A stretch of 64,000 nt of DNA from Burkholderiales bacterium. GTDB taxonomy: Bacteria > Pseudomonadota > Gammaproteobacteria > Burkholderiales > Burkholderiaceae_C. The stretch covers positions 1-64,000 of the forward strand of contig RXJQ01000040.1 in the NCBI GenBank assembly GCA_003963115.1, in the 5' to 3' direction. The notes under the pieces are model-generated. The model saw only the letters and a list, made by a program, of their open reading frames with translations, was not told where the DNA came from and did no database searches. Shown piece after piece: positions 1-64,000 of the stretch; the stretch's first letter is position 1; each line of letters opens with the position of its first letter. Made by a program: the position numbers and the translations under genes.

Positions 1-24
1 GTCTTTGGTCGGCCTGTTCTCATC

Positions 25-51
25 GCGGTATCTCCGTTCCCAAGATACCGC
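25..51 (-). terminator. Inverted repeat downstream of the monooxygenase gene
   Basis: Perfect 9-bp arms (GCGGTATCT and AGATACCGC) enclose a 9-nt loop. The repeat lies about 45 bp past the stop codon of the minus-strand monooxygenase gene. It could act as a transcript-end hairpin, but no T tract follows on the minus strand, so a classical rho-independent terminator is not shown. A protein-binding palindrome for a gene left of the window is an alternative. Confidence 0.35.
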
Positions 52-93
52 ATGGCATTCAAGATTAATGCCAGTTATTTGCAGGACACAACA

Positions 94-1578
94 CTAGGTG
101 AGGTGATAGGCTGCCATGCTCGAATGGCGTGTCAGCCAGCGGTAGCTGAGCGTGAAGCCCGGCCAGTTGGTGCTGTTGTGGCCGTTGGCATCGACGTACC
201 AGCTCGTGCAGCCTTGCCAGACCGTGTGGCGCAACCGTTGCTGCACCTGGGCATTGAACAAGGTGTAGCGCGCGGCGTCGACTTCCATCGTCTGGGCTGA
301 GGTCTGGCCCATCATGCGGATGCAGCGCAGCACATGGGCGATCTGGCTTTCCAGCATGTAGACGATGGAGTTGTGCCCCAGGTTGGTGTTGGGGCCATAG
401 AGCATGAAGAAGTTGGGAAAGCCCGGCACTGTCATGCCCAGATAGGCCTGCGCGCCCTGGCGCCAGGTTTCGTTGAGCTCGACGCCCTGGCGGCCGGTGA
501 TCTTCATGGGGGCGAGGAACTCGGTGGCAGCAAAGCCTGTGCCGTAGATGATCACGTCCACCGGGTGCTGTTGGCCATCCGTGGTCTCGATGCCTTCGGG
601 CGTCACGCGCTGGATGCCAGTGGTGATCAGCTCGACATTGGGCCGGGCCATGGTGGCCAGGTATTCGCTGGACAGCAGGATGCGCTTGCAGCCGATCTGG
701 TAGCTCGGCGTGAGCAGGGCGCGCAGGCGGGCATCGGGCACCTGCTGGCGCAGCAACCGCTTGAAGGGCCGGCCCGCCGCCACCTTCATCAGGTCCTTGA
801 AGCGGGTGAAGGCCAGGGCCTGGGCTTCGTAGCGTGTGTAGATCCAGGCGCGGTGCAGCTTCCTGGCCAAAGGCACATGCCTGAACAAGGCCTTTTCCCA
901 GGCGGCATAGGGCCGATCGGGGCGGGGCAGGATGTAGGCTGGCGAGCGCTGGAACACCTTGAGCGAACCCACCTTGGGCGCGATGGCCGGCACGAACTGA
1001 ATGGCCGATGCGCCCGTGCCGACTACGGCCACGCGTCGGCCTTGCAATGAGACATCGTGATCCCACCGGGCGGAATGGAAGGTGCGGCCCTGGAAGCTGT
1101 CGATGCCGGGAATGCGCGGATAGGCCGGGCGGCTGAGCTGGCCGGTGGCCGTGATGAGCAACTGGCTGAACAAGGTCTGCCCATCGCGCAAAGTGACCTG
1201 CCACAACGCGCGTGGCTCATCGAAGCGTGCCTCGGTTACCTCGGCCCCGAAGCGGATGCGTGCATGCAGCTTGTACTTGTCGGCGCAATGGCGCAGGTAC
1301 TGGTGGATCTCGTCCTGGCGCGCGAACACGTGTGACCAGTTGGGGTTGGGCTCGAACGAGAACGAGTACAGGTGCGAGGGCACATCGCAGGCCGCACCGG
1401 GGTAGCTGTTGTCGCGCCAGACGCCACCGACGTCGTGTGCCTTCTCCAGGATCAGGTAGTCGTAGATGCCGGCGCGTTGCAAAGCAATCGCCATGCCCAG
1501 GCCCGCAAAGCCCGTGCCGATGATGATGACGCGCAATGGCGAGGGTGGTGTTGGCGGTGTGCTGCTGCTGTCTGACAT
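94..1578 (-). CDS. Flavin-containing monooxygenase, Baeyer-Villiger type
   Basis: The 494-residue protein is a class B flavoprotein monooxygenase that would use FAD and NADPH to insert oxygen into a ketone or oxidise a soft nucleophile. Directly visible are the FAD Rossmann motif GTGFAG at residues 21-26, the type I Baeyer-Villiger fingerprint FxGxxxHxxxWD at residues 162-173, and the NADPH Rossmann motif beginning GTGAS at 187. Order, spacing and length match soluble bacterial BVMOs of about 500 residues. It has no signal peptide, so it is cytoplasmic. It is transcribed divergently from an AraC-family regulator, a common arrangement for inducible BVMOs. The substrate cannot be read from the sequence. 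Confidence 0.88.
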   Translation of the reverse strand: MSDSSSTPPTPPSPLRVIIIGTGFAGLGMAIALQRAGIYDYLILEKAHDVGGVWRDNSYPGAACDVPSHLYSFSFEPNPNWSHVFARQDEIHQYLRHCADKYKLHARIRFGAEVTEARFDEPRALWQVTLRDGQTLFSQLLITATGQLSRPAYPRIPGIDSFQGRTFHSARWDHDVSLQGRRVAVVGTGASAIQFVPAIAPKVGSLKVFQRSPAYILPRPDRPYAAWEKALFRHVPLARKLHRAWIYTRYEAQALAFTRFKDLMKVAAGRPFKRLLRQQVPDARLRALLTPSYQIGCKRILLSSEYLATMARPNVELITTGIQRVTPEGIETTDGQQHPVDVIIYGTGFAATEFLAPMKITGRQGVELNETWRQGAQAYLGMTVPGFPNFFMLYGPNTNLGHNSIVYMLESQIAHVLRCIRMMGQTSAQTMEVDAARYTLFNAQVQQRLRHTVWQGCTSWYVDANGHNSTNWPGFTLSYRWLTRHSSMAAYHLT

Positions 1579-1698
1579 GGGACCTTCCTTGAACGCGGCA
1601 GATGGTGCCCGGGCTCAGGGTGAATGGGAATGGCGCCAGGGGTCAGCTCCTTTATGATTTGGGCCAAATGAGCAGCAAGGGGATGAGGACAGACCCGC

Positions 1699-2733
1699 AT
1701 GAGCTTCTGGGACTTCACACGCGGCGCGGCCAGCGCGAGGCTGTTGGTCGACTTTGGCCTGGAACGGGGCGTGCCTCTGGCGCGGCTGCTGGCCGGCACG
1801 CGCTTGTCACAGCCTCAGCTCGATGACCCCGAGGTGCAGATCACGGCCACGCAGGAGCTCAAGCTCATCGGCAACCTGCTCAAGGCCTTGCAGTACGAGC
1901 CCGGCGTGGGCCTGGAGGTGGGGCTGCGCTACAGCTTCTCGACTTATGGCATGTGGGGCTTTGGCCTGGTCAGCAGTGCCACTGTGGGCGATGCCCTGGC
2001 CTTGGCGCTGCGTTTCATCCCTTTGACTTTTGCGTTTTCGCTGATCTCATGCCAGCAGGACGCGCAGCAGTGTGTGCTGAGCTTTGGCGAGCCCGAGGTC
2101 GAGCAGCGGGTGCGGCGCTTTCTCATCGAGCGTGACATGGCGGCGGCCGCGCGCCTCATGCGCGAGACGGTCGGCACAGGCCATGAGCTAAGCCGCTTCA
2201 CGCTCAGGGAAAGGCAATGGCCCGCTCCCGACATGCTGGCGCGCCTGACGGCAGTCTCGGGCTTGCGTCCGCAGTATGGCGCTGCGGCCAACACCCTGGC
2301 GTTCGACAGCCGCCTGCTCGCGCAACGCCTGCCGCAGGCCAACCCGGTGACCGTGGCCATGTGCGAACAGGCGTGCGCGCAGTTGATGGAACGCCGGCGC
2401 GCGCGCCTGGGCACGGTCGAGCTGGTGCGCCAGTACCTGGCTGCTGCGCCGCTGGATGCCGCACCTGATCTGGCTCAGGTGGCGCGCATGTTGCACCTGA
2501 GCGAGCGCACGCTCAAGCGGCGTCTTCAGGAAGAGCAGACGGGCTTTCGGGAGATGCTGGCGGAGTCGCGCGGGCAAAGAGCGCGCGAGCTGCTGGCCGA
2601 CGAAAGCCTGAGCCTGACCGACATTGCCGAGCAGATGGGCTTTGGCGATCTCTCGGGCTTCTCGCAGGCCTTCAAGCGCTGGTTCGGCGTGGCGCCCAGC
2701 GTGGTGCGGCGTATCCGCCACCCTGATCCCTAA
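1699..2733 (+). CDS. AraC-family transcriptional regulator (arabinose-binding-domain type)
   Basis: This 344-residue protein has an N-terminal effector region of the AraC 'arabinose-binding domain' class, about residues 15-200. The C-terminal AraC DNA-binding domain (about 240-340) carries two helix-turn-helix segments, with the typical stretches LSERTLKRRLQEE and ADESLSLTDIAEQMGFGD. The start has a purine-rich AAGGGGATGAGG stretch just upstream. It is divergent from the Baeyer-Villiger monooxygenase, with 120 bp between the start codons, so it is the likely activator of that gene; this is inference. The effector is unknown. Confidence 0.87.
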   Translation: MSFWDFTRGAASARLLVDFGLERGVPLARLLAGTRLSQPQLDDPEVQITATQELKLIGNLLKALQYEPGVGLEVGLRYSFSTYGMWGFGLVSSATVGDALALALRFIPLTFAFSLISCQQDAQQCVLSFGEPEVEQRVRRFLIERDMAAAARLMRETVGTGHELSRFTLRERQWPAPDMLARLTAVSGLRPQYGAAANTLAFDSRLLAQRLPQANPVTVAMCEQACAQLMERRRARLGTVELVRQYLAAAPLDAAPDLAQVARMLHLSERTLKRRLQEEQTGFREMLAESRGQRARELLADESLSLTDIAEQMGFGDLSGFSQAFKRWFGVAPSVVRRIRHPDP

Positions 2734-2810
2734 TACTTGGGGGCCCGTTTGCTTGTAAGGTCGGCGGCTTGGGCAGACACTGCGGGCACATTCAAGCAGA
2801 GGAGTTTTTC

Positions 2811-3506
2811 ATGAACCATGCATTGCGCTGCATCAGTCTGGTCGTCCTTGTGTCCACTGCGGCTTTGCCGGCCATGGCCAGGCACCACGGTCATGGCCAT
2901 CAAGGTCATCCAACGGGTCAAGCGGGCGGTGGCTCGCACGATGTGGCGGGCCAGTTCGACTACTACGTGATGAGCTTGTCGTGGTCGCCCACCTACTGCC
3001 TCACGCACCCTTCGGACACGGCGCAGTGCGGTGGCAAGGGCTTTGGCTTCGTGCTGCATGGCCTGTGGCCACAGTATGCGCGGGGCGGTTACCCGCAGGA
3101 CTGCGCAACACCAGAGCACCTGACGCCCGAGGCCATCGCCGAGGGGCAGCAGGTCTTTCCCAGCGCCAACCTGATCAGCCATGAATGGGGCAAGCATGGC
3201 ACCTGCTCGGGCATGAGCGCGCTGGACTACTTCAAGACGGCGGACAAGGCGCATGCCAGTGTGCACGTGCCCGCATCGATGGACGCCCCGACCCACACCC
3301 TTCAGATGACGGCCCAGGACATTGCCTCGGCCGTGGTGCAAGCCAACCCTGGCATGCCGGCCACGGCGCTCGCTGTGGTGTGCAGTGGGCCCGAGTTGTC
3401 GGAGGTGCGGGTGTGCCTGAGCAAGTCGCTGCAAGCCCAGGCCTGTGGGGCCGGTGTCAAGGGCAATTGCCGCCCGGGGCCGATCCGGGTGCCGGCTGTG
3501 CACTGA
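2811..3506 (+). CDS. Secreted ribonuclease T2
   Basis: The 231-residue protein belongs to the RNase T2 family, which cleaves single-stranded RNA through a 2',3'-cyclic phosphate. Both catalytic segments are present: HGLWPQ at residues 83-88 and HEWGKHGTC at 124-132, supplying the two catalytic histidines plus Glu and Lys. A Sec signal peptide covers about residues 1-22. It is followed by a short His/Gly-rich stretch (24-33) before the folded domain, which might bind metal. I chose the ATG at 2811 because AGAGGAG precedes it and the signal peptide starts there; an upstream in-frame ATG at 2769 would bury the signal. The protein would act in the periplasm or outside the cell. Confidence 0.92.
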   Translation: MNHALRCISLVVLVSTAALPAMARHHGHGHQGHPTGQAGGGSHDVAGQFDYYVMSLSWSPTYCLTHPSDTAQCGGKGFGFVLHGLWPQYARGGYPQDCATPEHLTPEAIAEGQQVFPSANLISHEWGKHGTCSGMSALDYFKTADKAHASVHVPASMDAPTHTLQMTAQDIASAVVQANPGMPATALAVVCSGPELSEVRVCLSKSLQAQACGAGVKGNCRPGPIRVPAVH

Positions 3507-3572
3507 AGCGGCCGCTCAGGGCGGCACATTGGCCTGAAAGGCGGCCATAGTGCGCCCAGAGCGTGTGAACAG

Positions 3573-4187
3573 TCATGGCATGTTCTTCTGGGTGTGAATG
3601 CCCTGCAAGGGGCGGAATTCGGCCCCGATCAAGCGCCTGAGACTGCGGTCATCGACCGAGGCAGAGCGCACCAGCACCAGGATGCCCTGGTACAGGGTCA
3701 GCAGCTGCAGCGCGGTGGTCGGGATGTCGATGCCGGGCGGCAAGTCACCCGCGGCCCTGGCTTCGCTCAAGACGCGTGCGAAGGCCTTGCGCAGGCGCTC
3801 CAGCCCCGCTTGCAGATGTGCCCGCCCTGGCGCCTCGTCTCGCACGGCGCCGCCGAACTCGATGGCCGTGTTGGTCAACAGGCAGCCGTGGCGCCCGCCG
3901 TCGGGCTCTTTCAGCAACGACAGGAACAGGGCCTGCAGCCCGGGCACACCCTTTCCAGGCGGGAGATGGGTGTCGATGCGGCCCTGCACGACCTTGTCGT
4001 TGTAGTGCGCCAGCGCCGCTTCGAACAAGCCGGCCTTGTCGCCAAAGCTGTTGTAGATGCTGCCAGCCTTCAGGCCCGTGCTGTCTTCCAGCTGCTTGAT
4101 CGACAAGGGACCATAGCCGTGCCGGCGAAAGGCGTGCATGGCGGCGCTCAACACCGCGTCTTCATCGTAGTTCTTGGGGCGGGCCAT
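3573..4187 (-). CDS. TetR-family transcriptional regulator
   Basis: The 204-residue repressor-type protein has an N-terminal TetR helix-turn-helix. Residues about 8-55 read AVLSAAMHAFRRHGYGPLS, then a recognition region ending in GSIYNSFGDKAGLFE, which is characteristic of the family. The C-terminal half is a helical ligand-binding domain. It is convergent with the RNase T2 gene and divergent from phospholipase C, separated from the latter by about 200 bp containing a small perfect palindrome (4205-4220). Autoregulation and control of phospholipase C are plausible but inferred. Confidence 0.88.
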   Translation of the reverse strand: MARPKNYDEDAVLSAAMHAFRRHGYGPLSIKQLEDSTGLKAGSIYNSFGDKAGLFEAALAHYNDKVVQGRIDTHLPPGKGVPGLQALFLSLLKEPDGGRHGCLLTNTAIEFGGAVRDEAPGRAHLQAGLERLRKAFARVLSEARAAGDLPPGIDIPTTALQLLTLYQGILVLVRSASVDDRSLRRLIGAEFRPLQGIHTQKNMP

Positions 4188-4204
4188 GGTCGGTCAGCTT
4201 CGAC

Positions 4205-4220
4205 AATTCATTTTTGAATT
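4205..4220. promoter_or_regulatory. Candidate TetR operator
   Basis: Arms AATTCA and TGAATT flank a TTTT spacer, forming a perfect 6-4-6 dyad 18 bp upstream of the TetR start codon. It sits in an AT-rich stretch (to about 4255) within otherwise GC-rich DNA. Position and symmetry fit an autoregulatory operator in the divergent TetR/phospholipase C promoter region. A nearby TTCTAGAA palindrome could be an additional half of a longer site. Confidence 0.35.
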
Positions 4221-4384
4221 CTCATTCTAGAACAATCAATCAAAAAAGCAATCAAGCCGTGCAGCATGGCTTTGTGTAGATCTGTAAACCTCGCCGATTG
4301 ACCACTGGCATGTCATGCGTCCGTCACGCGAGGGGCCTACGCTGAGCTGATTCATTCCTGATGTTGCAACGGAGGTCGCTCACC

Positions 4385-6499
4385 ATGGACACCAAAGATC
4401 GTCGTCAGTTTCTCCGTCTCTCTGCTGCTTCTGCGGGCGCGGTGGCGGCCAATGTGTTGCCTGCCAGCGTCCAGAAGGCCATGGCCATTCCGGCGCACTG
4501 CGAAACCGGCTCGATCCGCGATGTCAAGCACATCGTGATCCTGATGCAGGAGAACCGCTCCTTCGATCACTACTTCGGCACACTCAAGGGTGTGCGCGGC
4601 TTTGGCGACCCTCGCCCTGCACTGATGCCCGATGGCAAGCCGGTCTGGTATCAGCCCGATGGCAAGGGCGGTGTGCTGCTGCCCTTCCACCCTGATGCGC
4701 CCAATCTGGGCCTGCAGTTCATGGCAGGCACGCCGCACGACTGGGGCAGCTCGCACCAGGCCTGGAACGAGGGCCGCTATAACCAGTGGATCGCGGCCAA
4801 GGGCGCCCACAGCATGGCCAGCTTTGCCCGCCAGGACATCCCATATCACTTCGCGCTGGCCGATGCCTTCACGGTGTGCGATGCCTACCACTGCTCGCTC
4901 ATGGGCCCCACGGACCCCAACCGCTACCACATGTGGACAGGCTGGGTGGGCAACGATGGCCAGGGCGATGGCCCGGTGGTGGACAACGCCGAGGCCGGCT
5001 ATGGCTGGTCGACCTACCCTGAGCGCCTGGAGAAGGCCGGCATCTCCTGGAAGATCTACCAGGACGTGGGCACGGGCCTGACAGCCGATGGCTACTGGGG
5101 CTGGACGGATGACCCCTACATCGGCAACTACGGCGACAACTCGCTGCTGTACTTCAAGCAGTACCAGAACGCTGCGCCCGGCACGCCGCTGTATGAGCGC
5201 GCCCGCACCGGTACCAATGTGGCCCAGAACCCCAACCAGAGCTTCTTCGACGTCCTCCAGCAGGACGTGAGCCAGGGCACCTTGCCGCAGATCTCGTGGA
5301 TCGTCGCGCCGGAAGCTTATTCCGAGCACCCCAACTGGCCGGCCAACTATGGCGCCTGGTACATCTCCAAGGTCCTGGAGATCCTGACGGCCGACGAGAA
5401 GCTGTGGAGCCAGACGGCACTGTTCATCACCTACGACGAGAACGACGGCTTCTATGACCACGTGGTGCCGCCTTGCCCACCCACCTCAAGCGCCAATGGC
5501 TTGTCCACGGTGGACGTGAGCGGCGAGCTCTTCAAGGGCAGTGCCAAGTACGCGGCCGGCCCCTATGGTCTGGGGCAGCGCGTGCCCATGATTGTGGTGT
5601 CGCCATGGTCGCGCGGCGGCTGGGTGTGCTCGCAAGTGTTTGACCACACCTCGCTGATTCGCTTCATCGAGCAGCGCTTCGCCCACGAACACCCGCAACT
5701 GATCGAGTCCAACATCACGGCTTGGCGCCGCGCGGTGTGCGGTGACCTGACCTCGGCCTTCAACTTCGCGAACCCCAACGCCAAGCTGCCGCCGCTGCCC
5801 ACCACCACGGGCTACAAGCCGACCGATGCGCTGCGCCACGACAGCTATCTGCCGGTGCCGCCAGCCCAGCAGGCGCTGCCCAAGCAGGAGGCTGGCCTGC
5901 GCTGGTCGCGTGCCCTGCCCTATGCGCTGGACGCGGCTTCACGGGTGGATTCGGCCAAGGCCGTGCGTCGCATCGACTTCAAGAACCAGGGCCAGGCTGG
6001 TGCGGTCTTCCAGGTCACTGCGGTTGGCAGCGCCAATGCGCCGCGCACCTACACCGTGGAAGCCGGCAAGCAGCTGCATGACGAGTGGTCGCTGAGCGGC
6101 GCCCAGGCCGAGGGCCTCGATCTGATCGTGGCGGGCCCGGGCGGCTTCTATCGCCACTTCAAGGGCAGCGTCGATGGCCTGGATATCGTTTGCGAGCAAA
6201 GCAGGGAGGGCGCTTTGCAGGTGAAGCTGCGTAATGGCGGCAAGGTCACCTTGAGCCTGAGTGTGTCGCGCAATGCGTATGCGCCGGGCGGTGCCAGCCA
6301 TGGCGCACGCAAGGTCAAGCTCAGCCCTGGTGCGGATGCCGAGCTGAACTGGTCGCTCAAGGACAGCCTGGGCTGGTACGACGTGGCCGTCACTGTGGAC
6401 GGGCAGTCGGGCTTCCTGCATCGCCTGGCTGGTCGCGTGGAAACGGGCCGGCCCAGCGTGAGTGACCCTGCTATCGGCGTCGCCAGCCAGACTGTCTGA
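4385..6499 (+). CDS. Phosphocholine-specific phospholipase C, Tat-exported
   Basis: The 704-residue enzyme is a bacterial non-haemolytic/haemolytic-type phospholipase C. It hydrolyses phosphatidylcholine, and in some members sphingomyelin, to diacylglycerol or ceramide plus phosphocholine. A Tat signal (DRRQFLRLSA near residue 5) is followed by the phosphoesterase domain with the hallmark QENRSFDHYFGTLKGVRGF. Further conserved acidic/His clusters (DENDGFYDHV) follow, and then C-terminal beta-rich repeats of the DUF756 type. Length matches the family at about 700 residues. The ATG at 4385 was preferred over 4361 because GGAGG sits between them and the twin-arginine motif starts there. Divergent from the TetR gene. 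With the ceramidase operon at 53-59 kb it could feed ceramide breakdown (inference). Confidence 0.92.
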   Translation: MDTKDRRQFLRLSAASAGAVAANVLPASVQKAMAIPAHCETGSIRDVKHIVILMQENRSFDHYFGTLKGVRGFGDPRPALMPDGKPVWYQPDGKGGVLLPFHPDAPNLGLQFMAGTPHDWGSSHQAWNEGRYNQWIAAKGAHSMASFARQDIPYHFALADAFTVCDAYHCSLMGPTDPNRYHMWTGWVGNDGQGDGPVVDNAEAGYGWSTYPERLEKAGISWKIYQDVGTGLTADGYWGWTDDPYIGNYGDNSLLYFKQYQNAAPGTPLYERARTGTNVAQNPNQSFFDVLQQDVSQGTLPQISWIVAPEAYSEHPNWPANYGAWYISKVLEILTADEKLWSQTALFITYDENDGFYDHVVPPCPPTSSANGLSTVDVSGELFKGSAKYAAGPYGLGQRVPMIVVSPWSRGGWVCSQVFDHTSLIRFIEQRFAHEHPQLIESNITAWRRAVCGDLTSAFNFANPNAKLPPLPTTTGYKPTDALRHDSYLPVPPAQQALPKQEAGLRWSRALPYALDAASRVDSAKAVRRIDFKNQGQAGAVFQVTAVGSANAPRTYTVEAGKQLHDEWSLSGAQAEGLDLIVAGPGGFYRHFKGSVDGLDIVCEQSREGALQVKLRNGGKVTLSLSVSRNAYAPGGASHGARKVKLSPGADAELNWSLKDSLGWYDVAVTVDGQSGFLHRLAGRVETGRPSVSDPAIGVASQTV

Positions 6500-6513
6500 A
6501 TACCCGATGGTGT

Positions 6514-6544
6514 CTGGGCGGGGCTTGCCCGGAGGTCCGCCCAG
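6514..6544 (+). terminator. Candidate terminator after phospholipase C
   Basis: Perfect 8-bp arms CTGGGCGG and CCGCCCAG enclose a 15-nt loop, starting 15 nt after the phospholipase C stop codon. Only a weak T-rich tail (TTGACTTTG) follows. It is best read as a weak or rho-assisted terminator in the 91-bp gap before the next gene. Confidence 0.5.
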
Positions 6545-6590
6545 TTGACTTTGTCCCCTGATATGCTGAAGGCCGTCAGGGAGATCCAAA

Positions 6591-8501
6591 ATGGACAAGA
6601 CAAAGTTTGAGCAGATGGTTGCGCGCATCGAGCGCGACAGTGCGGCCTCACCCAGGCTGTATCAATTCAGGGTGGCGATGTTGGCCCTGTTTGGTTTTGG
6701 CGTGCTCGCCGTGGTGCTGGGCATGGCCAGCATGGGCATCCTGGTGTTGGCTGGTGCAGCATTGGCATTGGCGCTCACGGGGTTCAAGGCGGCCATCGTG
6801 GTTCTGAAACTGGGCAAGCTGCTGCTGGTCCTGGCGTGGCCGCTGTGGGTGCTGATCAAATCGTCGATGTCGGCACTGTTCACCCGCTTGCCAGCGCCCA
6901 AGGGGCATGAAATCCTGCGAGCACAGGCCCCGGCCTTGTTTGCCGCGATGGATGAGATGCGCCGGCGCATGAAGGGCCCCCGCTTTCACCACGTGCTGAT
7001 CACCCACGAAGTCAATGCGGCCGTGATGCAGCGACCGCTCTTCGGGCTGATCGGCTGGCCACGCAACTACCTGATCCTGGGGCTGCCATTGCTGGAGAGC
7101 CTGTCACCTGAGGAGGCGCTGGCCGTGGTGGCGCATGAATACGGGCATCTGGCCGGCTCGCACTCGCGTTTTGGTGCCTATGTCTACCGCCTGCGTTCCA
7201 CCTGGGGCACCATCCAGTCCCTGACCGAACAGTGGCAGGGAGCGGCCAGTCGCCCCCTGCAAAAGCTGGTAGGTTGGTACGCACCGTACTTCAATGCCTA
7301 TACCTTTGTGCTGGCTCGTGCCAACGAATACCAGGCCGATGCGGCTTCGGCAGAGCTGGTGGGCGCGCAGGTCGCAGCCAGCGCGCTCAAGCGGGTCAAT
7401 CTGGCCTCGGCCAGCTATGAGCGTTTCATGGGCGCAGTGTTCAAGGGCATTGGCGAGCAGCCTCAACCGCCACGGGATGTGGCGCTGCGTTGGGCCGAGC
7501 AGGCCCAAGACGGCGCCGTGGGTGACGCCGATGCGGCGCAGTCGTGGCTGCAGGTGGCGCTGGACAGGCGCACCGACCTGGCCGATACCCATCCTGCCCT
7601 GACGCAGCGCCTGCAAGCCCTTGTCTCTGGCGAGCCAGGTTTGACCGAGCTGCCCGAGCCCCTGGGAGGCACCAGCGCCGCGCAGACCTGGCTGGGTGCG
7701 GATCTGGCTCGCCTGCGTGACCTCGTCCAGCAGGAGTGGCTCCAGAATGTGGCCAAACCCTGGGAAGAGCGTCACAAGGCGATCGGGGCACAACGCGAGC
7801 GGCTGGCCGAGCTGAAGGCCATGTCCAGTCTGAGTGCGGATCAGGAACTGGAGCTGATTCGCTTGCGCATACAGCTTGAGCCCGACATGGCAGAAGACCA
7901 TCTGGCCCAGCTGCAGGACTTCAACGCGCGCCATGTAGACCATGCATTGGGTTTGTACGTCGAAGCCACCACGCGGTTGGGCAGGGACGACGAGGCCGGC
8001 CTGGCCATGCTTGAGCGTGTGATGGCCCTGGACGCGACGGCCGCGAAGCCAGCTTGTGAGGCGGCCTATGCCTTCCTGCAACGCGTCGGTGATGGCCAGC
8101 GCGCGCAGACCTACGCCGAGCGCTGGCGTGCGCGTGATGAACTGGAAAGACGCCAGGCGCAGGAGATGTCCCAACTCAGCGTGCACCACCCTGTGGCCAA
8201 TCCGGCAGCGCTCACGGGAGACCAGCGTCGTGAAGCCGTGCGGATCGTGCGCAAGGTGGGCCAGGGCGTGAAGCGCGCCTACATCGCGCGCCGCGTGATG
8301 CCTTCCGCGCCGCCTGAGTCCAGCTATGTGGTGATGCTGGAGCTCACCTGGATGGCGCGCCTGCGCAGACAGCACGCAGCCATCGTGCAGCGCTTTGCCC
8401 GTGAGCCTTGGCCCATGCATGTGGTGCTGTGCACCGCGCACAGCACCTATGCGCCGCTCAAGGCCAAGCTCACCGAGCTGCCGGATGCGCGTCTGCTCTG
8501 A
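6591..8501 (+). CDS. Membrane-anchored M48-family zinc metalloprotease
   Basis: The 636-residue protein has two or three hydrophobic segments at about residues 25-90, then an M48 peptidase domain. The zinc motif HEYGH is at residues 182-186 and the third ligand region NEYQADAAS has Glu246. After the protease domain comes a long helical, repeat-like C-terminal region (about 330-636) that could be a substrate or partner-binding extension. The topology resembles HtpX/Ste24-like membrane proteases, but the protein is about twice as long as HtpX. A role in membrane-protein or envelope quality control is inferred from the family. Same strand as phospholipase C, but separated from it by a terminator-like hairpin. 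Confidence 0.85.
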   Translation: MDKTKFEQMVARIERDSAASPRLYQFRVAMLALFGFGVLAVVLGMASMGILVLAGAALALALTGFKAAIVVLKLGKLLLVLAWPLWVLIKSSMSALFTRLPAPKGHEILRAQAPALFAAMDEMRRRMKGPRFHHVLITHEVNAAVMQRPLFGLIGWPRNYLILGLPLLESLSPEEALAVVAHEYGHLAGSHSRFGAYVYRLRSTWGTIQSLTEQWQGAASRPLQKLVGWYAPYFNAYTFVLARANEYQADAASAELVGAQVAASALKRVNLASASYERFMGAVFKGIGEQPQPPRDVALRWAEQAQDGAVGDADAAQSWLQVALDRRTDLADTHPALTQRLQALVSGEPGLTELPEPLGGTSAAQTWLGADLARLRDLVQQEWLQNVAKPWEERHKAIGAQRERLAELKAMSSLSADQELELIRLRIQLEPDMAEDHLAQLQDFNARHVDHALGLYVEATTRLGRDDEAGLAMLERVMALDATAAKPACEAAYAFLQRVGDGQRAQTYAERWRARDELERRQAQEMSQLSVHHPVANPAALTGDQRREAVRIVRKVGQGVKRAYIARRVMPSAPPESSYVVMLELTWMARLRRQHAAIVQRFAREPWPMHVVLCTAHSTYAPLKAKLTELPDARLL

Positions 8502-8516
8502 AGAGCCGAGGCGGCA

Positions 8517-9218
8517 CTATGTCGCGCCGCCCACCGTCCTGGCGTACTGCGACAGGATGCTGCCCAGGTCCTGATCGCTGTGCACGATGCGCGTCAGCAA
8601 GGCGCGCCGCTCGATGCCTTCGAGGTGCTCGGCCATCAGCTTGATGGCCTGCTTGGCGTCCTTGCGCGCCAGGGCCTCGATCAGGGCTCGGTGCTCGTTG
8701 ACGGCGCAGTCCGATGAATGCGGGCGCCCATAGACGGCGAGGATGAGCGAGCAGCGCGTGGCGACCTCGGCCAGGTAGCGCGCCAGCAAAGGGTTGCCGG
8801 CCATGTCGGCCAACAGCACGTGGAACTCGCCGGCAAGCCGGATCGACACATTGGCCTGCCCTGCCGAAGCCGCTGCCTGCTCCTCCTTGACGTGGGCATT
8901 CAAGGTGGCACGCCAGGCGGGCTGCCAGCGCTCGCACACCAGCCGCACCACTTCGGCCTCCAGGCAGCGGCGCACCTCGAACACGGCCCGCGCCTCTTCC
9001 AGGCTGGGCTGGGCCACGGTGGCCGTGCGCTTGTTGCCCATCTCGATCAGGCCTTCGGAGGCCAGCCTTGCCAGGGCGGCGCGCACCAGGGTGCGGCTGA
9101 TCTGGAACTGCTCGGCCAGCGGGTCTTCCGGCAATTTGGTGCCGGGCGTGAGGGCTTGTTCGATGATGGCCTGGCGCAGGGCCAGGTAGGCCACATCGGC
9201 CTTCTGAGACAAACGCAT
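8517..9218 (-). CDS. GntR-family regulator (FadR/FCD subfamily)
   Basis: The 233-residue protein has an N-terminal winged helix of the GntR family. Residues 3-70 contain the typical LRQAIIEQALTPGTKLPE, AEQFQISRTLVR and LASEGLIE. A helical FCD-type effector domain follows. I place the start at MRLSQKAD (9218). Reading further upstream to 9383 would run the coding sequence into the palindromic region at 9360-9397 and add a sequence unlike the family; no strong ribosome-binding site decides the matter, and 9275 is another option. Divergent from the binding-protein gene at 9437, which it probably controls. The effector is unknown. Confidence 0.87.
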   Translation of the reverse strand: MRLSQKADVAYLALRQAIIEQALTPGTKLPEDPLAEQFQISRTLVRAALARLASEGLIEMGNKRTATVAQPSLEEARAVFEVRRCLEAEVVRLVCERWQPAWRATLNAHVKEEQAAASAGQANVSIRLAGEFHVLLADMAGNPLLARYLAEVATRCSLILAVYGRPHSSDCAVNEHRALIEALARKDAKQAIKLMAEHLEGIERRALLTRIVHSDQDLGSILSQYARTVGGAT

Positions 9219-9359
9219 GCGTGACAACAGCCGTGGCGGGAAGGGTGGGAACGAGCGGGAGCAGCGACGAAGCATTGTGCCCGCAAAAACCGGCGAGGCC
9301 CGGTTTGCACCGAAAGAGTGAATACACGCAGGCACAGCAATTGCATGCAAACACCAAAA

Positions 9360-9397
9360 ATCACGTATACATGATTTGATCATATTGGATACGTGAT
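9360..9397. promoter_or_regulatory. Nested palindromes, candidate GntR operator
   Basis: Outer arms ATCACGTAT (9360-9368) and ATACGTGAT (9389-9397) are perfect inverted repeats with a 20-bp spacer. Inside lies a second perfect dyad, ATGAT-TTG-ATCAT (9371-9383). The element starts 142 bp upstream of the GntR gene and ends 40 bp before the binding-protein gene, where a promoter would be expected. Two offset dyads suggest two dimer sites or one dimer with alternative contacts. That the GntR protein binds here is inference. Confidence 0.6.
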
Positions 9398-9436
9398 GCC
9401 GTGTGTCTTGTCCCTCTCGTTTTGCAGGAGCCCCTC

Positions 9437-10540
9437 ATGAAACGTCGTCAATGGCTGAAAGCCGCCGCCCTGGGTACAGCCGCCCCTTTCGGGACCGCTT
9501 TGAGCACCGCGTTGGTGCCCCGATCTGCACAGGCCGCCGCGCCCTTGAAGATCGGCTTCGTCTACTCGGGGCCCGTCTCCGGTGTGGGCTGGACCTACCA
9601 GCATGACCTGGGCAGAAAGCTGGTCGAGAAAACCTATGGTGCCAAGGTGCAGACTGTCTTTGTGGAGAACGTGCCCGAGTCCACCGATGCCGAGCGTGTG
9701 ATCCGCCAGCTCGTGGCCGACGGCTGCAAGATGATCTTCACGACCTCGTTTGGCTTCATGGAACCCACGCTCAAGGTCGCGCGCGACAACCCCGATGTCA
9801 TCTTCGAGCACGCCACCGGCTACAAGATGGCCAAGAACGTGGGCATCTACCAGACGCGCTTTTACGAAGGTGCCTTCCTGTGCGGCATGCTGGCCGGGCG
9901 CATGAGCAAGAGCAACAAGCTGGGCTTCGTGGCGTCCTTCCCCATTCCCGAGGTGCTGCGCAACATCAATGCCTTCACGCATGGTGCGCGCAGCGTCAAC
10001 CCCCAGATCGCGACCAAGGTGGTCTGGATCAACAGCTGGTATGACCCGGCTCGCGAGCGCGATGCGGCCTTGGCCTTGACGGGACAGCAATGCGATGTGC
10101 TCTACCAGAACACCGATTCGCCGGCCATCGTGCAACTGGCGCAGAGCAAGGGCCTGTATGCCTTCGGCCAGGACTCCGACATGAGCAGCTACGGCCCAAA
10201 GGCGCAACTCACCGCCAACACCGTGAACTGGGGCGTGTACTACGTCCACAAAGTGGGCCAGGCCCTGGCCGGGCAATGGAAGGCCGAGGACACCAAGTGG
10301 GGCATGAAGGAGGGCATGATCGAGTTGCCGCCTCTCAATGCGGCCGTGCCGGCCGATGCGGCCAAGCAGTACAACGAGCGCAAGGCCGAGATCCTGGCGG
10401 GGCGCTTCTTCCCGTTCGCGGGCCCCGTCAAAGACCAGGCTGGTGCGATCAAGGTGCCCGCCGGGCAGAACATCAGCGACGGCGAGCTGTGGTCCATGAA
10501 GTGGTACATCGAAGGCGTGGACGGCAAGCTGCCGACATGA
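9437..10540 (+). CDS. BMP/PnrA-family ABC transporter substrate-binding protein
   Basis: The 367-residue periplasmic protein resembles the BMP family (PnrA-like), which binds purine nucleosides or related solutes for ABC import. The start at 9437 follows GGAG in AGGAGCCCC and gives an N-terminus MKRRQWLKAAALG, a Tat-like signal ending near AQAA (about residue 36). The mature domain opens with LKIGFVYSGPVSGVGWTYQH, typical of the fold. It heads a three-gene plus-strand unit with a flavin reductase (start 2 nt after this stop) and a deaminase. No ABC ATPase or permease gene is in the window, so the transporter partner is encoded elsewhere or the protein has a sensory role. Ligand is unproven; the deaminase neighbour hints at a nucleobase or nucleoside. 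Confidence 0.85.
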   Translation: MKRRQWLKAAALGTAAPFGTALSTALVPRSAQAAAPLKIGFVYSGPVSGVGWTYQHDLGRKLVEKTYGAKVQTVFVENVPESTDAERVIRQLVADGCKMIFTTSFGFMEPTLKVARDNPDVIFEHATGYKMAKNVGIYQTRFYEGAFLCGMLAGRMSKSNKLGFVASFPIPEVLRNINAFTHGARSVNPQIATKVVWINSWYDPARERDAALALTGQQCDVLYQNTDSPAIVQLAQSKGLYAFGQDSDMSSYGPKAQLTANTVNWGVYYVHKVGQALAGQWKAEDTKWGMKEGMIELPPLNAAVPADAAKQYNERKAEILAGRFFPFAGPVKDQAGAIKVPAGQNISDGELWSMKWYIEGVDGKLPT

Positions 10541-10541
10541 T

Positions 10542-11207
10542 ATGAGCGATGTAAGCATGAAGCCCGTGCAGGACATCGATTTCGGTGCCTTGACGGCCTA
10601 CCAACGCTACAAGCTAATGGCCAGTCTCATCGTGCCGCGCCCCATTGCCTGGGTGACCACGGTCAATCCGCAGGGCGTGGTCAACGCGGCGCCGTTTTCG
10701 ATGTTCAACATGGTGGGCGAAGACCCGCCGTTGGTGATGATCAGTGTCAACCACCACAACGGGCAAGGCCGCCTCAAGGACACGGCAGCCAACATCCTGG
10801 CCAATGGGCAGTTCGTGGTGCACATGCCCGACGAAGGCCTGGCCGAGGCCATGCATGCTTGTGCCGTGGAGAGCCCGGAAGGCGTCAGCGAACTCGACCT
10901 GCTGGGGCTCCAGACGCTGCCTTCGCATACGGTGCTGCCGCCTTGCATCGATGGTGCGCCGGTGGCCTTCGAATGCGTCTTGCATGAGCACCTTCACAAC
11001 GAAAGCCGGCATGTGTTCTTCGGGCGCGTGCAGTGGCTGAGGGTGCGTCAGGGGCTGGTCGACACGCAGACCTGGCGGGTGCGCCTGCAGGATTACTTCC
11101 CCGTGGCGCGGTTTGGCGCCAGTTTCTACGTGCGCACGCGCGACCGCTTCGCCATGGACGAGCCGGGCAGCGACACGCCGCGCAGCACGACCATCGACGA
11201 GATCTGA
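10542..11207 (+). CDS. Flavin reductase-domain (FMN-binding split barrel) protein
   Basis: The 221-residue protein matches the flavin-reductase-like split-barrel family. The LIVPRPIAWVTT stretch and the following NAAPFSMFNMV and PPLVMISV segments (about residues 25-70) form the FMN pocket. Members reduce flavin or act as FMN-dependent oxidoreductases without a separate monooxygenase. The gene starts 2 nt after the stop of the binding-protein gene and is followed 2 nt later by the deaminase gene, so the three are almost certainly cotranscribed. Cytoplasmic, no signal peptide. Its substrate is not evident. Confidence 0.85.
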   Translation: MSDVSMKPVQDIDFGALTAYQRYKLMASLIVPRPIAWVTTVNPQGVVNAAPFSMFNMVGEDPPLVMISVNHHNGQGRLKDTAANILANGQFVVHMPDEGLAEAMHACAVESPEGVSELDLLGLQTLPSHTVLPPCIDGAPVAFECVLHEHLHNESRHVFFGRVQWLRVRQGLVDTQTWRVRLQDYFPVARFGASFYVRTRDRFAMDEPGSDTPRSTTIDEI

Positions 11208-11209
11208 CC

Positions 11210-11668
11210 ATGAGCGAACAACACGAAGCACCTTATATGCGGGCGGCCATCGAGGCATCGCGCCAGGCCCTGGCCGCGGGCGACATGCCCTTTGGCGCCA
11301 GCCTGGTGAAGGACGGCCAGCTCCTGTGGGTGGCGCTCAACAAGCAGCGCACCGGTGCCGACTGCACGGCCCACGCCGAGCTGGTGCTGGTGCGCGAAGC
11401 CCGCCAAGCCTTGGGTGAGCACAGCACGGTGGGCGCCACGGTGTATGCCAGCGGCGAGCCCTGTGCCATGTGCGCGGGGGCGATGTTCTGGGCGGGCATC
11501 AGCCGGGTGGTCTATGCGGCCACCACGCCAGACATCGGCGCCGCGCTGGGCGGGCCTTCCTTGCCCATGCGCTGTGCCGACGCGCTGGCGGGCTGCAGCC
11601 CGGCCATGGCGGTGGAAGGGCCTTTCATGCGAGACGAGGCGGTGGCCGTGCTGGCGCAGTTTGGCTGA
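11210..11668 (+). CDS. Nucleoside/guanine-type deaminase
   Basis: The 152-residue protein is a zinc-dependent cytidine-deaminase-superfamily enzyme: HAE (about residue 55) supplies the zinc His and catalytic Glu, and PCAMC supplies the two zinc cysteines. Length and the ASGEPCAMCAGAMFWAGI stretch fit small guanine deaminases or nucleoside deaminases rather than TadA, which is usually tied to a different neighbourhood. It is the third gene of the unit with the BMP-type binding protein and flavin reductase, suggesting uptake and breakdown of a purine-like compound. I chose ATG at 11210, 2 nt after the preceding stop, rather than a far upstream in-frame ATG that would overlap the flavin reductase. 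Confidence 0.85.
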   Translation: MSEQHEAPYMRAAIEASRQALAAGDMPFGASLVKDGQLLWVALNKQRTGADCTAHAELVLVREARQALGEHSTVGATVYASGEPCAMCAGAMFWAGISRVVYAATTPDIGAALGGPSLPMRCADALAGCSPAMAVEGPFMRDEAVAVLAQFG

Positions 11669-11729
11669 TGTGCGGCCGGGACGGCTTTTGAAAGACAATG
11701 AGACACCCTGATTCACCAACCTGGATCAC

Positions 11730-12218
11730 ATGAAGCTCATCCTTTCGCACCTGCTGCGCCCCGCCTGCCTGACACTGGCCCTGCTGGCGGGCGCCTCCAT
11801 GCTGCAAGCCGCATTGGCGGACACCACCTTGTCGGGCTCGGTCTCCGACAGCATCAGTACTGCCGTGGGCAGCGCGTCCGACTCGCTCAAGGCCATCAGC
11901 CACAGCTCCACCGATGACCACAAGGTCGCCGAGGGCGATTACAAGGTCATGCAGGTGGCGGCGGTGGCCGATCGCCCCGGCATGACCCAGCTCACGCTCA
12001 AGCCCGTGGGCCATGAAGGCGATGCGGCGGCCGGCTTCACCCTGACGCTGCCGCAAAAGACGGTGGACACCCACCAGATCAGTCGGGGCGGTGTGGTCAA
12101 TGTCGGGCGGCGGCCTTATGGCTGGGCCTTTGCCAAGGCCGATGAGCACCAGACCTTCTTCCTGGTGATGGCCGACGACTGGTACCGAGAGTTACCCACC
12201 CGACCCGTGACGCTTTGA
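11730..12218 (+). CDS. Small secreted protein of unknown function
   Basis: The 162-residue protein begins with a clear Sec signal (MKLILSHLLRPACLTLALLAG, cleavage after about ALA at residue 30). A Ser/Thr/Asp-rich linker and a compact domain with two beta-rich stretches (about 68-150) follow. I do not recognise the family. The stop overlaps the TTG start of the following DUF2145 gene by 4 nt, so the two are translationally coupled and probably act together in the periplasm. Confidence 0.75.
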   Translation: MKLILSHLLRPACLTLALLAGASMLQAALADTTLSGSVSDSISTAVGSASDSLKAISHSSTDDHKVAEGDYKVMQVAAVADRPGMTQLTLKPVGHEGDAAAGFTLTLPQKTVDTHQISRGGVVNVGRRPYGWAFAKADEHQTFFLVMADDWYRELPTRPVTL

Positions 12219-13144
12219 CCAGACGGGCCTGGCGCGTGCGCTGGCACACCGCGCTGCTGGCGGTGGCGTGGTGCGCAACCGCCAGCGCGCAGGCCGAAGG
12301 CTTCAACTTCTGCGACCGGCAGGCCCAGATCACCGCGGCGCAGCAGGACAAGCTGTTCCGCTTCGCCGGCATCATCAAGGCGGAGCTGATGCGTGTCGAC
12401 AGCGCGGCGGCCTTGATCGCCCGCTCCGGCCTGAACCTGCAACGCTTTGGCATCCGCTACTCGCATGCCGGCGTGGCCCTGCGCGACAGCGACAACGGCC
12501 CCTGGTCGGTTCGCCAGCTCTACTACGCCTGCGACGAACGCAAGCCGCGCATCTACGATCAAGGCATCTCGGGCTTTTTGCTGGGCACGGACAACCCGTC
12601 GCTGGGCTATGTCTCGGTGGTGCTCCTGCCGCGCGAGCAAGCCGATGTGCTGGCACGCGCCGCGCTGGACAAGCGCCAGGCCTTGCAGGTGCTCAGCGCG
12701 CGTTACAGCGCCAACGCCTATGCCTTCAGCGAGCGCTACCAGAACTGCAATCAGTGGCTGGCGGAGCTATTGGCCCAGGCCTGGGGGCGGCTGGACCTTC
12801 AGGATGGCCTGGCGCACGATGCGCGCGGCAACGCCCTGAGCTGGCTGAGCGAGCAAGGTTACGAGCCCAGCGTGATCGATGTGGGCTCGCGCTGGTTGAT
12901 GTGGGCCGGCCTGTTCATCCCCTTCGTGCACAACGACGACCATCCGCCATCAGACCTGGCGCAGCGCCGCTACCGGATCAGCATGCCCGCATCCATCGAG
13001 GCCTTCGTGCACCGCACTGTGCCGCAGGCCGCGCGCCTGGCCTTCTGCCATACCGAGGACCAGGTCGTTGTCCATCACGGCTGGGATGAGCCGGCCGATG
13101 GCTGTGTGCCGCAGCTGGGGGACACCGTGATCCGTCTGGACTAG
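12215..13144 (+). CDS. DUF2145-family secreted protein
   Basis: The 309-residue protein has a signal sequence (about residues 1-27, ending SAQA) and a domain that I recognise as the DUF2145 type. It includes the segments IRYSHAGVALRD and YACDERKPRIYDQGISGFLLG. The conserved His/Cys-containing pattern and the NQWLAELLAQAW stretch resemble papain-like or NlpC/P60-related folds, but I cannot assign catalysis. The start is TTG at 12215, overlapping the previous stop by 4 nt; no downstream ATG would keep the signal peptide. Function unknown; probably periplasmic. Confidence 0.78.
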   Translation: MTRRAWRVRWHTALLAVAWCATASAQAEGFNFCDRQAQITAAQQDKLFRFAGIIKAELMRVDSAAALIARSGLNLQRFGIRYSHAGVALRDSDNGPWSVRQLYYACDERKPRIYDQGISGFLLGTDNPSLGYVSVVLLPREQADVLARAALDKRQALQVLSARYSANAYAFSERYQNCNQWLAELLAQAWGRLDLQDGLAHDARGNALSWLSEQGYEPSVIDVGSRWLMWAGLFIPFVHNDDHPPSDLAQRRYRISMPASIEAFVHRTVPQAARLAFCHTEDQVVVHHGWDEPADGCVPQLGDTVIRLD

Positions 13145-13179
13145 GGGCTCCCGCAGCTTCCCGCACAAAGATTTATTTG

Positions 13180-13201
13180 GTATAAATCGTTTATACGATT
13201 T
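13180..13201. promoter_or_regulatory. Two overlapping palindromes before the KA-rich protein gene
   Basis: GTATAAA-TCG-TTTATAC (13180-13196) is a perfect 7-3-7 dyad. It overlaps AAATCGT-TTAT-ACGATTT (13184-13201), a perfect 7-4-7 dyad. The element ends 15 bp before the ATG at 13217 and partly covers the expected promoter or leader. Overlapping dyads this close to the start are typical of autoregulation, and the encoded protein has a ribbon-helix-helix-like domain, which usually binds such sites. Binding is inferred. Confidence 0.55.
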
Positions 13202-13216
13202 ACGAGGTGAACCCCT

Positions 13217-13660
13217 ATGTCGACAAGCGAAGTCAAGAAGCCCGTTGCCAAGAAAATCGCGGTCAAGAAAGCGGCCGCTCAAAAAGTAGCCGCCAAGAAA
13301 GTGGCAGCCAAGAAGGCACCAGCCAAAAAGGCCGTGGCCGTGAAGGCTGCGTCTGCTTCTGCACCCAAGGCGGCCAAGCCAGCCAAGGTCGAGAAGACCA
13401 AGATCAAGCTGGTGCGCGACAGCTTCACCATGCCCGCCGAGGACTGGGTCCTGATCGCCCAGCTCAAGGAGCGCGCCCTGGGTTTTCAGCACCCGGCAAA
13501 GAAGAGCGAGCTATTGCGGGCAGGTCTGCAGACGCTGGCGAGTTTGTCTCTAGCTGAGCTGCAAGCACGCCTGACCCAGCTCCAGCCGCTCAAGCCAGGT
13601 CGGCCGAAAAGTGACAAGGGCGACAAGAGCGACAAGGGCGATAAAGCCGACAAGAAGTAA
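13217..13660 (+). CDS. Ribbon-helix-helix-like DNA-binding protein with histone H1-like tail
   Basis: The 147-residue protein has three parts. Residues 1-58 are Lys/Ala-rich with repeated AAKK-type units, like the tail of histone H1 or AlgP. Residues about 60-125 form a compact domain opening KIKLVRDSFTMP, followed by two helices, a pattern seen in ribbon-helix-helix-like betaproteobacterial proteins. Residues 130-147 are a tandem Ser/Asp/Lys-Gly repeat encoded by 9-nt DNA repeats (about 13611-13657). A nucleoid-associated or autoregulatory role is inferred. GAGG precedes the start and two overlapping palindromes lie just upstream. Confidence 0.7.
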   Translation: MSTSEVKKPVAKKIAVKKAAAQKVAAKKVAAKKAPAKKAVAVKAASASAPKAAKPAKVEKTKIKLVRDSFTMPAEDWVLIAQLKERALGFQHPAKKSELLRAGLQTLASLSLAELQARLTQLQPLKPGRPKSDKGDKSDKGDKADKK

Positions 13661-13675
13661 GGCCAGCCCAGGGCT

Positions 13676-14260
13676 TCAGCGGTCTTCGCTGTTGTCCTGT
13701 TCTTCGAGCCTCATCAGCGTCTGCTCAAGCGGCTGAAGCTGCACCAAGGCGTCGTCCACGTGCAGCTGTGTGAACATGGCCTTGGCCCGGTCTACGTGGG
13801 TGCGGGCGCAGGGCGGGTCACCACCGAACAGGCAGGCAAAGGCGATGAACATGTGGCCGTCGGCCACATACTCGGGTACCGGTGCTTCGGCCACCAGCGA
13901 TTCGCCGGCACGCCTGAGCGCGGCCATGTCGCGCGTGCGCATGGCGATCAGCGCCTGGATGCGCGCCGCCACGGTCCTGCTGAAGGGGTGCTTCTGTGTG
14001 CGCGCCAGCAGCTCGCAGCGCAAGGCGATCTGGGCGGCGGTGGGCATGTCGTCCTGCTCATAGATCAGGGACACGGCCTGCTGGACGCGTTCGTTGTCGC
14101 ACAGGTCCACGCCGGCGGCGAAGGCCTGTACATGCTGGGCGGCCGTGGGCATGCTGTCGTTCGACCTGGTGGCCGTGGCCAGGGCGGCCTGGGTGCAAGC
14201 CAGCGACAACAAGGCCAGGACCAGGATGCGGTTCAAGCAGTTGGGCAGGGCGAGCGACAT
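13676..14260 (-). CDS. Secreted helical protein of unknown function
   Basis: The 194-residue product starts at MSLALPN with a Sec signal ending around ALATA (residue 29). The mature part is helix-rich with several Cys residues (for example VDLCDN, LRCELL and FACLFGGDPPCA) and resembles a TPR-like or Sel1-like scaffold, but no repeat is clear. I do not recognise the family. An in-frame ATG 24 nt upstream would place extra polar residues before the signal and is less likely. Convergent with the KA-rich protein gene, 15 bp away. Confidence 0.6.
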   Translation of the reverse strand: MSLALPNCLNRILVLALLSLACTQAALATATRSNDSMPTAAQHVQAFAAGVDLCDNERVQQAVSLIYEQDDMPTAAQIALRCELLARTQKHPFSRTVAARIQALIAMRTRDMAALRRAGESLVAEAPVPEYVADGHMFIAFACLFGGDPPCARTHVDRAKAMFTQLHVDDALVQLQPLEQTLMRLEEQDNSEDR

Positions 14261-14403
14261 AAGGCCTCCATCAGGTGTGACCACGTGGGTGAGGTAGCAT
14301 CGCCAGCGACATGACGACGCCTGCCATCAACTTAGCGAAGGCAGGGCTGTCCCGCTCGCTCGATAAGCTGGTTTCGCCGGCGCCATCTTCAAAGGCATCT
14401 TCC

Positions 14404-14742
14404 ATGTCCACGCCATTTCGTGATCTTTCGCAGCTCGCGCAGGCCCTGCAGCGCTTTGCCGATGAGCGTCACTGGGGGCCCTTCCATTCGCCCAAGAACC
14501 TGGCCTCGGCTTTGGTGGTGGAGGCGGGTGAACTGCTGGAGCACTTCCAGTGGCTGACCGAGGAGCAAAGCCGCCAGCTCGACGCCGAGCAGCGCCAGGC
14601 CGTGGCCTACGAAATGGCCGACGTGCTGCTCTACCTGGTGCAGATGTCGTCGGCACTGGGCGTGGACCTGATGGCCACCGCCCAGGAAAAGATGCTCATC
14701 AATGCGCGCAAATACCCACCGGCTGACACCAGCGTTGGCTGA
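14404..14742 (+). CDS. MazG-like nucleotide pyrophosphohydrolase
   Basis: The 112-residue protein is a small MazG-family enzyme of the RS21-C6/dCTP-pyrophosphatase type, which hydrolyses NTPs or dNTPs to monophosphate and pyrophosphate. Metal-binding acidic residues are visible in VVEAGELLEHFQWL (about residues 36-50) and EMADVLLYLV (about 70-79), matching the EExxE...ExxD pattern. The start at 14404 gives the family's normal length; an upstream ATG at 14311 would add a 31-residue extension unlike it. Housecleaning of non-canonical nucleotides is the likely role. Confidence 0.85.
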   Translation: MSTPFRDLSQLAQALQRFADERHWGPFHSPKNLASALVVEAGELLEHFQWLTEEQSRQLDAEQRQAVAYEMADVLLYLVQMSSALGVDLMATAQEKMLINARKYPPADTSVG

Positions 14743-14747
14743 GGTGT

Positions 14748-14882
14748 TCAGCGACGCACGAACTGGCAGGCCTTGGTGTCCGGGTTGCACACGCGGACCA
14801 TGCCGGTCTGCACGTGTTTGGCCACCAGGCCTTGCGCGATCATGAAGCCGATGATGGCGGCTATGGACAGACCGATACGCAT
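14748..14882 (-). CDS. 44-residue small membrane-associated peptide
   Basis: This short gene encodes 44 residues beginning MRIGLSIAAIIGFMIAQGL, a single hydrophobic helix or signal sequence, followed by a small tail with two cysteines in the VCNPDTKACQFV stretch. GACAGGAG lies 5-8 nt before the ATG, a strong ribosome-binding site, and supports real translation. It is convergent with the MazG-like gene, 5 bp from its stop. The two cysteines could form a disulphide if the tail is in the periplasm. No family recognised. Confidence 0.6.
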   Translation of the reverse strand: MRIGLSIAAIIGFMIAQGLVAKHVQTGMVRVCNPDTKACQFVRR

Positions 14883-15042
14883 GCTGCTCTCCTGTCACGC
14901 CCCGACAGGACGTGCTCGACAAGTCACAGGCTAGTGCGCGTAGCGTGGCGTCACCACCGGGTTGGTCCCGGTCTGGCTTCCAAACGGACGCCGGATCAAC
15001 CCTAGGTTGCCCCATGTTCTCCACCACGTGAAACCCCTTTTC

Positions 15043-15462
15043 TCATGGGCGCATCTCGGCCAGCCAGGCAGCGATGCCGGCCTGCGCCACCTGGGCGTCT
15101 TCCGGGGCCTTGACGCCGCTGACGCCAACCGCCCCCAGACACTGTCCGTTGACCACGATGGGCACCCCGCCTTCGAGCATGCCTTCCAGCCCCGGAGCGG
15201 ACAGGAAGGCATCGCGCCCGCCATTGATCATTTCTTCCACCAGGCGGGTCTCGCGCTTCATCATCACGGCGGTATGGGCCTTGGCCGGCGCGATCCGGCT
15301 GGAGGCCAGATTGGCGCCGTCCAGGCGCGCAAAGGCCAGCAGGTGCCCGCCGTCATCGCACACGGCGATGGACACCGGCCAAGTCTGCTTCAAGGCTTCG
15401 AGCTTGGCGGCTTGCAGGATGGCCATGGCGTCGTCATGAGCCAGAACGGGTTTGCTGTGCAT
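15043..15462 (-). CDS. GlcG/HbpS-family (DUF336) protein
   Basis: The 139-residue protein belongs to the GlcG/HbpS family of small alpha/beta proteins, some of which bind haem or cofactors and others are tied to glycolate or diol metabolism. Typical segments are VSIAVCDDGGHLLAFARLDGA (about residues 29-49) and GGVPIVVNGQCLGAVGVSG near the C-terminus. The start at 15462 follows AGGAGG at good spacing; an upstream ATG at 15555 would be out of proportion. No signal peptide, so cytoplasmic. Divergent from the TPR/glycosyltransferase gene. Specific role unknown. Confidence 0.85.
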   Translation of the reverse strand: MHSKPVLAHDDAMAILQAAKLEALKQTWPVSIAVCDDGGHLLAFARLDGANLASSRIAPAKAHTAVMMKRETRLVEEMINGGRDAFLSAPGLEGMLEGGVPIVVNGQCLGAVGVSGVKAPEDAQVAQAGIAAWLAEMRP

Positions 15463-15584
15463 GGGGCCTCCTGGGTTGCAAGGCGCGGTGCGCCGAACTG
15501 GTGCCTGTGTCGCTGTGTCGTGCCACACGCAAGGATCAGGCCGAAGTTCTCGCACAATCTGGGCAGTCCCACCAAAGCCCCATC

Positions 15585-17603
15585 ATGAAGAAGAACCGCC
15601 CTGCCGTCAGCAAAGCCAAGGAACTGCCCCGCGAAGAGGCCCTGCAGCTGGTGTCGCTCTTCAATGCAGGCCGCCATGCCGAGGTCGAGCTGCGTGCTCG
15701 CCTGCTGGTGGACCTGTACCCGACCGCCCCCTTCGCCTGGAAGATCCTGGGCACCGTGCTGCTGGCGCAAGGCAAGGACGGCCTGCAAGCCCTGCAAAAG
15801 ACGGTGGCGCTGATGCCCGGCGACGCAGAAGGCCACACCAACCTGGGCAATATGTACCGCGCCTTGGGGCGACTCGAAGAGGCCGTGGCCAGTCACCAGA
15901 TGGCGATCAGGCTCAAGCCCGACCATGTGCTGGCGCATTACAACCTGGGCATCGTGCTCAAGGACTTGGGGCGCGCGACCGAGGCCACGGCCAGCAACCG
16001 CAAGGCCATCGCCCTCAAGCCGGATTTCGCCGAGGCTCACTACAACCTGGGCATGGCCCTGGCCGACCTGGGGCAGCTCGAAGAGGCCGTGGCCAGCTAT
16101 CGGCAGGCCTTGAAGCTGCAACCCCGGCTCCTGGGCGCGCATTGCAATCTGGGCATCGCCTTGAAAGACCTGGGCCGCTATGACGAGGCCGTGGTGAGCT
16201 TCGAGCGGATGATCGAACTCAAGCCCGACGATCCCGCAGGCCACAACAACCTGGGCAACCTGCTCAAGGACCTGGGCCGGCTCGACGAGACCGTGGCGCA
16301 TTGCCGCGAGGCGCTCAGGCTCAAGCCCGACTACCACGAGGCGGCCAGCAACCTGCTGTTCGCACTGAACTACGTGGCCGGCCAGCAGCCCCAGGCCCTG
16401 CTTGACGAGGCCAAGGCCTATGGCGAGCGCGTGGCCAGTCGCGCGCAGCCTTTCAGGGCGTGGCCCAATACGCCTGATGCCCTGCACCCCCTGCGCATCG
16501 GCCTGGTCTCGGGGGACCTGAATCAGCACCCGGTGGGCTTCTTCATCGAAGGCGTTCTCAAGGCCCTGTCGAGCCAGGCCAAGGGGCGTTTGAGCCTGCA
16601 CGCCTATGCGACGCAGTCGCGCCGCGACGCGTTGAGCGATCGCATCCAGGCCTGTTGCGACACCTGGTGCGCCGCCGCCGGCTTGGGCGACCAGGCGCTG
16701 GCCGAGCGCATCCGCGCCGACGGCATCGACATCCTGGTCGATCTCTCGGGCCACACGGCTTACAACCGCCTGCCGATGTTCGCGCTCAAACCCGCGCCTG
16801 TGCAGGCCACCTGGCTGGGCTACTTCGCAACCACGGGCGTGGCCGCCATCGACTACCTCATCGCCGACCCCTGGACGGTCCCCGAGGCCCACGAGGCCCA
16901 CTTTACCGAGCGCATCTGGCGTCTGCCCGACACACGCATGTGCTTCACACCGCCTGATGTGAATGTGCCCGTGTCGGGCTTGCCGGGCCTGCAACAAGGC
17001 CATGTCACCTTTGGCTGCTTCAACAACATCACCAAACTCAACGACGAGGTGGTGGCGCTATGGGCCCGCGTGCTGATCGCCGTACCAGGCAGCCGGCTCA
17101 TGCTCAAGGCCAAGCAGCTGGGAGAGGCTTCGGTGAAGGCCAAGCTGCTGTCGCGTTTCGACACCGAGGGCATCGAGGCGGGCAGGATCACGCTCGAAGG
17201 GCGCTCGCCCCGTGCGGACTACCTGGCTGCCTACGGACAGGTGGACATCGGCCTGGACCCTTTCCCTTTCACTGGTGGCACCACCAGCGCCGAAAGCCTG
17301 TGGATGGGTGTGCCTGTGCTGACGCTGGATGGCGACCGCCTGGTGGCACGGCAAGGCGTGGGCCTGATGATGAACGCCGGTCTGCCCGACTGGGTCGCCG
17401 GCGATGCCGATGACTACGTGGCCAGGGCCGTGCGCCTGTCTGCCGACCTGCCTGCGCTGGCGGCCCTGCGCGCGGGCTTGCGTCAGCAGGTGCAGGCTTC
17501 ACCGGTGTTCGATGGCGAGCGCTTCGCGCGGCACCTGGAGGCGGCTTTCAGAGGCATGTGGACGCGTTGGTGCGAGCAGCAAGGCCAGCCTGCATCCCAC
17601 TGA
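15585..17603 (+). CDS. TPR protein with O-GlcNAc-transferase-like (GT41) domain
   Basis: The 672-residue protein has about five or six well-formed 34-residue tetratricopeptide repeats in residues 80-275 (repeated pattern HYNLG...LKDLGR...EAVAS...LKPD). A C-terminal region follows that I recognise as the SPINDLY/O-GlcNAc-transferase-type glycosyltransferase domain (segments LRIGLVSGDLNQHPVGFF, ILVDLSGHTAYNRLPMFA and DPFPFTGGTTSAESLWMGVPV). In bacteria such proteins glycosylate proteins, often flagellar or surface proteins, or act in envelope biogenesis. No signal peptide; cytoplasmic. The target is unknown; flhDC is 23 kb away and no link is implied by position. Confidence 0.88.
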   Translation: MKKNRPAVSKAKELPREEALQLVSLFNAGRHAEVELRARLLVDLYPTAPFAWKILGTVLLAQGKDGLQALQKTVALMPGDAEGHTNLGNMYRALGRLEEAVASHQMAIRLKPDHVLAHYNLGIVLKDLGRATEATASNRKAIALKPDFAEAHYNLGMALADLGQLEEAVASYRQALKLQPRLLGAHCNLGIALKDLGRYDEAVVSFERMIELKPDDPAGHNNLGNLLKDLGRLDETVAHCREALRLKPDYHEAASNLLFALNYVAGQQPQALLDEAKAYGERVASRAQPFRAWPNTPDALHPLRIGLVSGDLNQHPVGFFIEGVLKALSSQAKGRLSLHAYATQSRRDALSDRIQACCDTWCAAAGLGDQALAERIRADGIDILVDLSGHTAYNRLPMFALKPAPVQATWLGYFATTGVAAIDYLIADPWTVPEAHEAHFTERIWRLPDTRMCFTPPDVNVPVSGLPGLQQGHVTFGCFNNITKLNDEVVALWARVLIAVPGSRLMLKAKQLGEASVKAKLLSRFDTEGIEAGRITLEGRSPRADYLAAYGQVDIGLDPFPFTGGTTSAESLWMGVPVLTLDGDRLVARQGVGLMMNAGLPDWVAGDADDYVARAVRLSADLPALAALRAGLRQQVQASPVFDGERFARHLEAAFRGMWTRWCEQQGQPASH

Positions 17604-17637
17604 AGCCCTGTCAATACAGTCAAAAGGACCTTTGCAA

Positions 17638-19146
17638 ATGCGCATGCGTCGTCACCTTCTTTCCCTGCTGCTACCCATGGTGTCTGCAGCCAGCCTGCTC
17701 ACGGCTTGCGGCACGCCCGTGGTCAACCCGGTCACTGGCGAGACCGAGTACTCGGCCATGGACGAATCGGCCGAGATCGACACCGGCCGCAAGCAGCACG
17801 AGCAGGTGATCAAGGAGTACGGGGTCTACAACAACCCCAAGGTGCAGGCCTATGTCAACGAGGTGGGGCAAAAGCTCGCGTCGCAATCGCACCGCCCCAA
17901 CCTGACCTGGACCTTCACCGTGCTCGACAGCACCGAGATCAATGCCTTCGCCCTGCCCGGTGGCTATGTCTACATCACGCGCGGCATCATGGCCTACCTG
18001 GACAGCGAGGCCGAGCTGGCCGGCGTGCTCGGTCACGAGATCGGCCACGTGTGCGCCCGCCATGGCGCGCAGCGCGCCACGCGGCAGCAAACGGCCGGCC
18101 TGGGCGTGCTGGCCGCCACGGTGTTGGGCGCGGTGCTGGAGGCGCATGGCGTGAGCCGCGCCACCGACATGGCCAGCCAGGTGTCGCAGTCGGCCGCCGC
18201 GGGCTACATCGCGTCCTACAGCCGCGAGCAGGAGTCACAGGCCGATGGCCTGGGTGCCGAGTACCTGGCGCGCAACCACTACAACCCACAGAACATGGTG
18301 AACGTGATCAAGGTGCTCAAGAACCAGGAGCGCTTTGCGGCAGACCAGGCCAAGGCCGAAGGCAAGCCCGCACCGTCCGGCCCCAACTGGCTGGCCTCGC
18401 ACCCCAGCAATGACAAGCGCCTGGCCGACATCACCGACATCGCCGCGACCTACTCGGGCCAGTATGGCGATGACCAGCGCCCGCGCTACCTGCAAACCGT
18501 GGATGGCATGAGCTTCGGTGAGAGCCGCGAGCAAGGCCTCACGCGAGGCCAGGGCTTCTACCATGAGGGCCTGGGAATCGCCCTGACGGCGCCCGCAGGC
18601 TGGCGCATCCAGAACACCGCCGAGGCCATCACCCTGGTCAATGGTGCAGGTGACGCGGGCTTGATCGTGCGCCTGGTGCCTGAGCAGGCTGGCGACACAC
18701 CCGAGGACGTGATCCGCAATGTGCTCAAGCCCAGCGACGGGCGCTATGAGCAACGCAGCCTCAATGGCTTGGGGGCCACGCACTTTGTCGGCGTGGTGAG
18801 CAACAGCCAGGGGCAGAACAAGAACGTGATCGTGACGGTGGCCAAGGGGCCGGGCAAGCACCTCTACCTGATGCAGTACGCCGCCAAGGATGCGGCGGCC
18901 CTGCAGCGCAACGAAGCGCTCATGCGCGAGGCCGAGTCTTCATTCAGGGCCATGACGGCGGCTGACCGCGCGGCCGCCAAGCCCTGGGTCATCCACACCG
19001 TGAGCTACCCGCGTGGTGGCTTTGCCGAGATGGCCCGCAGCACGGCCTTGCTGGACAACAAGGAGACCCGGCTCAAGCTGCTCAACGGCGCTTATGGCGA
19101 TGGGCCCCAGCCCAAGCCGGGGCAACTGGTCAAGACGGTGCAGTGA
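17638..19146 (+). CDS. M48-family metalloprotease lipoprotein (BepA/LoiP-like)
   Basis: The 502-residue protein carries a lipoprotein signal with lipobox LTAC at about residues 20-23. The M48 domain has HEIGH (residues 133-137) and a Glu in the SREQESQADGLGAEYLA stretch that completes the zinc site. The C-terminal half (about 270-500) is a longer, less conserved region, possibly a repeat or substrate-binding domain. It would sit in the outer membrane or periplasm in protein quality control, by family analogy. It follows the glycosyltransferase gene by 34 bp. The start at 17638 was chosen because the lipoprotein signal begins there. It shares no evident operon with the other M48 gene at 6.6 kb. 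Confidence 0.88.
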   Translation: MRMRRHLLSLLLPMVSAASLLTACGTPVVNPVTGETEYSAMDESAEIDTGRKQHEQVIKEYGVYNNPKVQAYVNEVGQKLASQSHRPNLTWTFTVLDSTEINAFALPGGYVYITRGIMAYLDSEAELAGVLGHEIGHVCARHGAQRATRQQTAGLGVLAATVLGAVLEAHGVSRATDMASQVSQSAAAGYIASYSREQESQADGLGAEYLARNHYNPQNMVNVIKVLKNQERFAADQAKAEGKPAPSGPNWLASHPSNDKRLADITDIAATYSGQYGDDQRPRYLQTVDGMSFGESREQGLTRGQGFYHEGLGIALTAPAGWRIQNTAEAITLVNGAGDAGLIVRLVPEQAGDTPEDVIRNVLKPSDGRYEQRSLNGLGATHFVGVVSNSQGQNKNVIVTVAKGPGKHLYLMQYAAKDAAALQRNEALMREAESSFRAMTAADRAAAKPWVIHTVSYPRGGFAEMARSTALLDNKETRLKLLNGAYGDGPQPKPGQLVKTVQ

Positions 19147-19167
19147 CCGAGCAAGGACGATCACGCC

Positions 19168-19686
19168 ATGACCATGGAACGCACTGCATCACCGTCACCC
19201 AACCGCTTTGCCCGCCTGCTGTCACGCCTGGCCGGTTGGCCCGAAGGCCTGCGCCTGCGCTTGGTCGCCCTCGGCTTTGGCCTGTACACACCCTACTTCC
19301 GCACCAACCGCTGCCGCATCCTGGCGCTCGGCCCCAACAAGGTGACCGTGGGCATCGCGCTCAAGCGCCGTGTGCGCAACCACGTGGGCGGCATCCATGC
19401 CGTGGCGGCCACCCTGGCGGCCGAGTACGCCAGCGGGCTGCTGGTGGGCCAGCATGTGCCCGACAGTGCCATCGTCGTGGTCAAGACCATCCATGTGGAG
19501 CTGCGCAAGCCAAACCGTGGCGCCATCCAGGCCACGGCCACGCTCACGCCCGAAGAGGCGCGTGCCATCTGCACCGAGCCCAAGGGCAGCCTGAAGGTGC
19601 CCATCACCATCGACGATGCCCAGGGCCAGACGCCCATCACCGGCTACATGGAGATGGCCTGGTTGCCCAAGAAGCGACCTCAGTGA
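19168..19686 (+). CDS. DUF4442 hotdog-fold protein (putative thioesterase)
   Basis: The 172-residue protein matches the DUF4442 class of hotdog-fold proteins, which include putative acyl-CoA thioesterases. The segments LGFGLYTPYFRTNRC, RNHVGGIHAVAATLAAEYASG and HVELRKPNRGAIQATATLT carry the fold's central helix and strands. No catalytic residue can be assigned. It starts 21 bp after the M48 lipoprotein gene and its stop overlaps the stop of the convergent mmsB gene by 7 bp. Function is inferred only from the fold. Confidence 0.78.
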   Translation: MTMERTASPSPNRFARLLSRLAGWPEGLRLRLVALGFGLYTPYFRTNRCRILALGPNKVTVGIALKRRVRNHVGGIHAVAATLAAEYASGLLVGQHVPDSAIVVVKTIHVELRKPNRGAIQATATLTPEEARAICTEPKGSLKVPITIDDAQGQTPITGYMEMAWLPKKRPQ

Positions 19687-20567
19687 GGCTGCTGGTAGAG
19701 CTGGATGATGGACGAGAAGTCCAGCTTGCCCTGGCCCTGCTGGCTCCACATCTGGTAGAGCTGCTGCGCCACGGCACCGAGCATCAGCGGCTGGTGAGCA
19801 CCCTTGGCCGCATCGATGGCCAGGCCCAGGTCCTTGAGCATGAGGTCGACGCCGAAGCCGCCCGTGTAGCCGCGTGAGGCCGGGGCCGTCTCGATGATGC
19901 CGGGATAGGGGTTGTAGGTGTCGGCGCTCCAGCATCGGCCCGAGGACGTGTTGATGATGCCGGCCAGCACCTTGGGGTCTATGCCCAATGAGGCGCCCAG
20001 GCTCATGGCTTCGGAGACACCGATCATCGAGATGGCCAGCAGCAGGTTGTTGCAGATCTTGGCAACCTGACCTGTGCCCGTGCCGCCGCAGTGCACGATG
20101 TTCTGGCCCATGGCCTGCAAGACCGGCTGTGCCTGTTTGAACAGCGCCTCATCCGCACCGACCATGAAGGTGAGCGTGCCAGCCGCTGCGCCGCCCGTGC
20201 CGCCTGAAACGGGCGCATCGGCAAAGGGGTTGCCATGCGCCGCGGCCTTCTCGGCCAGGCGGCGCGCGGAGGCCGGGTCAATGGTGCTGCTGTCGACGAT
20301 GGGCACGCCTTTGGGGACACCGTTGAGCACGCCTTGCAGGCCGGTGAGCACCGCTTCCACATGGGCGGCGGCCGGCAGCATGGTCACCACGAACTCGGCT
20401 TCGCGGGCGGCCTCGGCGGGCGAGCCGGCTGCGCGGGCGCCGGCTTCCACCAGGGCGCTGACGGCTTGCGGGTTGAGATCGAACACGGTCACGGCATGGC
20501 CGGCCTTGATCAGGTTGCGGGCCATGGGCGCGCCCATATTGCCCAGTCCGATGAAAGTGATCCGCAT
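19680..20567 (-). CDS. mmsB: 3-Hydroxyisobutyrate dehydrogenase
   Basis: The 295-residue enzyme oxidises 3-hydroxyisobutyrate to methylmalonate semialdehyde in valine catabolism. The NAD-binding motif GLGNMGAPMARNL lies at the N-terminus (about residues 6-18), followed by the family's DAPVSGGTGGAAAGTLTFM segment and the catalytic Lys region GQVAKICNNL. The start at 20567 has AGGAGG in good position; an upstream TTG codon at 20573 is less likely. It is the last gene of the minus-strand operon after mmsA, 14 bp apart. The assignment rests on family motifs and the mmsA neighbour. Confidence 0.92.
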   Translation of the reverse strand: MRITFIGLGNMGAPMARNLIKAGHAVTVFDLNPQAVSALVEAGARAAGSPAEAAREAEFVVTMLPAAAHVEAVLTGLQGVLNGVPKGVPIVDSSTIDPASARRLAEKAAAHGNPFADAPVSGGTGGAAAGTLTFMVGADEALFKQAQPVLQAMGQNIVHCGGTGTGQVAKICNNLLLAISMIGVSEAMSLGASLGIDPKVLAGIINTSSGRCWSADTYNPYPGIIETAPASRGYTGGFGVDLMLKDLGLAIDAAKGAHQPLMLGAVAQQLYQMWSQQGQGKLDFSSIIQLYQQPH

Positions 20568-20581
20568 GTGCAAGCCTCCTT

Positions 20582-22114
20582 TCAGCGCAGGCTGATGGTG
20601 GTGTTCACGCCCGTGCTGACGCTGCTGTCGTCGAACCAGCGGGCCGTCACGGTCTTGGTCTGGGTGTAGAACTGCACGACCTGCTTGCCATAGGGGCCCA
20701 GATCGCCCAGCTTGGAGCCACGCGAGCCCGTGAAGCTGAAGAAGGGCACGGGCACGGGAATGGGCACATTGATGCCGACCTGGCCCACGTCGATCTCGCT
20801 TTGGAACTTGCGCGCCGCCGCCCCGCTTTGCGTGAACAGGCCCACGCCATTGCCAAAGGGGTTGGCGTTGACCAGGGCGATGGCGTCATCCAGCGTGTCC
20901 ACGTTCAGGGTGACCAGCACGGGCCCGAAGATCTCCTGCGTGTAGACCTGCATGTGCGTCTTCACGCCGCCGATCACGGTGGGGCCGACGAAGTTGCCGC
21001 GCTCATAACCAGGCACGACCACGCCTCGCCCATCGAGCAGCAGATCGGCGCCTTCCTCGGCGCCATGGGCGATCAGGCTTTCGATGCGGGCCTTGGCGCG
21101 CTGCGAGATCACCGGGCCCACATCGGTGCCGGGCTGCACGCCGGCATTGACCTTGAGCAGCTTGGCACGCGAGACGACATCGGGCAGCCAGTCCTTGGCC
21201 GCGCCCACGAACACGGCCACCGAGGTGGCCATGCAGCGCTGCCCTGCCGCCCCGAAGGCCGCGCCCACCAGCGCGTTGAGCGACTGCTCCTTGTTGGCGT
21301 CCGGCAGGATGACAGCGTGGTTCTTGGCGCCCATCATCGACTGCACGCGTTTGCCATGGCGGCTGGCCAGCTCGTAGACATGCGTGCCCACCTTGGTGGA
21401 ACCCACGAAGGACACCGCCACGATCGAAGGATGCGTGCACAGCGCATCCACCACGTCCTTGCCGCCATGCACGACGTTGAGCACGCCCGGTGGCACACCG
21501 GCCTGCACGGCCAGCGCCACCAGCTCCATGGTCGACATCGGATCCTGCTCGGAGGGCTTGAGCACGAAGGTGTTGCCGCACACGATGGCCATGGGGAACA
21601 TCCACAGCGGGATCATGGCGGGGAAGTTGAAGGGCGTGATGCCCGCGCACACGCCGATGGGCTGGCGCAGCGTGTAGGTGTCCACGCCACCGGCCACGTT
21701 CTCGGCGAATTCGCCCAGTTGCAGCGTGCCCACCGAGCAGGCGTGCTCCACCACCTCCAGGCCGCGGATGATGTCGCCCTCGGCGTCGGCCAGGGTCTTG
21801 CCCTGCTCATGCGTGAGCACCGCGGCGATGCGCGGCAGGTGCTCGCGGATCAGGGCCTGAAAGCGCAGCATGATGCGCATGCGCGCGGCGATCGGTGTGG
21901 TCTTCCAGGTCTTGAAGGCCGCTTGCGCGGCGGCCACGGCGGCGTCAACCTCGGCCGGGGTGCTGCAGGGCACGCGTGCCAGCACCTCCTGCGTGGCGGG
22001 GTTGATGACCAGGCTGTACTCGCTGGCCAGTGAATCGATGAACTCGCCGTTGATCAGCAGGCGCACGGTGGGGGTGCCGTGGGTTGTGTCGTAAAGGCCC
22101 GGTGTGGTGCTCAT
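20582..22114 (-). CDS. mmsA: Methylmalonate-semialdehyde dehydrogenase (CoA-acylating)
   Basis: The 510-residue aldehyde dehydrogenase converts methylmalonate semialdehyde to propionyl-CoA. The catalytic Cys is in [14 protein letters not shown], and other family segments are [18 protein letters not shown] and [12 protein letters not shown]. Length is normal for MmsA. GAGGAA sits just upstream of ATG 22114; a far upstream in-frame start would be mostly non-family sequence overlapping the preceding gene. It lies between acyl-CoA dehydrogenase (41 bp upstream) and mmsB in one operon. NAD-dependent, cytoplasmic. Confidence 0.94.
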
Positions 22115-22155
22115 GGTGTCTTCCTCGGTATGTTTCGCGATGTGGCTGGGGCACT

Positions 22156-23316
22156 TCATAGGTGGCGCGCGATCACGATCTTCTGGATCTCGCTGGTGCC
22201 TTCGTAGATCTGGGTGATGCGGGCGTCGCGGTAGTGGCGGGCCACGGGGTAGTCCTCCAGGAAGCCATAGCCACCATGGATCTGAACGGCCTTGGAGCAG
22301 ACCCACTCGGCCGTCTCGGATGCAAACAGCTTGGCCTGCGAGGCCTCGGAGATGCAAGGCACGCCTGCCGTGCGCAAACGTGCCGCGTGGTGCACGAGCA
22401 GGCGCGCGGCGTTCAAGCGCGTGTGCATGTCGGCCAGCATGTGCGCAATCGCCTGGTGCTGCTCGATGGGCTTGCCGAACTGCACGCGCTCGGCCGCATA
22501 AGCCTTGGCGGCTTCCAGTGCGGCACGGGCAATGCCCACGGCCTGCGCGGCGATGCCGATGCGCCCGCCCTCCAGGTTGGACAGCGCGATCTTCAGGCCC
22601 TCGCCGCGCTGGCCCAGCATGCTGGCGGCCGGCACGCGGCAGTTGTCCAGGGTGATGGCGCAGGTGTCCGAGGCGCGGATGCCCATCTTGTTCTCTTTGC
22701 GCGCCACCGTGAAACCCGGTGTGCCCGTGTCCACGATGAAGGCAGACAGGCCCTTCTTGCCCAGCTCCGGGTCGGTTACCGCGAACACGATGGCCATGCC
22801 GGCGCGCTCGCCATTGGTGGTGAACTGCTTGGCACCACTCAGCACCCAGTTGGCATTGGGCCCTTCGCCATCGAGCACGGCGCGGGTCTTCAGGGCGTCG
22901 GCTTCAGAGCCGGCTTGCGGTTCGGTCAGGCAGAAGGCGCCGATGACCTCACCGGTGGCCAGCCTGGGCAGCCATTGCGCCTGCTGCGCGGGCGTGCCGA
23001 ACTTGAGGATGGGCACGCAGCCCACCGAGTTGTGCACGCTCATCAAGGTGGCGCAGGACGCGCAGCCCGCGGCCACTTCTTCCAGCGCCAGAGCGTAGCT
23101 CAGGTCATCGGTGCGCGTGCCGCCCAGCTCAGGTGGCACCAGCATGCCCAAGAGGCCCAGCTCGCCCATCTGCCGCACCACGGTGTCGGGAAGACGGCCG
23201 TCCTGGTCCCATTGCGCAGCATGCGGGGCGAGTTGACCCTGTGCGAAGGTGCGGGCCGCGTCGCGCACCAGGCGTTGGTCTTCGCTCAGCAGGGTGTCAA
23301 GGTTGCTCATGTCCAT
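22156..23316 (-). CDS. Acyl-CoA dehydrogenase (isobutyryl-/short-branched-chain type)
   Basis: The 386-residue flavoprotein shows the acyl-CoA dehydrogenase signatures [21 protein letters not shown] (about residues 130-150) and [20 protein letters not shown] near the C-terminus. It also ends with [19 protein letters not shown]. In this operon it most likely oxidises isobutyryl-CoA or 2-methylbutyryl-CoA from valine or isoleucine. Electrons would go to ETF, encoded elsewhere. It follows the SDR gene by 10 bp. Two close ATG codons (23316 and 23310) make the exact start uncertain. Enoyl-CoA hydratase and 3-hydroxyisobutyryl-CoA hydrolase are absent from the window. Confidence 0.9.
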
Positions 23317-23326
23317 TCACCGTGAC

Positions 23327-24103
23327 TCACTTGGCCGCCATGCGGATGCTGCCGTCCAGGCGGATCACCTCGCCATTGAGGTATTCGTTGTCGACCATGC
23401 TGCGCACCATGGCGGCGTACTCGGCCGGTCGGCCCAGGCGCGAAGGGTGCGGTACCGATTTGCCCAGCGAGTCCTGCACCTCTTGCGGCAGCCCCAGCAG
23501 CATGGGCGTCTCGAAGATGCCGGGGGCGATGGTCAACACGCGGATGCGCTCTCGGGCCAGGTCGCGGGCGGCAGGCAGGGTCATGGCCACCACACCACCC
23601 TTGGAGGCGGCATAGCCCACCTGGCCGATCTGCCCGTCAAAAGCCGCCACCGAGGCTGTGTTGATGATCACGCCCTGCGAAGCGGTTGGGTCTGTGCTGG
23701 CACCAGGGGCGCCCGAGCCCACCATGGCCGGCACGGCCAGTCGCATCATGTTGAAGGTGCCGATCAGGTTGACGGCGATGGTGCGGGTGAAGGAGTCCAG
23801 ACGGTGGGGGCCGTTCTTGCCAAAGATCTTCTCGGCCGGACCGATGCCGGCGGCGTTGACCAGCACGTCCAGGCGGCCGAAGCGGTCCAGTGCGCTCTGC
23901 ACGGCGGCCTGACCGCTGTCTTCTTCGGTCACATTGGTCTTGACGTAGACCAGCTTGTCGGATGGTGCGAAGGTGCCTTCCCGGGGTTCGGCCAGGTCGG
24001 CAATGACCACACGGGCGCCGGCCTCCAGGGCCATGCGGGCGGTGGCGGCACCCAGGCCCGAGGCCCCGCCGGTGATCAGGAAGACGCTGTCGGAAACTTG
24101 CAT
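23327..24103 (-). CDS. SDR dehydrogenase, 3-hydroxy-2-methylbutyryl-CoA dehydrogenase-like
   Basis: The 258-residue short-chain dehydrogenase opens with the NAD motif TGGASGLG (about residues 10-17). It has NAAG, a Ser/Tyr/Lys active site in NTASVAAFDGQIGQVGYAASKGG, and a length normal for the HSD17B10-like class. That class oxidises 3-hydroxyacyl-CoAs, including 2-methyl-3-hydroxybutyryl-CoA in isoleucine breakdown. It is first in the minus-strand branched-chain operon. I placed the start at ATG 24103, where the family sequence begins; an upstream in-frame ATG at 24175 would lie in the shared promoter region. Confidence 0.87.
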   Translation of the reverse strand: MQVSDSVFLITGGASGLGAATARMALEAGARVVIADLAEPREGTFAPSDKLVYVKTNVTEEDSGQAAVQSALDRFGRLDVLVNAAGIGPAEKIFGKNGPHRLDSFTRTIAVNLIGTFNMMRLAVPAMVGSGAPGASTDPTASQGVIINTASVAAFDGQIGQVGYAASKGGVVAMTLPAARDLARERIRVLTIAPGIFETPMLLGLPQEVQDSLGKSVPHPSRLGRPAEYAAMVRSMVDNEYLNGEVIRLDGSIRMAAK

Positions 24104-24237
24104 GGTGTGATGGCGTGCACGCGGGTTTGGTTTATGGTTGCAGGCTGGGAACGCCAGGGCGGGCCCCGTCCACATCCTAGGCAGAGCTTGCGCGGTTTTC
24201 GATGTCCAAATCCGTCAATATCGTTGCGCGATCCGGC

Positions 24238-24281
24238 CAGTCAAAACCGTCGTCGCAATCAAAACCGTTAAAACAGTCAAA
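24238..24281. promoter_or_regulatory. Direct repeats in the SDR/AraC divergent promoter
   Basis: Two exact copies of TCAAAACCGT (24241-24250 and 24259-24268) start 18 bp apart. A CAGTCAAA core occurs at both ends of the region (24238-24245 and 24274-24281). The element sits between the branched-chain operon and its divergent AraC regulator, 18 bp before the AraC start codon. Direct repeats at about two helical turns are the usual AraC-family operator layout. Function is inferred. Confidence 0.45.
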
Positions 24282-24298
24282 GGGGCCATCCCGCAACC

Positions 24299-25300
24299 AT
24301 GAAATCCGAGCGCGGTACCATCTCGATTCACTTCGTGCAGGAGGCCTTGCGCTGCGTGGCGGCGCGTGGTTTGTCCGTCGAGGGTTTTTTGCAACGCGCC
24401 GGCATCCCGCCTGCCTTCATCCACGAGCCGCTGGCCCGCGTGTCGCCCGCGCAGTTCGGTGCGCTGTGGCGCGACATCGCCCGCGCACTGGACGACGAGT
24501 TCTTTGGCCTGGACAGCCACCCCGCGCGGCGCGGCACCTATGTGCTGATGTGCCACAGCGTGCTGGCCTGCGACAACCTGCACCACGCCTTGCGCCGCAT
24601 CCTCCAGTTCATGCGCCTCGTGCTCGACGACATGCATGGCACGTTGGAGATCCGGGGTGAGCAGGCCGTGTTGCGGCTGCACGACCGCGCCGCACCGCAG
24701 CGACTGTTCGCTTACGCCACCTTCCTGATCATGGTCTACGGCCTGACCTGCTGGTTGACGGGGCGGCGCCTGCACCTGATCGAAGGCGCTTTCCGCTGCC
24801 CGGAGCCGGATGCCTCGCCCGAGTACCGCGTGCTGTTCTGCCAGTCTCTGCGCTTCGATGCCGAACAGACCTGGCTGAGTTTTCCCGCCGCCGACCTCCA
24901 ACTGCCCCTCATCCAGAACACCGGCACCTTGAAGACTTTTTTCAGGGACGTGCCGGCCAACTTCCTGGTCAAGTACCGCAACCCCAAGAGCCTGGCGGCC
25001 CGCATCCGCCGCCGCCTGCGCGAACAGCCGCCCCAGGATTGGCCCGATTTCGACCAGCTGTGCGGCGAGTTGCATTTCACCGAGGCCACTCTGCGCCGGC
25101 GCCTGAAAGACGAGGGTCACAGCTACCAGACGCTCAAGGATGACCTTCGTCGCGACATGGCCATCACCCTCTTGCAAGACAGCAGGCGCAGTATCCAGGA
25201 CATCGCCGCCGACTTGGGTTTTGCCGAGCCCGCCGCGATGTACCGTGCCTTCAAAAAATGGACGGGGGCCAAGCCCTCGGACTACCGCCCACGCGCCTGA
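24299..25300 (+). CDS. AraC-family regulator of the branched-chain operon (candidate)
   Basis: The 333-residue protein has an N-terminal 'arabinose-binding domain' like that of the regulator at 1.7 kb and a C-terminal AraC DNA-binding domain. Visible are FTEATLRRRLKDEGHSYQ and SRRSIQDIAADLGFAEPA, the first and second helix-turn-helix units. It is transcribed divergently from the SDR/acyl-CoA dehydrogenase/mmsA/mmsB operon, as MmsR is in Pseudomonas, which makes it the likely activator. Direct repeats lie in the intergenic region. The PHB depolymerase gene follows on the same strand 115 bp downstream. Confidence 0.86.
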   Translation: MKSERGTISIHFVQEALRCVAARGLSVEGFLQRAGIPPAFIHEPLARVSPAQFGALWRDIARALDDEFFGLDSHPARRGTYVLMCHSVLACDNLHHALRRILQFMRLVLDDMHGTLEIRGEQAVLRLHDRAAPQRLFAYATFLIMVYGLTCWLTGRRLHLIEGAFRCPEPDASPEYRVLFCQSLRFDAEQTWLSFPAADLQLPLIQNTGTLKTFFRDVPANFLVKYRNPKSLAARIRRRLREQPPQDWPDFDQLCGELHFTEATLRRRLKDEGHSYQTLKDDLRRDMAITLLQDSRRSIQDIAADLGFAEPAAMYRAFKKWTGAKPSDYRPRA

Positions 25301-25415
25301 AGCCGTCCCGTCCTGTCAACAGGGCGTCATGCAGCCGTGTTGCGATCGGCGTTGCGATCTAGGCCGGTACGGATTCTGCTGTACCGCAATTCAACCATTC
25401 ACTCGGGAGCTCGCC

Positions 25416-26483
25416 ATGCTGGTGGACACAGACGCCAAGGTTGTCTCGCTCAAGCGGTACAAGGTGCTCAAGGGCCAGAGCTCGGTATCGGGCCTGTCGT
25501 CCGGCGCCTTCATGACGGTGCAGTTGCACCTGGCCCATTCGTCGAGCTTTGTTGGTGCGGGCGTGATTGCTGGCGGGCCATTCCGGTGCGCGGAGTCTTT
25601 CAGGGCCGCGTCCGCCCTGGCCGAGGACGCCTACGTGCAGAACGCGCTGTACATCTGCATGAACCCGCTGATCCCGCAGACCGGGCCCGATGCCCGTCAT
25701 CTGGCCAAGGTGGCCAAGGCCTGCGCCGAAGCCGGTGAGATCGACCCGGTCCAGCACCTCAAGGACCAGCGCATCTACATCTTCACCGGCAAGACCGACG
25801 AGGTCGTCTACTCCGACGTGGTCAAGCGCACCAAGCAGTTCTACCAGGCGCTCGACGTGCCTTTGAGCAACATCAGGTACCACGATCACGTCGAGGCGGG
25901 CCACTCCATCATCACGGACAACCCCGAAGACTCGCCCCTGCCCACCAACCAGCCGCCCTACATCAACAACGGCGGCTTCATGCAGTCGCATGACATCCTC
26001 GATCACATCTACGAAGGCTTGAAGCCAGCATCGGACAAGCTCAGTGGCCGCCTGATCCGCTTCGACCAGACACCCTTCTTCGATGGCGACAAGCGCGCCA
26101 GCATGAGCAGCTTCGGCTACGCCTACATCCCTGCGGCGGTGGAGGCCGGTGCCCCGGCCCGTGTGCACATTGCGCTGCATGGCTGCAAGCAGGGCTACAA
26201 CTACGTCAACTATGTGAACGGCCGGCCCGATACGCAGAACTCGGTGCCCTATGGCAACCGCTACTTCACCACCACCGGCTACAACCACAAGGCCGACAGC
26301 AACAACATCATCGTGCTGTACCCGCAGGCCCAGGGCACCGACGATGGCGAGACCCAGAACCCCGATGGCTGCTGGGACTGGTGGGGTTACACCAGTGCCA
26401 ATCCCAACCAGCCGGACTACTATTCCAAACAGGCCATCCAGATCCGGGCCATCCACGGCATGCTCAGCGCGCTGGGCGGCTGA
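25416..26483 (+). CDS. Type 2 short-chain PHA depolymerase without signal peptide
   Basis: The 355-residue hydrolase has the type 2 (circularly permuted) catalytic order of PHB depolymerases: lipase box GLSSG near residue 30, acidic region KTDEVVYSD, His region EAGHSI, then the oxyanion segment HIALHGCKQGY. The C-terminal DGCWDWWGY stretch is characteristic. Extracellular members have a signal peptide; here the first residues are MLVDTDAKVVSLKRYKVL, with no hydrophobic segment, and no in-frame upstream start gives one. It is therefore probably cytoplasmic, acting on granules or oligomers, like the PhaZd-type enzymes of Ralstonia. The phasin-like gene follows 38 bp downstream. The start at 25416 is preceded by GGGAG. 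Confidence 0.82.
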   Translation: MLVDTDAKVVSLKRYKVLKGQSSVSGLSSGAFMTVQLHLAHSSSFVGAGVIAGGPFRCAESFRAASALAEDAYVQNALYICMNPLIPQTGPDARHLAKVAKACAEAGEIDPVQHLKDQRIYIFTGKTDEVVYSDVVKRTKQFYQALDVPLSNIRYHDHVEAGHSIITDNPEDSPLPTNQPPYINNGGFMQSHDILDHIYEGLKPASDKLSGRLIRFDQTPFFDGDKRASMSSFGYAYIPAAVEAGAPARVHIALHGCKQGYNYVNYVNGRPDTQNSVPYGNRYFTTTGYNHKADSNNIIVLYPQAQGTDDGETQNPDGCWDWWGYTSANPNQPDYYSKQAIQIRAIHGMLSALGG

Positions 26484-26521
26484 CAACCATTGAACACCTC
26501 AAGTTGAAAGAAGAGGGCTTC

Positions 26522-27079
26522 ATGTCAAACGAGCCGACACCCGTGTGGTCCGCACCCTTGCTGCGGGCCCAGAAGATGCAGATGCTGGCCGGCCAGCTGG
26601 TGGGCACCTCGCTGCGCAACGAAGTGGGCACGGCCACCTTGCTGCCCATGAGCCTGGATGCTTCACTGTGGCAGGAGCTGCTAGACATCCAGCACGCCAT
26701 CCTAGAGCGCGTGGCCCAGCAGCAGCAAAACTGGTGGGACGGGTGCAAGGACGTGTACGCCGAGTACAACCAGCTCAAGATGGCCAACACGCTCTCCAAG
26801 TTCGTGGAGCAGGAGTACAACGTGGTGGCACAGTTCAATGCCCTGGTGGCCAACCAGGCTGCCAGCTGGGCGGGGCTCATGGAGAACATCCACGTCGATT
26901 ACGCCTACTGGCTGACGCAAAAGCATGCGCAGGTGGCAAATGGGGCTGGCGGTGGTCACGGTGCGGCGCAGGCCACGCTGACCTTGCCGGCCCTGCCGGA
27001 TGCCGCAAGCGCGACCACCTCCCAGGTCGTCACCAAGGCCAAGGCCAGCGCCAAAGCCGCCAAAAAAGTCACCGCGTGA
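26522..27079 (+). CDS. Phasin-like PHA granule protein (candidate)
   Basis: The 185-residue protein is mostly amphipathic helix (about residues 45-140, with QQQQNWWDGCKDVYAEYNQ and FVEQEYNVVAQFN). It is followed by a short Gly-rich linker and a Lys/Ala-rich tail ending KAKASAKAAKKVTA. Helical body plus AK-rich tail is the layout of several betaproteobacterial phasins and granule-DNA linkers, but I cannot name the family with certainty. Position next to the PHB depolymerase supports a granule role. GAAGAGGG precedes ATG 26522. Confidence 0.55.
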   Translation: MSNEPTPVWSAPLLRAQKMQMLAGQLVGTSLRNEVGTATLLPMSLDASLWQELLDIQHAILERVAQQQQNWWDGCKDVYAEYNQLKMANTLSKFVEQEYNVVAQFNALVANQAASWAGLMENIHVDYAYWLTQKHAQVANGAGGGHGAAQATLTLPALPDAASATTSQVVTKAKASAKAAKKVTA

Positions 27080-27139
27080 GCGGGATACCCTGATCCGCTT
27101 GCCGAGCAGAGCGGCAGGCCTTGGGCGTATGCTCGGTGC

Positions 27140-27412
27140 ATGAGCATGCCCTCTCATGACCAGCAGCAGCCCCTTGCCCAGCCTTGTGCCAGCCCCTGCG
27201 TGCGGCTGTGCACCCTCAACGAGGCCGATGTCTGCGTAGGCTGTGGCCGCACCCTGGCCGACATCACAGGCTGGACGAAGATGTCCGAGGCTGACAAGGC
27301 GGCTTGTGTGGCACGCGGCAGGGCGAGCTTGCAGCAGATGGGTCGACCGCTGCCGCCTTATCCACCGGCATCGGCACCGACATCGGCACCGGTCCTGCCC
27401 CGTCGCCGCTAG
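27140..27412 (+). CDS. DUF1289-family protein with Cys cluster
   Basis: The 90-residue protein has the DUF1289 pattern: SPCVRLCTLNEADVCVGCGR, with four or five cysteines in the first 37 residues, then a WTKMSEADKAACV stretch. The cysteines suggest zinc or an iron-sulphur cluster. These small proteins are widespread in proteobacteria and uncharacterised. The tail (about 72-90) is Pro/Ala-rich. Function is not established. Confidence 0.85.
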   Translation: MSMPSHDQQQPLAQPCASPCVRLCTLNEADVCVGCGRTLADITGWTKMSEADKAACVARGRASLQQMGRPLPPYPPASAPTSAPVLPRRR

Positions 27413-27448
27413 CGGCCCTCAGCGGCTGCTAGCGCGCGGCGCCGGCAC

Positions 27449-28546
27449 TCACAAGCTCATCGCGGCGGCGTAGCCCGTCATCTCCAGATAGCCGGTGCCG
27501 ACGATGCGGCCTTGCGCATCCAGCAGGTCGCTCAAGCCTTCCCAGTAGATGCCGCCGGTGCTGCGCCGGCTGTCGATCTCCTGTTTGTCCATGCGGGCGC
27601 GCACCTCGTAGCGCTCGCCCGCGATCTCCAGTTGCCACTGCACCGGGTAGCGGGCCGCGCTGGCCGGGCTGGTCCAGAGGCGGCCGGGGGTGAAGCGCAC
27701 CTCGTCTGGGCGCAGCGCGCGGCTGGGCTGACCGGGGCGACGCAGGCTCCCGCCGCGCCAGTGGCTGCTGCCATCGCGACGGCGCAGGCTGAATGCCATC
27801 AAGGCCGAGCCATCACGCAGGTTCATGCCGATCCAGTCCCAGCCCACGGCATTCCGGTCGAGCATGGCTTCGCTCCATTCGTGGTCCAGCCAGGCCTGGC
27901 CCTGAACCGCCAGGGTCTGCTGTCGGTACTTCAGTTGCCCCTGGACGGCCAGTTGCGGTTGCGAGTAGTAGTGGCTGGCGTTGAGCGGCTGGGGGCCCTT
28001 CTGAGAAAAGCCAGCCTGGCCTTGCAGCAACAGGGCTTGGGTTTGCGTCAGGCGCAGATCGAGCGCGTAGTGACGCGCGGCCACATGGCTGGTGTAGTGG
28101 CTGGCGTTTACAGGGCCTTGGCGCTGCAAGGTCCAGTCACGCAGGGTCAGCCCTGTGTCGCCTTCCGTGGCCTGGGCGAGTCCGAAGCCCACGCGGGCGA
28201 TGCGTTGGTCATGCAGCATCTCGCCTCGACCGATGTCGCTGAGCGCCGTGTGCGCGAACACCAGTTGCTTGGCGGCAAAGCGGCTGTGACTGTGCTCGGC
28301 GTCGTCCACCCGCGAGCGAAAAAAGGTGATCTGGAAACCAAACGGCGTGGGCGTGGACGGCGACGCCGCTTGCAAGGAGCCGGTGATGTACCACCACTCA
28401 GTGCGAAAGGCCGGATGGGCGCCGAAGTCGTGCGGAAAGCGCAGCACGTCGCTGGCGCGGATGAGAGGGTGGGGTGATTGCGCGAGGGTGCTGGCAGGCC
28501 CTGTCAGGGCGGCCGGCAAGAGGCGCAGCCATTGACGACGGTTCAT
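27449..28546 (-). CDS. AttH/CrtC-like lipocalin-fold secreted protein
   Basis: The 365-residue protein starts MNRRQWLRLLPAAL, a Tat-like signal. It then has a domain resembling the AttH/carotenoid 1,2-hydratase-like lipocalin fold, with segments EWWYITGSLQ, ITFFRSRV and WLDHEWSEAML. These proteins are often encoded with FtsX-type ABC permeases, as here: the permease gene ends 8 bp before this start. A role in moving or modifying a lipid or antibiotic-like molecule in the envelope is inferred from that pairing. No catalytic claim is supported. Confidence 0.85.
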   Translation of the reverse strand: MNRRQWLRLLPAALTGPASTLAQSPHPLIRASDVLRFPHDFGAHPAFRTEWWYITGSLQAASPSTPTPFGFQITFFRSRVDDAEHSHSRFAAKQLVFAHTALSDIGRGEMLHDQRIARVGFGLAQATEGDTGLTLRDWTLQRQGPVNASHYTSHVAARHYALDLRLTQTQALLLQGQAGFSQKGPQPLNASHYYSQPQLAVQGQLKYRQQTLAVQGQAWLDHEWSEAMLDRNAVGWDWIGMNLRDGSALMAFSLRRRDGSSHWRGGSLRRPGQPSRALRPDEVRFTPGRLWTSPASAARYPVQWQLEIAGERYEVRARMDKQEIDSRRSTGGIYWEGLSDLLDAQGRIVGTGYLEMTGYAAAMSL

Positions 28547-28554
28547 GATGGGCT

Positions 28555-31167
28555 TCACCAGTCTTCCTTGACGGCCATGACCGCATCCCGGCTTGCGGCG
28601 GCACGACCGGCTATCAGCGCCGTGACGGTGGCGGCCATGACCACGCTGGTGCACAGCGCGGCCAGCCGGGCCCAGGGCAGCAGCATGTCCATCGTCCAAT
28701 GAAAGCTCTGCGGGTTGACCACATGGACCAGCACCAGGCTGACCACGATGCCCAGCCCCAGCCCCATCAGCGCGCCCACGCTGCCCAAGGCGGCGCCTTC
28801 CCCCGCGACGATGGCCAGGATCTGCCGGCGGGTGAAGCCCAGGTGGCCGAGCAAGCCAAACTCCTTGCGCCTGGCCAGCACCTGCGCCGAAAAGCTGGCC
28901 GCCGTGCCGAACAGCCCGATGCCGATGGCCACGGCCTGCAGCCAGTAGGTCACGGCGAAGCTGCGATCGAAGATGCGCAAGGTGGTCTGGCGTATCTCGC
29001 GTGGCTCGGCGAACGCGATCAGATCGCCGCTGAGGCCATGTGCCGTCGCCCGCTGCCGAATGGCCTGCTGGACATCGGGCGTGCGCGCTTGAGGTGTCAG
29101 CCACATGGCCAGTTCGTTGACGTCCGTGTCGCCGCTGAGGCGCTGGTAGTCGGTGGCGTCCATCACGATGGCGCCTTGCTGGCGTGCGTAGTCGCGCCAG
29201 ACGCCGCGCACATAGGCCTGCACGGGCGCTTGTCCGGTGCGCAGGGGCAAGGCCACGATGCTGCCTGGTCTGGCCTCGTACAGATCGACCATGGCTTCGC
29301 TCACGAACACATTGACCAGGTCGGGCCGCTCGGGGGCCAGTTCGCCGACCAGGGGCAGGGCGCGGCCCGGTACCAGCGCGGCTCCGCCTTGACGAAGCGG
29401 CCGCGCGATCAGCGCCACGGCTGCTTGGTCCGGCCGAAGGCTCAGGCGGCTGACACGGACGCCCACCGCCCGCTGCACGCCGGGGACACGGGTGAGGTCG
29501 GCCAGCAGGGCGGGGCTCAGGCTGGGCCCGCCATCGTCCAGCCCGCTGCCATCGCCCTGGCCACCGCTGCGCACGGTGCGCGCATACAGGTCGGCGGGCA
29601 GCACCACATCGAGCCAGCGGGTGACCGAGCCCCGAAAGCTCGCCACCATCACGGTCAAGGCCACTGACAGGCTCAGGCTGGCCACCACGCCGGCCATCAG
29701 CACCGTGGCGGTGTGACGCATGCGCCGCGCACGCTCCAGCGCCAGCATCATCGGCGCGCTCATGCGCAGCAGGCGCCTGGGCCACAGGCGCAGCACGATG
29801 CCCACGGCCGCAGGCACACACCCGATGCCGCCCAACAACAGGCACGCCACGGACAGGTAAGCCCACAGCGGCATCCCCGCCAGGGCTGGCAGGCGAGCCA
29901 GACCGGCTCCCAGAAGCAGCAAGGCCGGGCCATGCCACCAGCCTCGTGAGCCCTGCAGCGTGACCTCGCCCAGGCCTTTGAGCGCCTGCGCGGGGGCCAG
30001 GCCTTGCGCCCTGCGTGCCGGCAGCAGGCCGCCACCGACAGCGGCCAGCGTGCCCAGCGCACCGTAAGCCAGGGCGGCCCACAGCGACCATTGCAGATGC
30101 GGCGTGATGCCGGGGAAGTAGCCGCCACCGAGGTCGCCCGCCAGCAGGCGCAGCGCGGTGCTGGCCAGCAGCGTGCCCAGAGCGACACCCAGCAGCGAGC
30201 CCAGTATCCCGATGAAAACCGACTCCCACAGCACCAGCTGCAAGCGTTCCCTCGCGCTCAAGCCCAACACGCCCAGCAAGGCGAACTGCTGCTGGCGTTT
30301 GCTCACCGACAAGGACAGGATGGAGAACACGAGAAACGCGCCCGTGAACAAGGCCACCAGGGCCAGCACCGTCATGTTCACGCGATAGGCCCGGGACACA
30401 TTGGAGACACGCTGCGTGGCGTCCTCGCCCGCGTCGCTCAGCACGCCTGCCGGCAGCTGCAAGGCCGTGATCACCTCACGCACCTGGGCACCCTCCACCA
30501 GCTTCACGTCCAGCCGCGTGATCTGGCCCGGGGTACCCAAGGCGTCCTGCACCCCGGCGATGTCCATCACACCCAGGGCCTCGCCACCTGCCATCACCGT
30601 ACCCACCACGCGCAGCTTCAAGCGCCTGAGCCCGGCCTGCACTTGAATCACGTCGCCAGGCTTGGCATGCAGCAGACGCCGGGCCGTGGCATTGAGCGAG
30701 ATGGTGTCAGGCGCGAAGAGCGTGAGCCGATCCTGCTGAGCCTGTGTGGCGTCCAGTTGCGGCAGCAAAGTGGGCGTGAGCGCGGCGGCGACCAGGGGGT
30801 CCAGGCCGATGATGTGAAGGGCTTGCGGCTTGTCCTGGTTCCCATCGCCAGCTTGCCAGGCCTGCGTGTGCACATCGATGATGGGACTGGTCACCGCCAC
30901 CTGCGGGTGCGCCGCGACCTGGGCATACAAGGCCTCGTCCAGCCCACCGTGCGCGGCGCGCAGACTCAAGTCGGCCTGCCCATTGACGGACCGCACGGCG
31001 GCACTGAACTCACTGAGCGCCGACTCGTTGATCAGGTGCACCGAAAAGGCCAGCGCCACACCCAGCAGCACGGCCAGCACCGCGGCGGCGTGGCGCAGGC
31101 CATGGTGGCGCAGCTCCTGCCAGGAGAAGCTGCGCAGCAAAGGCCAGACGGGGGAGGGGTTCCGCAT
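28555..31167 (-). CDS. FtsX/MacB-type ABC transporter permease, two-module
   Basis: The 870-residue membrane protein has two FtsX-type modules. Each has a periplasmic domain flanked by hydrophobic segments: helix near residues 25-45, three helices around 265-360, a second signal-like region near 480-500, and three helices at the C-terminus. Length and layout resemble the permeases of lipoprotein or lipid export systems. It precedes the AttH-like gene by 8 bp on the same strand. No ATP-binding subunit gene lies next to it, although such loci usually start with one, so the ATPase must be encoded elsewhere or was lost. Substrate unknown. Confidence 0.88.
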   Translation of the reverse strand: MRNPSPVWPLLRSFSWQELRHHGLRHAAAVLAVLLGVALAFSVHLINESALSEFSAAVRSVNGQADLSLRAAHGGLDEALYAQVAAHPQVAVTSPIIDVHTQAWQAGDGNQDKPQALHIIGLDPLVAAALTPTLLPQLDATQAQQDRLTLFAPDTISLNATARRLLHAKPGDVIQVQAGLRRLKLRVVGTVMAGGEALGVMDIAGVQDALGTPGQITRLDVKLVEGAQVREVITALQLPAGVLSDAGEDATQRVSNVSRAYRVNMTVLALVALFTGAFLVFSILSLSVSKRQQQFALLGVLGLSARERLQLVLWESVFIGILGSLLGVALGTLLASTALRLLAGDLGGGYFPGITPHLQWSLWAALAYGALGTLAAVGGGLLPARRAQGLAPAQALKGLGEVTLQGSRGWWHGPALLLLGAGLARLPALAGMPLWAYLSVACLLLGGIGCVPAAVGIVLRLWPRRLLRMSAPMMLALERARRMRHTATVLMAGVVASLSLSVALTVMVASFRGSVTRWLDVVLPADLYARTVRSGGQGDGSGLDDGGPSLSPALLADLTRVPGVQRAVGVRVSRLSLRPDQAAVALIARPLRQGGAALVPGRALPLVGELAPERPDLVNVFVSEAMVDLYEARPGSIVALPLRTGQAPVQAYVRGVWRDYARQQGAIVMDATDYQRLSGDTDVNELAMWLTPQARTPDVQQAIRQRATAHGLSGDLIAFAEPREIRQTTLRIFDRSFAVTYWLQAVAIGIGLFGTAASFSAQVLARRKEFGLLGHLGFTRRQILAIVAGEGAALGSVGALMGLGLGIVVSLVLVHVVNPQSFHWTMDMLLPWARLAALCTSVVMAATVTALIAGRAAASRDAVMAVKEDW

Positions 31168-31221
31168 GCCCCAAGCATATCGGTTGCTTGGCGCAGGCCC
31201 TGGCTGTCAGCCAAGCACACC

Positions 31222-32571
31222 TCAGGCATGCGCATGTTGGTCTTCGCGTCTGGCTTGGGTCCCGCCTTGCGATGCGGGCGCGGCCTGCTGCGTCAGCATG
31301 CTGTCCTGCTCGTCCTGATAACCCGAGCGCAACTCGCGCGTCAACACAGCCTGGTCCAGCTCACCCTCCCACTTGGACACCACCACCGTGGCCACCGCAT
31401 TGCCGATGAAGTTGGTCAGGGCGCGGGCTTCCGACATGAAGCGGTCCACGCCCAGGATCAGCGCCAGCCCGGCCACGGGCACATCGGGCACCACGGCCAA
31501 GGTGGCGGCAAGGGTGATGAAGCCTGCACCCGTCACACCCGAAGCGCCCTTGGACGTCAGCATGGCCACGCCCAGAATGCTCAGTTGCTGCGTGAGCGTG
31601 AGGTCGATGTTGAGGGCCTGCGCCACGAACAAGGCCGCCATCGTCAGGTAGATGTTGGTGCCATCCAGGTTGAAGGAATAGCCTGCTGGCACGACCAGAC
31701 CCACCACGGACTTGGGGCAGCCCAGGCGTTCGAGCTTGGCCATCAGCGGCACCAAGGCCGACTCCGATGAAGACGTGCCCAGCACCGTCAGCAGCTCCTC
31801 CTTGATGTAGGCGATGAAGCGCAGGATGTTGAAGCCCGTGACGGCCGCGATGGTGCCCAGCACCACCAGCACGAACAGACCGCAAGTCAGGTAGAAGCTG
31901 CCCATCAGCGCGGCCAGCGGCTTGAGCGCGGCCCAGCCGTACTTGCCCAGCGTGAAGGCCATGGCGCCGCCTGCGCCGAGAGGGGCCAGCTTCATGATCG
32001 CGCTCATCATCGAGAAGAAGATGTGCGAGCATTCCTCGATGAAGCTGTGCACGGCCTTGCCGCGCTGACCCATGTGCTGCATGGCATAGCCGAACAGCAG
32101 GGCCAGCAACAGCACTTGCAGCAAATCGCCCGAACCCGTGAAGGCATCGGTGAAGGTCTTGGGGATGATGTGCAGGAGGAAGTCCACCGTGCTTTGCTCG
32201 CCCGCCTTCTTGGCATAGGTTGCCACGGCATTGGCATCCAGCGCATGCACATCGGCATTGAAGCCGTGGCCTGGCTTGAGCACATTGACCACCACCAGGC
32301 CAATGGCCAGGGCGATCGTGGACACGACCTCGAAGTAGACGATGGCCTTGACGCCCACGCGCCCGACCTTCTTCATGTCGCCGCCATTGAGGATCCCCAG
32401 CACCACCGTGCAGAAAATGATGGGGCTGATCAGCATCTTGACCAGCGCGATGAAACCGTCGCCCAGGGGTTTGAGCTGCACGCCCAGTTTGGGATCGACG
32501 ATGCCCAGACAACCACCGGCCACGATGGCCAGCACGACCCAGAAATACAAGTGTGAGGTGAGGCGTTTCAT
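31222..32571 (-). CDS. dctA: C4-dicarboxylate transporter, DAACS family
   Basis: The 449-residue protein has about eight membrane segments and the hallmark features of sodium- or proton-coupled dicarboxylate/glutamate symporters: the Ser-rich [13 protein letters not shown] loop, [14 protein letters not shown], and [19 protein letters not shown]. It imports succinate, malate and fumarate. The start at 32571 has GGAG upstream in GACTGGAGCC. The C-terminal tail is polar and rich in Gln/Ala. The regulator DctB/D is not in the window. It is divergent from acuI, 171 bp away. Confidence 0.93.
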
Positions 32572-32742
32572 GATCGCGGCTCCAGTCAACTGCAAGGGCC
32601 ACGCAGCGCGGCCATCATGGAGTGCAAGCGTAGCCAATCGAAGCCCGCCTGAACATGTGGCATTCCACATTCGTGCATCGCCTTGCTCACGCGGCGCGGT
32701 TATGCTGCCCGTCTTGGCGGCGCTCGCCACTGGAGACACAGC

Positions 32743-33726
<984 letters not shown>

Positions 33727-33830
33727 GCGGGCCTGGCCTGTGCTGGGCCTTCGGTAGCAATCGAGACACTTGGTAACGCCCCATTCATGGCCCACTCAGC
33801 AGGTTGGCATGAATACAAGGGGAGCGTGAC

Positions 33831-34976
33831 GTGAAGTATCTGGATGCGACGACACCAAGCAGGACGGCATGCCTCCTGCTGGCGACGGTACTCAGTGCCT
33901 GTGGCGGCGGCGGTGGCGGGAACCCGCCTGCTGATACACCTGCTGCGGCCGACCCCAGTGCAACTGGGGGCCAGACAGCGGCCATGCCTGCACCGCTGAA
34001 GGACGGCCGACAAGAGGCATCGACCTGCGGCACCGCCTCATCGGCTTCAGGTGTGTTCTATGCCGATTTGCGCGGCGCAGCATTGGGCGTGGGCGCGGCC
34101 CTCAACGGCGCGCAGCCTTTCCTGGCCGACAACGCCTGGAACCAGGACATCAGCGCTTGCCCGGCAGACCCGGCCTCCGATCAGCTCATCGCCAAGATCG
34201 GCCTGAACACCAGCCTGCACCCTGACTTTGGTGCGGGCCTCTACAACGGCGCGCCCATCGGCTTTCCTTATGTGGTGGTGTCTGGCACACAGCCCAAGGT
34301 GAGCATCGCGTTCACGGCCTATGGCGACGAGAGCGACCCTGGTCCCTACCCTGTGCCTGTCAACGCGCCGATTGAAGGTGGCTCATCCAGCAGTGGCGAC
34401 CGCCATGTGATCGTGCTCGACCGTGACAACCAGCGCATGTATGAGCTGGGCGGCGCCTATCCGCAAAGCAATGGCAGTTGGAACGCCGCAGCAGGCGCCA
34501 TCTTCCATGCCGACAGCAACAGCGTGCGCCCCACGGCCCAGCCCGGCTGGACCAGCACCGACGCCGCAGGCCTGCCCATCTTCCCCGGCCTGGCGCGTTA
34601 CGAAGAAGCCGCCAAGGGCCCAGGCGGTATCCGCCACGCCCTGCGCTTCACCGTGGCCTCGACCCGTGCAGCCTACGTGCCACCAGCCTCGCACTGGGCG
34701 CCCGCCAGCCCATCGGCCTTCTCGGCCCCCATGGGCATGCGCGTGCGCCTGAAAGCCAGCTATATGATCCCCGCTTCATTCAGCAACGAGACCAAAGCCT
34801 TGCTGACCGCGATGAAGACCTATGGCCTGATCGTGGCCGACAACGGCTCAAACTGGTACATCAGCGGCGCCCCGGACGACCGCTGGAACAACGCCAAGCT
34901 GGTGTCCGAGCTGGCGCAGGTCAAGGGCAGCAACTTCGAGGTCGTGCGCATGGATGGCCTGGTGGTCGGGCCTTGA
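33831..34976 (+). CDS. Putative lipoprotein with poly-Gly linker, unknown function
   Basis: The 381-residue product has a lipoprotein signal with lipobox LSAC at about residues 21-24. It is followed immediately by six glycines and a Pro/Ala-rich linker, a frequent surface-lipoprotein layout. The rest (about 70-380) contains motifs such as DRHVIVLDRDNQRMYELGG and a Trp/Tyr-rich C-terminus. I recall similar hypothetical proteins but no named family. The stop codon lies inside a large hairpin (34959-35017). Convergent with the SPFH gene. Function not assigned. Confidence 0.7.
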   Translation: MKYLDATTPSRTACLLLATVLSACGGGGGGNPPADTPAAADPSATGGQTAAMPAPLKDGRQEASTCGTASSASGVFYADLRGAALGVGAALNGAQPFLADNAWNQDISACPADPASDQLIAKIGLNTSLHPDFGAGLYNGAPIGFPYVVVSGTQPKVSIAFTAYGDESDPGPYPVPVNAPIEGGSSSSGDRHVIVLDRDNQRMYELGGAYPQSNGSWNAAAGAIFHADSNSVRPTAQPGWTSTDAAGLPIFPGLARYEEAAKGPGGIRHALRFTVASTRAAYVPPASHWAPASPSAFSAPMGMRVRLKASYMIPASFSNETKALLTAMKTYGLIVADNGSNWYISGAPDDRWNNAKLVSELAQVKGSNFEVVRMDGLVVGP

Positions 34977-35017
34977 TCGCGCGCGGGTCGCCACCGACGC
35001 GCGTGCCCGACCACCAG
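34959..35017. terminator. Long hairpin between convergent lipoprotein and SPFH genes
   Basis: Perfect 13-bp arms CTGGTGGTCGGGC (34959-34971) and GCCCGACCACCAG (35005-35017) enclose 33 nt. These contain a second stem (GTCG with CGAC, extended by CGCGC-type pairs across a 2-nt bulge). The left arm includes the last coding residues of the lipoprotein gene and the hairpin contains its stop codon. Located between two convergent genes, it can terminate both transcripts; no T tract is present, so the mode is uncertain. The 13-bp perfect stem is unlikely by chance. Confidence 0.55.
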
Positions 35018-35051
35018 CCACCTCCCTTGACTCCCTTGATGCCCTTGGCAC

Positions 35052-37010
35052 TCACACCTTGGCCCTGCTGCCCTCGGCCAGCTCCTGCGCCTTGAGCGAA
35101 CTCATCAGGCTCAGCAAGGTGGAAAAGGCGTTGCTGTCCTGCCCACCGCCAGAACCTCCCAACTGGATCTGCGGCACCAGCGGCACCTTGGCGGCCTCGA
35201 AGGCCTCGGCCAGGCGCAGCATCACCGTCTGCATCAGCTGCTTGTCCGAGCCCTCGCCTTCCAGCGCCTCTGACTTGGCCTTGATGGCAGCGGCCTCAGC
35301 CTCACCCACGGCCTTGATGGCCGAGGCGCGGCCCGAGCCTTCCATCTCCTGGCGGAACTTCTCGGCCTGGGCCAGCGCTTCGATCTCCTGGCGGCGCTTC
35401 TCGGCGGCCTTCACCAGGGCCGCGCCATGGTTCTCCTTGATCGAGATGTCCACCAGCGATGCCGTCAGCTCGCTTTGCTTTTCGGCACGGCGCTCAGCTT
35501 CGTTCAGCTCACGCTGCTTGTCGGCCGCGATCTGCTTTTGCGCATAGGTCTCGACCTGTTCGCGCGCGATCTGGCGGTCACGCAGCTGCGACATGATGTT
35601 CTCGATCTTGGTGTCGCCGTTCTGCGGCTTGGGCGTGCCGATCAGCACCTCCTGGAATTCCAGCGAATAGGCCAGGAAGCGCTCGCGCATGTCCACCGAG
35701 GCATTGGCCTGCAGCTCGCTGCGTGACTGGATCAGCTCGATGAAGGTCCGCGTCTGCGACACATTCTTGAAGTAGCTTGACACCATCGGGTCCAGCGTCT
35801 GTTCGACCAGCTGCTTCACATTGCCAAAGCGCTGTACCACCATTGGCGCCTTGCGGTAGTCGATGTGCACCACCACGCTCAAAGGCAGTTGCGGCTCGAA
35901 GGCGTCCTTGGTGATCAAGGTGATCTCGCGCAGGTTGCCGTCGAAGCTGGAGCCGCTCTCGCCCGACTGCCACATCAGCACGAAGTTGGTCGTGGGCACC
36001 AGCTCGATCTTGCCGGCGTAGGTGTTGAAGGCGTACTTGCCGGGCATCAGCGCATCGCGCCACACGCCGCGGCAGCCGGTCTCCACCAGCTCGCCATGGC
36101 TGTACTCGGCGCCCGAGGTGTCGGTGCCCTTGCGGCCCGTGTAGGACACCACCACGCCCACGAAGCCCACGGGGATCACCGTCTTCTTGATGAACTCGAC
36201 CGTGGCGAACAGCCGGTTGATGTAGTAGGTGCCTTCGACCAGCACGCGCTCCTGCCGGCCACGCTTGCCGCCCGAGGCCAGGAACAGCTCTGGCTCCTGG
36301 AAGGAGTTGTGCTTGTCGCCCACATCGGGCGCAAGCAGCTCGTCCTTGGGCAAGGCCGGGCCGTCCATCACGGTGACCACGGCCAGCTGATCGGACTCAT
36401 GCTGCCCCTGGATCTCCTTGATCACCACGGGGCTGAAGGCGTTGCGCTCATCGAGCAGGTCGCGCATCTTCTCGTAATAGGCCGCCTCCATCGCATTGAG
36501 CGCCATGGCATAGGTGGCCTCCTGCGTCATCACCACGAACAGGGCCGGGTTGATGATGTGCGTGCCTTCGCGCAGCACCTTGCGCTGAGGCCCTTTTTGG
36601 CCACCGCCTTGCAGGAAGCCGCGCACATCCAGGAAGTTGCTGACGCGTGCGTTGTCGGCCAGGGTCTGGCCAGCGGGCAGGTCCACGCCGTCACGCGCGA
36701 ACACATAGCCCAGCTTGCCCTGCGTCACCGAGACCATCTGGTGCATGTGCACCTTGTATTGAAACGGCGGAAAGAAGTGGAAGCCGCCGCGCAGCAGTTC
36801 GGGCTGAAAGCCCGCTTCGCCATGAAGGGCCAGCAGGCCCGATTGCACCGAGCCCTTGGGGCTCCACAGCTTTTCGACGACACCGACACGGTCGTTGGGG
36901 ATGTAGCGCACCATGCCCGAGACAAAGGCGAACAAGGTCACCAGGCCGAGTACGGCCAGCAGGATCACGATATAGAACAAGGGGCCTTGGCCCAGTACTT
37001 CAGAGAGCAT
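35052..37010 (-). CDS. Flotillin-like SPFH/band 7 membrane protein
   Basis: The 652-residue protein has an N-terminal membrane segment (about residues 9-33). An SPFH/band 7 domain follows (RYIPNDRVGVVEKLW and FVGVVVSYTGRKGTD). A long Ala/Glu/Lys-rich coiled-coil region (about 490-620) and a Gly-rich tail complete the flotillin layout. Such proteins form oligomeric assemblies at the inner membrane and organise microdomains. AAGGAAGGA precedes ATG 37010; an upstream in-frame ATG at 37187 is unlikely. No obvious partner (NfeD-like protein) is adjacent. Minus strand, convergent with the lipoprotein gene. Confidence 0.85.
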   Translation of the reverse strand: MLSEVLGQGPLFYIVILLAVLGLVTLFAFVSGMVRYIPNDRVGVVEKLWSPKGSVQSGLLALHGEAGFQPELLRGGFHFFPPFQYKVHMHQMVSVTQGKLGYVFARDGVDLPAGQTLADNARVSNFLDVRGFLQGGGQKGPQRKVLREGTHIINPALFVVMTQEATYAMALNAMEAAYYEKMRDLLDERNAFSPVVIKEIQGQHESDQLAVVTVMDGPALPKDELLAPDVGDKHNSFQEPELFLASGGKRGRQERVLVEGTYYINRLFATVEFIKKTVIPVGFVGVVVSYTGRKGTDTSGAEYSHGELVETGCRGVWRDALMPGKYAFNTYAGKIELVPTTNFVLMWQSGESGSSFDGNLREITLITKDAFEPQLPLSVVVHIDYRKAPMVVQRFGNVKQLVEQTLDPMVSSYFKNVSQTRTFIELIQSRSELQANASVDMRERFLAYSLEFQEVLIGTPKPQNGDTKIENIMSQLRDRQIAREQVETYAQKQIAADKQRELNEAERRAEKQSELTASLVDISIKENHGAALVKAAEKRRQEIEALAQAEKFRQEMEGSGRASAIKAVGEAEAAAIKAKSEALEGEGSDKQLMQTVMLRLAEAFEAAKVPLVPQIQLGGSGGGQDSNAFSTLLSLMSSLKAQELAEGSRAKV

Positions 37011-37499
37011 GAGAGTCCTTCCTTTCCTTGCGGATTGATATGCCTTGGGGTGTTGTGGCGGGCACGGGCGAACCCGAGCCCGATGAGCACAACCGATGCT
37101 GCTCACCAAGGCTTTATGAGAAACACAAAGGGACAACAAGGCGCACATGCGCCAAAAGCCATCAGGGTCGCCGCAGCCGATGCGCACCGCGGCCCGTGCC
37201 GTGCTGGCGTTCGGGTGTATGGAGACCGGAGACGGGAAACAGCCAGATCGAGCGCGCTGCGATGGGGCTCATGGGCTGGGGCGGTGAACAGGTGTCAGCC
37301 GCGAGAGAAGTGTGGTTCAACAAGGGATGTTGAGGATGCGGGCACGGTGGCTCGACATGAAGAATGCTGCGCCGCAGCAAGCCGAAAAGCAAGTACCGAC
37401 CATATCCATGCCAGGGTTATGGCTTTGTTATGCTTTTTAATGTAAGCCACAGCCAATGCACGCAAGCCGCCCACATCCCCCACATCCCCCACATCCCAT
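37011..37499. other. 489-bp intergenic region with 9-nt tandem repeat
   Basis: No credible gene is seen here; the open reading frames that cross it are out of keeping with neighbouring codon use. It must hold the minus-strand promoter of the SPFH gene and the plus-strand promoter of the small membrane protein gene, possibly near the AT-rich TTGTTATGCTTTTTAATG stretch at about 37425-37442. At 37473-37497 the 9-nt unit ACATCCCCC is repeated nearly three times, occupying the position of the ribosome-binding site before ATG 37500. Confidence 0.6.
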
Positions 37500-37754
37500 A
37501 TGGACACCGCCTCCCAACTCCAGGCCATGGGCCTGACCCTGCCCACCCCCGCCTACTTCGCGGGCATGATCCTCTTCAGCATCCTGGGCATGGTGGCTTA
37601 TGTGGCGGGCAAGCGCCGCCAAAAGTCCACCACCAAGTGGCTGGGTGTGGCGCTGATGTTCTATTCCTATGTGGCCAGCGTGACCTGGGTGCTCTACCTG
37701 GTCGGCATCGCCTTGTGCGCGGCGGTGGTCTGGGACTGGCAGCGCGAAGCTTGA
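37500..37754 (+). CDS. Small two-helix membrane protein
   Basis: The 84-residue protein has two hydrophobic helices: about residues 19-36 (FAGMILFSILGMVAYVAG) and 47-75 (WLGVALMFYSYVASVTWVL and on). The central loop is Lys/Arg-rich (KRRQKSTTK), so both ends probably face the periplasm. I do not recognise the family, though similar small proteins occur in betaproteobacteria. The ATG at 37500 has no visible Shine-Dalgarno sequence because a C-rich tandem repeat occupies the site. Its stop abuts the stop of the next, convergent gene with no gap (TGATCA). Confidence 0.65.
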   Translation: MDTASQLQAMGLTLPTPAYFAGMILFSILGMVAYVAGKRRQKSTTKWLGVALMFYSYVASVTWVLYLVGIALCAAVVWDWQREA

Positions 37755-38024
37755 TCAGGCCACCTTGCGCGACCCCTTCGAAGCCGACGCCTCGGGCGCC
37801 TGGGCTGATGACGAGTAGACCAGCTTCAAATGCGGCTGGCGGCGGCGTCCCCAGATCGTGCCGGGCACCAGCAGCACCGCACCCAGCACCATCAGCGCCC
37901 CATGGATGACATGGCCACCCGCGAGACCCAGCACACCGCCCAAAGCGGCCAGCACACAGCACATGGTGGTCAGTTGGCGAAGGCGTGTTCTGACGGAGGT
38001 CTTGCGGGACTGCAAAGCGGGCAT
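37755..38024 (-). CDS. Small two-helix membrane protein, second
   Basis: The 89-residue protein starts at ATG 38024, preceded by AAGGAG at good spacing. It has two hydrophobic stretches: about residues 22-38 (CVLAALGGVLGLAGG) and 41-56 (IHGALMVLGAVLLVPG). A basic N-terminus and a Ser/Ala-rich C-terminal tail complete it. Reading on to an upstream ATG at 38213 would add a polar stretch with no support. It is convergent and end-to-end with the previous gene. Family unknown. Confidence 0.6.
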   Translation of the reverse strand: MPALQSRKTSVRTRLRQLTTMCCVLAALGGVLGLAGGHVIHGALMVLGAVLLVPGTIWGRRRQPHLKLVYSSSAQAPEASASKGSRKVA

Positions 38025-38389
38025 CGCATCTCCTTGGCGGGGGCGTGGACCGTGACGAGTGGGTGAGTCTGCAGACAGGTTTCTAAGGCCTGCTCTCAAG
38101 GTGCGCAAGAGCGAGGATTCCCTGGTTGAAGGGGCACGGAGGTGGTCGTGACCGCGCCGTGAATGTGCTCGCTGACGCCCAATGATCTGCCCGGCTTTGG
38201 CTCTTTCGGACAAGTGTGGCGCGGATTGAAAAAAACGGCAAAAACGAGAGAAATTTCAATGACACAAGGCGCCACTTCAGGTTTGATAGCGCCTGCCGAA
38301 ACACAGACCAACAAGACCAAAGCATTGCAACAGGCGTCGACTTTCGCGAGCAGGCTTCGACGCCACGATCACCACGTATAGAGGTAGCC
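38025..38389. other. Intergenic region upstream of the PilZ gene
   Basis: About 365 bp without a convincing gene. The GC content falls near 38220-38300 (runs of A and GAAAAAAACGG), consistent with a promoter. The reading frame of the PilZ gene is open back to 38216, but this part lacks a PilZ-like sequence and a ribosome-binding site. No repeat or RNA gene is evident. Confidence 0.4.
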
Positions 38390-38752
38390 GTGACCGTTTC
38401 CGACGTGACGCCGCAGCAGGTGTCAGATGCTCGCCAAGGCCCGCGAGTCAATGTTTCCTGGGCTGCCAGGGTGGTGGTGGGGCCGCAGTCCTACCTGGAG
38501 GCCCGTGTCATCAATGTCTCGGCCGACGGTCTGGCGCTGGTCTGCGAGCACGCCTTCCAGAGTGGCGCGGTGCTCCAGGTGCTGATTGCCTTACCCGACT
38601 TCCAGGACCACAGCAAATACCAATACCCCACCGTTCAGCTCAAGGCGGTCTTCCATGTGGTCAAGGGCGCGAAGTTCCGCATCGGTACCCGCTTCGTTCA
38701 CATGGACGCGGCCACGCGCGCCATGATCGACGCCTGGGTGCGGGGCGGCTGA
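38390..38752 (+). CDS. PilZ-domain c-di-GMP-binding protein (candidate)
   Basis: The 120-residue protein has a PilZ-like beta barrel. The segments ARQGPRVNVSWAARV (an R-rich opening resembling the RxxxR c-di-GMP motif) and VINVSADGLALVCEH (the D/NxSxxG-type motif) are present. It starts at GTG 38390, preceded by GAGG; the in-frame ATG at 38216 is possible but would add 58 unlike residues. c-di-GMP binding is inferred from the motifs. It lies near flhDC, but on the opposite strand and separated by one gene; a motility link is only suggestive. Confidence 0.72.
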   Translation: MTVSDVTPQQVSDARQGPRVNVSWAARVVVGPQSYLEARVINVSADGLALVCEHAFQSGAVLQVLIALPDFQDHSKYQYPTVQLKAVFHVVKGAKFRIGTRFVHMDAATRAMIDAWVRGG

Positions 38753-38767
38753 TCCACCCCGCTGCAT

Positions 38768-39901
38768 TCACATCCGGCTGGCGTGGAACTCCGCTTCCTT
38801 TTCCAGCATGTCGGTCATGACCGAGATGGCCTGTGTACGGCGCACGTCCAGTGCATGGCTCAGGTTCTCGGGGTCGCCGCGCTCGCGGTGCACCTGCTGC
38901 TGGCGGCTGAGCACGCGCAGTTGCGGGTGCAGTATCTCCAGCGCATGCAGCTCGGCCAGCGCATGCAGATGGCGGCCGATGAAGTGCAGCACCTCTTCGC
39001 GTGAATCCTCGTTCAGCACGGCCAGGGGGGGCGAAATCGTGGCGTCGGGCAGACCGCGCGGGTTGCTCAGCGCCAGCTGTGGCGGCTGCTCCGCGCACAG
39101 TACCGAGCGCATCAGCTTGGGCGCGGCGTGCGGGTCGTTGACGAAGGACTCGACCTTGCCCTCCTGTCCACGTGCCACCAGGCCGCGGATGCGCGCCTCC
39201 TGCAGGCCCAGGCGTGGGCCTCCGCCGTTGTTGGTCATCTCGATGCAGCGCTGCCCGCTGGCTGAACGCGTGAAGCGGTCGGCATCGAACACCACCTTGG
39301 GCAATTCCTTCAAGGGGGCGGCCATCAAGTCGGCGAGGTTGATCCACAGCAGGCGGCGCGGCTGGCTGTAGAGCGCATCCACGCCGAAGGGGCGGTCCGG
39401 GTTGCCCCAGAAGGCGGCGCCGTCCAGTGTCAGCACATCGCCCACGCGGGAGAGAAACTGTTTGCCCGTCAGGGCTTCGGCCTGCTGGTACATCGCGGTG
39501 GCGATGCCCCGGCGCTGGTGCTCGAAGGCCACTTGCGCGTCCTGGTCGACCAGATAGGCGCCCATGGACTGGAAGGTGAGCTCGCCCACCGGCTCGGCCT
39601 GCGGGTTGGAGCCCATGTAGGCCAGGATGCGATCGGGCTCGTCGGCCGCCAGGGCCGCCTGGTACTTGAAGAGGTAGCCCAGCTCCTGCGCCTTGGTCGA
39701 GGGCAGCACCTCGGCCACGATGTTGAGCACCTCGGTTTCGCCGCAGTACACGGCCGCCTTGAGCTTGACGGGGAAGCTGGCGCCCACGCGGCTGGGGTTG
39801 CCCAGGTGGTAGCGGTGATGGCTGACCGGGAGCTTGAAGTCGCAAGCGCCGTAAGGGAGCTTCTGCCCCAGCTCCAAAGTCCGATTCAGGTAGACATCCA
39901 T
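38768..39901 (-). CDS. Uncharacterised conserved-looking protein with GNAT-like stretch
   Basis: The 377-residue protein begins MDVYLNRTLELGQKL at ATG 39901, which has GGAG in GCTGGAGTG upstream. A stretch near residue 130 (FEHQRRGIATAMYQQAE) resembles the acetyl-CoA-binding region of GNAT acetyltransferases. The C-terminus is helical with SHALDVRRTQAISV. I do not recognise the family. It lies downstream of flhDC on the same strand, but a strong terminator (40011-40038) separates them. It is convergent with the PilZ gene. Function unknown. Confidence 0.65.
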   Translation of the reverse strand: MDVYLNRTLELGQKLPYGACDFKLPVSHHRYHLGNPSRVGASFPVKLKAAVYCGETEVLNIVAEVLPSTKAQELGYLFKYQAALAADEPDRILAYMGSNPQAEPVGELTFQSMGAYLVDQDAQVAFEHQRRGIATAMYQQAEALTGKQFLSRVGDVLTLDGAAFWGNPDRPFGVDALYSQPRRLLWINLADLMAAPLKELPKVVFDADRFTRSASGQRCIEMTNNGGGPRLGLQEARIRGLVARGQEGKVESFVNDPHAAPKLMRSVLCAEQPPQLALSNPRGLPDATISPPLAVLNEDSREEVLHFIGRHLHALAELHALEILHPQLRVLSRQQQVHRERGDPENLSHALDVRRTQAISVMTDMLEKEAEFHASRM

Positions 39902-40010
39902 GCACACTCCAGCGTGATTGCGTCTTGCTCGCTCTCGTATTGTCAGCGTGCGCCACGACGGTAAAAACCCGGATCAACGCCGACTATTGGGGCGAAATGC
40001 CGACAGATGC

Positions 40011-40038
40011 AAAAAAAGCGGGGTCCCGAAGGACCCCG
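40011..40038 (-). terminator. Rho-independent terminator after flhC
   Basis: On the minus strand a perfect 8-bp stem (CGGGGTCC with GGACCCCG) closes a TTCG tetraloop. The stem is followed by GC and seven T residues. It lies about 80 bp past the flhC stop codon. The very stable tetraloop and T tract make this a textbook intrinsic terminator for the flhDC transcript. Confidence 0.93.
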
Positions 40039-40116
40039 ACAAAGCACTCGGTACAGCAGTGCTGCTAGGAGGAGACAAGCAATGAAAACACTCGAGAAAA
40101 ACCGGGGGGCGGCACT

Positions 40117-40653
40117 TCAGTGCATCTGGATGGCACCGGCAGCCTTGCCCTTGCCGGCACGGGCGGGCGGGTTGCACAGGCCGCAGACGAAGTGACGCGA
40201 GATTTCGTGGGGGTGGCTGACGAAGTGGCCGCCGCACTTGGAGCACTTGGTCATGGTCAGCATGCCGTTGTCGATGAACTTGACCAGGCGCCAGGCGCGG
40301 GTCACGGACAGCAGGGGCTCCAGGCCTTGGGACTGGGTCTGCTCCAGGTAGAGCTGGTAGGCCTTGATCACGATGTCGATTTCATCGATTTCGGCGGCCT
40401 TGTTCAGGTACTCGTGGATGTTCAGGAACAGGGAGGCGTGGATATTGGGCTGCCAGGTCATGAACCAGTCGGTCGAGAAGGGCAGCTGACCCTTGGACGG
40501 CGACTTGCCGGAGACTTCCTTGTACAGGCGCAGCAGGCGTTCGTAGGACATGTCGGTTTCCGACTCCAGTACCTGCAGGCGGGCACCCAGGTTGATCAGG
40601 GTGACGGCGCGGTCGATTTGCTTGGCTTCGGTCAACAGGCTCTTGGTACGCAT
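40117..40653 (-). CDS. flhC: Flagellar master regulator subunit FlhC
   Basis: The 178-residue protein is FlhC. It has the helical N-terminal part (RLLRLYKEVSGKSPSKGQLPFS, about 40-61) and a zinc site with four cysteines, CSKC (about 135-138) and CGLC (about 155-158). With FlhD it forms the heterohexameric activator of flagellar class II promoters. ATG 40653 follows CCGGAGAAAG. It is downstream of flhD in one operon and followed by a strong terminator. Typical betaproteobacterial length. Confidence 0.96.
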   Translation of the reverse strand: MRTKSLLTEAKQIDRAVTLINLGARLQVLESETDMSYERLLRLYKEVSGKSPSKGQLPFSTDWFMTWQPNIHASLFLNIHEYLNKAAEIDEIDIVIKAYQLYLEQTQSQGLEPLLSVTRAWRLVKFIDNGMLTMTKCSKCGGHFVSHPHEISRHFVCGLCNPPARAGKGKAAGAIQMH

Positions 40654-40710
40654 GGTGCTTTCTCCGGGATGTGTGGGAATCGAATCGGTCTGTGAATCAG
40701 GGGGCGGGTA

Positions 40711-41034
40711 TCAGGCGGCTTCCTGGTGCTTGCCGGCGGCCAGGATGGCAGCGTGCAGGCGGGAGGTGCCGTCGCTGCCGGCGCCCTTGCCGTGGTTGGT
40801 CAGCAGGGACCAGACCATGTCGTCGTCGACACGCATGCGGCACACCAGGGTGTTGCTCGATGCGACCTTCAGGACCTGGGCGGGGGTCAGCGAAGCCAGG
40901 CGCTCGGCGGCGGCTTCGGACAGGCCCAGGCGGAACAGCGCCTGCTCACGGTCGTTGCGGATCAGGGTCTGAGCCAGCATCAGGTAGGACAGGTTGGTTT
41001 CGCGGATTTCCATCAGGATCTGGTCGGCGTTCAT
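40711..41034 (-). CDS. flhD: Flagellar master regulator subunit FlhD
   Basis: The 107-residue protein matches FlhD (segments IRETNLSYLMLAQTLIRNDR and AAAERLASLTPAQVLKVASS). It joins FlhC in the activator of flagellar genes. The start ATG 41034 has AAAGGAA upstream; an ATG at 41094 would add 20 residues in AT-rich non-family sequence. It is first in the minus-strand flhDC unit, 57 bp before flhC, and is divergent from the secreted metalloprotease gene. No other flagellar gene is in the window. Confidence 0.96.
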   Translation of the reverse strand: MNADQILMEIRETNLSYLMLAQTLIRNDREQALFRLGLSEAAAERLASLTPAQVLKVASSNTLVCRMRVDDDMVWSLLTNHGKGAGSDGTSRLHAAILAAGKHQEAA

Positions 41035-41337
41035 GGCTGTGTTCCTTTGTTTGACTCGTTGCGCTTTCGCGTTGTCGATGGCCTCATTGTGCAAACGGAT
41101 GCCAAATTCCTTGATAGGTGCACGGCTGTAAGACGCGTCGGCCGCCGGCTACACGTCTTGTAGGAATTCATCTGACAAAACGTCGGAACTGAGCAGGCAA
41201 GACAGTTCAGACAAATGCTTTGTAAACAGCCTGTAATTGCGGGCAAGCCGTCAACTATTCACTGGGCGACGCCAGGGAAGCGCCCTAATCTGGGTGCTCG
41301 TTCATGCAGCGCCCTGCGGGGCGGAGAAGGACCGAAG
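41035..41337. other. flhD / metalloprotease divergent intergenic region
   Basis: About 300 bp between two divergent genes hold the flhDC promoter and the metalloprotease promoter. A CTAC/GTAG inverted repeat with a 7-nt spacer lies around 41150-41164, and an AT-rich stretch follows. I could not assign -10 and -35 boxes with confidence. No gene was found. Confidence 0.45.
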
Positions 41338-43278
41338 ATGAAGTTCAGTCGCACGGTGTTGTCAGGCGTGGCCTTGCTGGCCATGGCGGTGTCCCATGTG
41401 TCGGCGCTGGCCGCCAGCGAGCCCTCCAGCCTGGATGCACAGGGGCTGGAGATCAAGACCGTGCTCAAGCTGGACGCGCGCAGCCTGATGGCCATGCATG
41501 CCGGCCAGAAAGTGCGCATCGATTTCCCGGTGATCGGCCGCAAGACCGTGGTCTTCGAGGCCACCACCAAGGGCCTGGACGGTGCGAGCTACTGGCACGG
41601 TAGCCTGGATGGCAGCCCGAGGGACCGCGTCTACCTCAAGCAGCAGAAGGATGGTTTCACAGGCGCCGTGCGTTTGGGTGGGCGCCTCTTGCCTTTCAAG
41701 CAGCAAGCCAATGGCACGCTGGCCTCCGCGCAGGACACGGGCCCCATCAGCGGCCAGGCCTACACCCTGGGCGCCCAGGCTGACAAAGGCATCCATGAGC
41801 TGAACGGCAACAACCTGGCGGGCCTGGCCCAGGCCGAGGAGGGCGCCGAGATCGCGCTGCCCTTGCCCAACGGCCAGACCGAGGTGGCCATCGTGACCCA
41901 CCGTGAGCTGGACCAGGATGGCTTCGTGCAGATTCAGGGTATCAGCCGCATGGACGGGAGCGGCTCGCCGACCGTGATCACCGTGGGCACGGATGCCGTC
42001 TTCGGCACGGTCCTGAGCAATGGCAACGAGTACCAGATCATCACCAAGCAGGGCAAAACGCAGTTGGTGGACCCCAGTGCCGCAGGCTGGAGCCGCCTGC
42101 GTGGGCCGGATCAGGCCGATGCGTCCGGCGGCCCACAGGGCAGTGCCGAATCCTTGACGGCTGCGGGCCTGACCAAGCTGGTGGCTGCGGCCACGCCCAC
42201 CGTGCCCGTGCCCCTGACCGCCGGCAAGATCGACACCACCATCACCCTGTTCATGACCTACAGCAACACCTACGTGACGCTGTGGGGCACGGAGGCCGTG
42301 GCGCGTACGCGCCTGTCCAACCTCGTGCAGGTGGCCAACTCGGCCTACTCGAACAGCGGCACGGGCATCGCCTTCAAGATCGTGGGCTGGGCCAAGGTCG
42401 CCCAGGCCGATACGACGCCCCAGGTCGCACTGCCCGCTATCAAGGCTGACAGCGGCGCCTTCAAGGGCGTGGCGGCGCTCAAGAGGGCGGCGGGTGGCGC
42501 CATCACCGTGTTCTTTGCGCCCTTCAACGCGGCCACCAGCACCACCTCTACTTGCGGGCTGGCCTATGTGACCGGCGGCGGCGCGGGCGGCATGAGCCTG
42601 TTCAACGCGCAGGCGGCCGGCTCGGTGTTCGCCTCGCTCAACGACGGTCAGTACAACGGCTACTACTGCGAGGTGCTGAGCCTGGCGCACGAGCTGGGCC
42701 ACAACCTGGGCAACGCGCATGACAAGGCCAACTCGTCCTTCCCGGGCGTGTTCAGCTACAGCTACGGCAAGGGCACCAGCGGCCAGTTCGGCACGATCAT
42801 GTCCTACATCTCGCCGCGCGTGGCGCTGTTCTCCTCGCCGCAGCTGAGCTGTACGGCCAGCAAGCAGGCTTGCGGCAGTGACACCGAAAACGTCGTGGCG
42901 ACCATGCTGCAGACCAAGGCCACCGTGGCGGCGCTGGGCAACAGCGGCAAGGCGTCGGCGTCGACCGACGGCTCGACCGTCGTGGCCGGCTGGCTGCTCA
43001 ACGCCAATGGCACGCCCTTCACCATAGCGGCCACCGTGAAGGCCTCGGACGCCAGCGTCAGCTGCGCGGCGGGCTCCACCGGCCTGTACGTCTGCACGGT
43101 GCCCAACACCGTCGGTTTGGTCTCCCTGACCGTGACCGCCACGGGCAAGGTGGCGGCGCCCTCGGTGGGCTCCTTCACCGTTGACCGCCTGTCCAACCAG
43201 CCGGTCTATGGCACCCGTTTCTATCTGAGCGATGCGCCCAAGACCAGTGGCTCGGCCGCCAGCACGATCAAAAAGTAA
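41338..43278 (+). CDS. Secreted metzincin zinc metalloprotease (reprolysin-like, M12)
   Basis: The 646-residue protein has a Sec signal (about residues 1-24, ending ALA), an N-terminal propeptide-like region and the catalytic metzincin motif HELGHNLGNAHD (about residue 450). It has the three zinc His residues and the Met-turn candidate TIMSYISP about 35 residues later. The C-terminal part (about 535-640) resembles a beta-sandwich domain. Such enzymes degrade extracellular proteins. ATG 41338 follows GGAGAAGG. Divergent from flhDC, suggesting shared control of motility and secretion, though this is inference. A strong terminator follows. Confidence 0.88.
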   Translation: MKFSRTVLSGVALLAMAVSHVSALAASEPSSLDAQGLEIKTVLKLDARSLMAMHAGQKVRIDFPVIGRKTVVFEATTKGLDGASYWHGSLDGSPRDRVYLKQQKDGFTGAVRLGGRLLPFKQQANGTLASAQDTGPISGQAYTLGAQADKGIHELNGNNLAGLAQAEEGAEIALPLPNGQTEVAIVTHRELDQDGFVQIQGISRMDGSGSPTVITVGTDAVFGTVLSNGNEYQIITKQGKTQLVDPSAAGWSRLRGPDQADASGGPQGSAESLTAAGLTKLVAAATPTVPVPLTAGKIDTTITLFMTYSNTYVTLWGTEAVARTRLSNLVQVANSAYSNSGTGIAFKIVGWAKVAQADTTPQVALPAIKADSGAFKGVAALKRAAGGAITVFFAPFNAATSTTSTCGLAYVTGGGAGGMSLFNAQAAGSVFASLNDGQYNGYYCEVLSLAHELGHNLGNAHDKANSSFPGVFSYSYGKGTSGQFGTIMSYISPRVALFSSPQLSCTASKQACGSDTENVVATMLQTKATVAALGNSGKASASTDGSTVVAGWLLNANGTPFTIAATVKASDASVSCAAGSTGLYVCTVPNTVGLVSLTVTATGKVAAPSVGSFTVDRLSNQPVYGTRFYLSDAPKTSGSAASTIKK

Positions 43279-43295
43279 GCGCTCGCTCTCCTTTC

Positions 43296-43335
43296 ATCCC
43301 GCCAGGTTGGGTGATCTGGCGGGATTTTCTTTTTT
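43296..43335 (+). terminator. Rho-independent terminator after the metalloprotease gene
   Basis: A perfect 10-bp stem, ATCCCGCCAG (43296-43305) and CTGGCGGGAT (43316-43325), closes a 10-nt loop and runs into a T-rich tail (TTTTCTTTTTT). It starts 18 nt past the metalloprotease stop codon. Stem quality and U tract make this a confident intrinsic terminator. Confidence 0.93.
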
Positions 43336-43798
43336 CTGGGCGTTTGCAAGCCGCCGCCCGGCGCCCGGTCTGATCCATCGGCTCCGCGCTGCTCTTAACG
43401 CTTCCAAGCTGGTCGACCTTCGCGGCGTTTTTCTCCAAGCGGCCCTCCGGCACCTTCTCTCCTTCTGCGGCTGCGCCATTCCTTCCCTAAAATGCGCCGA
43501 CCTTTTTGCCGCACAGCCATGATTCAGCCCGGTGGTCTCCATCCCAGCAGCTCTCGCTTGCTGCTTGATTCGTTTCGCGCAGCCGAGGCGAAGGCTCAAT
43601 CGCATGAGGGCCCGGTCCCCAACGCCTGCCCACCCATTCCGCCGATTCCCTTTGCTCACCTTGGGCCAACCACCTTGTACGTGGGCCCTGGCGCGCTCAT
43701 GTACAGCAAGGTGGTGACCTCTACCCTTTCGGCGTTCGCCTGAACCTGCACCGGCGTTCCATTTCAAGCTGTGACACGCTCATTAATAGTCATAGACA
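43336..43798. other. 463-bp region without a supported gene, upstream of ahpC
   Basis: Several overlapping reading frames exist on both strands (for example 43519-43743 plus, 43294-43767 minus), but none has a good ribosome-binding site with family-like sequence. GC content drops after about 43780, marking the ahpC control region. No RNA gene, repeat or phage remnant was recognised. A small RNA here cannot be excluded. Confidence 0.45.
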
Positions 43799-43818
43799 AT
43801 TGATCATATTTGATCAAT
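43799..43818. promoter_or_regulatory. Palindrome upstream of ahpC
   Basis: ATTGATCA and TGATCAAT form a perfect 8-4-8 inverted repeat 75 bp before the ahpC start codon, in an AT-rich tract. ahpC genes are often controlled by OxyR, whose sites are spaced ATAG/CTAT dyads; an ATAGTCATAG stretch lies at 43786-43795, just before it. The match to OxyR consensus is partial, so the binding protein is unknown (OxyR or another peroxide-responsive regulator). Confidence 0.45.
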
Positions 43819-43893
43819 CAATTCGCTTTATGGAAAGAGCTGGCCTAAGATCCGGTCCGTTGTGTTTCAACTCAACCTACAAAGGAACAAGCC

Positions 43894-44469
43894 ATGTCTC
43901 TGATCAATACCCAGGTTCAACCCTTCAAGACCCAAGCTTTCGTCAACCGTGGCGGCAAGGGTGAGTTCATTGAAGTGAGCGACCAGTCTCTCAAGGGCAA
44001 GTGGTCCGTCCTGATCTTCATGCCCGCCGCTTTCACCTTCAACTGCCCCACCGAAATCGAAGACGCGGCCAACAGCTACGCCGAATTCCAGAAGGCTGGC
44101 GCCGAGGTCTACATCGTCACCACCGACACCCACTTCTCGCACAAGGTGTGGCACGAAACCTCCCCCGCCGTGGGCAAGGCCAAGTTCCCCCTGGTTGGCG
44201 ACCCCACCCACGCCCTGACCAATGCCTTCGGTGTGCACATCCCCGAAGAAGGCCTGGCGCTGCGTGGCACCTTCGTCATCAACCCTGACCTGGTGATCAA
44301 GACCGCCGAGATCCACTCCAACGAGATCGCCCGCGACGTGTCGGAAACCCTGCGCAAGCTCAAGGCTGCCCAGTTCACGGCCGCTCACCCCAACCAGGTC
44401 TGCCCGGCCAAGTGGAAGGAAGGCGCTGAGGCCCTGACCCCCTCGCTGGATCTGGTCGGCAAGATCTGA
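43894..44469 (+). CDS. ahpC: Alkyl hydroperoxide reductase AhpC (2-Cys peroxiredoxin)
   Basis: The 191-residue peroxiredoxin has the peroxidatic Cys51 in FTFNCPTE and the resolving Cys170 in QVCPAKW, typical of AhpC. It reduces hydrogen peroxide and organic hydroperoxides and is recycled by AhpF, the next gene. AAAGGAA precedes the ATG. Cytoplasmic. Palindrome at 43799 probably regulates it. The gap to ahpF is 155 bp and contains a small hairpin. Confidence 0.97.
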   Translation: MSLINTQVQPFKTQAFVNRGGKGEFIEVSDQSLKGKWSVLIFMPAAFTFNCPTEIEDAANSYAEFQKAGAEVYIVTTDTHFSHKVWHETSPAVGKAKFPLVGDPTHALTNAFGVHIPEEGLALRGTFVINPDLVIKTAEIHSNEIARDVSETLRKLKAAQFTAAHPNQVCPAKWKEGAEALTPSLDLVGKI

Positions 44470-44506
44470 AGCCTGACCTCACTGCATCGTTGAACATGTT
44501 TTTCCC

Positions 44507-44525
44507 GCGGGCTCACAAAGCCCGC
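44507..44525. repeat. Small hairpin between ahpC and ahpF
   Basis: GCGGGCT and AGCCCGC form a perfect 7-bp stem with a CACAA loop, 38 bp past the ahpC stop. No T tract follows. It may partly terminate or stabilise the upstream transcript, giving more AhpC than AhpF; this is inferred from position only. Confidence 0.4.
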
Positions 44526-44624
44526 CGGGTGGACCCTGGCCGCCTGCGCCCACATTGAGCAGGAGGCCAGTTCTCAAAGTCGCTTGGTGCCATGTGCACT
44601 GCTTAGAACACGAAAGGACACACC

Positions 44625-46193
44625 ATGCTGGACGACAACCTCAAGGCCCAACTGGGCGCTTACCTGGAACGCGTGCAACAGCCTTTCGAGATCACGGCCT
44701 CGCTGAACGACTCTGAGAGCGCTCGGGACACGCTGTCCCTGCTGCAGACCATTGCCGGCCTGCGCAGCGACAAGATCACCCTCAAGACCGATGGCCAGGA
44801 TGCGCGCAAGCCTTCCTTCGACCTCAAACGCGTCGGCAGCAACACCAGCCTGCGCTTTGCCGGTTTGCCCCTTGGCCACGAATTCACCTCGCTCGTGCTG
44901 GCCCTGCTGTGGACTGGCGGCCATCCGCCCAAGGTCGAGCCCGAAGTGATCGAGCAGATCCAGGCACTGGACGGCGACTTCAACTTCGAGGTCTACATGT
45001 CCCTGACCTGCCACAACTGCCCGGACGTGGTGCAGGCCCTGTCGCTGATGGCCATCCTCAACCCCAAGATCAAGACCACGGTGATCGAGGGCGGCACCTT
45101 CCAGGAAGAGGTCACCCAGCGCGAGGTGATGGCCGTGCCCATGGTCTTCCTCAACAGGCAGGAGTTCGCCTCGGGCCGCATGACGGTCGATGAGATCGTG
45201 GCCAAGCTGGACACCGGCTCTGCTGCACGTGAGGCCGTCAAGCTCAGTGCCAAGGACCCTTACGAGGTGCTGATCGTCGGTGGTGGCCCTGCCGGCGCGG
45301 CCGCGGCCGTGTATGCCGCGCGCAAGGGCATCCGCACCGGCATCGCGGCCGAGCGCCTGGGTGGCCAGGTCAACGACACGATGAGCATCGAGAACTATGT
45401 GTCGGTGCTGGTCACCGATGGGCCGAAGTTCGCTGCGGCGCTCGAAGCGCATGCACGTGAATACGACGTGGACATCATGAACATGCAGCGTGCCGACAAG
45501 ATCATCCCGGCCGAGCAGCCAGGCGGCCTGATCAGCGTGCAGATGGCCAATGGTGCCGTGCTCAAGAGCCGGACCGTGATCCTGTCGACCGGCGCGCGCT
45601 GGCGCAACGTCAATGTGCCGGGCGAGCAGGAGTACAAGAACAAGGGCGTGGCCTATTGCCCGCACTGCGATGGCCCGCTGTATAAGGGCAAGCGCGTGGC
45701 GGTGATCGGCGGCGGCAACTCGGGTGTCGAGGCGGCCATCGACCTGGCGGGCATCGTGTCGCACGTCACGCTGGTGGAGTTCGCCGATCAGCTCAAGGCC
45801 GACGCCGTGCTGGTCAGCAAGCTCAAGAGCCTGCCCAATGTCGAGATCCACGTGAACGCGCAGACCACCGAGATCACCGGCGCCGAAGGCAAGGTCAATG
45901 GCCTGAGCTACAAGGACCGGGCTACGGGTGAAAGCCACCACGTGCCGCTGGAAGGCGTGTTCGTGCAGATCGGCCTGGTGCCCAACACCGAATGGCTCAA
46001 GGGCACGGTGGAGCTGTCGCGCTTCGGCGAGATCATCGTCGATGCCAAGGGCGCGACCAATGTGCCGGGCGTCTACGCCGCTGGCGACTGTACGACCGTG
46101 CCGTTCAAGCAGATCGTGATTGCCGCCGGCGAAGGGGCCAAGGCCGCGCTGAGCGCCTTTGATCACCTGATCAGGACGCCAGTCCCGGCATGA
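44625..46193 (+). CDS. ahpF: Alkyl hydroperoxide reductase subunit F (NADH-dependent)
   Basis: The 522-residue flavoprotein has an N-terminal double-thioredoxin-like domain with CHNC at residues 129-132. A C-terminal thioredoxin-reductase-like part follows, with FAD motif GGGPAG (about 218-223), redox CPHC at residues 345-348 and NAD motif GGGNSG. It transfers electrons from NADH to AhpC. Length is normal for AhpF. Its stop overlaps the end of the convergent histidine-kinase gene by 23 bp. Confidence 0.97.
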
Positions 46194-48123
46194 GGTGCAC
46201 CGGCAGGAGCAGGGTCACACGCGTGCCCTGCCCTTGCTGGCTGTGGATGTCGAGGTCGCCGTTGAGCTTTTGCGCGCGTTGACGCAGGTGGCGCAGGCCA
46301 CGGCCTGGGGCGATGGTGTCGATGTCGAAGCCTTTGCCGTCATCCTCGATGTGCACGCAGACCTGATCGGGCAAGCCTGGTTTTTGCAGCAGCAAGGTCT
46401 CGATGCGCACGCGGCTGGCCTCGGCATGCTTGAGGATGTTGGTGAGCGTTTCCTGCACGATGCGCAGCACCTGCAAGGCATGTGAAGGATCGAGCCAAGG
46501 CAGGGCCGGCAGGTCGCGCACGGCCCAGTCCACCTTCAGTCCGGCATGCTCCAGGCGCCGGCCCAGGCGATAGCGCATGGTGGCCAGCAGGGTCACCAGA
46601 TCCTGGCCGACAGGCTCGAGCGAGTCGATGACCAGGCGCAGATCGTCCACGCATTCGCGCAGCATGATGGCGATGTCTTCGGTCTGCATGCGGCCTTGTT
46701 CCACCAGCACCAGAGAGGACATGAGGGCCGCGCCCAGGCCATCGTGCATGTCACGCATCAGGCGTTGGCGCTCCAGCAGCAGGGCTTGTTCGCGTTCGAT
46801 CGACAACAGGCGGGAGTGCTGCTCGCGCAACTCCAGCTCGCGCAAGCCCAAGCGTTCGGCCAGCGAGTTGCTGAGCTGCTCCGTTTGCTGGATGGCGGCC
46901 ACGTAGCGGCGCTGCACTGCGTACAGGAAGCTGGCGAACATCAGCAGCGTGCCATAGGGCAGCAGGTAGATGCTCTCGGGCGTGATCAGCTGGGCCAGCA
47001 GGGCCACGTCGTGCATGCCGGCGGCCATGGTCAGCACCAGGCTAAGGCTGATCACGCGCAGTTCAGGCAAGCCATGCGGCCGCCATGCCTGCCGCGCAAT
47101 GGCCAGCGTGACACCGGCGGCCACCAGCGAGTTGAGGAGCTGGTAAAGCACCCCGATGTCGTCCACCAGTGGCCAGAAGGGCAAGGCAAGCATCGTCATG
47201 CCCAGCACATACCAGGGCAAGGCCTGCTCCAGCCAGCGCAGGCGGCGTGAAAGATCGATGCGCAGCACGAACAGGTAGATCAACCACATGACCCAGCTGA
47301 TGGACATGTTGACGATGCGGGCGTACCAGTCGGCGAAGAGGGCGTCGTCGGGGCGGTGCAGCACGTACTGGAGGTTGCACACGCCCCAGGCCAGGCTGGC
47401 CAAGGCCAGCAGCAGGTGGATGCGCTCCATAGGGCGCGCCAGCCAGAACACGACGAAGAAGCTGCCCATCAGCAGCAGGACGACGGTGCTGGCCTGGGGC
47501 ATGGTGATCTGCAAGAGCTGGCGCAGGGCCAGTGCGGGGGCGATGCCCGAGGTCGGCCCCACCACGATGGGTGTCATGGAGGCACCGTACCAGGCGCGCT
47601 GGATCACCCCGACACGGATGTCCAGCGGCTGACCGGTGGCGATGAGTGAGGGGTCGAGCCGCACGGCCAGTGGCCTGTTCCAGGTCATGCGCCAGTCGTC
47701 CAGGTTGTTGGCCACCTGGCGGCCATTGATCACCACCTGCCAGGCTGCGCCCATCACGCGGGGCACGTAGATCTGCAAGGTCTCACCCCGAGGCAGGTTC
47801 AGCGGCGGTGTGTAGTGCACACGGAACCAGGCCTGAAACAAGGCGGGCTCCAGTTCGTGGCGCGCGTGGGCGTCGGGGCGCACGTGTTCGGGCAGTTGCA
47901 CCGTTTGCCAGCAGGCCTCGGCGGGTGTTTGGGTGCTGGCGAACACCTCGCTGAAGCCCGCGCGGCTGTAGCGCCATTCATGCGTGTGCTGCAGGCAGAA
48001 CTGCGCAGCCTCGAAGCGTTCCGGGGGCGGGCCGGGCGGCACCGGCACCAGGGTGACATACAGCAGGCCGGCCAGCAAAGCGGCAGCCAAGCATGCCAGG
48101 ACACGGTACAGGCGCTTGTTCAT
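46171..48123 (-). CDS. NarX/UhpB-type sensor histidine kinase with 7TM-like sensor, orphan
   Basis: The 650-residue protein has an N-terminal signal/anchor (about 8-28), a periplasmic jelly-roll-like region (about 30-205) and about seven transmembrane helices (205-420). A coiled-coil (about 420-455) and a HisKA_3 domain with phosphorylatable His in [13 protein letters not shown] follow, then an ATPase domain (N box [16 protein letters not shown] boxes DDGKGF and [11 protein letters not shown]). Layout matches 7TMR-DISM kinases, which pair with NarL/FixJ-type regulators. No response-regulator gene is adjacent, so the partner is elsewhere. Inverted repeats upstream (48158-48192) resemble such regulator sites. 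Last 23 bp overlap ahpF. Stimulus unknown. Confidence 0.88.
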
Positions 48124-48157
48124 GCGAGCGCAGTCTAGGCAGCTGTGCGCGCGTGGC

Positions 48158-48192
48158 TACCCCAATGCCTGGGGTACTCCCTAATACTAGGG
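48158..48192. promoter_or_regulatory. Two inverted repeats upstream of the histidine kinase gene
   Basis: TACCCCA-ATGCC-TGGGGTA (48158-48176) is a perfect 7-5-7 dyad. CCCTA-ATAC-TAGGG (48179-48192) is a perfect 5-4-5 dyad three bases on. They lie 34-69 bp upstream of the start codon of the minus-strand kinase gene. TAC-C-rich heptamers in inverted orientation are the style of NarL/FixJ-family operators, which fits the kinase type. The binding partner is inferred. Confidence 0.5.
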
Positions 48193-48209
48193 GATCCGCA
48201 CCGCCCGGG

Positions 48210-49406
48210 TCATGGCCGGGGTGTCAGTACGAAGCCCTTGTAGGCGTGGGCGCCGTTGACCATCCAGCCGGTGATCTGACCTTGATCGTTGATGGCACGG
48301 GCCTGAACGAGCTGAAAGCCCGCTGGTGCCTGGGCCATGGCGTTGAGGTCCAGGCGGACTCCATTGGTCCACACCACGGCGCGGCAGCCATGGATGTCCT
48401 GGTCGGTGCGGCAATGGCTGCCCACCACCTGGCCGGCGGCATTCACGCCGTGAGCCAGGCTGCTGAAGCCCGGGTCAGTGGGCAGGCCTTGTGCACGGCC
48501 CTGGAACCAGACGAAGGCGCGATTGCCCTGCCGGCTGGCGGGGGCCCAGTAGAAGCCGGCCACATGGCCAGCTGAGCTGACGGCTTCCGCATGGATGTCG
48601 TTGTCGCTCCCATCGACCGTGCGCAAGACGGTGGTGGGCCCGCCCAGTGTCCAGATGAGCGCTGCGGTGGGGCTGCCTTTGTCGAACAGCCCGTCGCCCG
48701 CCGCCATGGTGGCGCTGATCACCTTGGCCTTGACAGACGAAGCACCCATGGCCGGCAAGGTGGTGACCAGGCCATCACGCAGGAGGAAGGCGAACTCGGT
48801 GCCGTTGCCCTGGTCCGCCCTGCCCAGAATCCAGCCCTGGTCATTGATGCCCACTGCACTGCCGGCACCGTGAGCAGGCAGCGATTGCAGGAAGGGGCTG
48901 AGGTCCATCGGCGGGCCACCGACCTGCGGCCACACCACAGGGTGCGCTTCGACACCGGTACGGCCTTTGGGGACGTAGCTGCGGCCGACCGCACGCCCTT
49001 GCGCATTCACGGCCAGGGCCTCGCAGGGCTTGTCGCCATTGACAGTGTCGGCGGTGCTCTGGTCCAGGCAAGCCAGTGGCGCGGCCTGCATCGCGCGGGT
49101 GCTGCTGGTGCCGCTGGTGGGCTGCTGCCACCACACCGATCGAAGCTGTTGCACCTGGAGCCCATCGAGCAGGCAGTTGACCCATCGGCTCAGGGGGCAG
49201 CCTTGCTGGACATAGGTCTCGCCCAGTACCAGCCCTGAGGCACTGATGACCATGCCATAGCTGCTGCGGCCAGGCAGGACAGGGTCGAGTGCATCGAGGC
49301 GGTAGCCCGATGCATGGGCTGATGGCGCCAAGAGGGCTGATAGCGCTGACAGGAAGAGCGCGCCTCTGCCCAGCCGCGTGGCCAACCGTGTTGTCTTACG
49401 CCTCAT
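48210..49406 (-). CDS. Secreted HAF-repeat protein
   Basis: The 398-residue protein has a signal peptide (about residues 1-32, ending AHA). Several repeats of the 'HAF' type follow, with the pattern A(V/I)NxxGxVVGxx: for example ALAVNAQGRAVGRSY, AVGINDQGWILGRA, AVSSAGHVAGFYW and GVNAAGQVVGSHC. Such repeats form beta-propeller-like folds in extracellular proteins of unknown function. It is encoded upstream of the histidine kinase on the same strand, 87 bp apart, but the inverted repeats between them suggest a separate promoter. Role unknown. Confidence 0.8.
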   Translation of the reverse strand: MRRKTTRLATRLGRGALFLSALSALLAPSAHASGYRLDALDPVLPGRSSYGMVISASGLVLGETYVQQGCPLSRWVNCLLDGLQVQQLRSVWWQQPTSGTSSTRAMQAAPLACLDQSTADTVNGDKPCEALAVNAQGRAVGRSYVPKGRTGVEAHPVVWPQVGGPPMDLSPFLQSLPAHGAGSAVGINDQGWILGRADQGNGTEFAFLLRDGLVTTLPAMGASSVKAKVISATMAAGDGLFDKGSPTAALIWTLGGPTTVLRTVDGSDNDIHAEAVSSAGHVAGFYWAPASRQGNRAFVWFQGRAQGLPTDPGFSSLAHGVNAAGQVVGSHCRTDQDIHGCRAVVWTNGVRLDLNAMAQAPAGFQLVQARAINDQGQITGWMVNGAHAYKGFVLTPRP

Positions 49407-49511
49407 GCTTGCCTCCTCTTCTTATGAGCATCACATTACGCGCAGCGGGGCCGCGATGACAGCCCGCAATCGTAAAGGGGTGCTAAGACCGCAACAGACG
49501 GTATGAAGCGT

Positions 49512-50528
49512 TCAGGGAGATGGAAGGCGGCCCACGCTGAAGCGCATCCGATAGTCACCAGGGGATACCCCAAGCGCCAGGCGGAAGGCACGACGCAGGT
49601 TGTATTCACTGCCCAGGCCGGTCTGCTGCACCACGCGCTTGATGGGGGCCTTGCCGTCTTCCAGCAGCCAGCAGGCGCGCTCGATGCGCAAGCGGTTGAG
49701 CAGTTTGGAAGGGCTGAGCCCGGTTTGCGCCATCAGCTGTCTGTGCAGGGTGCGCTCGGAGACGGCCATGGCCCGCGCCATGTCGGCCACGCTGATGGCC
49801 TGCTTCAAGCGAGGCCTCAGCCATTGCATGAGCTGGCTGCTCAGGCCCTGTTCGTCGGGGTCATCGGGGATTTGGGCGAGCAGCTCGGCACTGAACTGGC
49901 GCTGGCCACCCGCGCGGCGAAACGGGATGACCAGCCGCTTGGCCACGCGCAGCGACAAGGCGCGGTCATGGTCGGCTTCGACCAGGGCCAGGCTCATGTC
50001 CATGCCGGCTGTGACACCAGCCGAAGTGTGGAACAGGCCATCGCGCACATGGATGGCGTCGTCCATCAGGTTCACTTGCGGGAACAACCGGCGGAACAAG
50101 GGCGCATCCTGCCAATGCGTGACGGCACGGCGCTGTTGCAGCAAGCCGGCCTGGGCCAGCACGAAGGCGCCCGTGCAGACCGAGCCGCAGCGGGCCACCT
50201 GGGCCGATGCGGCTTGAAGCCAGCGCATCAGCTTGGCATCGCGCATGGCGCCCTCTGTGCCATCCCCGCCCACCACGATCAGCGTAGCGCCTTGGAGGCT
50301 GGACGGGCGCGGCAATGAGGCCGTCTGCACCATCAACCCGCAGGAGGAGGCCAGCATGCCGCCGCTGGACGACACCGTGCGCAGGCGATAGCGCGGGCCT
50401 AGCGAGAGTTTGGCGGCTTCCTGGTCGGCCATGGCGAAGACCTGCATGGGGCCAGCCAGATCCAGCAGCAGGAAGCCGGGAAAGACGACCATCACGACGG
50501 CATGGTGAGTGCGGGATGTGGAAGACAT
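49512..50528 (-). CDS. GlxA-family AraC regulator with DJ-1/PfpI domain
   Basis: The protein (about 338 residues from ATG 50528) joins an N-terminal DJ-1/PfpI-like glutamine-amidotransferase domain to a C-terminal AraC helix-turn-helix pair. The first has GSVCTGAFVLAQAGLLQ around residues 112-128; the second reads ADMARAMAVSERTLHRQL. GlxA-type regulators usually control a neighbouring enzyme gene. It is divergent from a DJ-1/PfpI enzyme gene whose domain resembles its own sensor domain. The start is uncertain: 50585, 50555, 50534 and 50528 are in frame, and no ribosome-binding site is clear. Confidence 0.85.
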   Translation of the reverse strand: MSSTSRTHHAVVMVVFPGFLLLDLAGPMQVFAMADQEAAKLSLGPRYRLRTVSSSGGMLASSCGLMVQTASLPRPSSLQGATLIVVGGDGTEGAMRDAKLMRWLQAASAQVARCGSVCTGAFVLAQAGLLQQRRAVTHWQDAPLFRRLFPQVNLMDDAIHVRDGLFHTSAGVTAGMDMSLALVEADHDRALSLRVAKRLVIPFRRAGGQRQFSAELLAQIPDDPDEQGLSSQLMQWLRPRLKQAISVADMARAMAVSERTLHRQLMAQTGLSPSKLLNRLRIERACWLLEDGKAPIKRVVQQTGLGSEYNLRRAFRLALGVSPGDYRMRFSVGRLPSP

Positions 50529-50588
50529 GACCATGGATGAACGAGGTAAAGACATCGACGATTGGGGATGGCAGATTTTCACCATGAA

Positions 50589-50604
50589 TTGGCAGACATG
50601 CCAA
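50589..50604. promoter_or_regulatory. Candidate operator between GlxA-type regulator and DJ-1 gene
   Basis: TTGGCA-GACA-TGCCAA is a perfect 6-4-6 inverted repeat located 47 bp before the DJ-1/PfpI gene and 61 bp before the regulator's chosen start. Its place between divergent regulator and target genes fits a shared operator. Binding by the GlxA-type protein is inferred. Confidence 0.5.
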
Positions 50605-50650
50605 ACCGGTTTTTCGCACAATGCAGCTTCATCAAACAGGAGAACTCGAC

Positions 50651-51379
50651 ATGAGCCCAGTGACGAACCCAGTTGAGACAAGCCCCGAGATCCACATCGG
50701 CCTGCTGCTGTTTCCGCAATTGACCGTGCTGGACCTGATCGGGCCCTACGAAGTCCTGAGTCGTTTGCCGAATGCCAAGTTGGACCTGATCTGGCACAAC
50801 CTGGAGCCTGTGCGCACCGAGCACGGCCTGAGCCTGACACCAACGGCCACCTGCGACCAGATCACCGCACTGGATGTGCTGTGCGTGCCCGGCGGCTTTG
50901 GCGTGACGCCCTTGCTCAACCACGCGCCCACCATCGAGTTCATCCGCCGCGTGGGGCAGTCAGCGCGGTATGTGACCTCGGTGTGCACCGGCGCCTTGCT
51001 GCTTGGCGCGGCGGGCCTGCTGCATGGCCGGCGTGCGGCCACGCACTGGGCTTCGATGGACATGCTCGCCTCCTTCGGCGCCATCCCGACAGACGAGCGC
51101 TTCGTGCACGACGGCCCCGTGATCACCGGTGGTGGCGTGACCGCCGGCATCGACTTCGCGCTCTACCTGGCGGCGCAGCTGTATGGGCGTGAACTGGCCG
51201 AGTTGATCCAGCTGGCCATCGAGTACAACCCGGCGCCACCGTTCGATGCCGGGCATCCGTCACGGGCGCCATCGGTTTGCCTGAAAACGGCCAGGGAACG
51301 GGTGGCGCAGGCACAGGCCAAGCGGCGTGTGGAGGTGCAGAAAGCGGCCGGCAAACTGGTCGCGTCGACCCAGGCTTGA
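50651..51379 (+). CDS. DJ-1/PfpI-family protein (isonitrile hydratase-like)
   Basis: The 242-residue enzyme-like protein has the PfpI/DJ-1 fold with the nucleophile Cys112 in SVCTGALLLGAAGLL. Family segments are LFPQLTVLDLIGPYEVL at the N-terminus and HWASMDMLASFG. It resembles isonitrile hydratases (InhA), which hydrate isocyanides to N-substituted formamides, but other DJ-1 activities are possible. CAGGAG precedes ATG 50651. The regulator next door has a similar DJ-1 domain, so both may sense or act on related molecules. The last 30 residues are basic and helical. Confidence 0.82.
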   Translation: MSPVTNPVETSPEIHIGLLLFPQLTVLDLIGPYEVLSRLPNAKLDLIWHNLEPVRTEHGLSLTPTATCDQITALDVLCVPGGFGVTPLLNHAPTIEFIRRVGQSARYVTSVCTGALLLGAAGLLHGRRAATHWASMDMLASFGAIPTDERFVHDGPVITGGGVTAGIDFALYLAAQLYGRELAELIQLAIEYNPAPPFDAGHPSRAPSVCLKTARERVAQAQAKRRVEVQKAAGKLVASTQA

Positions 51380-51629
51380 ACGAACGTTTGAATGCTCCGG
51401 TGAGCAGGGGTATGAGCCAGGCTTGTCAGCGCGAACAGACACTCAAGCGTTCACATCTACAGGGTGAATGTGAAAGCTGACGTAACCAGCTGCGTTTATC
51501 CCGTAACCGATCGTGAACTGGCGCACGGTCTCGCCTTTGTTCTGAGGTTCAAGGCGCGACCGAGCCATCAAGCTGTCGGGGCGATGGCCGATGACGAAAA
51601 AGCCATTGCATTCAACGGAGAGTCTGACC

Positions 51630-51938
51630 ATGGGTCACAAAACCACTGCCCAAGCCCTGCGCGACCAGCTGATGGCACCCCGTGCCATCGAACGCGTTCA
51701 TGCCATGCATGCTCTGGAACTGGAGTTGGAGGAAGCACGCTCCAACCCGGTGGCCGACGAGCTGGAGGCTTTCACCGCACGTGGCATTCCCTACTATGCC
51801 CCTGAAGACCCCGACTACCGCGAGTGGGTGTCCAAGGCCGTGCGTTACTGGGAACAGCTGCATGAAGAGTCTCACAGCCCCGTGCCCCGCATGACTGCTG
51901 CCAAAGTGCGCGGCAGCCGCAACAAACACAACGCCTGA
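51630..51938 (+). CDS. Small hypothetical protein
   Basis: The 102-residue protein starts at ATG 51630 after ACGGAGAG, a good ribosome-binding site. It has no signal or membrane segment. It has a Glu-rich helix (ALELELEEARSNP), a short aromatic region (YYAPEDPDYREWVSKAVRYW) and a basic C-terminus (KVRGSRNKHN). The family is not recognised. The 250-bp stretch before it shows no gene. Confidence 0.6.
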   Translation: MGHKTTAQALRDQLMAPRAIERVHAMHALELELEEARSNPVADELEAFTARGIPYYAPEDPDYREWVSKAVRYWEQLHEESHSPVPRMTAAKVRGSRNKHNA

Positions 51939-52009
51939 GCCTGTCAGGGCCCATGCCCTGGCCTATGATCACCCCGCGCACCGATGTTGCGGGTGCGGGG
52001 TGAGCTTGA

Positions 52010-52921
52010 ATGACATGGTCTGATCGCATCCGCGTGCTGGAACGCGGTTGGCTCTCGTCCAACAACATCGTGTTCCTGGACGAGGACGGTGGTGTATCCG
52101 TGGTGGACACGGGTTATGTCACCCATCTGGACGAGACCATCCGCCTGATCGACCAGGCACGCGAAGGCCGCCCTTTGCGGCGCATCGTCAACACCCACAT
52201 CCACTCCGACCACGCCGGTGGCAATGCCGGTTTGAAGGCCTTGCATGGCTGCGAGGTGTGGATCCCGCCTGGTGAAAGCGAGCTGGTGGACCTGTGGGAT
52301 GAAGACCGGCTGAGTTACCGGCGTACCAGCCAGCTGTGCCCGCGCTTCAGCTACGACAAGCTCATCCACCCCGATGATGTCTTGCGCCTGGGCGGTGAAG
52401 ACTGGCGTGTGCTGCCTGCCGCCGGTCATGACCATGCCATGGTCATGCTGTGGTGCGAGCGGCTGGGCACCCTGCTGTCGGCCGATGCGCTGTGGCAAAA
52501 GGGCTTTGGGGTGATCTTCCCGGAGCTAGCTGGCATGCCGGGTTTCGCGCAGCAAAAAGCCACGCTGGACCTGATCGGGCAACTGCAGCCCAGGCGGGTG
52601 ATCCCCGGGCATGGCGCGCCCTTCACCGATGTGGCGGCGGCCTTGCAAGCCGCGCACTCCCGCATCGACTGGTTGATGGAAGAGCCGCGCCGCAACTCCG
52701 ACAACGCCTTGAAGGTGCTGATGGCTTTCAAGTTGCTCGAAGCACGCCGCTTGACGCTGGCCGATTTGACGGCCATGGTGCGCACCAGCATCGAAGGCAA
52801 TGCAGCCATGCAGGTGTACTACCCGCATGACCCTGAAGCGATGGCGGCCTTCATGGCCGAGCAGCTGGTGAAGGCGGGTGCCGCCACGCGCGAAGGTGAT
52901 GCGGTGGTGGCGGTGGCCTGA
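52010..52921 (+). CDS. Metallo-beta-lactamase-fold hydrolase
   Basis: The 303-residue protein has the metallo-beta-lactamase fold: HIHSDH at residues 63-68 gives the HxHxDH zinc motif, and further ligands come from GHDHAM and PGHGAPF. A helical C-terminal extension (about 215-300) is like that of glyoxalase II or SoxH/FlaR-like hydrolases. A hydrolase acting on a thioester or lactone is possible; no substrate can be named. It is convergent with the ceramidase operon, 22 bp from its end. Confidence 0.87.
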   Translation: MTWSDRIRVLERGWLSSNNIVFLDEDGGVSVVDTGYVTHLDETIRLIDQAREGRPLRRIVNTHIHSDHAGGNAGLKALHGCEVWIPPGESELVDLWDEDRLSYRRTSQLCPRFSYDKLIHPDDVLRLGGEDWRVLPAAGHDHAMVMLWCERLGTLLSADALWQKGFGVIFPELAGMPGFAQQKATLDLIGQLQPRRVIPGHGAPFTDVAAALQAAHSRIDWLMEEPRRNSDNALKVLMAFKLLEARRLTLADLTAMVRTSIEGNAAMQVYYPHDPEAMAAFMAEQLVKAGAATREGDAVVAVA

Positions 52922-52943
52922 GCGGCCTGGCCGCACTGACTCG

Positions 52944-54995
52944 TCAATCCTGGCTGACCTGAAAGACACGGGACGTGCCGCTGAAAGGCGTGATCGTGCC
53001 GGCCAGCGACTTGGCGTCACCATGGTGGACGATGCGGTAGCTGCCAGGCGGCGTGTCCGTGGGGATGGCCCAGCTGATCTCAGCCGCAGACTCTGCGCCG
53101 AAGGTGCGCACCCAGTGGTAGCGCGTGGCCCAGTCGCCATCGTCGGCGACCATGCGCCATTGCCCGTCGACGAGCCTCTGCACTTCAAGGAAGGTGCCGT
53201 TGCGGTGCAGCTCGTTCTTGGGGTGGCCGCTCTGGAAGCGCACCTGCACGGTGTCGCCTCGCTTGTAGTGGCTGGCTGCGTCTTGCAGCACCTGGCCGAA
53301 CTGCTTGCCCAACGCAGGCAGGTCCATCAGCACACCGGGCTGGAAGTTCAGCTGGTGCGCGCTGAGATCGCGGGGGTGCAAGGCGCTGATGTCGACGCCG
53401 GGCTGGCCACTGGCCATGTCATGCGCGAGCCTGTCCAGCTCCTGCTGGTAGGCCGGCAGCGTGTAAGGCCCGAACAGCGTGCTGCCGCCTTCGTAGTCCT
53501 GGGCGCTGTATTCCTCGGGCGTGGTGATGTACTCGGTGTAGGCATTGCTGTAACCCACCACCAGCACCTGCTTGATGTCCACGCCCAGCGTGTGGGCCAG
53601 CGTGCGCCGGATGCGCCAGCCCGACATGATGGTGGGCTCGCCCGGCAGCGTGGCCAGGTAGAGCTGGCCGATGCGCAGCACCTGCAGGGGCAGGACTTCG
53701 GGCGCCCATGGATAGGGCTTCATCTCGCCGACGGGGATGACCACCTCCTTGACGCCATGGCATTGCCGCAGCGTTTCGGACGGCCAGAACAACAGGCCGC
53801 CCACGGCTTTGAGGAAGGGGTTGGACTGACCTTCTTTGGCGATGCCGGGGCCGGGGCCATCTTCTTCGCTGCCGGCGGCGAAGGTGCTGCCCAGGGCGGC
53901 CGGGCAGGTGTGGTGCAGCTGGCCATCGGGGGTGTAGGCCCCCGAGACCTGCACCTGGCTCATGTCGACGTAGCGCATGCGGTGGTCCACGGGGCCTTGC
54001 AAGGACTGTTTGGATTGGTTGGAGAGCGCCATGGCCTTGTCTGCCTGGCGCAGGCCGATCAGGCGCGTGTTCTCGAACTCGTCCTCGGTGGGGCCGCTGC
54101 CGGGCTTGAGGTTCAGGTTGGGGCTCATGTCCCCTGGATTGGTCTGCGCGAAGGCTGCCACGAAGGGGGTCTTGTCACGCAGGTAGCGCACGCCGGCTTC
54201 GTCATGCTCCCAATGGTAGGCCGCATAGCCCTTGTTGTCCCCACTGATGAGCGTGTTGCGGTTGGTCATGCTCGTGCCATGTGTGGGGAACAGGCTGAGC
54301 GCGCCAATGGGCCGGCCGTTCTGACGGAAGGTCAGCACGCTCATCAGCGGGTCGATCTCTTGCGGGAAGGCCGCGCGATCCGCAGCGGGGTTGAGGCGAA
54401 AGGCCGTGGCCGAGCGGTTGCGGCTGGCATTGGTGAGTTTACCCTGGTTGAGCAGGATGTCGCCAGGGGCCTTGCGCTGATGGGCCCGAACAATGGCTTC
54501 GACGATGCCATCGACGATGGCCTGGAAGGTCTTGGGCTGGAAGCCCAGGATGGTGATGTTGTAGAGCGCGTAGTGCGAGTAGCCGCCGGGCCCTGCGTGC
54601 GTGTGCGTGGCGCTGATCAGCACATTGCGCTCGTCGTACAGTTGGCCGTGCGGCGTGACGTAGAGCTTGGCCAGGCGTTGAAGCACGGCCTGGTGGATGG
54701 CCTGCGTGACCAGGCCCGTGTCGGTGATGACGATGACCACCGACTGGTGCGTGGTGGCGTCTTCCACGATGAAGGCCCGCGCACGCAGGCGCTGGTGGAT
54801 ACCGGCTGTCTTTTGGCCCAGCACGGCGTAGCCCATCATGCCGACCTCGGCGGCTTCGCCGGTGATGTCGCTCATGCCCACGCCGACAAGGTAGGGTTGT
54901 GAGGGCTGAGAGGGTTGGGGAAGGGCCTGCGCGCACAGCAGCAGGCCGCACAAGGCGGCCATGCACCATCGAAGAAGGCCTCGCAAGGCACGCAT
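52944..54995 (-). CDS. Neutral ceramidase (non-lysosomal)
   Basis: The 683-residue enzyme is a neutral/alkaline ceramidase, which hydrolyses ceramide to sphingosine and fatty acid. The nucleophile Ser291 lies in NPGDMSPN; family members usually read GDVSPN, so Met replaces Val. The zinc ligand stretch ATHTHAGPGGYSHY (about 106-119) and PTHGTS follow the family. A signal peptide covers about residues 1-28. Length is close to the Pseudomonas aeruginosa enzyme. It is the last gene of the cytochrome/FAD oxidase/PLP/DUF2147/Gcw operon, 11 bp after the Gcw-like gene. It would act in the periplasm or outside. The hydrolysis product, sphingosine, is toxic to bacteria, so linked disposal genes make sense. 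Confidence 0.94.
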   Translation of the reverse strand: MRALRGLLRWCMAALCGLLLCAQALPQPSQPSQPYLVGVGMSDITGEAAEVGMMGYAVLGQKTAGIHQRLRARAFIVEDATTHQSVVIVITDTGLVTQAIHQAVLQRLAKLYVTPHGQLYDERNVLISATHTHAGPGGYSHYALYNITILGFQPKTFQAIVDGIVEAIVRAHQRKAPGDILLNQGKLTNASRNRSATAFRLNPAADRAAFPQEIDPLMSVLTFRQNGRPIGALSLFPTHGTSMTNRNTLISGDNKGYAAYHWEHDEAGVRYLRDKTPFVAAFAQTNPGDMSPNLNLKPGSGPTEDEFENTRLIGLRQADKAMALSNQSKQSLQGPVDHRMRYVDMSQVQVSGAYTPDGQLHHTCPAALGSTFAAGSEEDGPGPGIAKEGQSNPFLKAVGGLLFWPSETLRQCHGVKEVVIPVGEMKPYPWAPEVLPLQVLRIGQLYLATLPGEPTIMSGWRIRRTLAHTLGVDIKQVLVVGYSNAYTEYITTPEEYSAQDYEGGSTLFGPYTLPAYQQELDRLAHDMASGQPGVDISALHPRDLSAHQLNFQPGVLMDLPALGKQFGQVLQDAASHYKRGDTVQVRFQSGHPKNELHRNGTFLEVQRLVDGQWRMVADDGDWATRYHWVRTFGAESAAEISWAIPTDTPPGSYRIVHHGDAKSLAGTITPFSGTSRVFQVSQD

Positions 54996-55006
54996 GGCGA
55001 TCAGTT

Positions 55007-55933
55007 TCAGAAGCGTTTGGCGATGCTGGCCATCAGTGCGGGCTTGTCGATGCGCTTGAGCGCGTCCATGGCCGTGTTGGGCGTGTTGGCGTAGTAGCTG
55101 TTGCGCATGCTGCCGCCCACGATATCGGCTTCGAAGTCCAGGCCCCAGCGGGTGTGGATCACACCGAGCTTGTAGTCCAGGGTGTTGAGGAAGGAGAAGT
55201 TGCGCACGGCGGTGTAGCCCACATGCGTGAGCAGCCTGGTGTTGCCATTGAGCGGGATTTTGGCCTCGACTTGCAGCAGCTGCGAACCCCGGCTGTTGCG
55301 GTAGCCACGGTCATAGCAGCTGCTGGCCTCGCCGAAAGTCAGGTCGCCTTGAATCTGCGCGATCTGGGCGGCGGTGCCACACACCACGGAGGTGTTGTTG
55401 CCGCGGAAGTCCTTGCTCAGTACCAGCATGTAGCGGGCTTCCATGATGCCGTAGCCGAATTCGAGGAGGCCGAAGGTGGTGTCGAAGTTGGTCTTGATCA
55501 CTTCGGCCGGGCCGCCCATGGCGTAGACCAGTTCGTTGTCGTGCAGTTCCACGGATGCGCCGGGGAATATCTCCTGCGCGGCGCCCACGCCGAAGTGCCA
55601 GCCCTCGGGCTTGCCCCAGCGGTAACCCAGGGCGCCGACGGCCGTGGTCTTGTTGCCATCGGGGAAGCTCTCTTTGGCCACGGTGCCCAGTTGCAGGTAG
55701 CCGAGGAAGCCCGATTCATGCGCCGCGGTGACGGTGAACTCCGCGCCGGGGCGGCGGTAGGTGTCGGACAGGCCGTTGGTGCGGCGGTCGGTCGACACCT
55801 TGGCCTCCATGTCGAGCGAGTAGGACTGGATCTCGGGCTCGCCCGGCTCGGCCGCATGGCTGGACGCGGATGCCGCCAACATGGCAGCCATCAGCACGGT
55901 AGACGAAGACAAGATGGCGGACAGGAACTTCAT
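55007..55933 (-). CDS. Gcw_chp-like (TIGR02001-type) outer-membrane protein
   Basis: The 308-residue protein has a Sec signal (about 1-28). The rest is beta-rich with alternating aromatic strands (for example GYLQLGTV, YRWGKPEGWHFGVGAA and RWGLDFEADIVGGS), consistent with an outer-membrane barrel of the Gcw_chp family. There is one Cys pair (VVCGTA and SSCYDRG). From memory the sphingosine-induced SphA of Pseudomonas aeruginosa belongs to a similar class; this needs checking. It is the fifth gene of the six-gene operon, suggesting lipid or product passage through the outer membrane. Confidence 0.7.
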   Translation of the reverse strand: MKFLSAILSSSTVLMAAMLAASASSHAAEPGEPEIQSYSLDMEAKVSTDRRTNGLSDTYRRPGAEFTVTAAHESGFLGYLQLGTVAKESFPDGNKTTAVGALGYRWGKPEGWHFGVGAAQEIFPGASVELHDNELVYAMGGPAEVIKTNFDTTFGLLEFGYGIMEARYMLVLSKDFRGNNTSVVCGTAAQIAQIQGDLTFGEASSCYDRGYRNSRGSQLLQVEAKIPLNGNTRLLTHVGYTAVRNFSFLNTLDYKLGVIHTRWGLDFEADIVGGSMRNSYYANTPNTAMDALKRIDKPALMASIAKRF

Positions 55934-56007
55934 GGTTGGACTCCAGACAAGAGCTTGGCGTGATGACGGCGTGGTGTGTTCAGTGGATGGTGCTCAGCGG
56001 ACGGCAC

Positions 56008-56463
56008 TCAGCGGGGTTTGCAGCCGGCGGGCAGCGTGGCCACGCGGCTCATCTCTTCGGTCTCGCCCAGGATCTCGGTGCCGATATAGGCCCGCAACGA
56101 GAGGGTGTCCTTGTTGACGCGCACCGTGGCCTTGTAGTTTTTCTTGGTGCGAGGGTCGTGCACCCAGCCGTCGCGCCAGGCCTCGTCCTCGTACTTCTTG
56201 AGCTTGGCGATCATCAGGCCGCAGGTGTCCAGCGGCGTGCCCGCATCCTTGTCCCATACGATGGTGGCGCACAGGGCGCTGGCCATGTCGGCACAGTCCG
56301 TGAATTCGATCACGGCGCCCTTGTCGGCGCTCAGCCACAGGCCTTTGGCATCGTTGGGGCCATTTGTGGTCTGGGCTGTGGTCTGGGCCGCATGGACCCA
56401 TGCGGATGTCAGCATGAAAGACAGGGCCGTGCACAGGCCGACGAAGGGCAGGCGCTTCATCAT
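56008..56463 (-). CDS. DUF2147-family secreted protein
   Basis: The 151-residue protein has a signal peptide (about residues 1-25, ending VHA). A DUF2147-type small beta-barrel domain follows, with GLWLSADKGAVIEFTDCADM and LRAYIGTEILGETE. Cysteines (DCADMASALC and TCGLM) could form disulphides. The family often accompanies lipid or envelope genes, but no activity is established. Operon position: 74 bp before the Gcw-like gene, 21 bp after the PLP enzyme. A lipid-handling role in the periplasm is inferred. Confidence 0.8.
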   Translation of the reverse strand: MMKRLPFVGLCTALSFMLTSAWVHAAQTTAQTTNGPNDAKGLWLSADKGAVIEFTDCADMASALCATIVWDKDAGTPLDTCGLMIAKLKKYEDEAWRDGWVHDPRTKKNYKATVRVNKDTLSLRAYIGTEILGETEEMSRVATLPAGCKPR

Positions 56464-56484
56464 CTTCAGATCTCCAAAAGGGCT

Positions 56485-57777
56485 TCAAGCCTGGGCCGGG
56501 AACACGGGCCACATCGTGGTGACGCGACCGTTCTCGTAAACGGCGATATCACCGAACTGCTGCAAGACGGCCTCGCTTTGCGTGGGCCTGAGGAACACGA
56601 AATCGTCGGGTTGCAGGGCCTGCTTGCCCGAACCCAGCAGGATCTGCTGGTTGGATGAAGGGCCGATCAGGCCGCTGGGGCTAAGGCCCGCAGGCGCGAA
56701 CGGCTTGGCCATCCAGTGGCCGCCATAGATGAAGACCGAATGACGCTGGTTCGCGTCCCACCACGCGGCGGCGGTGCCAAGTTCTTCCACGCCATCGGGG
56801 GCGACGAAGCGGCCGCTCTTGATGACGGGCGTGGCGATGAAGGCCGCGGACACGAAGTCGCTCAGCAAGGGGGAGTCGAAGTCGGATGGCTTGACCATGG
56901 CCGAGCCCACGGCCACCTCATTGGCCGCGCCAGTGCCGTCGTGCAGCCTGAAGCTGGGCGAGCCTGCGGTGTTGAGGGTGAGTGCCTGCCGATCTTGCTT
57001 GAGCGGGCTGGCCTGCATGAAGTCGGCAAAGCGCTGGTAGACCTGCTTGGCATGGGCACGCGAGCGCTCACGCAGGCCGCCGACCTCGGGGATCTTCTCG
57101 GTGTGGGCCTCGTAACCCATCAGGCCGGACCATCGCAGCAAGGGCTCTTCCTGGATGAGCTGCACCATGGTCTTGAGCACGTCCAGATCAGGCACGCCGC
57201 CTCGGTGCAGGCCCACGTCGATCTCGATGTTCACGCGCATGGGCCGGCGCTGGGCGCGGGCCAACTCGCGGTATTGCTGCACGCGCTGCGGCGTGTCCAC
57301 CAGCCATTGCAGCTGCTGACTGGCGTCGAAGCCGGACGTGGGGGGCTGGGCGTAAAAGCGTGCAACTGCGGCCACGGGCAAGGGCTTGCCCAGCAGGATC
57401 TGGCTTTGCGGGCGCTGCTGCGTCAGCAGTTGCAGGTAGGGCAGGTTGAAGACCATCTGCCGGTTGGTGCCAGTGGCCTGCGCGATTTCATCAAGCAGCG
57501 ACAGGCTGGGCAGGGATTTGTTGACCAGCCGCAGGTGCAGCTTGCCTTGCCCGTTCCCCTGTACATGGGCTTTCACCTTCTGCGCATTGGCATGCAGCCG
57601 TTCACGGTCGATGACCAAGGTGGGTGTGCCAATCCCGGCGGTCTTCAAGGCCTGGTTGAGTTGCGCGAAGTAAGGCTCGTAAGGTGCGCCCTGATCGCTT
57701 GGGCGCAGCGCCACGGTGCCGGTCACAGCCGCGATGCCAGTGGCGCCGAGGAAGCCGCGTCTGCTGATGAAGCTCAT
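56485..57777 (-). CDS. Tat-exported DSD1-like PLP-dependent enzyme
   Basis: The 430-residue protein starts with a Tat signal (SRRGFLGATGIAAVTG, residues 5-20), then an alanine-racemase-like PLP domain with the probable PLP Lys87 in RLVNKSLPS. Similar segments (NIEIDVGLHRGGV and GLMGYEAHTEKIP) place it near D-threonine aldolase/D-serine dehydratase (DSD1). The C-terminal His-x-Cys/His-x-Asp metal motif of those enzymes is replaced by RPTQSEAVLQQFGDIAVY, so metal-dependent aldolase activity is doubtful or altered. Export of a PLP enzyme by Tat is unusual. It lies 15 bp after the FAD oxidase gene. From memory the sphB gene of Pseudomonas may be homologous. Confidence 0.8.
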   Translation of the reverse strand: MSFISRRGFLGATGIAAVTGTVALRPSDQGAPYEPYFAQLNQALKTAGIGTPTLVIDRERLHANAQKVKAHVQGNGQGKLHLRLVNKSLPSLSLLDEIAQATGTNRQMVFNLPYLQLLTQQRPQSQILLGKPLPVAAVARFYAQPPTSGFDASQQLQWLVDTPQRVQQYRELARAQRRPMRVNIEIDVGLHRGGVPDLDVLKTMVQLIQEEPLLRWSGLMGYEAHTEKIPEVGGLRERSRAHAKQVYQRFADFMQASPLKQDRQALTLNTAGSPSFRLHDGTGAANEVAVGSAMVKPSDFDSPLLSDFVSAAFIATPVIKSGRFVAPDGVEELGTAAAWWDANQRHSVFIYGGHWMAKPFAPAGLSPSGLIGPSSNQQILLGSGKQALQPDDFVFLRPTQSEAVLQQFGDIAVYENGRVTTMWPVFPAQA

Positions 57778-57792
57778 GGTGGCATGCTCCGA

Positions 57793-59220
57793 TCAGGTCT
57801 TGACGAAGAGCTTGCGCAGGTGCGCATTGAGCATGCGGCCTTGCGGGTCGAACTGTTTGCGCACGGCCTGGAAGTCGTGCCAGCGCGGGTACATGGCTGA
57901 GAGCTCCGCCCAGCCCATCTCATGAAGCTTGCCCCAGTGCGGACGGCCTTGATGGGCGCGGTAGATGGGAGCGCAATCTTTGACCAGGTAGTCCCAGGGT
58001 TCGTCGGCCGAGGCGTGCACGGCGATCGAGCAGCTGTCGCGGCCATGGAAGGGGCTCAGCCAGGCATCGTCTGCCCGGATGAAGCGGAACTCGATGGGGA
58101 AGAAAGCCTCGTTGTGACGTTCGATGGCGGCGATGATCTGGCGCAGGCAGGGGATGCCCTGTTCGCGTGGCACATGCCATTCGGATTCGTTGAACTTCAT
58201 CGGCCGCACCGACGAGAGCAGCCTGAACGCGCGGTGGCGGGCCTCGTCCGTCATGTTCGGGTCGATGAACTTCTGGGCCGCCCACTGGCGCAGCTTGGGG
58301 AAGTGGCCCAGCCAGTCGCGCAGTGTGCGCAGGTCGGCCATCACGGCATCGTCACTGGGCTTGGGCAGCATCAGGTCACTGCCGGTGTAGATGTCATGCG
58401 AGATGGCCGCGCCATACCCGGTGAAGGGCAGGTAGTACATCTCGAAGTTGCGGTGCTGCTGGGCCAGTTGCGGTGCTTGCTGCAGCAGGTCTTCAATCGG
58501 GCGCAGCCAGACCTTGCGATGCAGGTTGTAGGCCGGCAGCACGCGCATGGTGACCTGCGAGAGGATGCCGAAGCTGCCCAGCGAGACACGGGCTGCGGCC
58601 AGCATGTCGCGGTCCTTGTCCTCATGCAGCTCGACGACCTTGCCGCCCGGCGTGACGATGCGCAGCCCCACCACATCGGCATGCAGCGCAGGCAGCGTGA
58701 TGCCGGTGCCGTGCGTGCCGGTGGAGATGGCGCCGGCAATGGTCTGCACGTCCACATCGGGCAGGTTGCGCAGGGCCAGGCCTTGCGCATCGAGCGCGCG
58801 CGACAGCATGCCCAGGCGCGTGCCGGCATGCATGGTGGCCGTCATGGCCTGCCGGTCCACCGAGATGAGGCCGGAGAGGCGGTCCAGCGAGACGATGCTG
58901 CCGCTGGTGGGCACCAGCGCCGTGAAGGAGTGGCCCGAACCGAAGGCGCGGATCTCGCCTTGGGCCGATGCCATCAGCGCTTGCAGCTCGGCCTCGTTGG
59001 CTGGCGTGGGCAAGGCGGCCGGCTGGGCCTGCTGCACGCCTGACCAGTTGTGCCATTGCAGGCCACTTGCAGTGGGTTTGGCGCTGCTTGGCGTGCTTTG
59101 CGCCAAGGCCGGGTCGGCCAGGCCCGCCGCGGCAAACAGGCTGCCCAGGGTGGCGGCCGCACCCGTGGCCATGAACTGGCGGCGCGGCAGGATGGTGTCG
59201 AAGTCGGGTTGGCTGTTCAT
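57793..59220 (-). CDS. Tat-exported FAD oxidase, arabinono-lactone/alditol oxidase class
   Basis: The 475-residue flavoprotein has a Tat signal (PRRQFMATGAAATLG, residues 13-27), an N-terminal FAD-binding PCMH domain and a C-terminal ALO domain ending near HWGKLHE. GSGHSF (about 92-97) carries the His that binds FAD covalently in this family. Related enzymes oxidise the C1 alcohol of polyols or lactones. The small cytochrome c gene overlaps its start by 4 nt (ATGA), so the oxidase probably hands electrons to the cytochrome instead of oxygen. Substrate is unknown; the ceramidase in the same operon suggests a sphingoid base. ATG 59220 sits inside the cytochrome stop region. Confidence 0.85.
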   Translation of the reverse strand: MNSQPDFDTILPRRQFMATGAAATLGSLFAAAGLADPALAQSTPSSAKPTASGLQWHNWSGVQQAQPAALPTPANEAELQALMASAQGEIRAFGSGHSFTALVPTSGSIVSLDRLSGLISVDRQAMTATMHAGTRLGMLSRALDAQGLALRNLPDVDVQTIAGAISTGTHGTGITLPALHADVVGLRIVTPGGKVVELHEDKDRDMLAAARVSLGSFGILSQVTMRVLPAYNLHRKVWLRPIEDLLQQAPQLAQQHRNFEMYYLPFTGYGAAISHDIYTGSDLMLPKPSDDAVMADLRTLRDWLGHFPKLRQWAAQKFIDPNMTDEARHRAFRLLSSVRPMKFNESEWHVPREQGIPCLRQIIAAIERHNEAFFPIEFRFIRADDAWLSPFHGRDSCSIAVHASADEPWDYLVKDCAPIYRAHQGRPHWGKLHEMGWAELSAMYPRWHDFQAVRKQFDPQGRMLNAHLRKLFVKT

Positions 59221-59588
59221 CGGTTTGTCTGGCTCATGAAGGCGATCAGGCCGCGCAGGTCGTCGTCGGTGCAGTCGCTGCACAGGCCTTTGGCGGGCAT
59301 GCCCTTGAAGCCCTCGCGGGCATGCTGGAGCAGCACATCGGCGCCTTGGGCCAGGCGCGGCTTCCAGGCGGGCTCAAAGCCGGTCAAGGGGGCCGCGCTG
59401 CGCACGCCATGGCAGCTCAGGCAGGCGCGTTCGTACTTGGCGGCCAGTTGGGCATCGGCTGGGCGCAGGGTGTCGGCGCGGGCCACGTCCTGGTCGCTGG
59501 GCGTCGGGGGCGGCCCGTCATGGCAGGCTGCCAGCAGGAGCACGGGCAGCCAGCTCATCGAGATCAGCGCGTGTTTGATCGGCGTCAT
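59217..59588 (-). CDS. Small lipoprotein cytochrome c
   Basis: The 123-residue protein has lipobox LAAC at residues 19-22, haem motif CLSCH at 56-60 and the axial Met candidate Met97 in GMPAKG, typical of class I c-type cytochromes. A second CxxC (CSDC, 103-106) lacks His and is not a haem site. It would be tethered to the membrane as an electron acceptor for the FAD oxidase, whose gene overlaps its stop. It is the first gene of the six-gene minus-strand operon and is divergent from the TetR gene. Confidence 0.88.
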   Translation of the reverse strand: MTPIKHALISMSWLPVLLLAACHDGPPPTPSDQDVARADTLRPADAQLAAKYERACLSCHGVRSAAPLTGFEPAWKPRLAQGADVLLQHAREGFKGMPAKGLCSDCTDDDLRGLIAFMSQTNR

Positions 59589-59635
59589 GAAAAAAGAAAC
59601 GTCGCGTTAAAAAAATACAGTGTTATCAGAATATG

Positions 59636-59651
59636 CTCTGGCCGATCAGAG
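59636..59651. promoter_or_regulatory. Candidate operator in the TetR / cytochrome operon promoter
   Basis: CTCTG-GCCGAT-CAGAG is a perfect 5-6-5 inverted repeat about 48 bp upstream of the cytochrome c start and 85 bp before the TetR start. The whole 147-bp region is AT-rich compared with neighbours. It is the best visible dyad in the divergent promoter, but short arms make chance similarity possible. Confidence 0.3.
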
Positions 59652-59735
59652 AGTTATCCAGACAAACCCTGTCCACTTGAGCACGTAAAACGCGAGCTAA
59701 TACAGGGGTCGAGACCTGACGAGGAGAGCCGGTTC

Positions 59736-60392
59736 GTGGCCACCACTACCGCCAAAGAGACACGCAAACTGCGCGAAGCCGAACAACGCCGCAAGGCCAT
59801 CATCAAGATCGTGCGCAAGCTGATCAAGAAGGGTGGGCTGGAGGATGTGTCCCTGCGCAAAGTGGCCGAGCTGGCCGGCTACTCCACCACCGTTGTCTAC
59901 TCGCTCTTCGAAGACAAGGCCACGCTGATCACGCAAGCCATGGACGAAGACCTGCTGGAGCTCACCCGGGTGATGAGCGCTGCGGTTGCCGGGCACAAGC
60001 ATCCGCTGGACCGCATCAGGGGCATGGCGCAGGCCTATGTCCAGTTCGGCATCGCCCACCCGGCCGAATACGCTTTCGTGTTCATGCAGCCGCGCCCGCA
60101 TGCACCCAATGAGTCGGCGCGCGTGCAGCACGGCGACCCGACCGAGGACCCTTACGCCTTTGGGCGCAGCCTGTGGGCCGATGCCGCCCAGGCCGGGCTG
60201 GTCAGCACCCAGGATGTCGATATCGACCTGATGACCCAGATCTTCTGGGAGGGTATCCATGGCCTCACCGCTCGCCACCTGGTGATGGGGCCTGACGACG
60301 TGTGGTTTCCTACGGTGCCCGAGGGCCGCCATGTCGAGCTGATGATCGAGGTGCTGCTGACCGGCATCCAGCAGCAATTCAAGCCACGCTGA
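59736..60392 (+). CDS. TetR-family regulator, divergent from the ceramidase operon
   Basis: The 218-residue protein has a TetR helix-turn-helix (residues about 18-65, LRKVAELAGYSTTVVYSLFEDKATL). A C-terminal helical domain of the WHG type follows (IFWEGIHGLTARHLV). The start is GTG 59736 with GAGGAG nine bases upstream; an ATG far upstream would run through the divergent promoter. The N-terminal arm is basic (AKETRKLREAEQRRKAIIK). It probably represses the divergent operon and responds to a lipid-like inducer; both points are inference from position. Confidence 0.86.
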   Translation: MATTTAKETRKLREAEQRRKAIIKIVRKLIKKGGLEDVSLRKVAELAGYSTTVVYSLFEDKATLITQAMDEDLLELTRVMSAAVAGHKHPLDRIRGMAQAYVQFGIAHPAEYAFVFMQPRPHAPNESARVQHGDPTEDPYAFGRSLWADAAQAGLVSTQDVDIDLMTQIFWEGIHGLTARHLVMGPDDVWFPTVPEGRHVELMIEVLLTGIQQQFKPR

Positions 60393-60522
60393 ACCGCACG
60401 CCCTCCGATCACACCCCCTGATGGGTGAGCAGGCGTCAAGCCTGTCGTGTTCGGGCCTACGGCCGCGTATTCCCTGTTGAGCGCCACGTTTTCGTTGCCG
60501 CCACACCAACAGGAGTATCGCC

Positions 60523-61386
60523 ATGCCCACCTCGTACACCATGCAAGCGCTGCAGTTCGGCAGCAACACCCTCAGGGTCCCCGGCCACGAAGTCGACATC
60601 ATTGCCGAGAACCAGCCCGCCCCCATTCAGCTCAAGCTCGCCGACCCCGGCAGTGGCGTATGGGACCTCGTCTTCAGTTACGAGGCCGGTGGCTTCTACC
60701 TGGCCAACGCGACCGTGCCCGGCATCGACAAGGCCACGATCCAGTCCTGGTACAGCAAAGAAGGCGTCCCGGGGACCGGCCCTCACGTGCTGAGTTTCGT
60801 GCCCTTCCTGGTCGACACGGACGGCCCCGACACCGGCTTCGCCCAGGCCACCCACTTCGTGGACTTCTCGCAGCCCACACCCAATGACAGCTGGATCAAC
60901 ACCGACACCATCGCCACCGCCAATGTGGTGGGCACCGTGCACCAGGAGCTGCCCGAGTACGCCAAACTGAGCTTTGCCACGCACGCGACCAACCAGTCCA
61001 TCATCATCACGACGACCAGCACCCACGCAGTGTTCGACAAGATCTTCGTGTATGCGGGCGGCGCGAGCCCCGTGGGTGCCAGCCTCACCGTGCCGAAGGG
61101 GCAGACAGCCCTGGCCCTGGCCATCTACAAGAAGCAGACCACGACCTCCAGCAAGGAGATCGGCACCATCCAGTTCCCCAAGATCCCGAAGTCGGAATGG
61201 CCGCAGTTGGTGGCCCAGGTCGTCAACGAGGTGGTGCTCAACCAGCACGGCGAGCTCTACGAATACCTCAACTCGCGTCAGCTGGCCGGTCTGGATGCCG
61301 CCACCCGCAAGAGTGCCGTGGCCGCCATCACGACGCACATCGAGCAGCTCAACAAGGTCAAGGCCACGATCGCCGGGCTGAGCTGA
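60523..61386 (+). CDS. Uncharacterised protein downstream of TetR
   Basis: The 287-residue protein has no signal peptide or membrane segment. It looks beta-rich in the first two-thirds (for example VWDLVFSYEAGGFYLANATV and SIIITTTSTHAVF) with a helical C-terminus (VVLNQHGELYEYLNSRQLA and KSAVAAITTHIEQLNKV). I do not recognise the family. CAGGAG lies upstream of ATG 60523. Same strand as TetR, 130 bp downstream; a separate promoter is likely. No function assigned. Confidence 0.6.
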   Translation: MPTSYTMQALQFGSNTLRVPGHEVDIIAENQPAPIQLKLADPGSGVWDLVFSYEAGGFYLANATVPGIDKATIQSWYSKEGVPGTGPHVLSFVPFLVDTDGPDTGFAQATHFVDFSQPTPNDSWINTDTIATANVVGTVHQELPEYAKLSFATHATNQSIIITTTSTHAVFDKIFVYAGGASPVGASLTVPKGQTALALAIYKKQTTTSSKEIGTIQFPKIPKSEWPQLVAQVVNEVVLNQHGELYEYLNSRQLAGLDAATRKSAVAAITTHIEQLNKVKATIAGLS

Positions 61387-61492
61387 TGCGTCAATGAAAC
61401 GTCACTGAACGGCGGCCTGAGCGCTGCGAAGCTCCCTACAATGCCACTGCGCCATCCGGTGCGGTGGCTTGTTGTCGTGGTGGAGTCGTTTC

Positions 61493-62056
61493 ATGGGCAA
61501 GATCGGAGAAGTCACGTTGCTGCTGGTGGCGGCCCAGGAAGGGCAGGCCGATGCGCTCAACCGCCTGTTCGACCTGCTCTACCCGGAGCTGCGCCGCATC
61601 GCCTCGGCCCGCATGCGCAAGACCGACGAGCGCGTGATGCTCGACACCACCTCGCTGGTGCACGAGTGCTATTTGCGTCTGCTCAAGCTTGAAGAGCTTT
61701 CGCTCAACGACCGCAGCCACTTCCTGTCGTATGCCGCCAAGGTGATGCGCTCGGTGGTCGTGGACCTCGCACGCGAGCAGCAGGCCCAGCGGCGCGGTGG
61801 CGACATGGCCTTTGTCACGCTGGACACGGCGGTGGCCAGCGGCCTGCCCAATGGCGAAGACGAGATCCTGCACATCCATGAAGCGCTGGAAGCCCTGGGC
61901 GCCATCGAACCGCGCCTGGTCAAGGTCGTGGAGATGCGCTACTTCATCGGCCTGGACAACACCGAGATCGCGCAGGCCCTGGACGTGAGCACCCGCACCG
62001 TCGAGCGGGACTGGGAACGCGCGCGCAGCTTTCTGTTCTCCGCGCTCAAGGCCTGA
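61493..62056 (+). CDS. ECF-type RNA polymerase sigma factor (ECF43-like)
   Basis: The 187-residue protein has sigma region 2 (about residues 20-85) and region 4 with the helix-turn-helix NTEIAQALDVSTRTVERDWERAR near the C-terminus. In region 2 the acidic DAED-type stretch of normal ECF sigma factors is replaced by D51-T52-T53-S54 followed by LVHE. In the ECF43 group, loss of these acidic residues is offset by threonine phosphorylation by a linked kinase. A Ser/Thr kinase gene follows 36 bp later. No anti-sigma factor gene is present. ATG 61493 has TGGAG just upstream; the in-frame TTG at 61469 is less likely. Confidence 0.88.
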   Translation: MGKIGEVTLLLVAAQEGQADALNRLFDLLYPELRRIASARMRKTDERVMLDTTSLVHECYLRLLKLEELSLNDRSHFLSYAAKVMRSVVVDLAREQQAQRRGGDMAFVTLDTAVASGLPNGEDEILHIHEALEALGAIEPRLVKVVEMRYFIGLDNTEIAQALDVSTRTVERDWERARSFLFSALKA

Positions 62057-62092
62057 TCGGGCTGCGTCGTCACCCATGACAAGGCCCGCGCC

Positions 62093-64000
62093 ATGAAGAT
62101 CCCCATGGCCCTGTGGCCTCGCCTGATGCCTTTGCTGGATCAGGCGCTTGACCAGCCAGCGGACCAGCGCGAGGCCTGGCTGCGGCAGCAGGCGCTGGAT
62201 GAGGAGACGGCCCAAGCCTTGCGCCAACTGCTGGCCGAGCGAGATGAGCTCGAAGATGGCAGCTTCATGGCCGCCCTGCCTCCTCTGTCTCATCCGGATG
62301 CGATGGCGTCTGAATCGTCTGCTGCCTCATCGCCATCGGCAGGTACCGCAACAGGCGGGGGCAGCCAGTCTGGCCTGTTCGCAGGCGACATGCTCGGCCC
62401 CTATCGCCTGATCAAGCCGCTCGGCCAAGGTGGCATGAGCGTGGTCTGGCTGGCCGAGCGCGATGACGGCCAGATCCGTCGCCAGGTGGCCTTGAAGATG
62501 CCCCACGCCGGCCCAGGCCAGGCCCTGCTGGCCGAGCGCATGCGCCGCGAGCGCGACATCCTCGCCAGCCTGGAGCACCGCCACATCGCCCGCCTCTATG
62601 ACGTGGGCACCGGCCCACAAGGCCTGCCTTTCATGGTGCTGGAGTACGTGGAAGGCCTGCCCCTGCCCACCTATTGCGACGAACACAAGCTGGGCATCCA
62701 CGAACGCCTGCAACTGTTCCTGCAGGTGCTCAGCGCCGTGCAGTACGCCCACACCAAGCTCGTGCTGCACCGGGATCTCAAGCCCAGCAACATCCTGGTC
62801 AATGAGCAAGGCGAGGTCAAGCTGCTGGATTTTGGCATCGCCAAACTGATCAAGGGGAGCGAAACCGGTGCGGCCCCATCGACCGAGCTGACCCAGCACA
62901 GCGGCCACGTGCTCACGCCCGACTATGCGGCCCCAGAGCAGATCGCGGGCCAGCCCCTGACCACGGCCAGCGATGTGTATGCGCTCGGTGTGATCCTGTT
63001 CGAGCTGCTCACCGGCCAGCGTCCTTACCGCCTGCCGCGCGGCACACGCGGTGCGCTCGAGGAAGCCATCCTCGCGACGGACCCGCGCCGGCCCAGCCAG
63101 GTCTGGCAGGACGCTGATGTGCAGACCCACCACATGAGCGCAGCCACCATCACCGACCTGGCCGAACACTACAAGACCAGCCCGCGCCGACTGAGCCAGT
63201 TGCTCAAGGGCGACCTGGACGTGATCGTGGCCACGGCCTTGCAAAAGCAGGCCGCGCGCCGCTATGCGACCGCCGAAGCCTTCGCACAGGACATCCAGCA
63301 CCACCTGGCCAAGGAGCCCATCGCGGCCCAGCCCGACAGCCGCTGGTACCGCACACGCAAGTATGTGCAGCGCCATGCCTGGGCCTTGAGCGCGGTCGGC
63401 GCGGTGGTGGTGGCGCTCAGCGTGGGCCTGGGCGTGGCCTTGTGGCAGGCCCAGCAGGCGAGGCAGGAGGCGGCCAAGGCCAACGCCATCAAGGACTTCC
63501 TTGTGGGCCTGTTCGAGAACGGCGATGTGGAGCAGCCCGATGCGCTGCGCAAGCGCCAGCAGACGGTGGAGCAGTTGCTGGTCAACAGCGCCCATGCGCT
63601 GGGCACGCAACTCAAGGACCAGCCGCAGGTGCGGGTGGAACTGCAAGGCGTGGTGGGCGGCCTGCTGCACAACCTGGCCATCACCGACGAGGCGATCAAG
63701 CTGCGCAAGCAAAGGGTGGCGCAGCTGGAGGCGATAGGGGCGCCGGTGGCGGAGCGGGCACAGGCGCTGCGGGATTTGGCCGATAGCCTCGATGCACGAG
63801 GAGATACGGTAGGGGCGCGTAAAAATTTGGAGAAAGGACTTGAGCAGTGTCATCAAACAAACATGCAACCTGCCGCAGTCTGCTGGGGCCTGCAAGTGGC
63901 GAGAGGGCAGATGTATGTGCTGGCCAGAGAGGTCGATCACGCACAGCAATTGATTGAGCCTGCAGTGAATGCGCTGAGATTGGAGAAGCCGCACAGTTCA
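62093..64000 (+). CDS. Membrane Ser/Thr protein kinase with helical sensor region, partial
   Basis: The window shows 636 residues; the reading frame continues past the right edge. The kinase domain spans about 105-370: glycine loop GQGGMSVVW near 112, VALK lysine, HRDLKPSN with His226, DFG near 246 and APEQ near 280. A transmembrane segment follows at about 428-450 (LSAVGAVVVALSVGLGVAL). After it begins a helical, TPR-like region that would be periplasmic or cytoplasmic depending on topology. The first 100 residues are acidic with a Ser/Gly-rich linker. It lies 36 bp after the ECF sigma gene, so it is the likely activator. Base composition becomes more AT-rich after about 63,785. Confidence 0.9.
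   Translation, partial: MKIPMALWPRLMPLLDQALDQPADQREAWLRQQALDEETAQALRQLLAERDELEDGSFMAALPPLSHPDAMASESSAASSPSAGTATGGGSQSGLFAGDMLGPYRLIKPLGQGGMSVVWLAERDDGQIRRQVALKMPHAGPGQALLAERMRRERDILASLEHRHIARLYDVGTGPQGLPFMVLEYVEGLPLPTYCDEHKLGIHERLQLFLQVLSAVQYAHTKLVLHRDLKPSNILVNEQGEVKLLDFGIAKLIKGSETGAAPSTELTQHSGHVLTPDYAAPEQIAGQPLTTASDVYALGVILFELLTGQRPYRLPRGTRGALEEAILATDPRRPSQVWQDADVQTHHMSAATITDLAEHYKTSPRRLSQLLKGDLDVIVATALQKQAARRYATAEAFAQDIQHHLAKEPIAAQPDSRWYRTRKYVQRHAWALSAVGAVVVALSVGLGVALWQAQQARQEAAKANAIKDFLVGLFENGDVEQPDALRKRQQTVEQLLVNSAHALGTQLKDQPQVRVELQGVVGGLLHNLAITDEAIKLRKQRVAQLEAIGAPVAERAQALRDLADSLDARGDTVGARKNLEKGLEQCHQTNMQPAAVCWGLQVARGQMYVLAREVDHAQQLIEPAVNALRLEKPHSS

Follow-up and report, generated by a model that had tools for sequence, protein, structure and literature searches.

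The closest described system is that of Pseudomonas aeruginosa, whose sph genes are induced by sphingosine through SphR, and for which C1 oxidation plus aldol cleavage was suggested by LaBauve and Wargo in 2014 (both from passages of PMC3900636). In the passages of a 2025 study on this organism (PMC11893366), sphingosine loss needs sphBC, growth with sphingosine does not require sphD, no product was identifiable and direct SphBC action is unproven; among potential products the authors mention a very reactive aldehyde aldol, and they show that detoxification is a public good. The bacterial pathway of sphingosine destruction is so far known only in outline from P. aeruginosa, in which the ceramidase gene is located apart from the sph genes.

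We analysed a locus in a stretch of 64,000 nucleotides, hereafter the window. Our main reading, with a probability of roughly 0.6, is that it holds a TetR-linked envelope operon that would break down ceramide and sphingoid bases as an earlier note on this DNA proposed. The broader claim, that the operon acts in ceramide/sphingosine breakdown, is very probable.

Gene content and layout

All six minus-strand ORFs between 52944 and 59588 were confirmed in the ORF check of the window. The features of the locus are the following.

52010..52921, plus strand: metallo-beta-lactamase-fold protein (PF00753), convergent neighbour, operon membership uncertain
52944..54995, minus strand: neutral ceramidase (PF04734 and PF17048), Sec-type leader
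55007..55933, minus strand: Gcw_chp-like outer-membrane barrel (PF09694), probable lipid channel
56008..56463, minus strand: DUF2147 exported protein (PF09917)
56485..57777, minus strand: SphD homologue, Tat-exported PLP protein of D-threonine aldolase fold with altered metal site (Ala_racemase_N)
57793..59220, minus strand: SphC homologue, an FAD oxidoreductase exported by Tat, from the alditol oxidase/aldonolactone oxidase group (PF01565 and PF04030, TIGR01679)
59217..59588, minus strand: SphB homologue, mono-haem cytochrome c lipoprotein (PF13442; lipobox LAAC, CLSCH)
59613..59627, no strand assigned: degenerate copy of AATAACA-N-TGTTATT, putative TetR operator (alignment with relatives)
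59736..60392, plus strand: TetR-family regulator (PF00440 and PF13305), divergent from the operon

The earlier note had described six tightly packed genes whose products all look exported, and both points are borne out. Domains were assigned by Pfam and NCBIfam. The intergenic gaps from the sphB-homologue end to the ceramidase end are -4, 15, 21, 74 and 11 bp, i.e., at most 74 bp. Export signals are present on all six products: the Tat signal TIGR01409 for the SphD homologue (20.1 bits vs a cut-off of 16.7) and, by inspection, the lipobox of the cytochrome, an RR motif in SphC, and Sec-like leaders in the DUF2147 protein, the barrel and the ceramidase.

Homology was found to the P. aeruginosa proteins of the proposed comparison other than SphA, with 52% identity to SphB over 84 aa, 38% to SphC over 424 aa, 46% to SphD over the aligned part, and an E value of 2.8e-201 for the ceramidase against the neutral ceramidase 2zws. 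The suggested likeness to the sph genes thus holds for the cytochrome c lipoprotein, the Tat FAD oxidoreductase and the Tat PLP protein, which stand in the same order and co-directional in P. aeruginosa (PA5328-PA5326), but not beyond them: neither an adjacent AraC-type SphR nor sphA lies at this locus, where a TetR gene is found instead and the barrel has no BLASTP match to SphA (best E 1.1).

The homology to 2zws covers both ceramidase domains, which are full length in Pfam terms (606.9 bits for the N-domain and 178.9 for the C-domain), and the candidate residues His131, His239, Ser291, Glu453 and Tyr489 align with its zinc-ligand and catalytic Ser positions. The window enzyme differs from it in its operon context and in falling below the NCBIfam NF041649 equivalog cut-off (697 vs 1200 bits). 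The SphC homologue scores 481 bits with TIGR01679, against a cut-off of 292. The barrel matches Gcw_chp with 25.9 bits, just above the Pfam cut-off of 24 and under that of NCBIfam, and its model is all-beta at low confidence (pLDDT 62).

Recurrence of the linkage and a shared regulator

Among 84 SphD loci, the cytochrome-oxidase-PLP order recurs in 63 and an oxidase immediately precedes SphD in 78; the DUF2147 gene is present in 11 and a barrel homologue in eight. In loci L036 and L041 a homologue of the metallo-beta-lactamase-fold protein (69-71%) lies beside the ceramidase; in L038 the distance is about 3 kb. Given that the gene order recurs across SphD loci and that a ceramidase recurs alongside, the six-gene grouping goes beyond chance. 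We take the minus-strand gene set to be a real operon, very probably for ceramide/sphingosine breakdown.

The present analysis adds five arrangements of ceramidase and sph genes: sphBCD-DUF2147-Gcw-cer, sphBCD-cer, cer-sphBCD, sphC-cer-sphD, and ceramidase divergent. Leaving out the window's own genome, a ceramidase is present in 7 of the 8 SphD genomes of the class sample, vs 15 of 368 overall (hypergeometric 2.9e-10), and SphD in all three ceramidase genomes of the family sample, vs 8 of 99 overall (3.6e-4). In the Burkholderiales-level sample the two share no genome but the window's own (0/5), and in the class sample they are adjacent in only one of the shared genomes. The surveyed neighbourhood recurs as far as a ceramidase next to sph genes is concerned, yet a ceramidase is present in only 9 of the 80 named SphD loci, 21 of these 80 being shorter than 20 kb. 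The combination of a ceramidase with a TetR-linked sph operon had seemed new, and our literature search, covering open-licence PMC articles, found no description of one.

The TetR gene, whose GTG start is inferred from homologues, encodes a protein 66-69% identical to the TetR beside the sph operons of loci L036, L037, L038 and L041, while its closest paralogues in its own genome reach 25-28% over parts. An operator-like site recurs among relatives, which carry exact or one-mismatch copies of AATAACA-N-TGTTATT in the same gap before sphB. The window copy has three mismatches, and an equally good match arises in 22 of 100 shuffles; the case for it is therefore its position when aligned to those relatives. 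The site was not found in Massilia loci L046, L049 and L059. The TetR ligand may be sphingosine or a derivative.

Probable oxidation at C1 and the possible role of SphD

In the proposed pathway, the ceramidase would release fatty acid and sphingosine from ceramide and the barrel would let lipid pass across the outer membrane; the freed sphingosine would be oxidised and probably split outside the inner membrane. SphC, alditol-oxidase-like and Tat-exported, would convert the C1 alcohol to the C1 acid, probably by way of an aldehyde hydrate, with the lipoprotein cytochrome SphB receiving the electrons.

That SphC oxidises the sphingoid C1 alcohol is likely. His97, Asp155, Glu377, Arg379 and Lys431 are kept in all 84 aligned SphC sequences, and SphC shares with AldO (2vfr) the FAD-linking His and the Glu/Arg/Lys of the active site. 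In contrast, the invariant Asp155 stands where AldO has Ser, and AldO uses oxygen as acceptor whereas that of SphC is probably the cytochrome. According to passages of PMC4513209, alditol oxidase works best on substrates with a glycol or 1,3-diol group and can carry the oxidation on to the acid.

The PLP protein had been proposed as a DSD1/D-threonine aldolase-type enzyme, and the fold and the PLP Lys are present, but the metal ligands and the base are replaced. As given in passages of PMC4401734, AxDTA binds its metal through His347 and Asp349 and uses His193 as base. In a global profile alignment the divalent metal site has no match in SphD, His347 corresponding to Gln in 81 of 84 sequences and Asp349 to Glu in all 84, with Gln400 and Glu402 at these places in the window protein. 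His193 is not kept: the aligned position, Lys228, varies, with Lys in 37 of the 84 sequences, Gly in 21, Ala in 12, His in 5 and Ser in 5. Because all three AxDTA residues are replaced, SphD is, judged by its residues, not a canonical D-threonine aldolase; it also differs from the D-threonine aldolase/D-serine dehydratase group (4v15, 6qkb, 3anu) in being Tat-exported. The accompanying claim, that oxidised sphingosine suits a D-threonine aldolase, stands only in part: by CIP reasoning the C1 acid of natural sphingosine would have the D configuration at C2, but with C3 taken into account it would be (2R,3R), and this is the isomer that AxDTA disfavours (passages of PMC4401734). The odds that SphD cleaves the C2-C3 bond are about even. 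The assignment of this locus to the pathway is supported; the idea of C1 oxidation followed by retro-aldol cleavage is prior art (PMC3900636, in part), and the SphD step is a proposal.

An alternative, possible though tentative, is that breakdown proceeds as proposed with SphD not an aldolase, so that it would act on the oxidised amino acid as a racemase, as a dehydratase/deaminase or in some other way, or would clear the reactive amino-aldehyde. The same replaced residues speak for it, as do the dispensability of sphD in P. aeruginosa (PMC11893366, in part) and a fold group that takes in D-serine and hydroxyaspartate dehydratases.

Somewhat less probable, and partly overlapping the other readings, is that SphC stops at the C1 aldehyde, an unstable amino-hydroxy-aldehyde that would break down or yield aminoacetaldehyde and a fatty aldehyde, with the operon serving detoxification and not nutrition, as the aldehyde aldol and the public good named in passages of PMC11893366 would suggest. 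However, the over-oxidation by alditol oxidase (PMC4513209, in part) argues against such a stop, as does Arg192 of SphD, kept in 84 of 84 sequences: a docking model places the equivalent AxDTA residue in a pair with the carboxylate of the substrate (passages of PMC4401734), although it contacts the cofactor as well.

A sugar alcohol or lactone as substrate, with the ceramidase an unrelated neighbour, fits the sugar-acting oxidases spanned by TIGR01679 and the ALO domain, but is very improbable given the ceramidase linkage repeated in differing arrangements, the homology to sphingosine-induced genes under SphR control (PMC3900636, in part), and the invariant Asp155.

Comparison with known systems

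A parallel cluster of Chitinimonas/Chitinivorax type comprises FadL, a GMC oxidoreductase, an aldehyde dehydrogenase, another DSD1-type PLP protein, distinct from SphD, and often a ceramidase, adjacent in four genomes. It resembles the window operon in its alcohol oxidoreductase, DSD1-type protein and ceramidase, in a related TetR where seen, and in the AATAACA-N-TGTTATT site, which marks it in some Chitinimonas-type genomes; it differs in having the GMC oxidoreductase and aldehyde dehydrogenase in place of SphB-SphC, FadL in place of Gcw_chp, and no Tat leader by inspection. Class-3-like aldehyde dehydrogenases also lie near sph genes in six loci, which fits a long-chain aldehyde product.

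A tentative extension of the main reading, which we hold below even odds, is that one TetR/operator system governs two separately built routes, each joining a ceramidase, a C1-oxidising module (either SphB-SphC, located outside the inner membrane, or a GMC oxidoreductase with an aldehyde dehydrogenase, both lacking a leader) and a DSD1-fold PLP enzyme that would have given up the D-threonine aldolase metal site so as to cleave the erythro (2R,3R) C1 acid of sphingosine. The products would be glycine and 2-hexadecenal, and class-3 aldehyde dehydrogenases would take up the 2-hexadecenal. If true, the scheme would parallel the eukaryotic sphingosine-1-phosphate lyase route while being independent of phosphate.

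The idea of C1 oxidation and aldol cleavage is known; the linkage variants, the TetR and palindrome, the parallel cluster and the aldehyde dehydrogenase neighbours are what this analysis adds. The operon unites a ceramidase, an oxidase and a PLP enzyme, joined in some relatives by an aldehyde dehydrogenase. Together with the parallel cluster, which seems to perform the same chemistry with another alcohol oxidoreductase, it makes the idea of 2014 a pathway whose intermediates are defined and which can be tested sharply, with enzymes of environmental bacteria.

The SphR regulon of P. aeruginosa likewise includes a neutral ceramidase, yet cerN (PA0845) is far by gene number from PA5326-PA5328, whereas the window ceramidase lies within the operon. 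The window operon further differs in having a TetR where P. aeruginosa has the AraC-type SphR, a Gcw_chp-like channel where it has SphA, and DUF2147 as an extra gene.

Gene content of the window operon

The window operon is a genuine ceramide and sphingosine breakdown operon, a variant of the P. aeruginosa sphBCD system:

52944..59588, minus strand: sphB (cytochrome c), sphC (FAD oxidoreductase), sphD (PLP protein), DUF2147, Gcw_chp barrel and ceramidase genes
59736..60392, plus strand: divergent TetR gene, its GTG start at 59736 indicated by homologues

The six packed genes of the earlier note are confirmed, with intergenic gaps of -4, 15, 21, 74 and 11 bp, and Pfam and NCBIfam calls agree with its domain assignments. 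As it had claimed, all products appear to be exported, given the leaders recognized by inspection: a lipobox on the cytochrome (which has a single CLSCH haem motif), twin-arginine leaders on the FAD and PLP proteins (the latter also matching TIGR01409), and Sec-like leaders on the DUF2147, Gcw_chp and ceramidase products.

The suspected likeness to P. aeruginosa holds for the first three genes, which are homologues of SphB (52% over 84 aa), SphC (38% over 424 aa) and SphD (46% over 405 aa). In a P. aeruginosa record deposited in a plasmid collection, sphB, sphC, sphD, sphA and sphR are consecutive, and its SphD gains a twin-arginine leader when read from a GTG ahead of the start that is annotated. 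The proposed comparison with SphA-SphD and CerN thus succeeded for SphB, SphC, SphD and the neutral ceramidase (2zws, matched across residues 33-680, E 2.8e-201), and failed for SphA, to which the barrel gave no BLASTP match (best E 1.1). Ceramidase His131, His239, Glu453 and Tyr489, and Ser291, align with what we take to be the zinc ligands and catalytic Ser of the Pseudomonas enzyme.

A metallo-beta-lactamase-fold gene (52010-52921), convergent with the ceramidase and also present in two Aquabacterium loci (L036 and L041), may be part of the pathway. A regulator-like ORF resembling the AraC type and, divergent from it, a DJ-1/PfpI protein (PF01965), at 49512-51379 upstream of the region, are apparently unrelated to the operon. 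A 93-kb P. aeruginosa "plasmid" (L032, NZ_CP070468.1) carries the chromosome-type housekeeping genes spoT, rpoZ, argB, dut and coaBC around sphBCD, and looks like a piece of chromosome.

Linkage of SphD and ceramidase across genomes

The SphD locus set comprised the best 80 of 567 loci found, ranked by likeness to the window and hence biased to its relatives (21 of the 80 are under 20 kb), plus four plasmid-record loci. SphC is present in 79/84 and immediately precedes SphD in 78/84; SphB is present in 64/84, with SphB-SphC-SphD in order in 63/84. DUF2147 occurs in 11/84 and Gcw_chp in 8/84, while ceramidase occurs in 9/80 named loci and 0/4 plasmid-record loci. The neighbourhood survey suggested in the earlier note found the six-gene layout again in Aquabacterium parvum and Massilia.

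Arrangements around sph genes (L numbers denote compared genomic loci)
Arrangement: loci
TetR / sphBCD-DUF2147-Gcw_chp-ceramidase: window, A. parvum L036, Massilia L049
TetR / sphCD-DUF2147-Gcw_chp-ceramidase, no sphB detected: L046, L059 (fragmented)
sphBCD-ceramidase: L038, L041
ceramidase-sphBCD: L039
ceramidase farther away: L054 (8 kb), L115 (5 kb, opposite strand)
sphC-ceramidase-sphD: L158 (outside the 80 named loci; contig end cuts sphC)
ceramidase divergent from sph genes: L162 (outside the 80 named loci)
sphBCD, then DUF2147 and Gcw_chp, without ceramidase: L045, L050, L051, L153
sphCD, then DUF2147 and Gcw_chp, without ceramidase: L052

A TonB-dependent receptor lies near sphBCD in eight loci (L044, L048, L055, L056, L066, L067, L073, L107), and is possibly an alternative outer-membrane importer. 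In Ruegeria (L034:9177-10322) and Yoonia (L035:11597-12763), sphBC are linked to a DUF819 membrane protein; the Yoonia SphD is located apart, its neighbours being an AMP-binding protein and an aldehyde dehydrogenase with a frameshift. In Hyphomonas (L080:11370-12512), and likewise in an Acidobacteria-labelled MAG (L088:2866-4071), the gene directly after sphD is acyl-CoA dehydrogenase-like; the MAG sequence is similar, and perhaps misbinned.

In the family sample (n=100), where true SphD matches have E below 1e-90 and the next are 8e-10 or weaker, SphD occurs in nine genomes and ceramidase in four, all with SphD. Excluding the window's own genome, the proportion is 3/3 (hypergeometric 3.6e-4), the genes lying 3.0 and 8.5 kb apart in two genomes and on separate contigs in the third. 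In the class sample (n=369), SphD occurs in nine, ceramidase in 16 (15 over the family cut-off) and both in eight; without the own genome, 7/8 SphD genomes have ceramidase (hypergeometric 2.9e-10). These seven include two from one genus, one fragmentary SphD match and one with an internal stop. L158 alone has the two genes side by side; in one genome they lie 22 kb apart, and in the rest on different contigs. In the order sample (n=340; six SphD, eight ceramidase), both occur only in the own genome, i.e., 0/5 without it, which speaks against a strict link.

A putative operator and a parallel GMC cluster

Apart from the window's own genome, seven in the order sample have ceramidase, and five of them were inspected first. 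Two (L148, L149) have ceramidase and no sph genes in the stretches inspected. Three (L150, L151 and L152, the last Chitinimonas viridis by an identical protein) have FadL and ceramidase, divergent from a GMC oxidoreductase, an N-terminally extended aldehyde dehydrogenase, and a DSD1-type PLP protein that shares 24-26% identity with SphD. The latter is nearest BhcC by NCBIfam, scoring far under its cut-off, and occurs in 6/340 order-sample genomes, all six among the eight with ceramidase and from only three genera; the remaining ceramidase match is truncated by a contig end. A TetR gene was seen in L152, L171 and L173, and was not found in the available stretches of L150 and L151. The GMC cluster was observed in L150-L152 and L171-L173, all Chitinimonas/Chitinivorax-type genomes, some carrying the putative operator of the sph operons, and two Chitinivorax-type genomes have it without ceramidase, which lies on another contig.

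The putative operator, AATAACA-N-TGTTATT, came to light when the gaps between TetR and sphB of close relatives were aligned. Its copy in the window (59613-59627) carries three mismatches and is matched as well in 22/100 shuffles, i.e., is not significant alone. Scanning 143 loci (2.08 Mb) gave seven sites with 0-1 mismatch: four in the motif discovery set (L036, L037, L038, L041) and three independent of it (L150, L171, L172), every one within the GMC cluster's divergent promoter. Eleven sites have two mismatches (L146 and L162 being one genome): these precede sphB in L043, L045, L050, L153 and L162/L146, precede GMC in L151, lie 30 bp ahead of the ceramidase start in L149, and do not fit in L069, L161 and L166. 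The best sites have three mismatches in the regions of L042, L047, L051 and L148. No operator was found in those of L040, L044, L046, L048, L049, L059 and L152 (C. viridis, where the site itself is missing), nor at two mismatches in L173. The L152 TetR is 36% identical to the window TetR over 209 aa, compared with 25-28% over parts for own-genome paralogues. From these sequences we infer that sph operons and GMC clusters share a regulator with this putative operator.

Predicted chemistry and relation to known sph systems

Among solved structures, SphC is closest to an FAD-binding protein (8ot8) and to alditol (xylitol) oxidase (2vfr). Across 84 aligned sequences (window plus 83 loci, leaving out any that were shorter or broken), the residues that align with the alditol oxidase site and whose roles we presume (His, Glu, Arg, Lys) are invariant. 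Asp155 is also invariant, with Ser at the same place in 8ot8 and 2vfr; we suggest that it may hold the amino group. Alditol oxidase favours glycol or 1,3-diol groups and over-oxidizes to acids (PMC4513209). This would fit sphingosine, itself a 1,3-diol, and a C1 acid as the product of SphC.

Aldehyde dehydrogenases 42-56% identical to that of Castellaniella (L050) lie near sph genes in L035 (frameshifted, separated by one gene), L040, L077, L155 and L162, as does the L050 enzyme itself. Among solved structures the L050 enzyme is closest to a steroid aldehyde dehydrogenase (9nxl, E 1.8e-114), followed by class 3 (1ad3) and fatty aldehyde dehydrogenase (4qgk, E 1.4e-90); the own genome has a 40% homologue away from the operon. 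These neighbours hint indirectly at a long-chain aldehyde as product.

The pathway idea for sphingosine breakdown, C1 oxidation plus aldol cleavage, is already in LaBauve and Wargo 2014 (PMC3900636), whose sphingosine-induced genes are also up with sphingomyelin (Okino and Ito 2016, PMC5150637). According to DiGianivittorio et al. 2025 (PMC11893366), growth of P. aeruginosa with sphingosine depends on sphBC and not sphD, sphingosine builds up without sphBC, the product was not found, and direct SphBC action is left open. Colonies of Cupriavidus sp. TKC grow towards sphingosine, and no sphR-like gene was found in the strain (PMC13293705); by analogy with the window, a TetR-type sensor would be worth looking for there.

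In the open-licence literature we found no paper on a ceramidase within an sphBCD operon, on a TetR controlling sph genes or on the GMC cluster, in keeping with the earlier note's impression that a ceramidase in a TetR-linked sph operon is new. Beyond the known pathway idea, this analysis adds the operon fusion, the TetR with its putative operator, a GMC module running in parallel, aldehyde dehydrogenases as neighbours of sph genes, and the changes at the SphD site.
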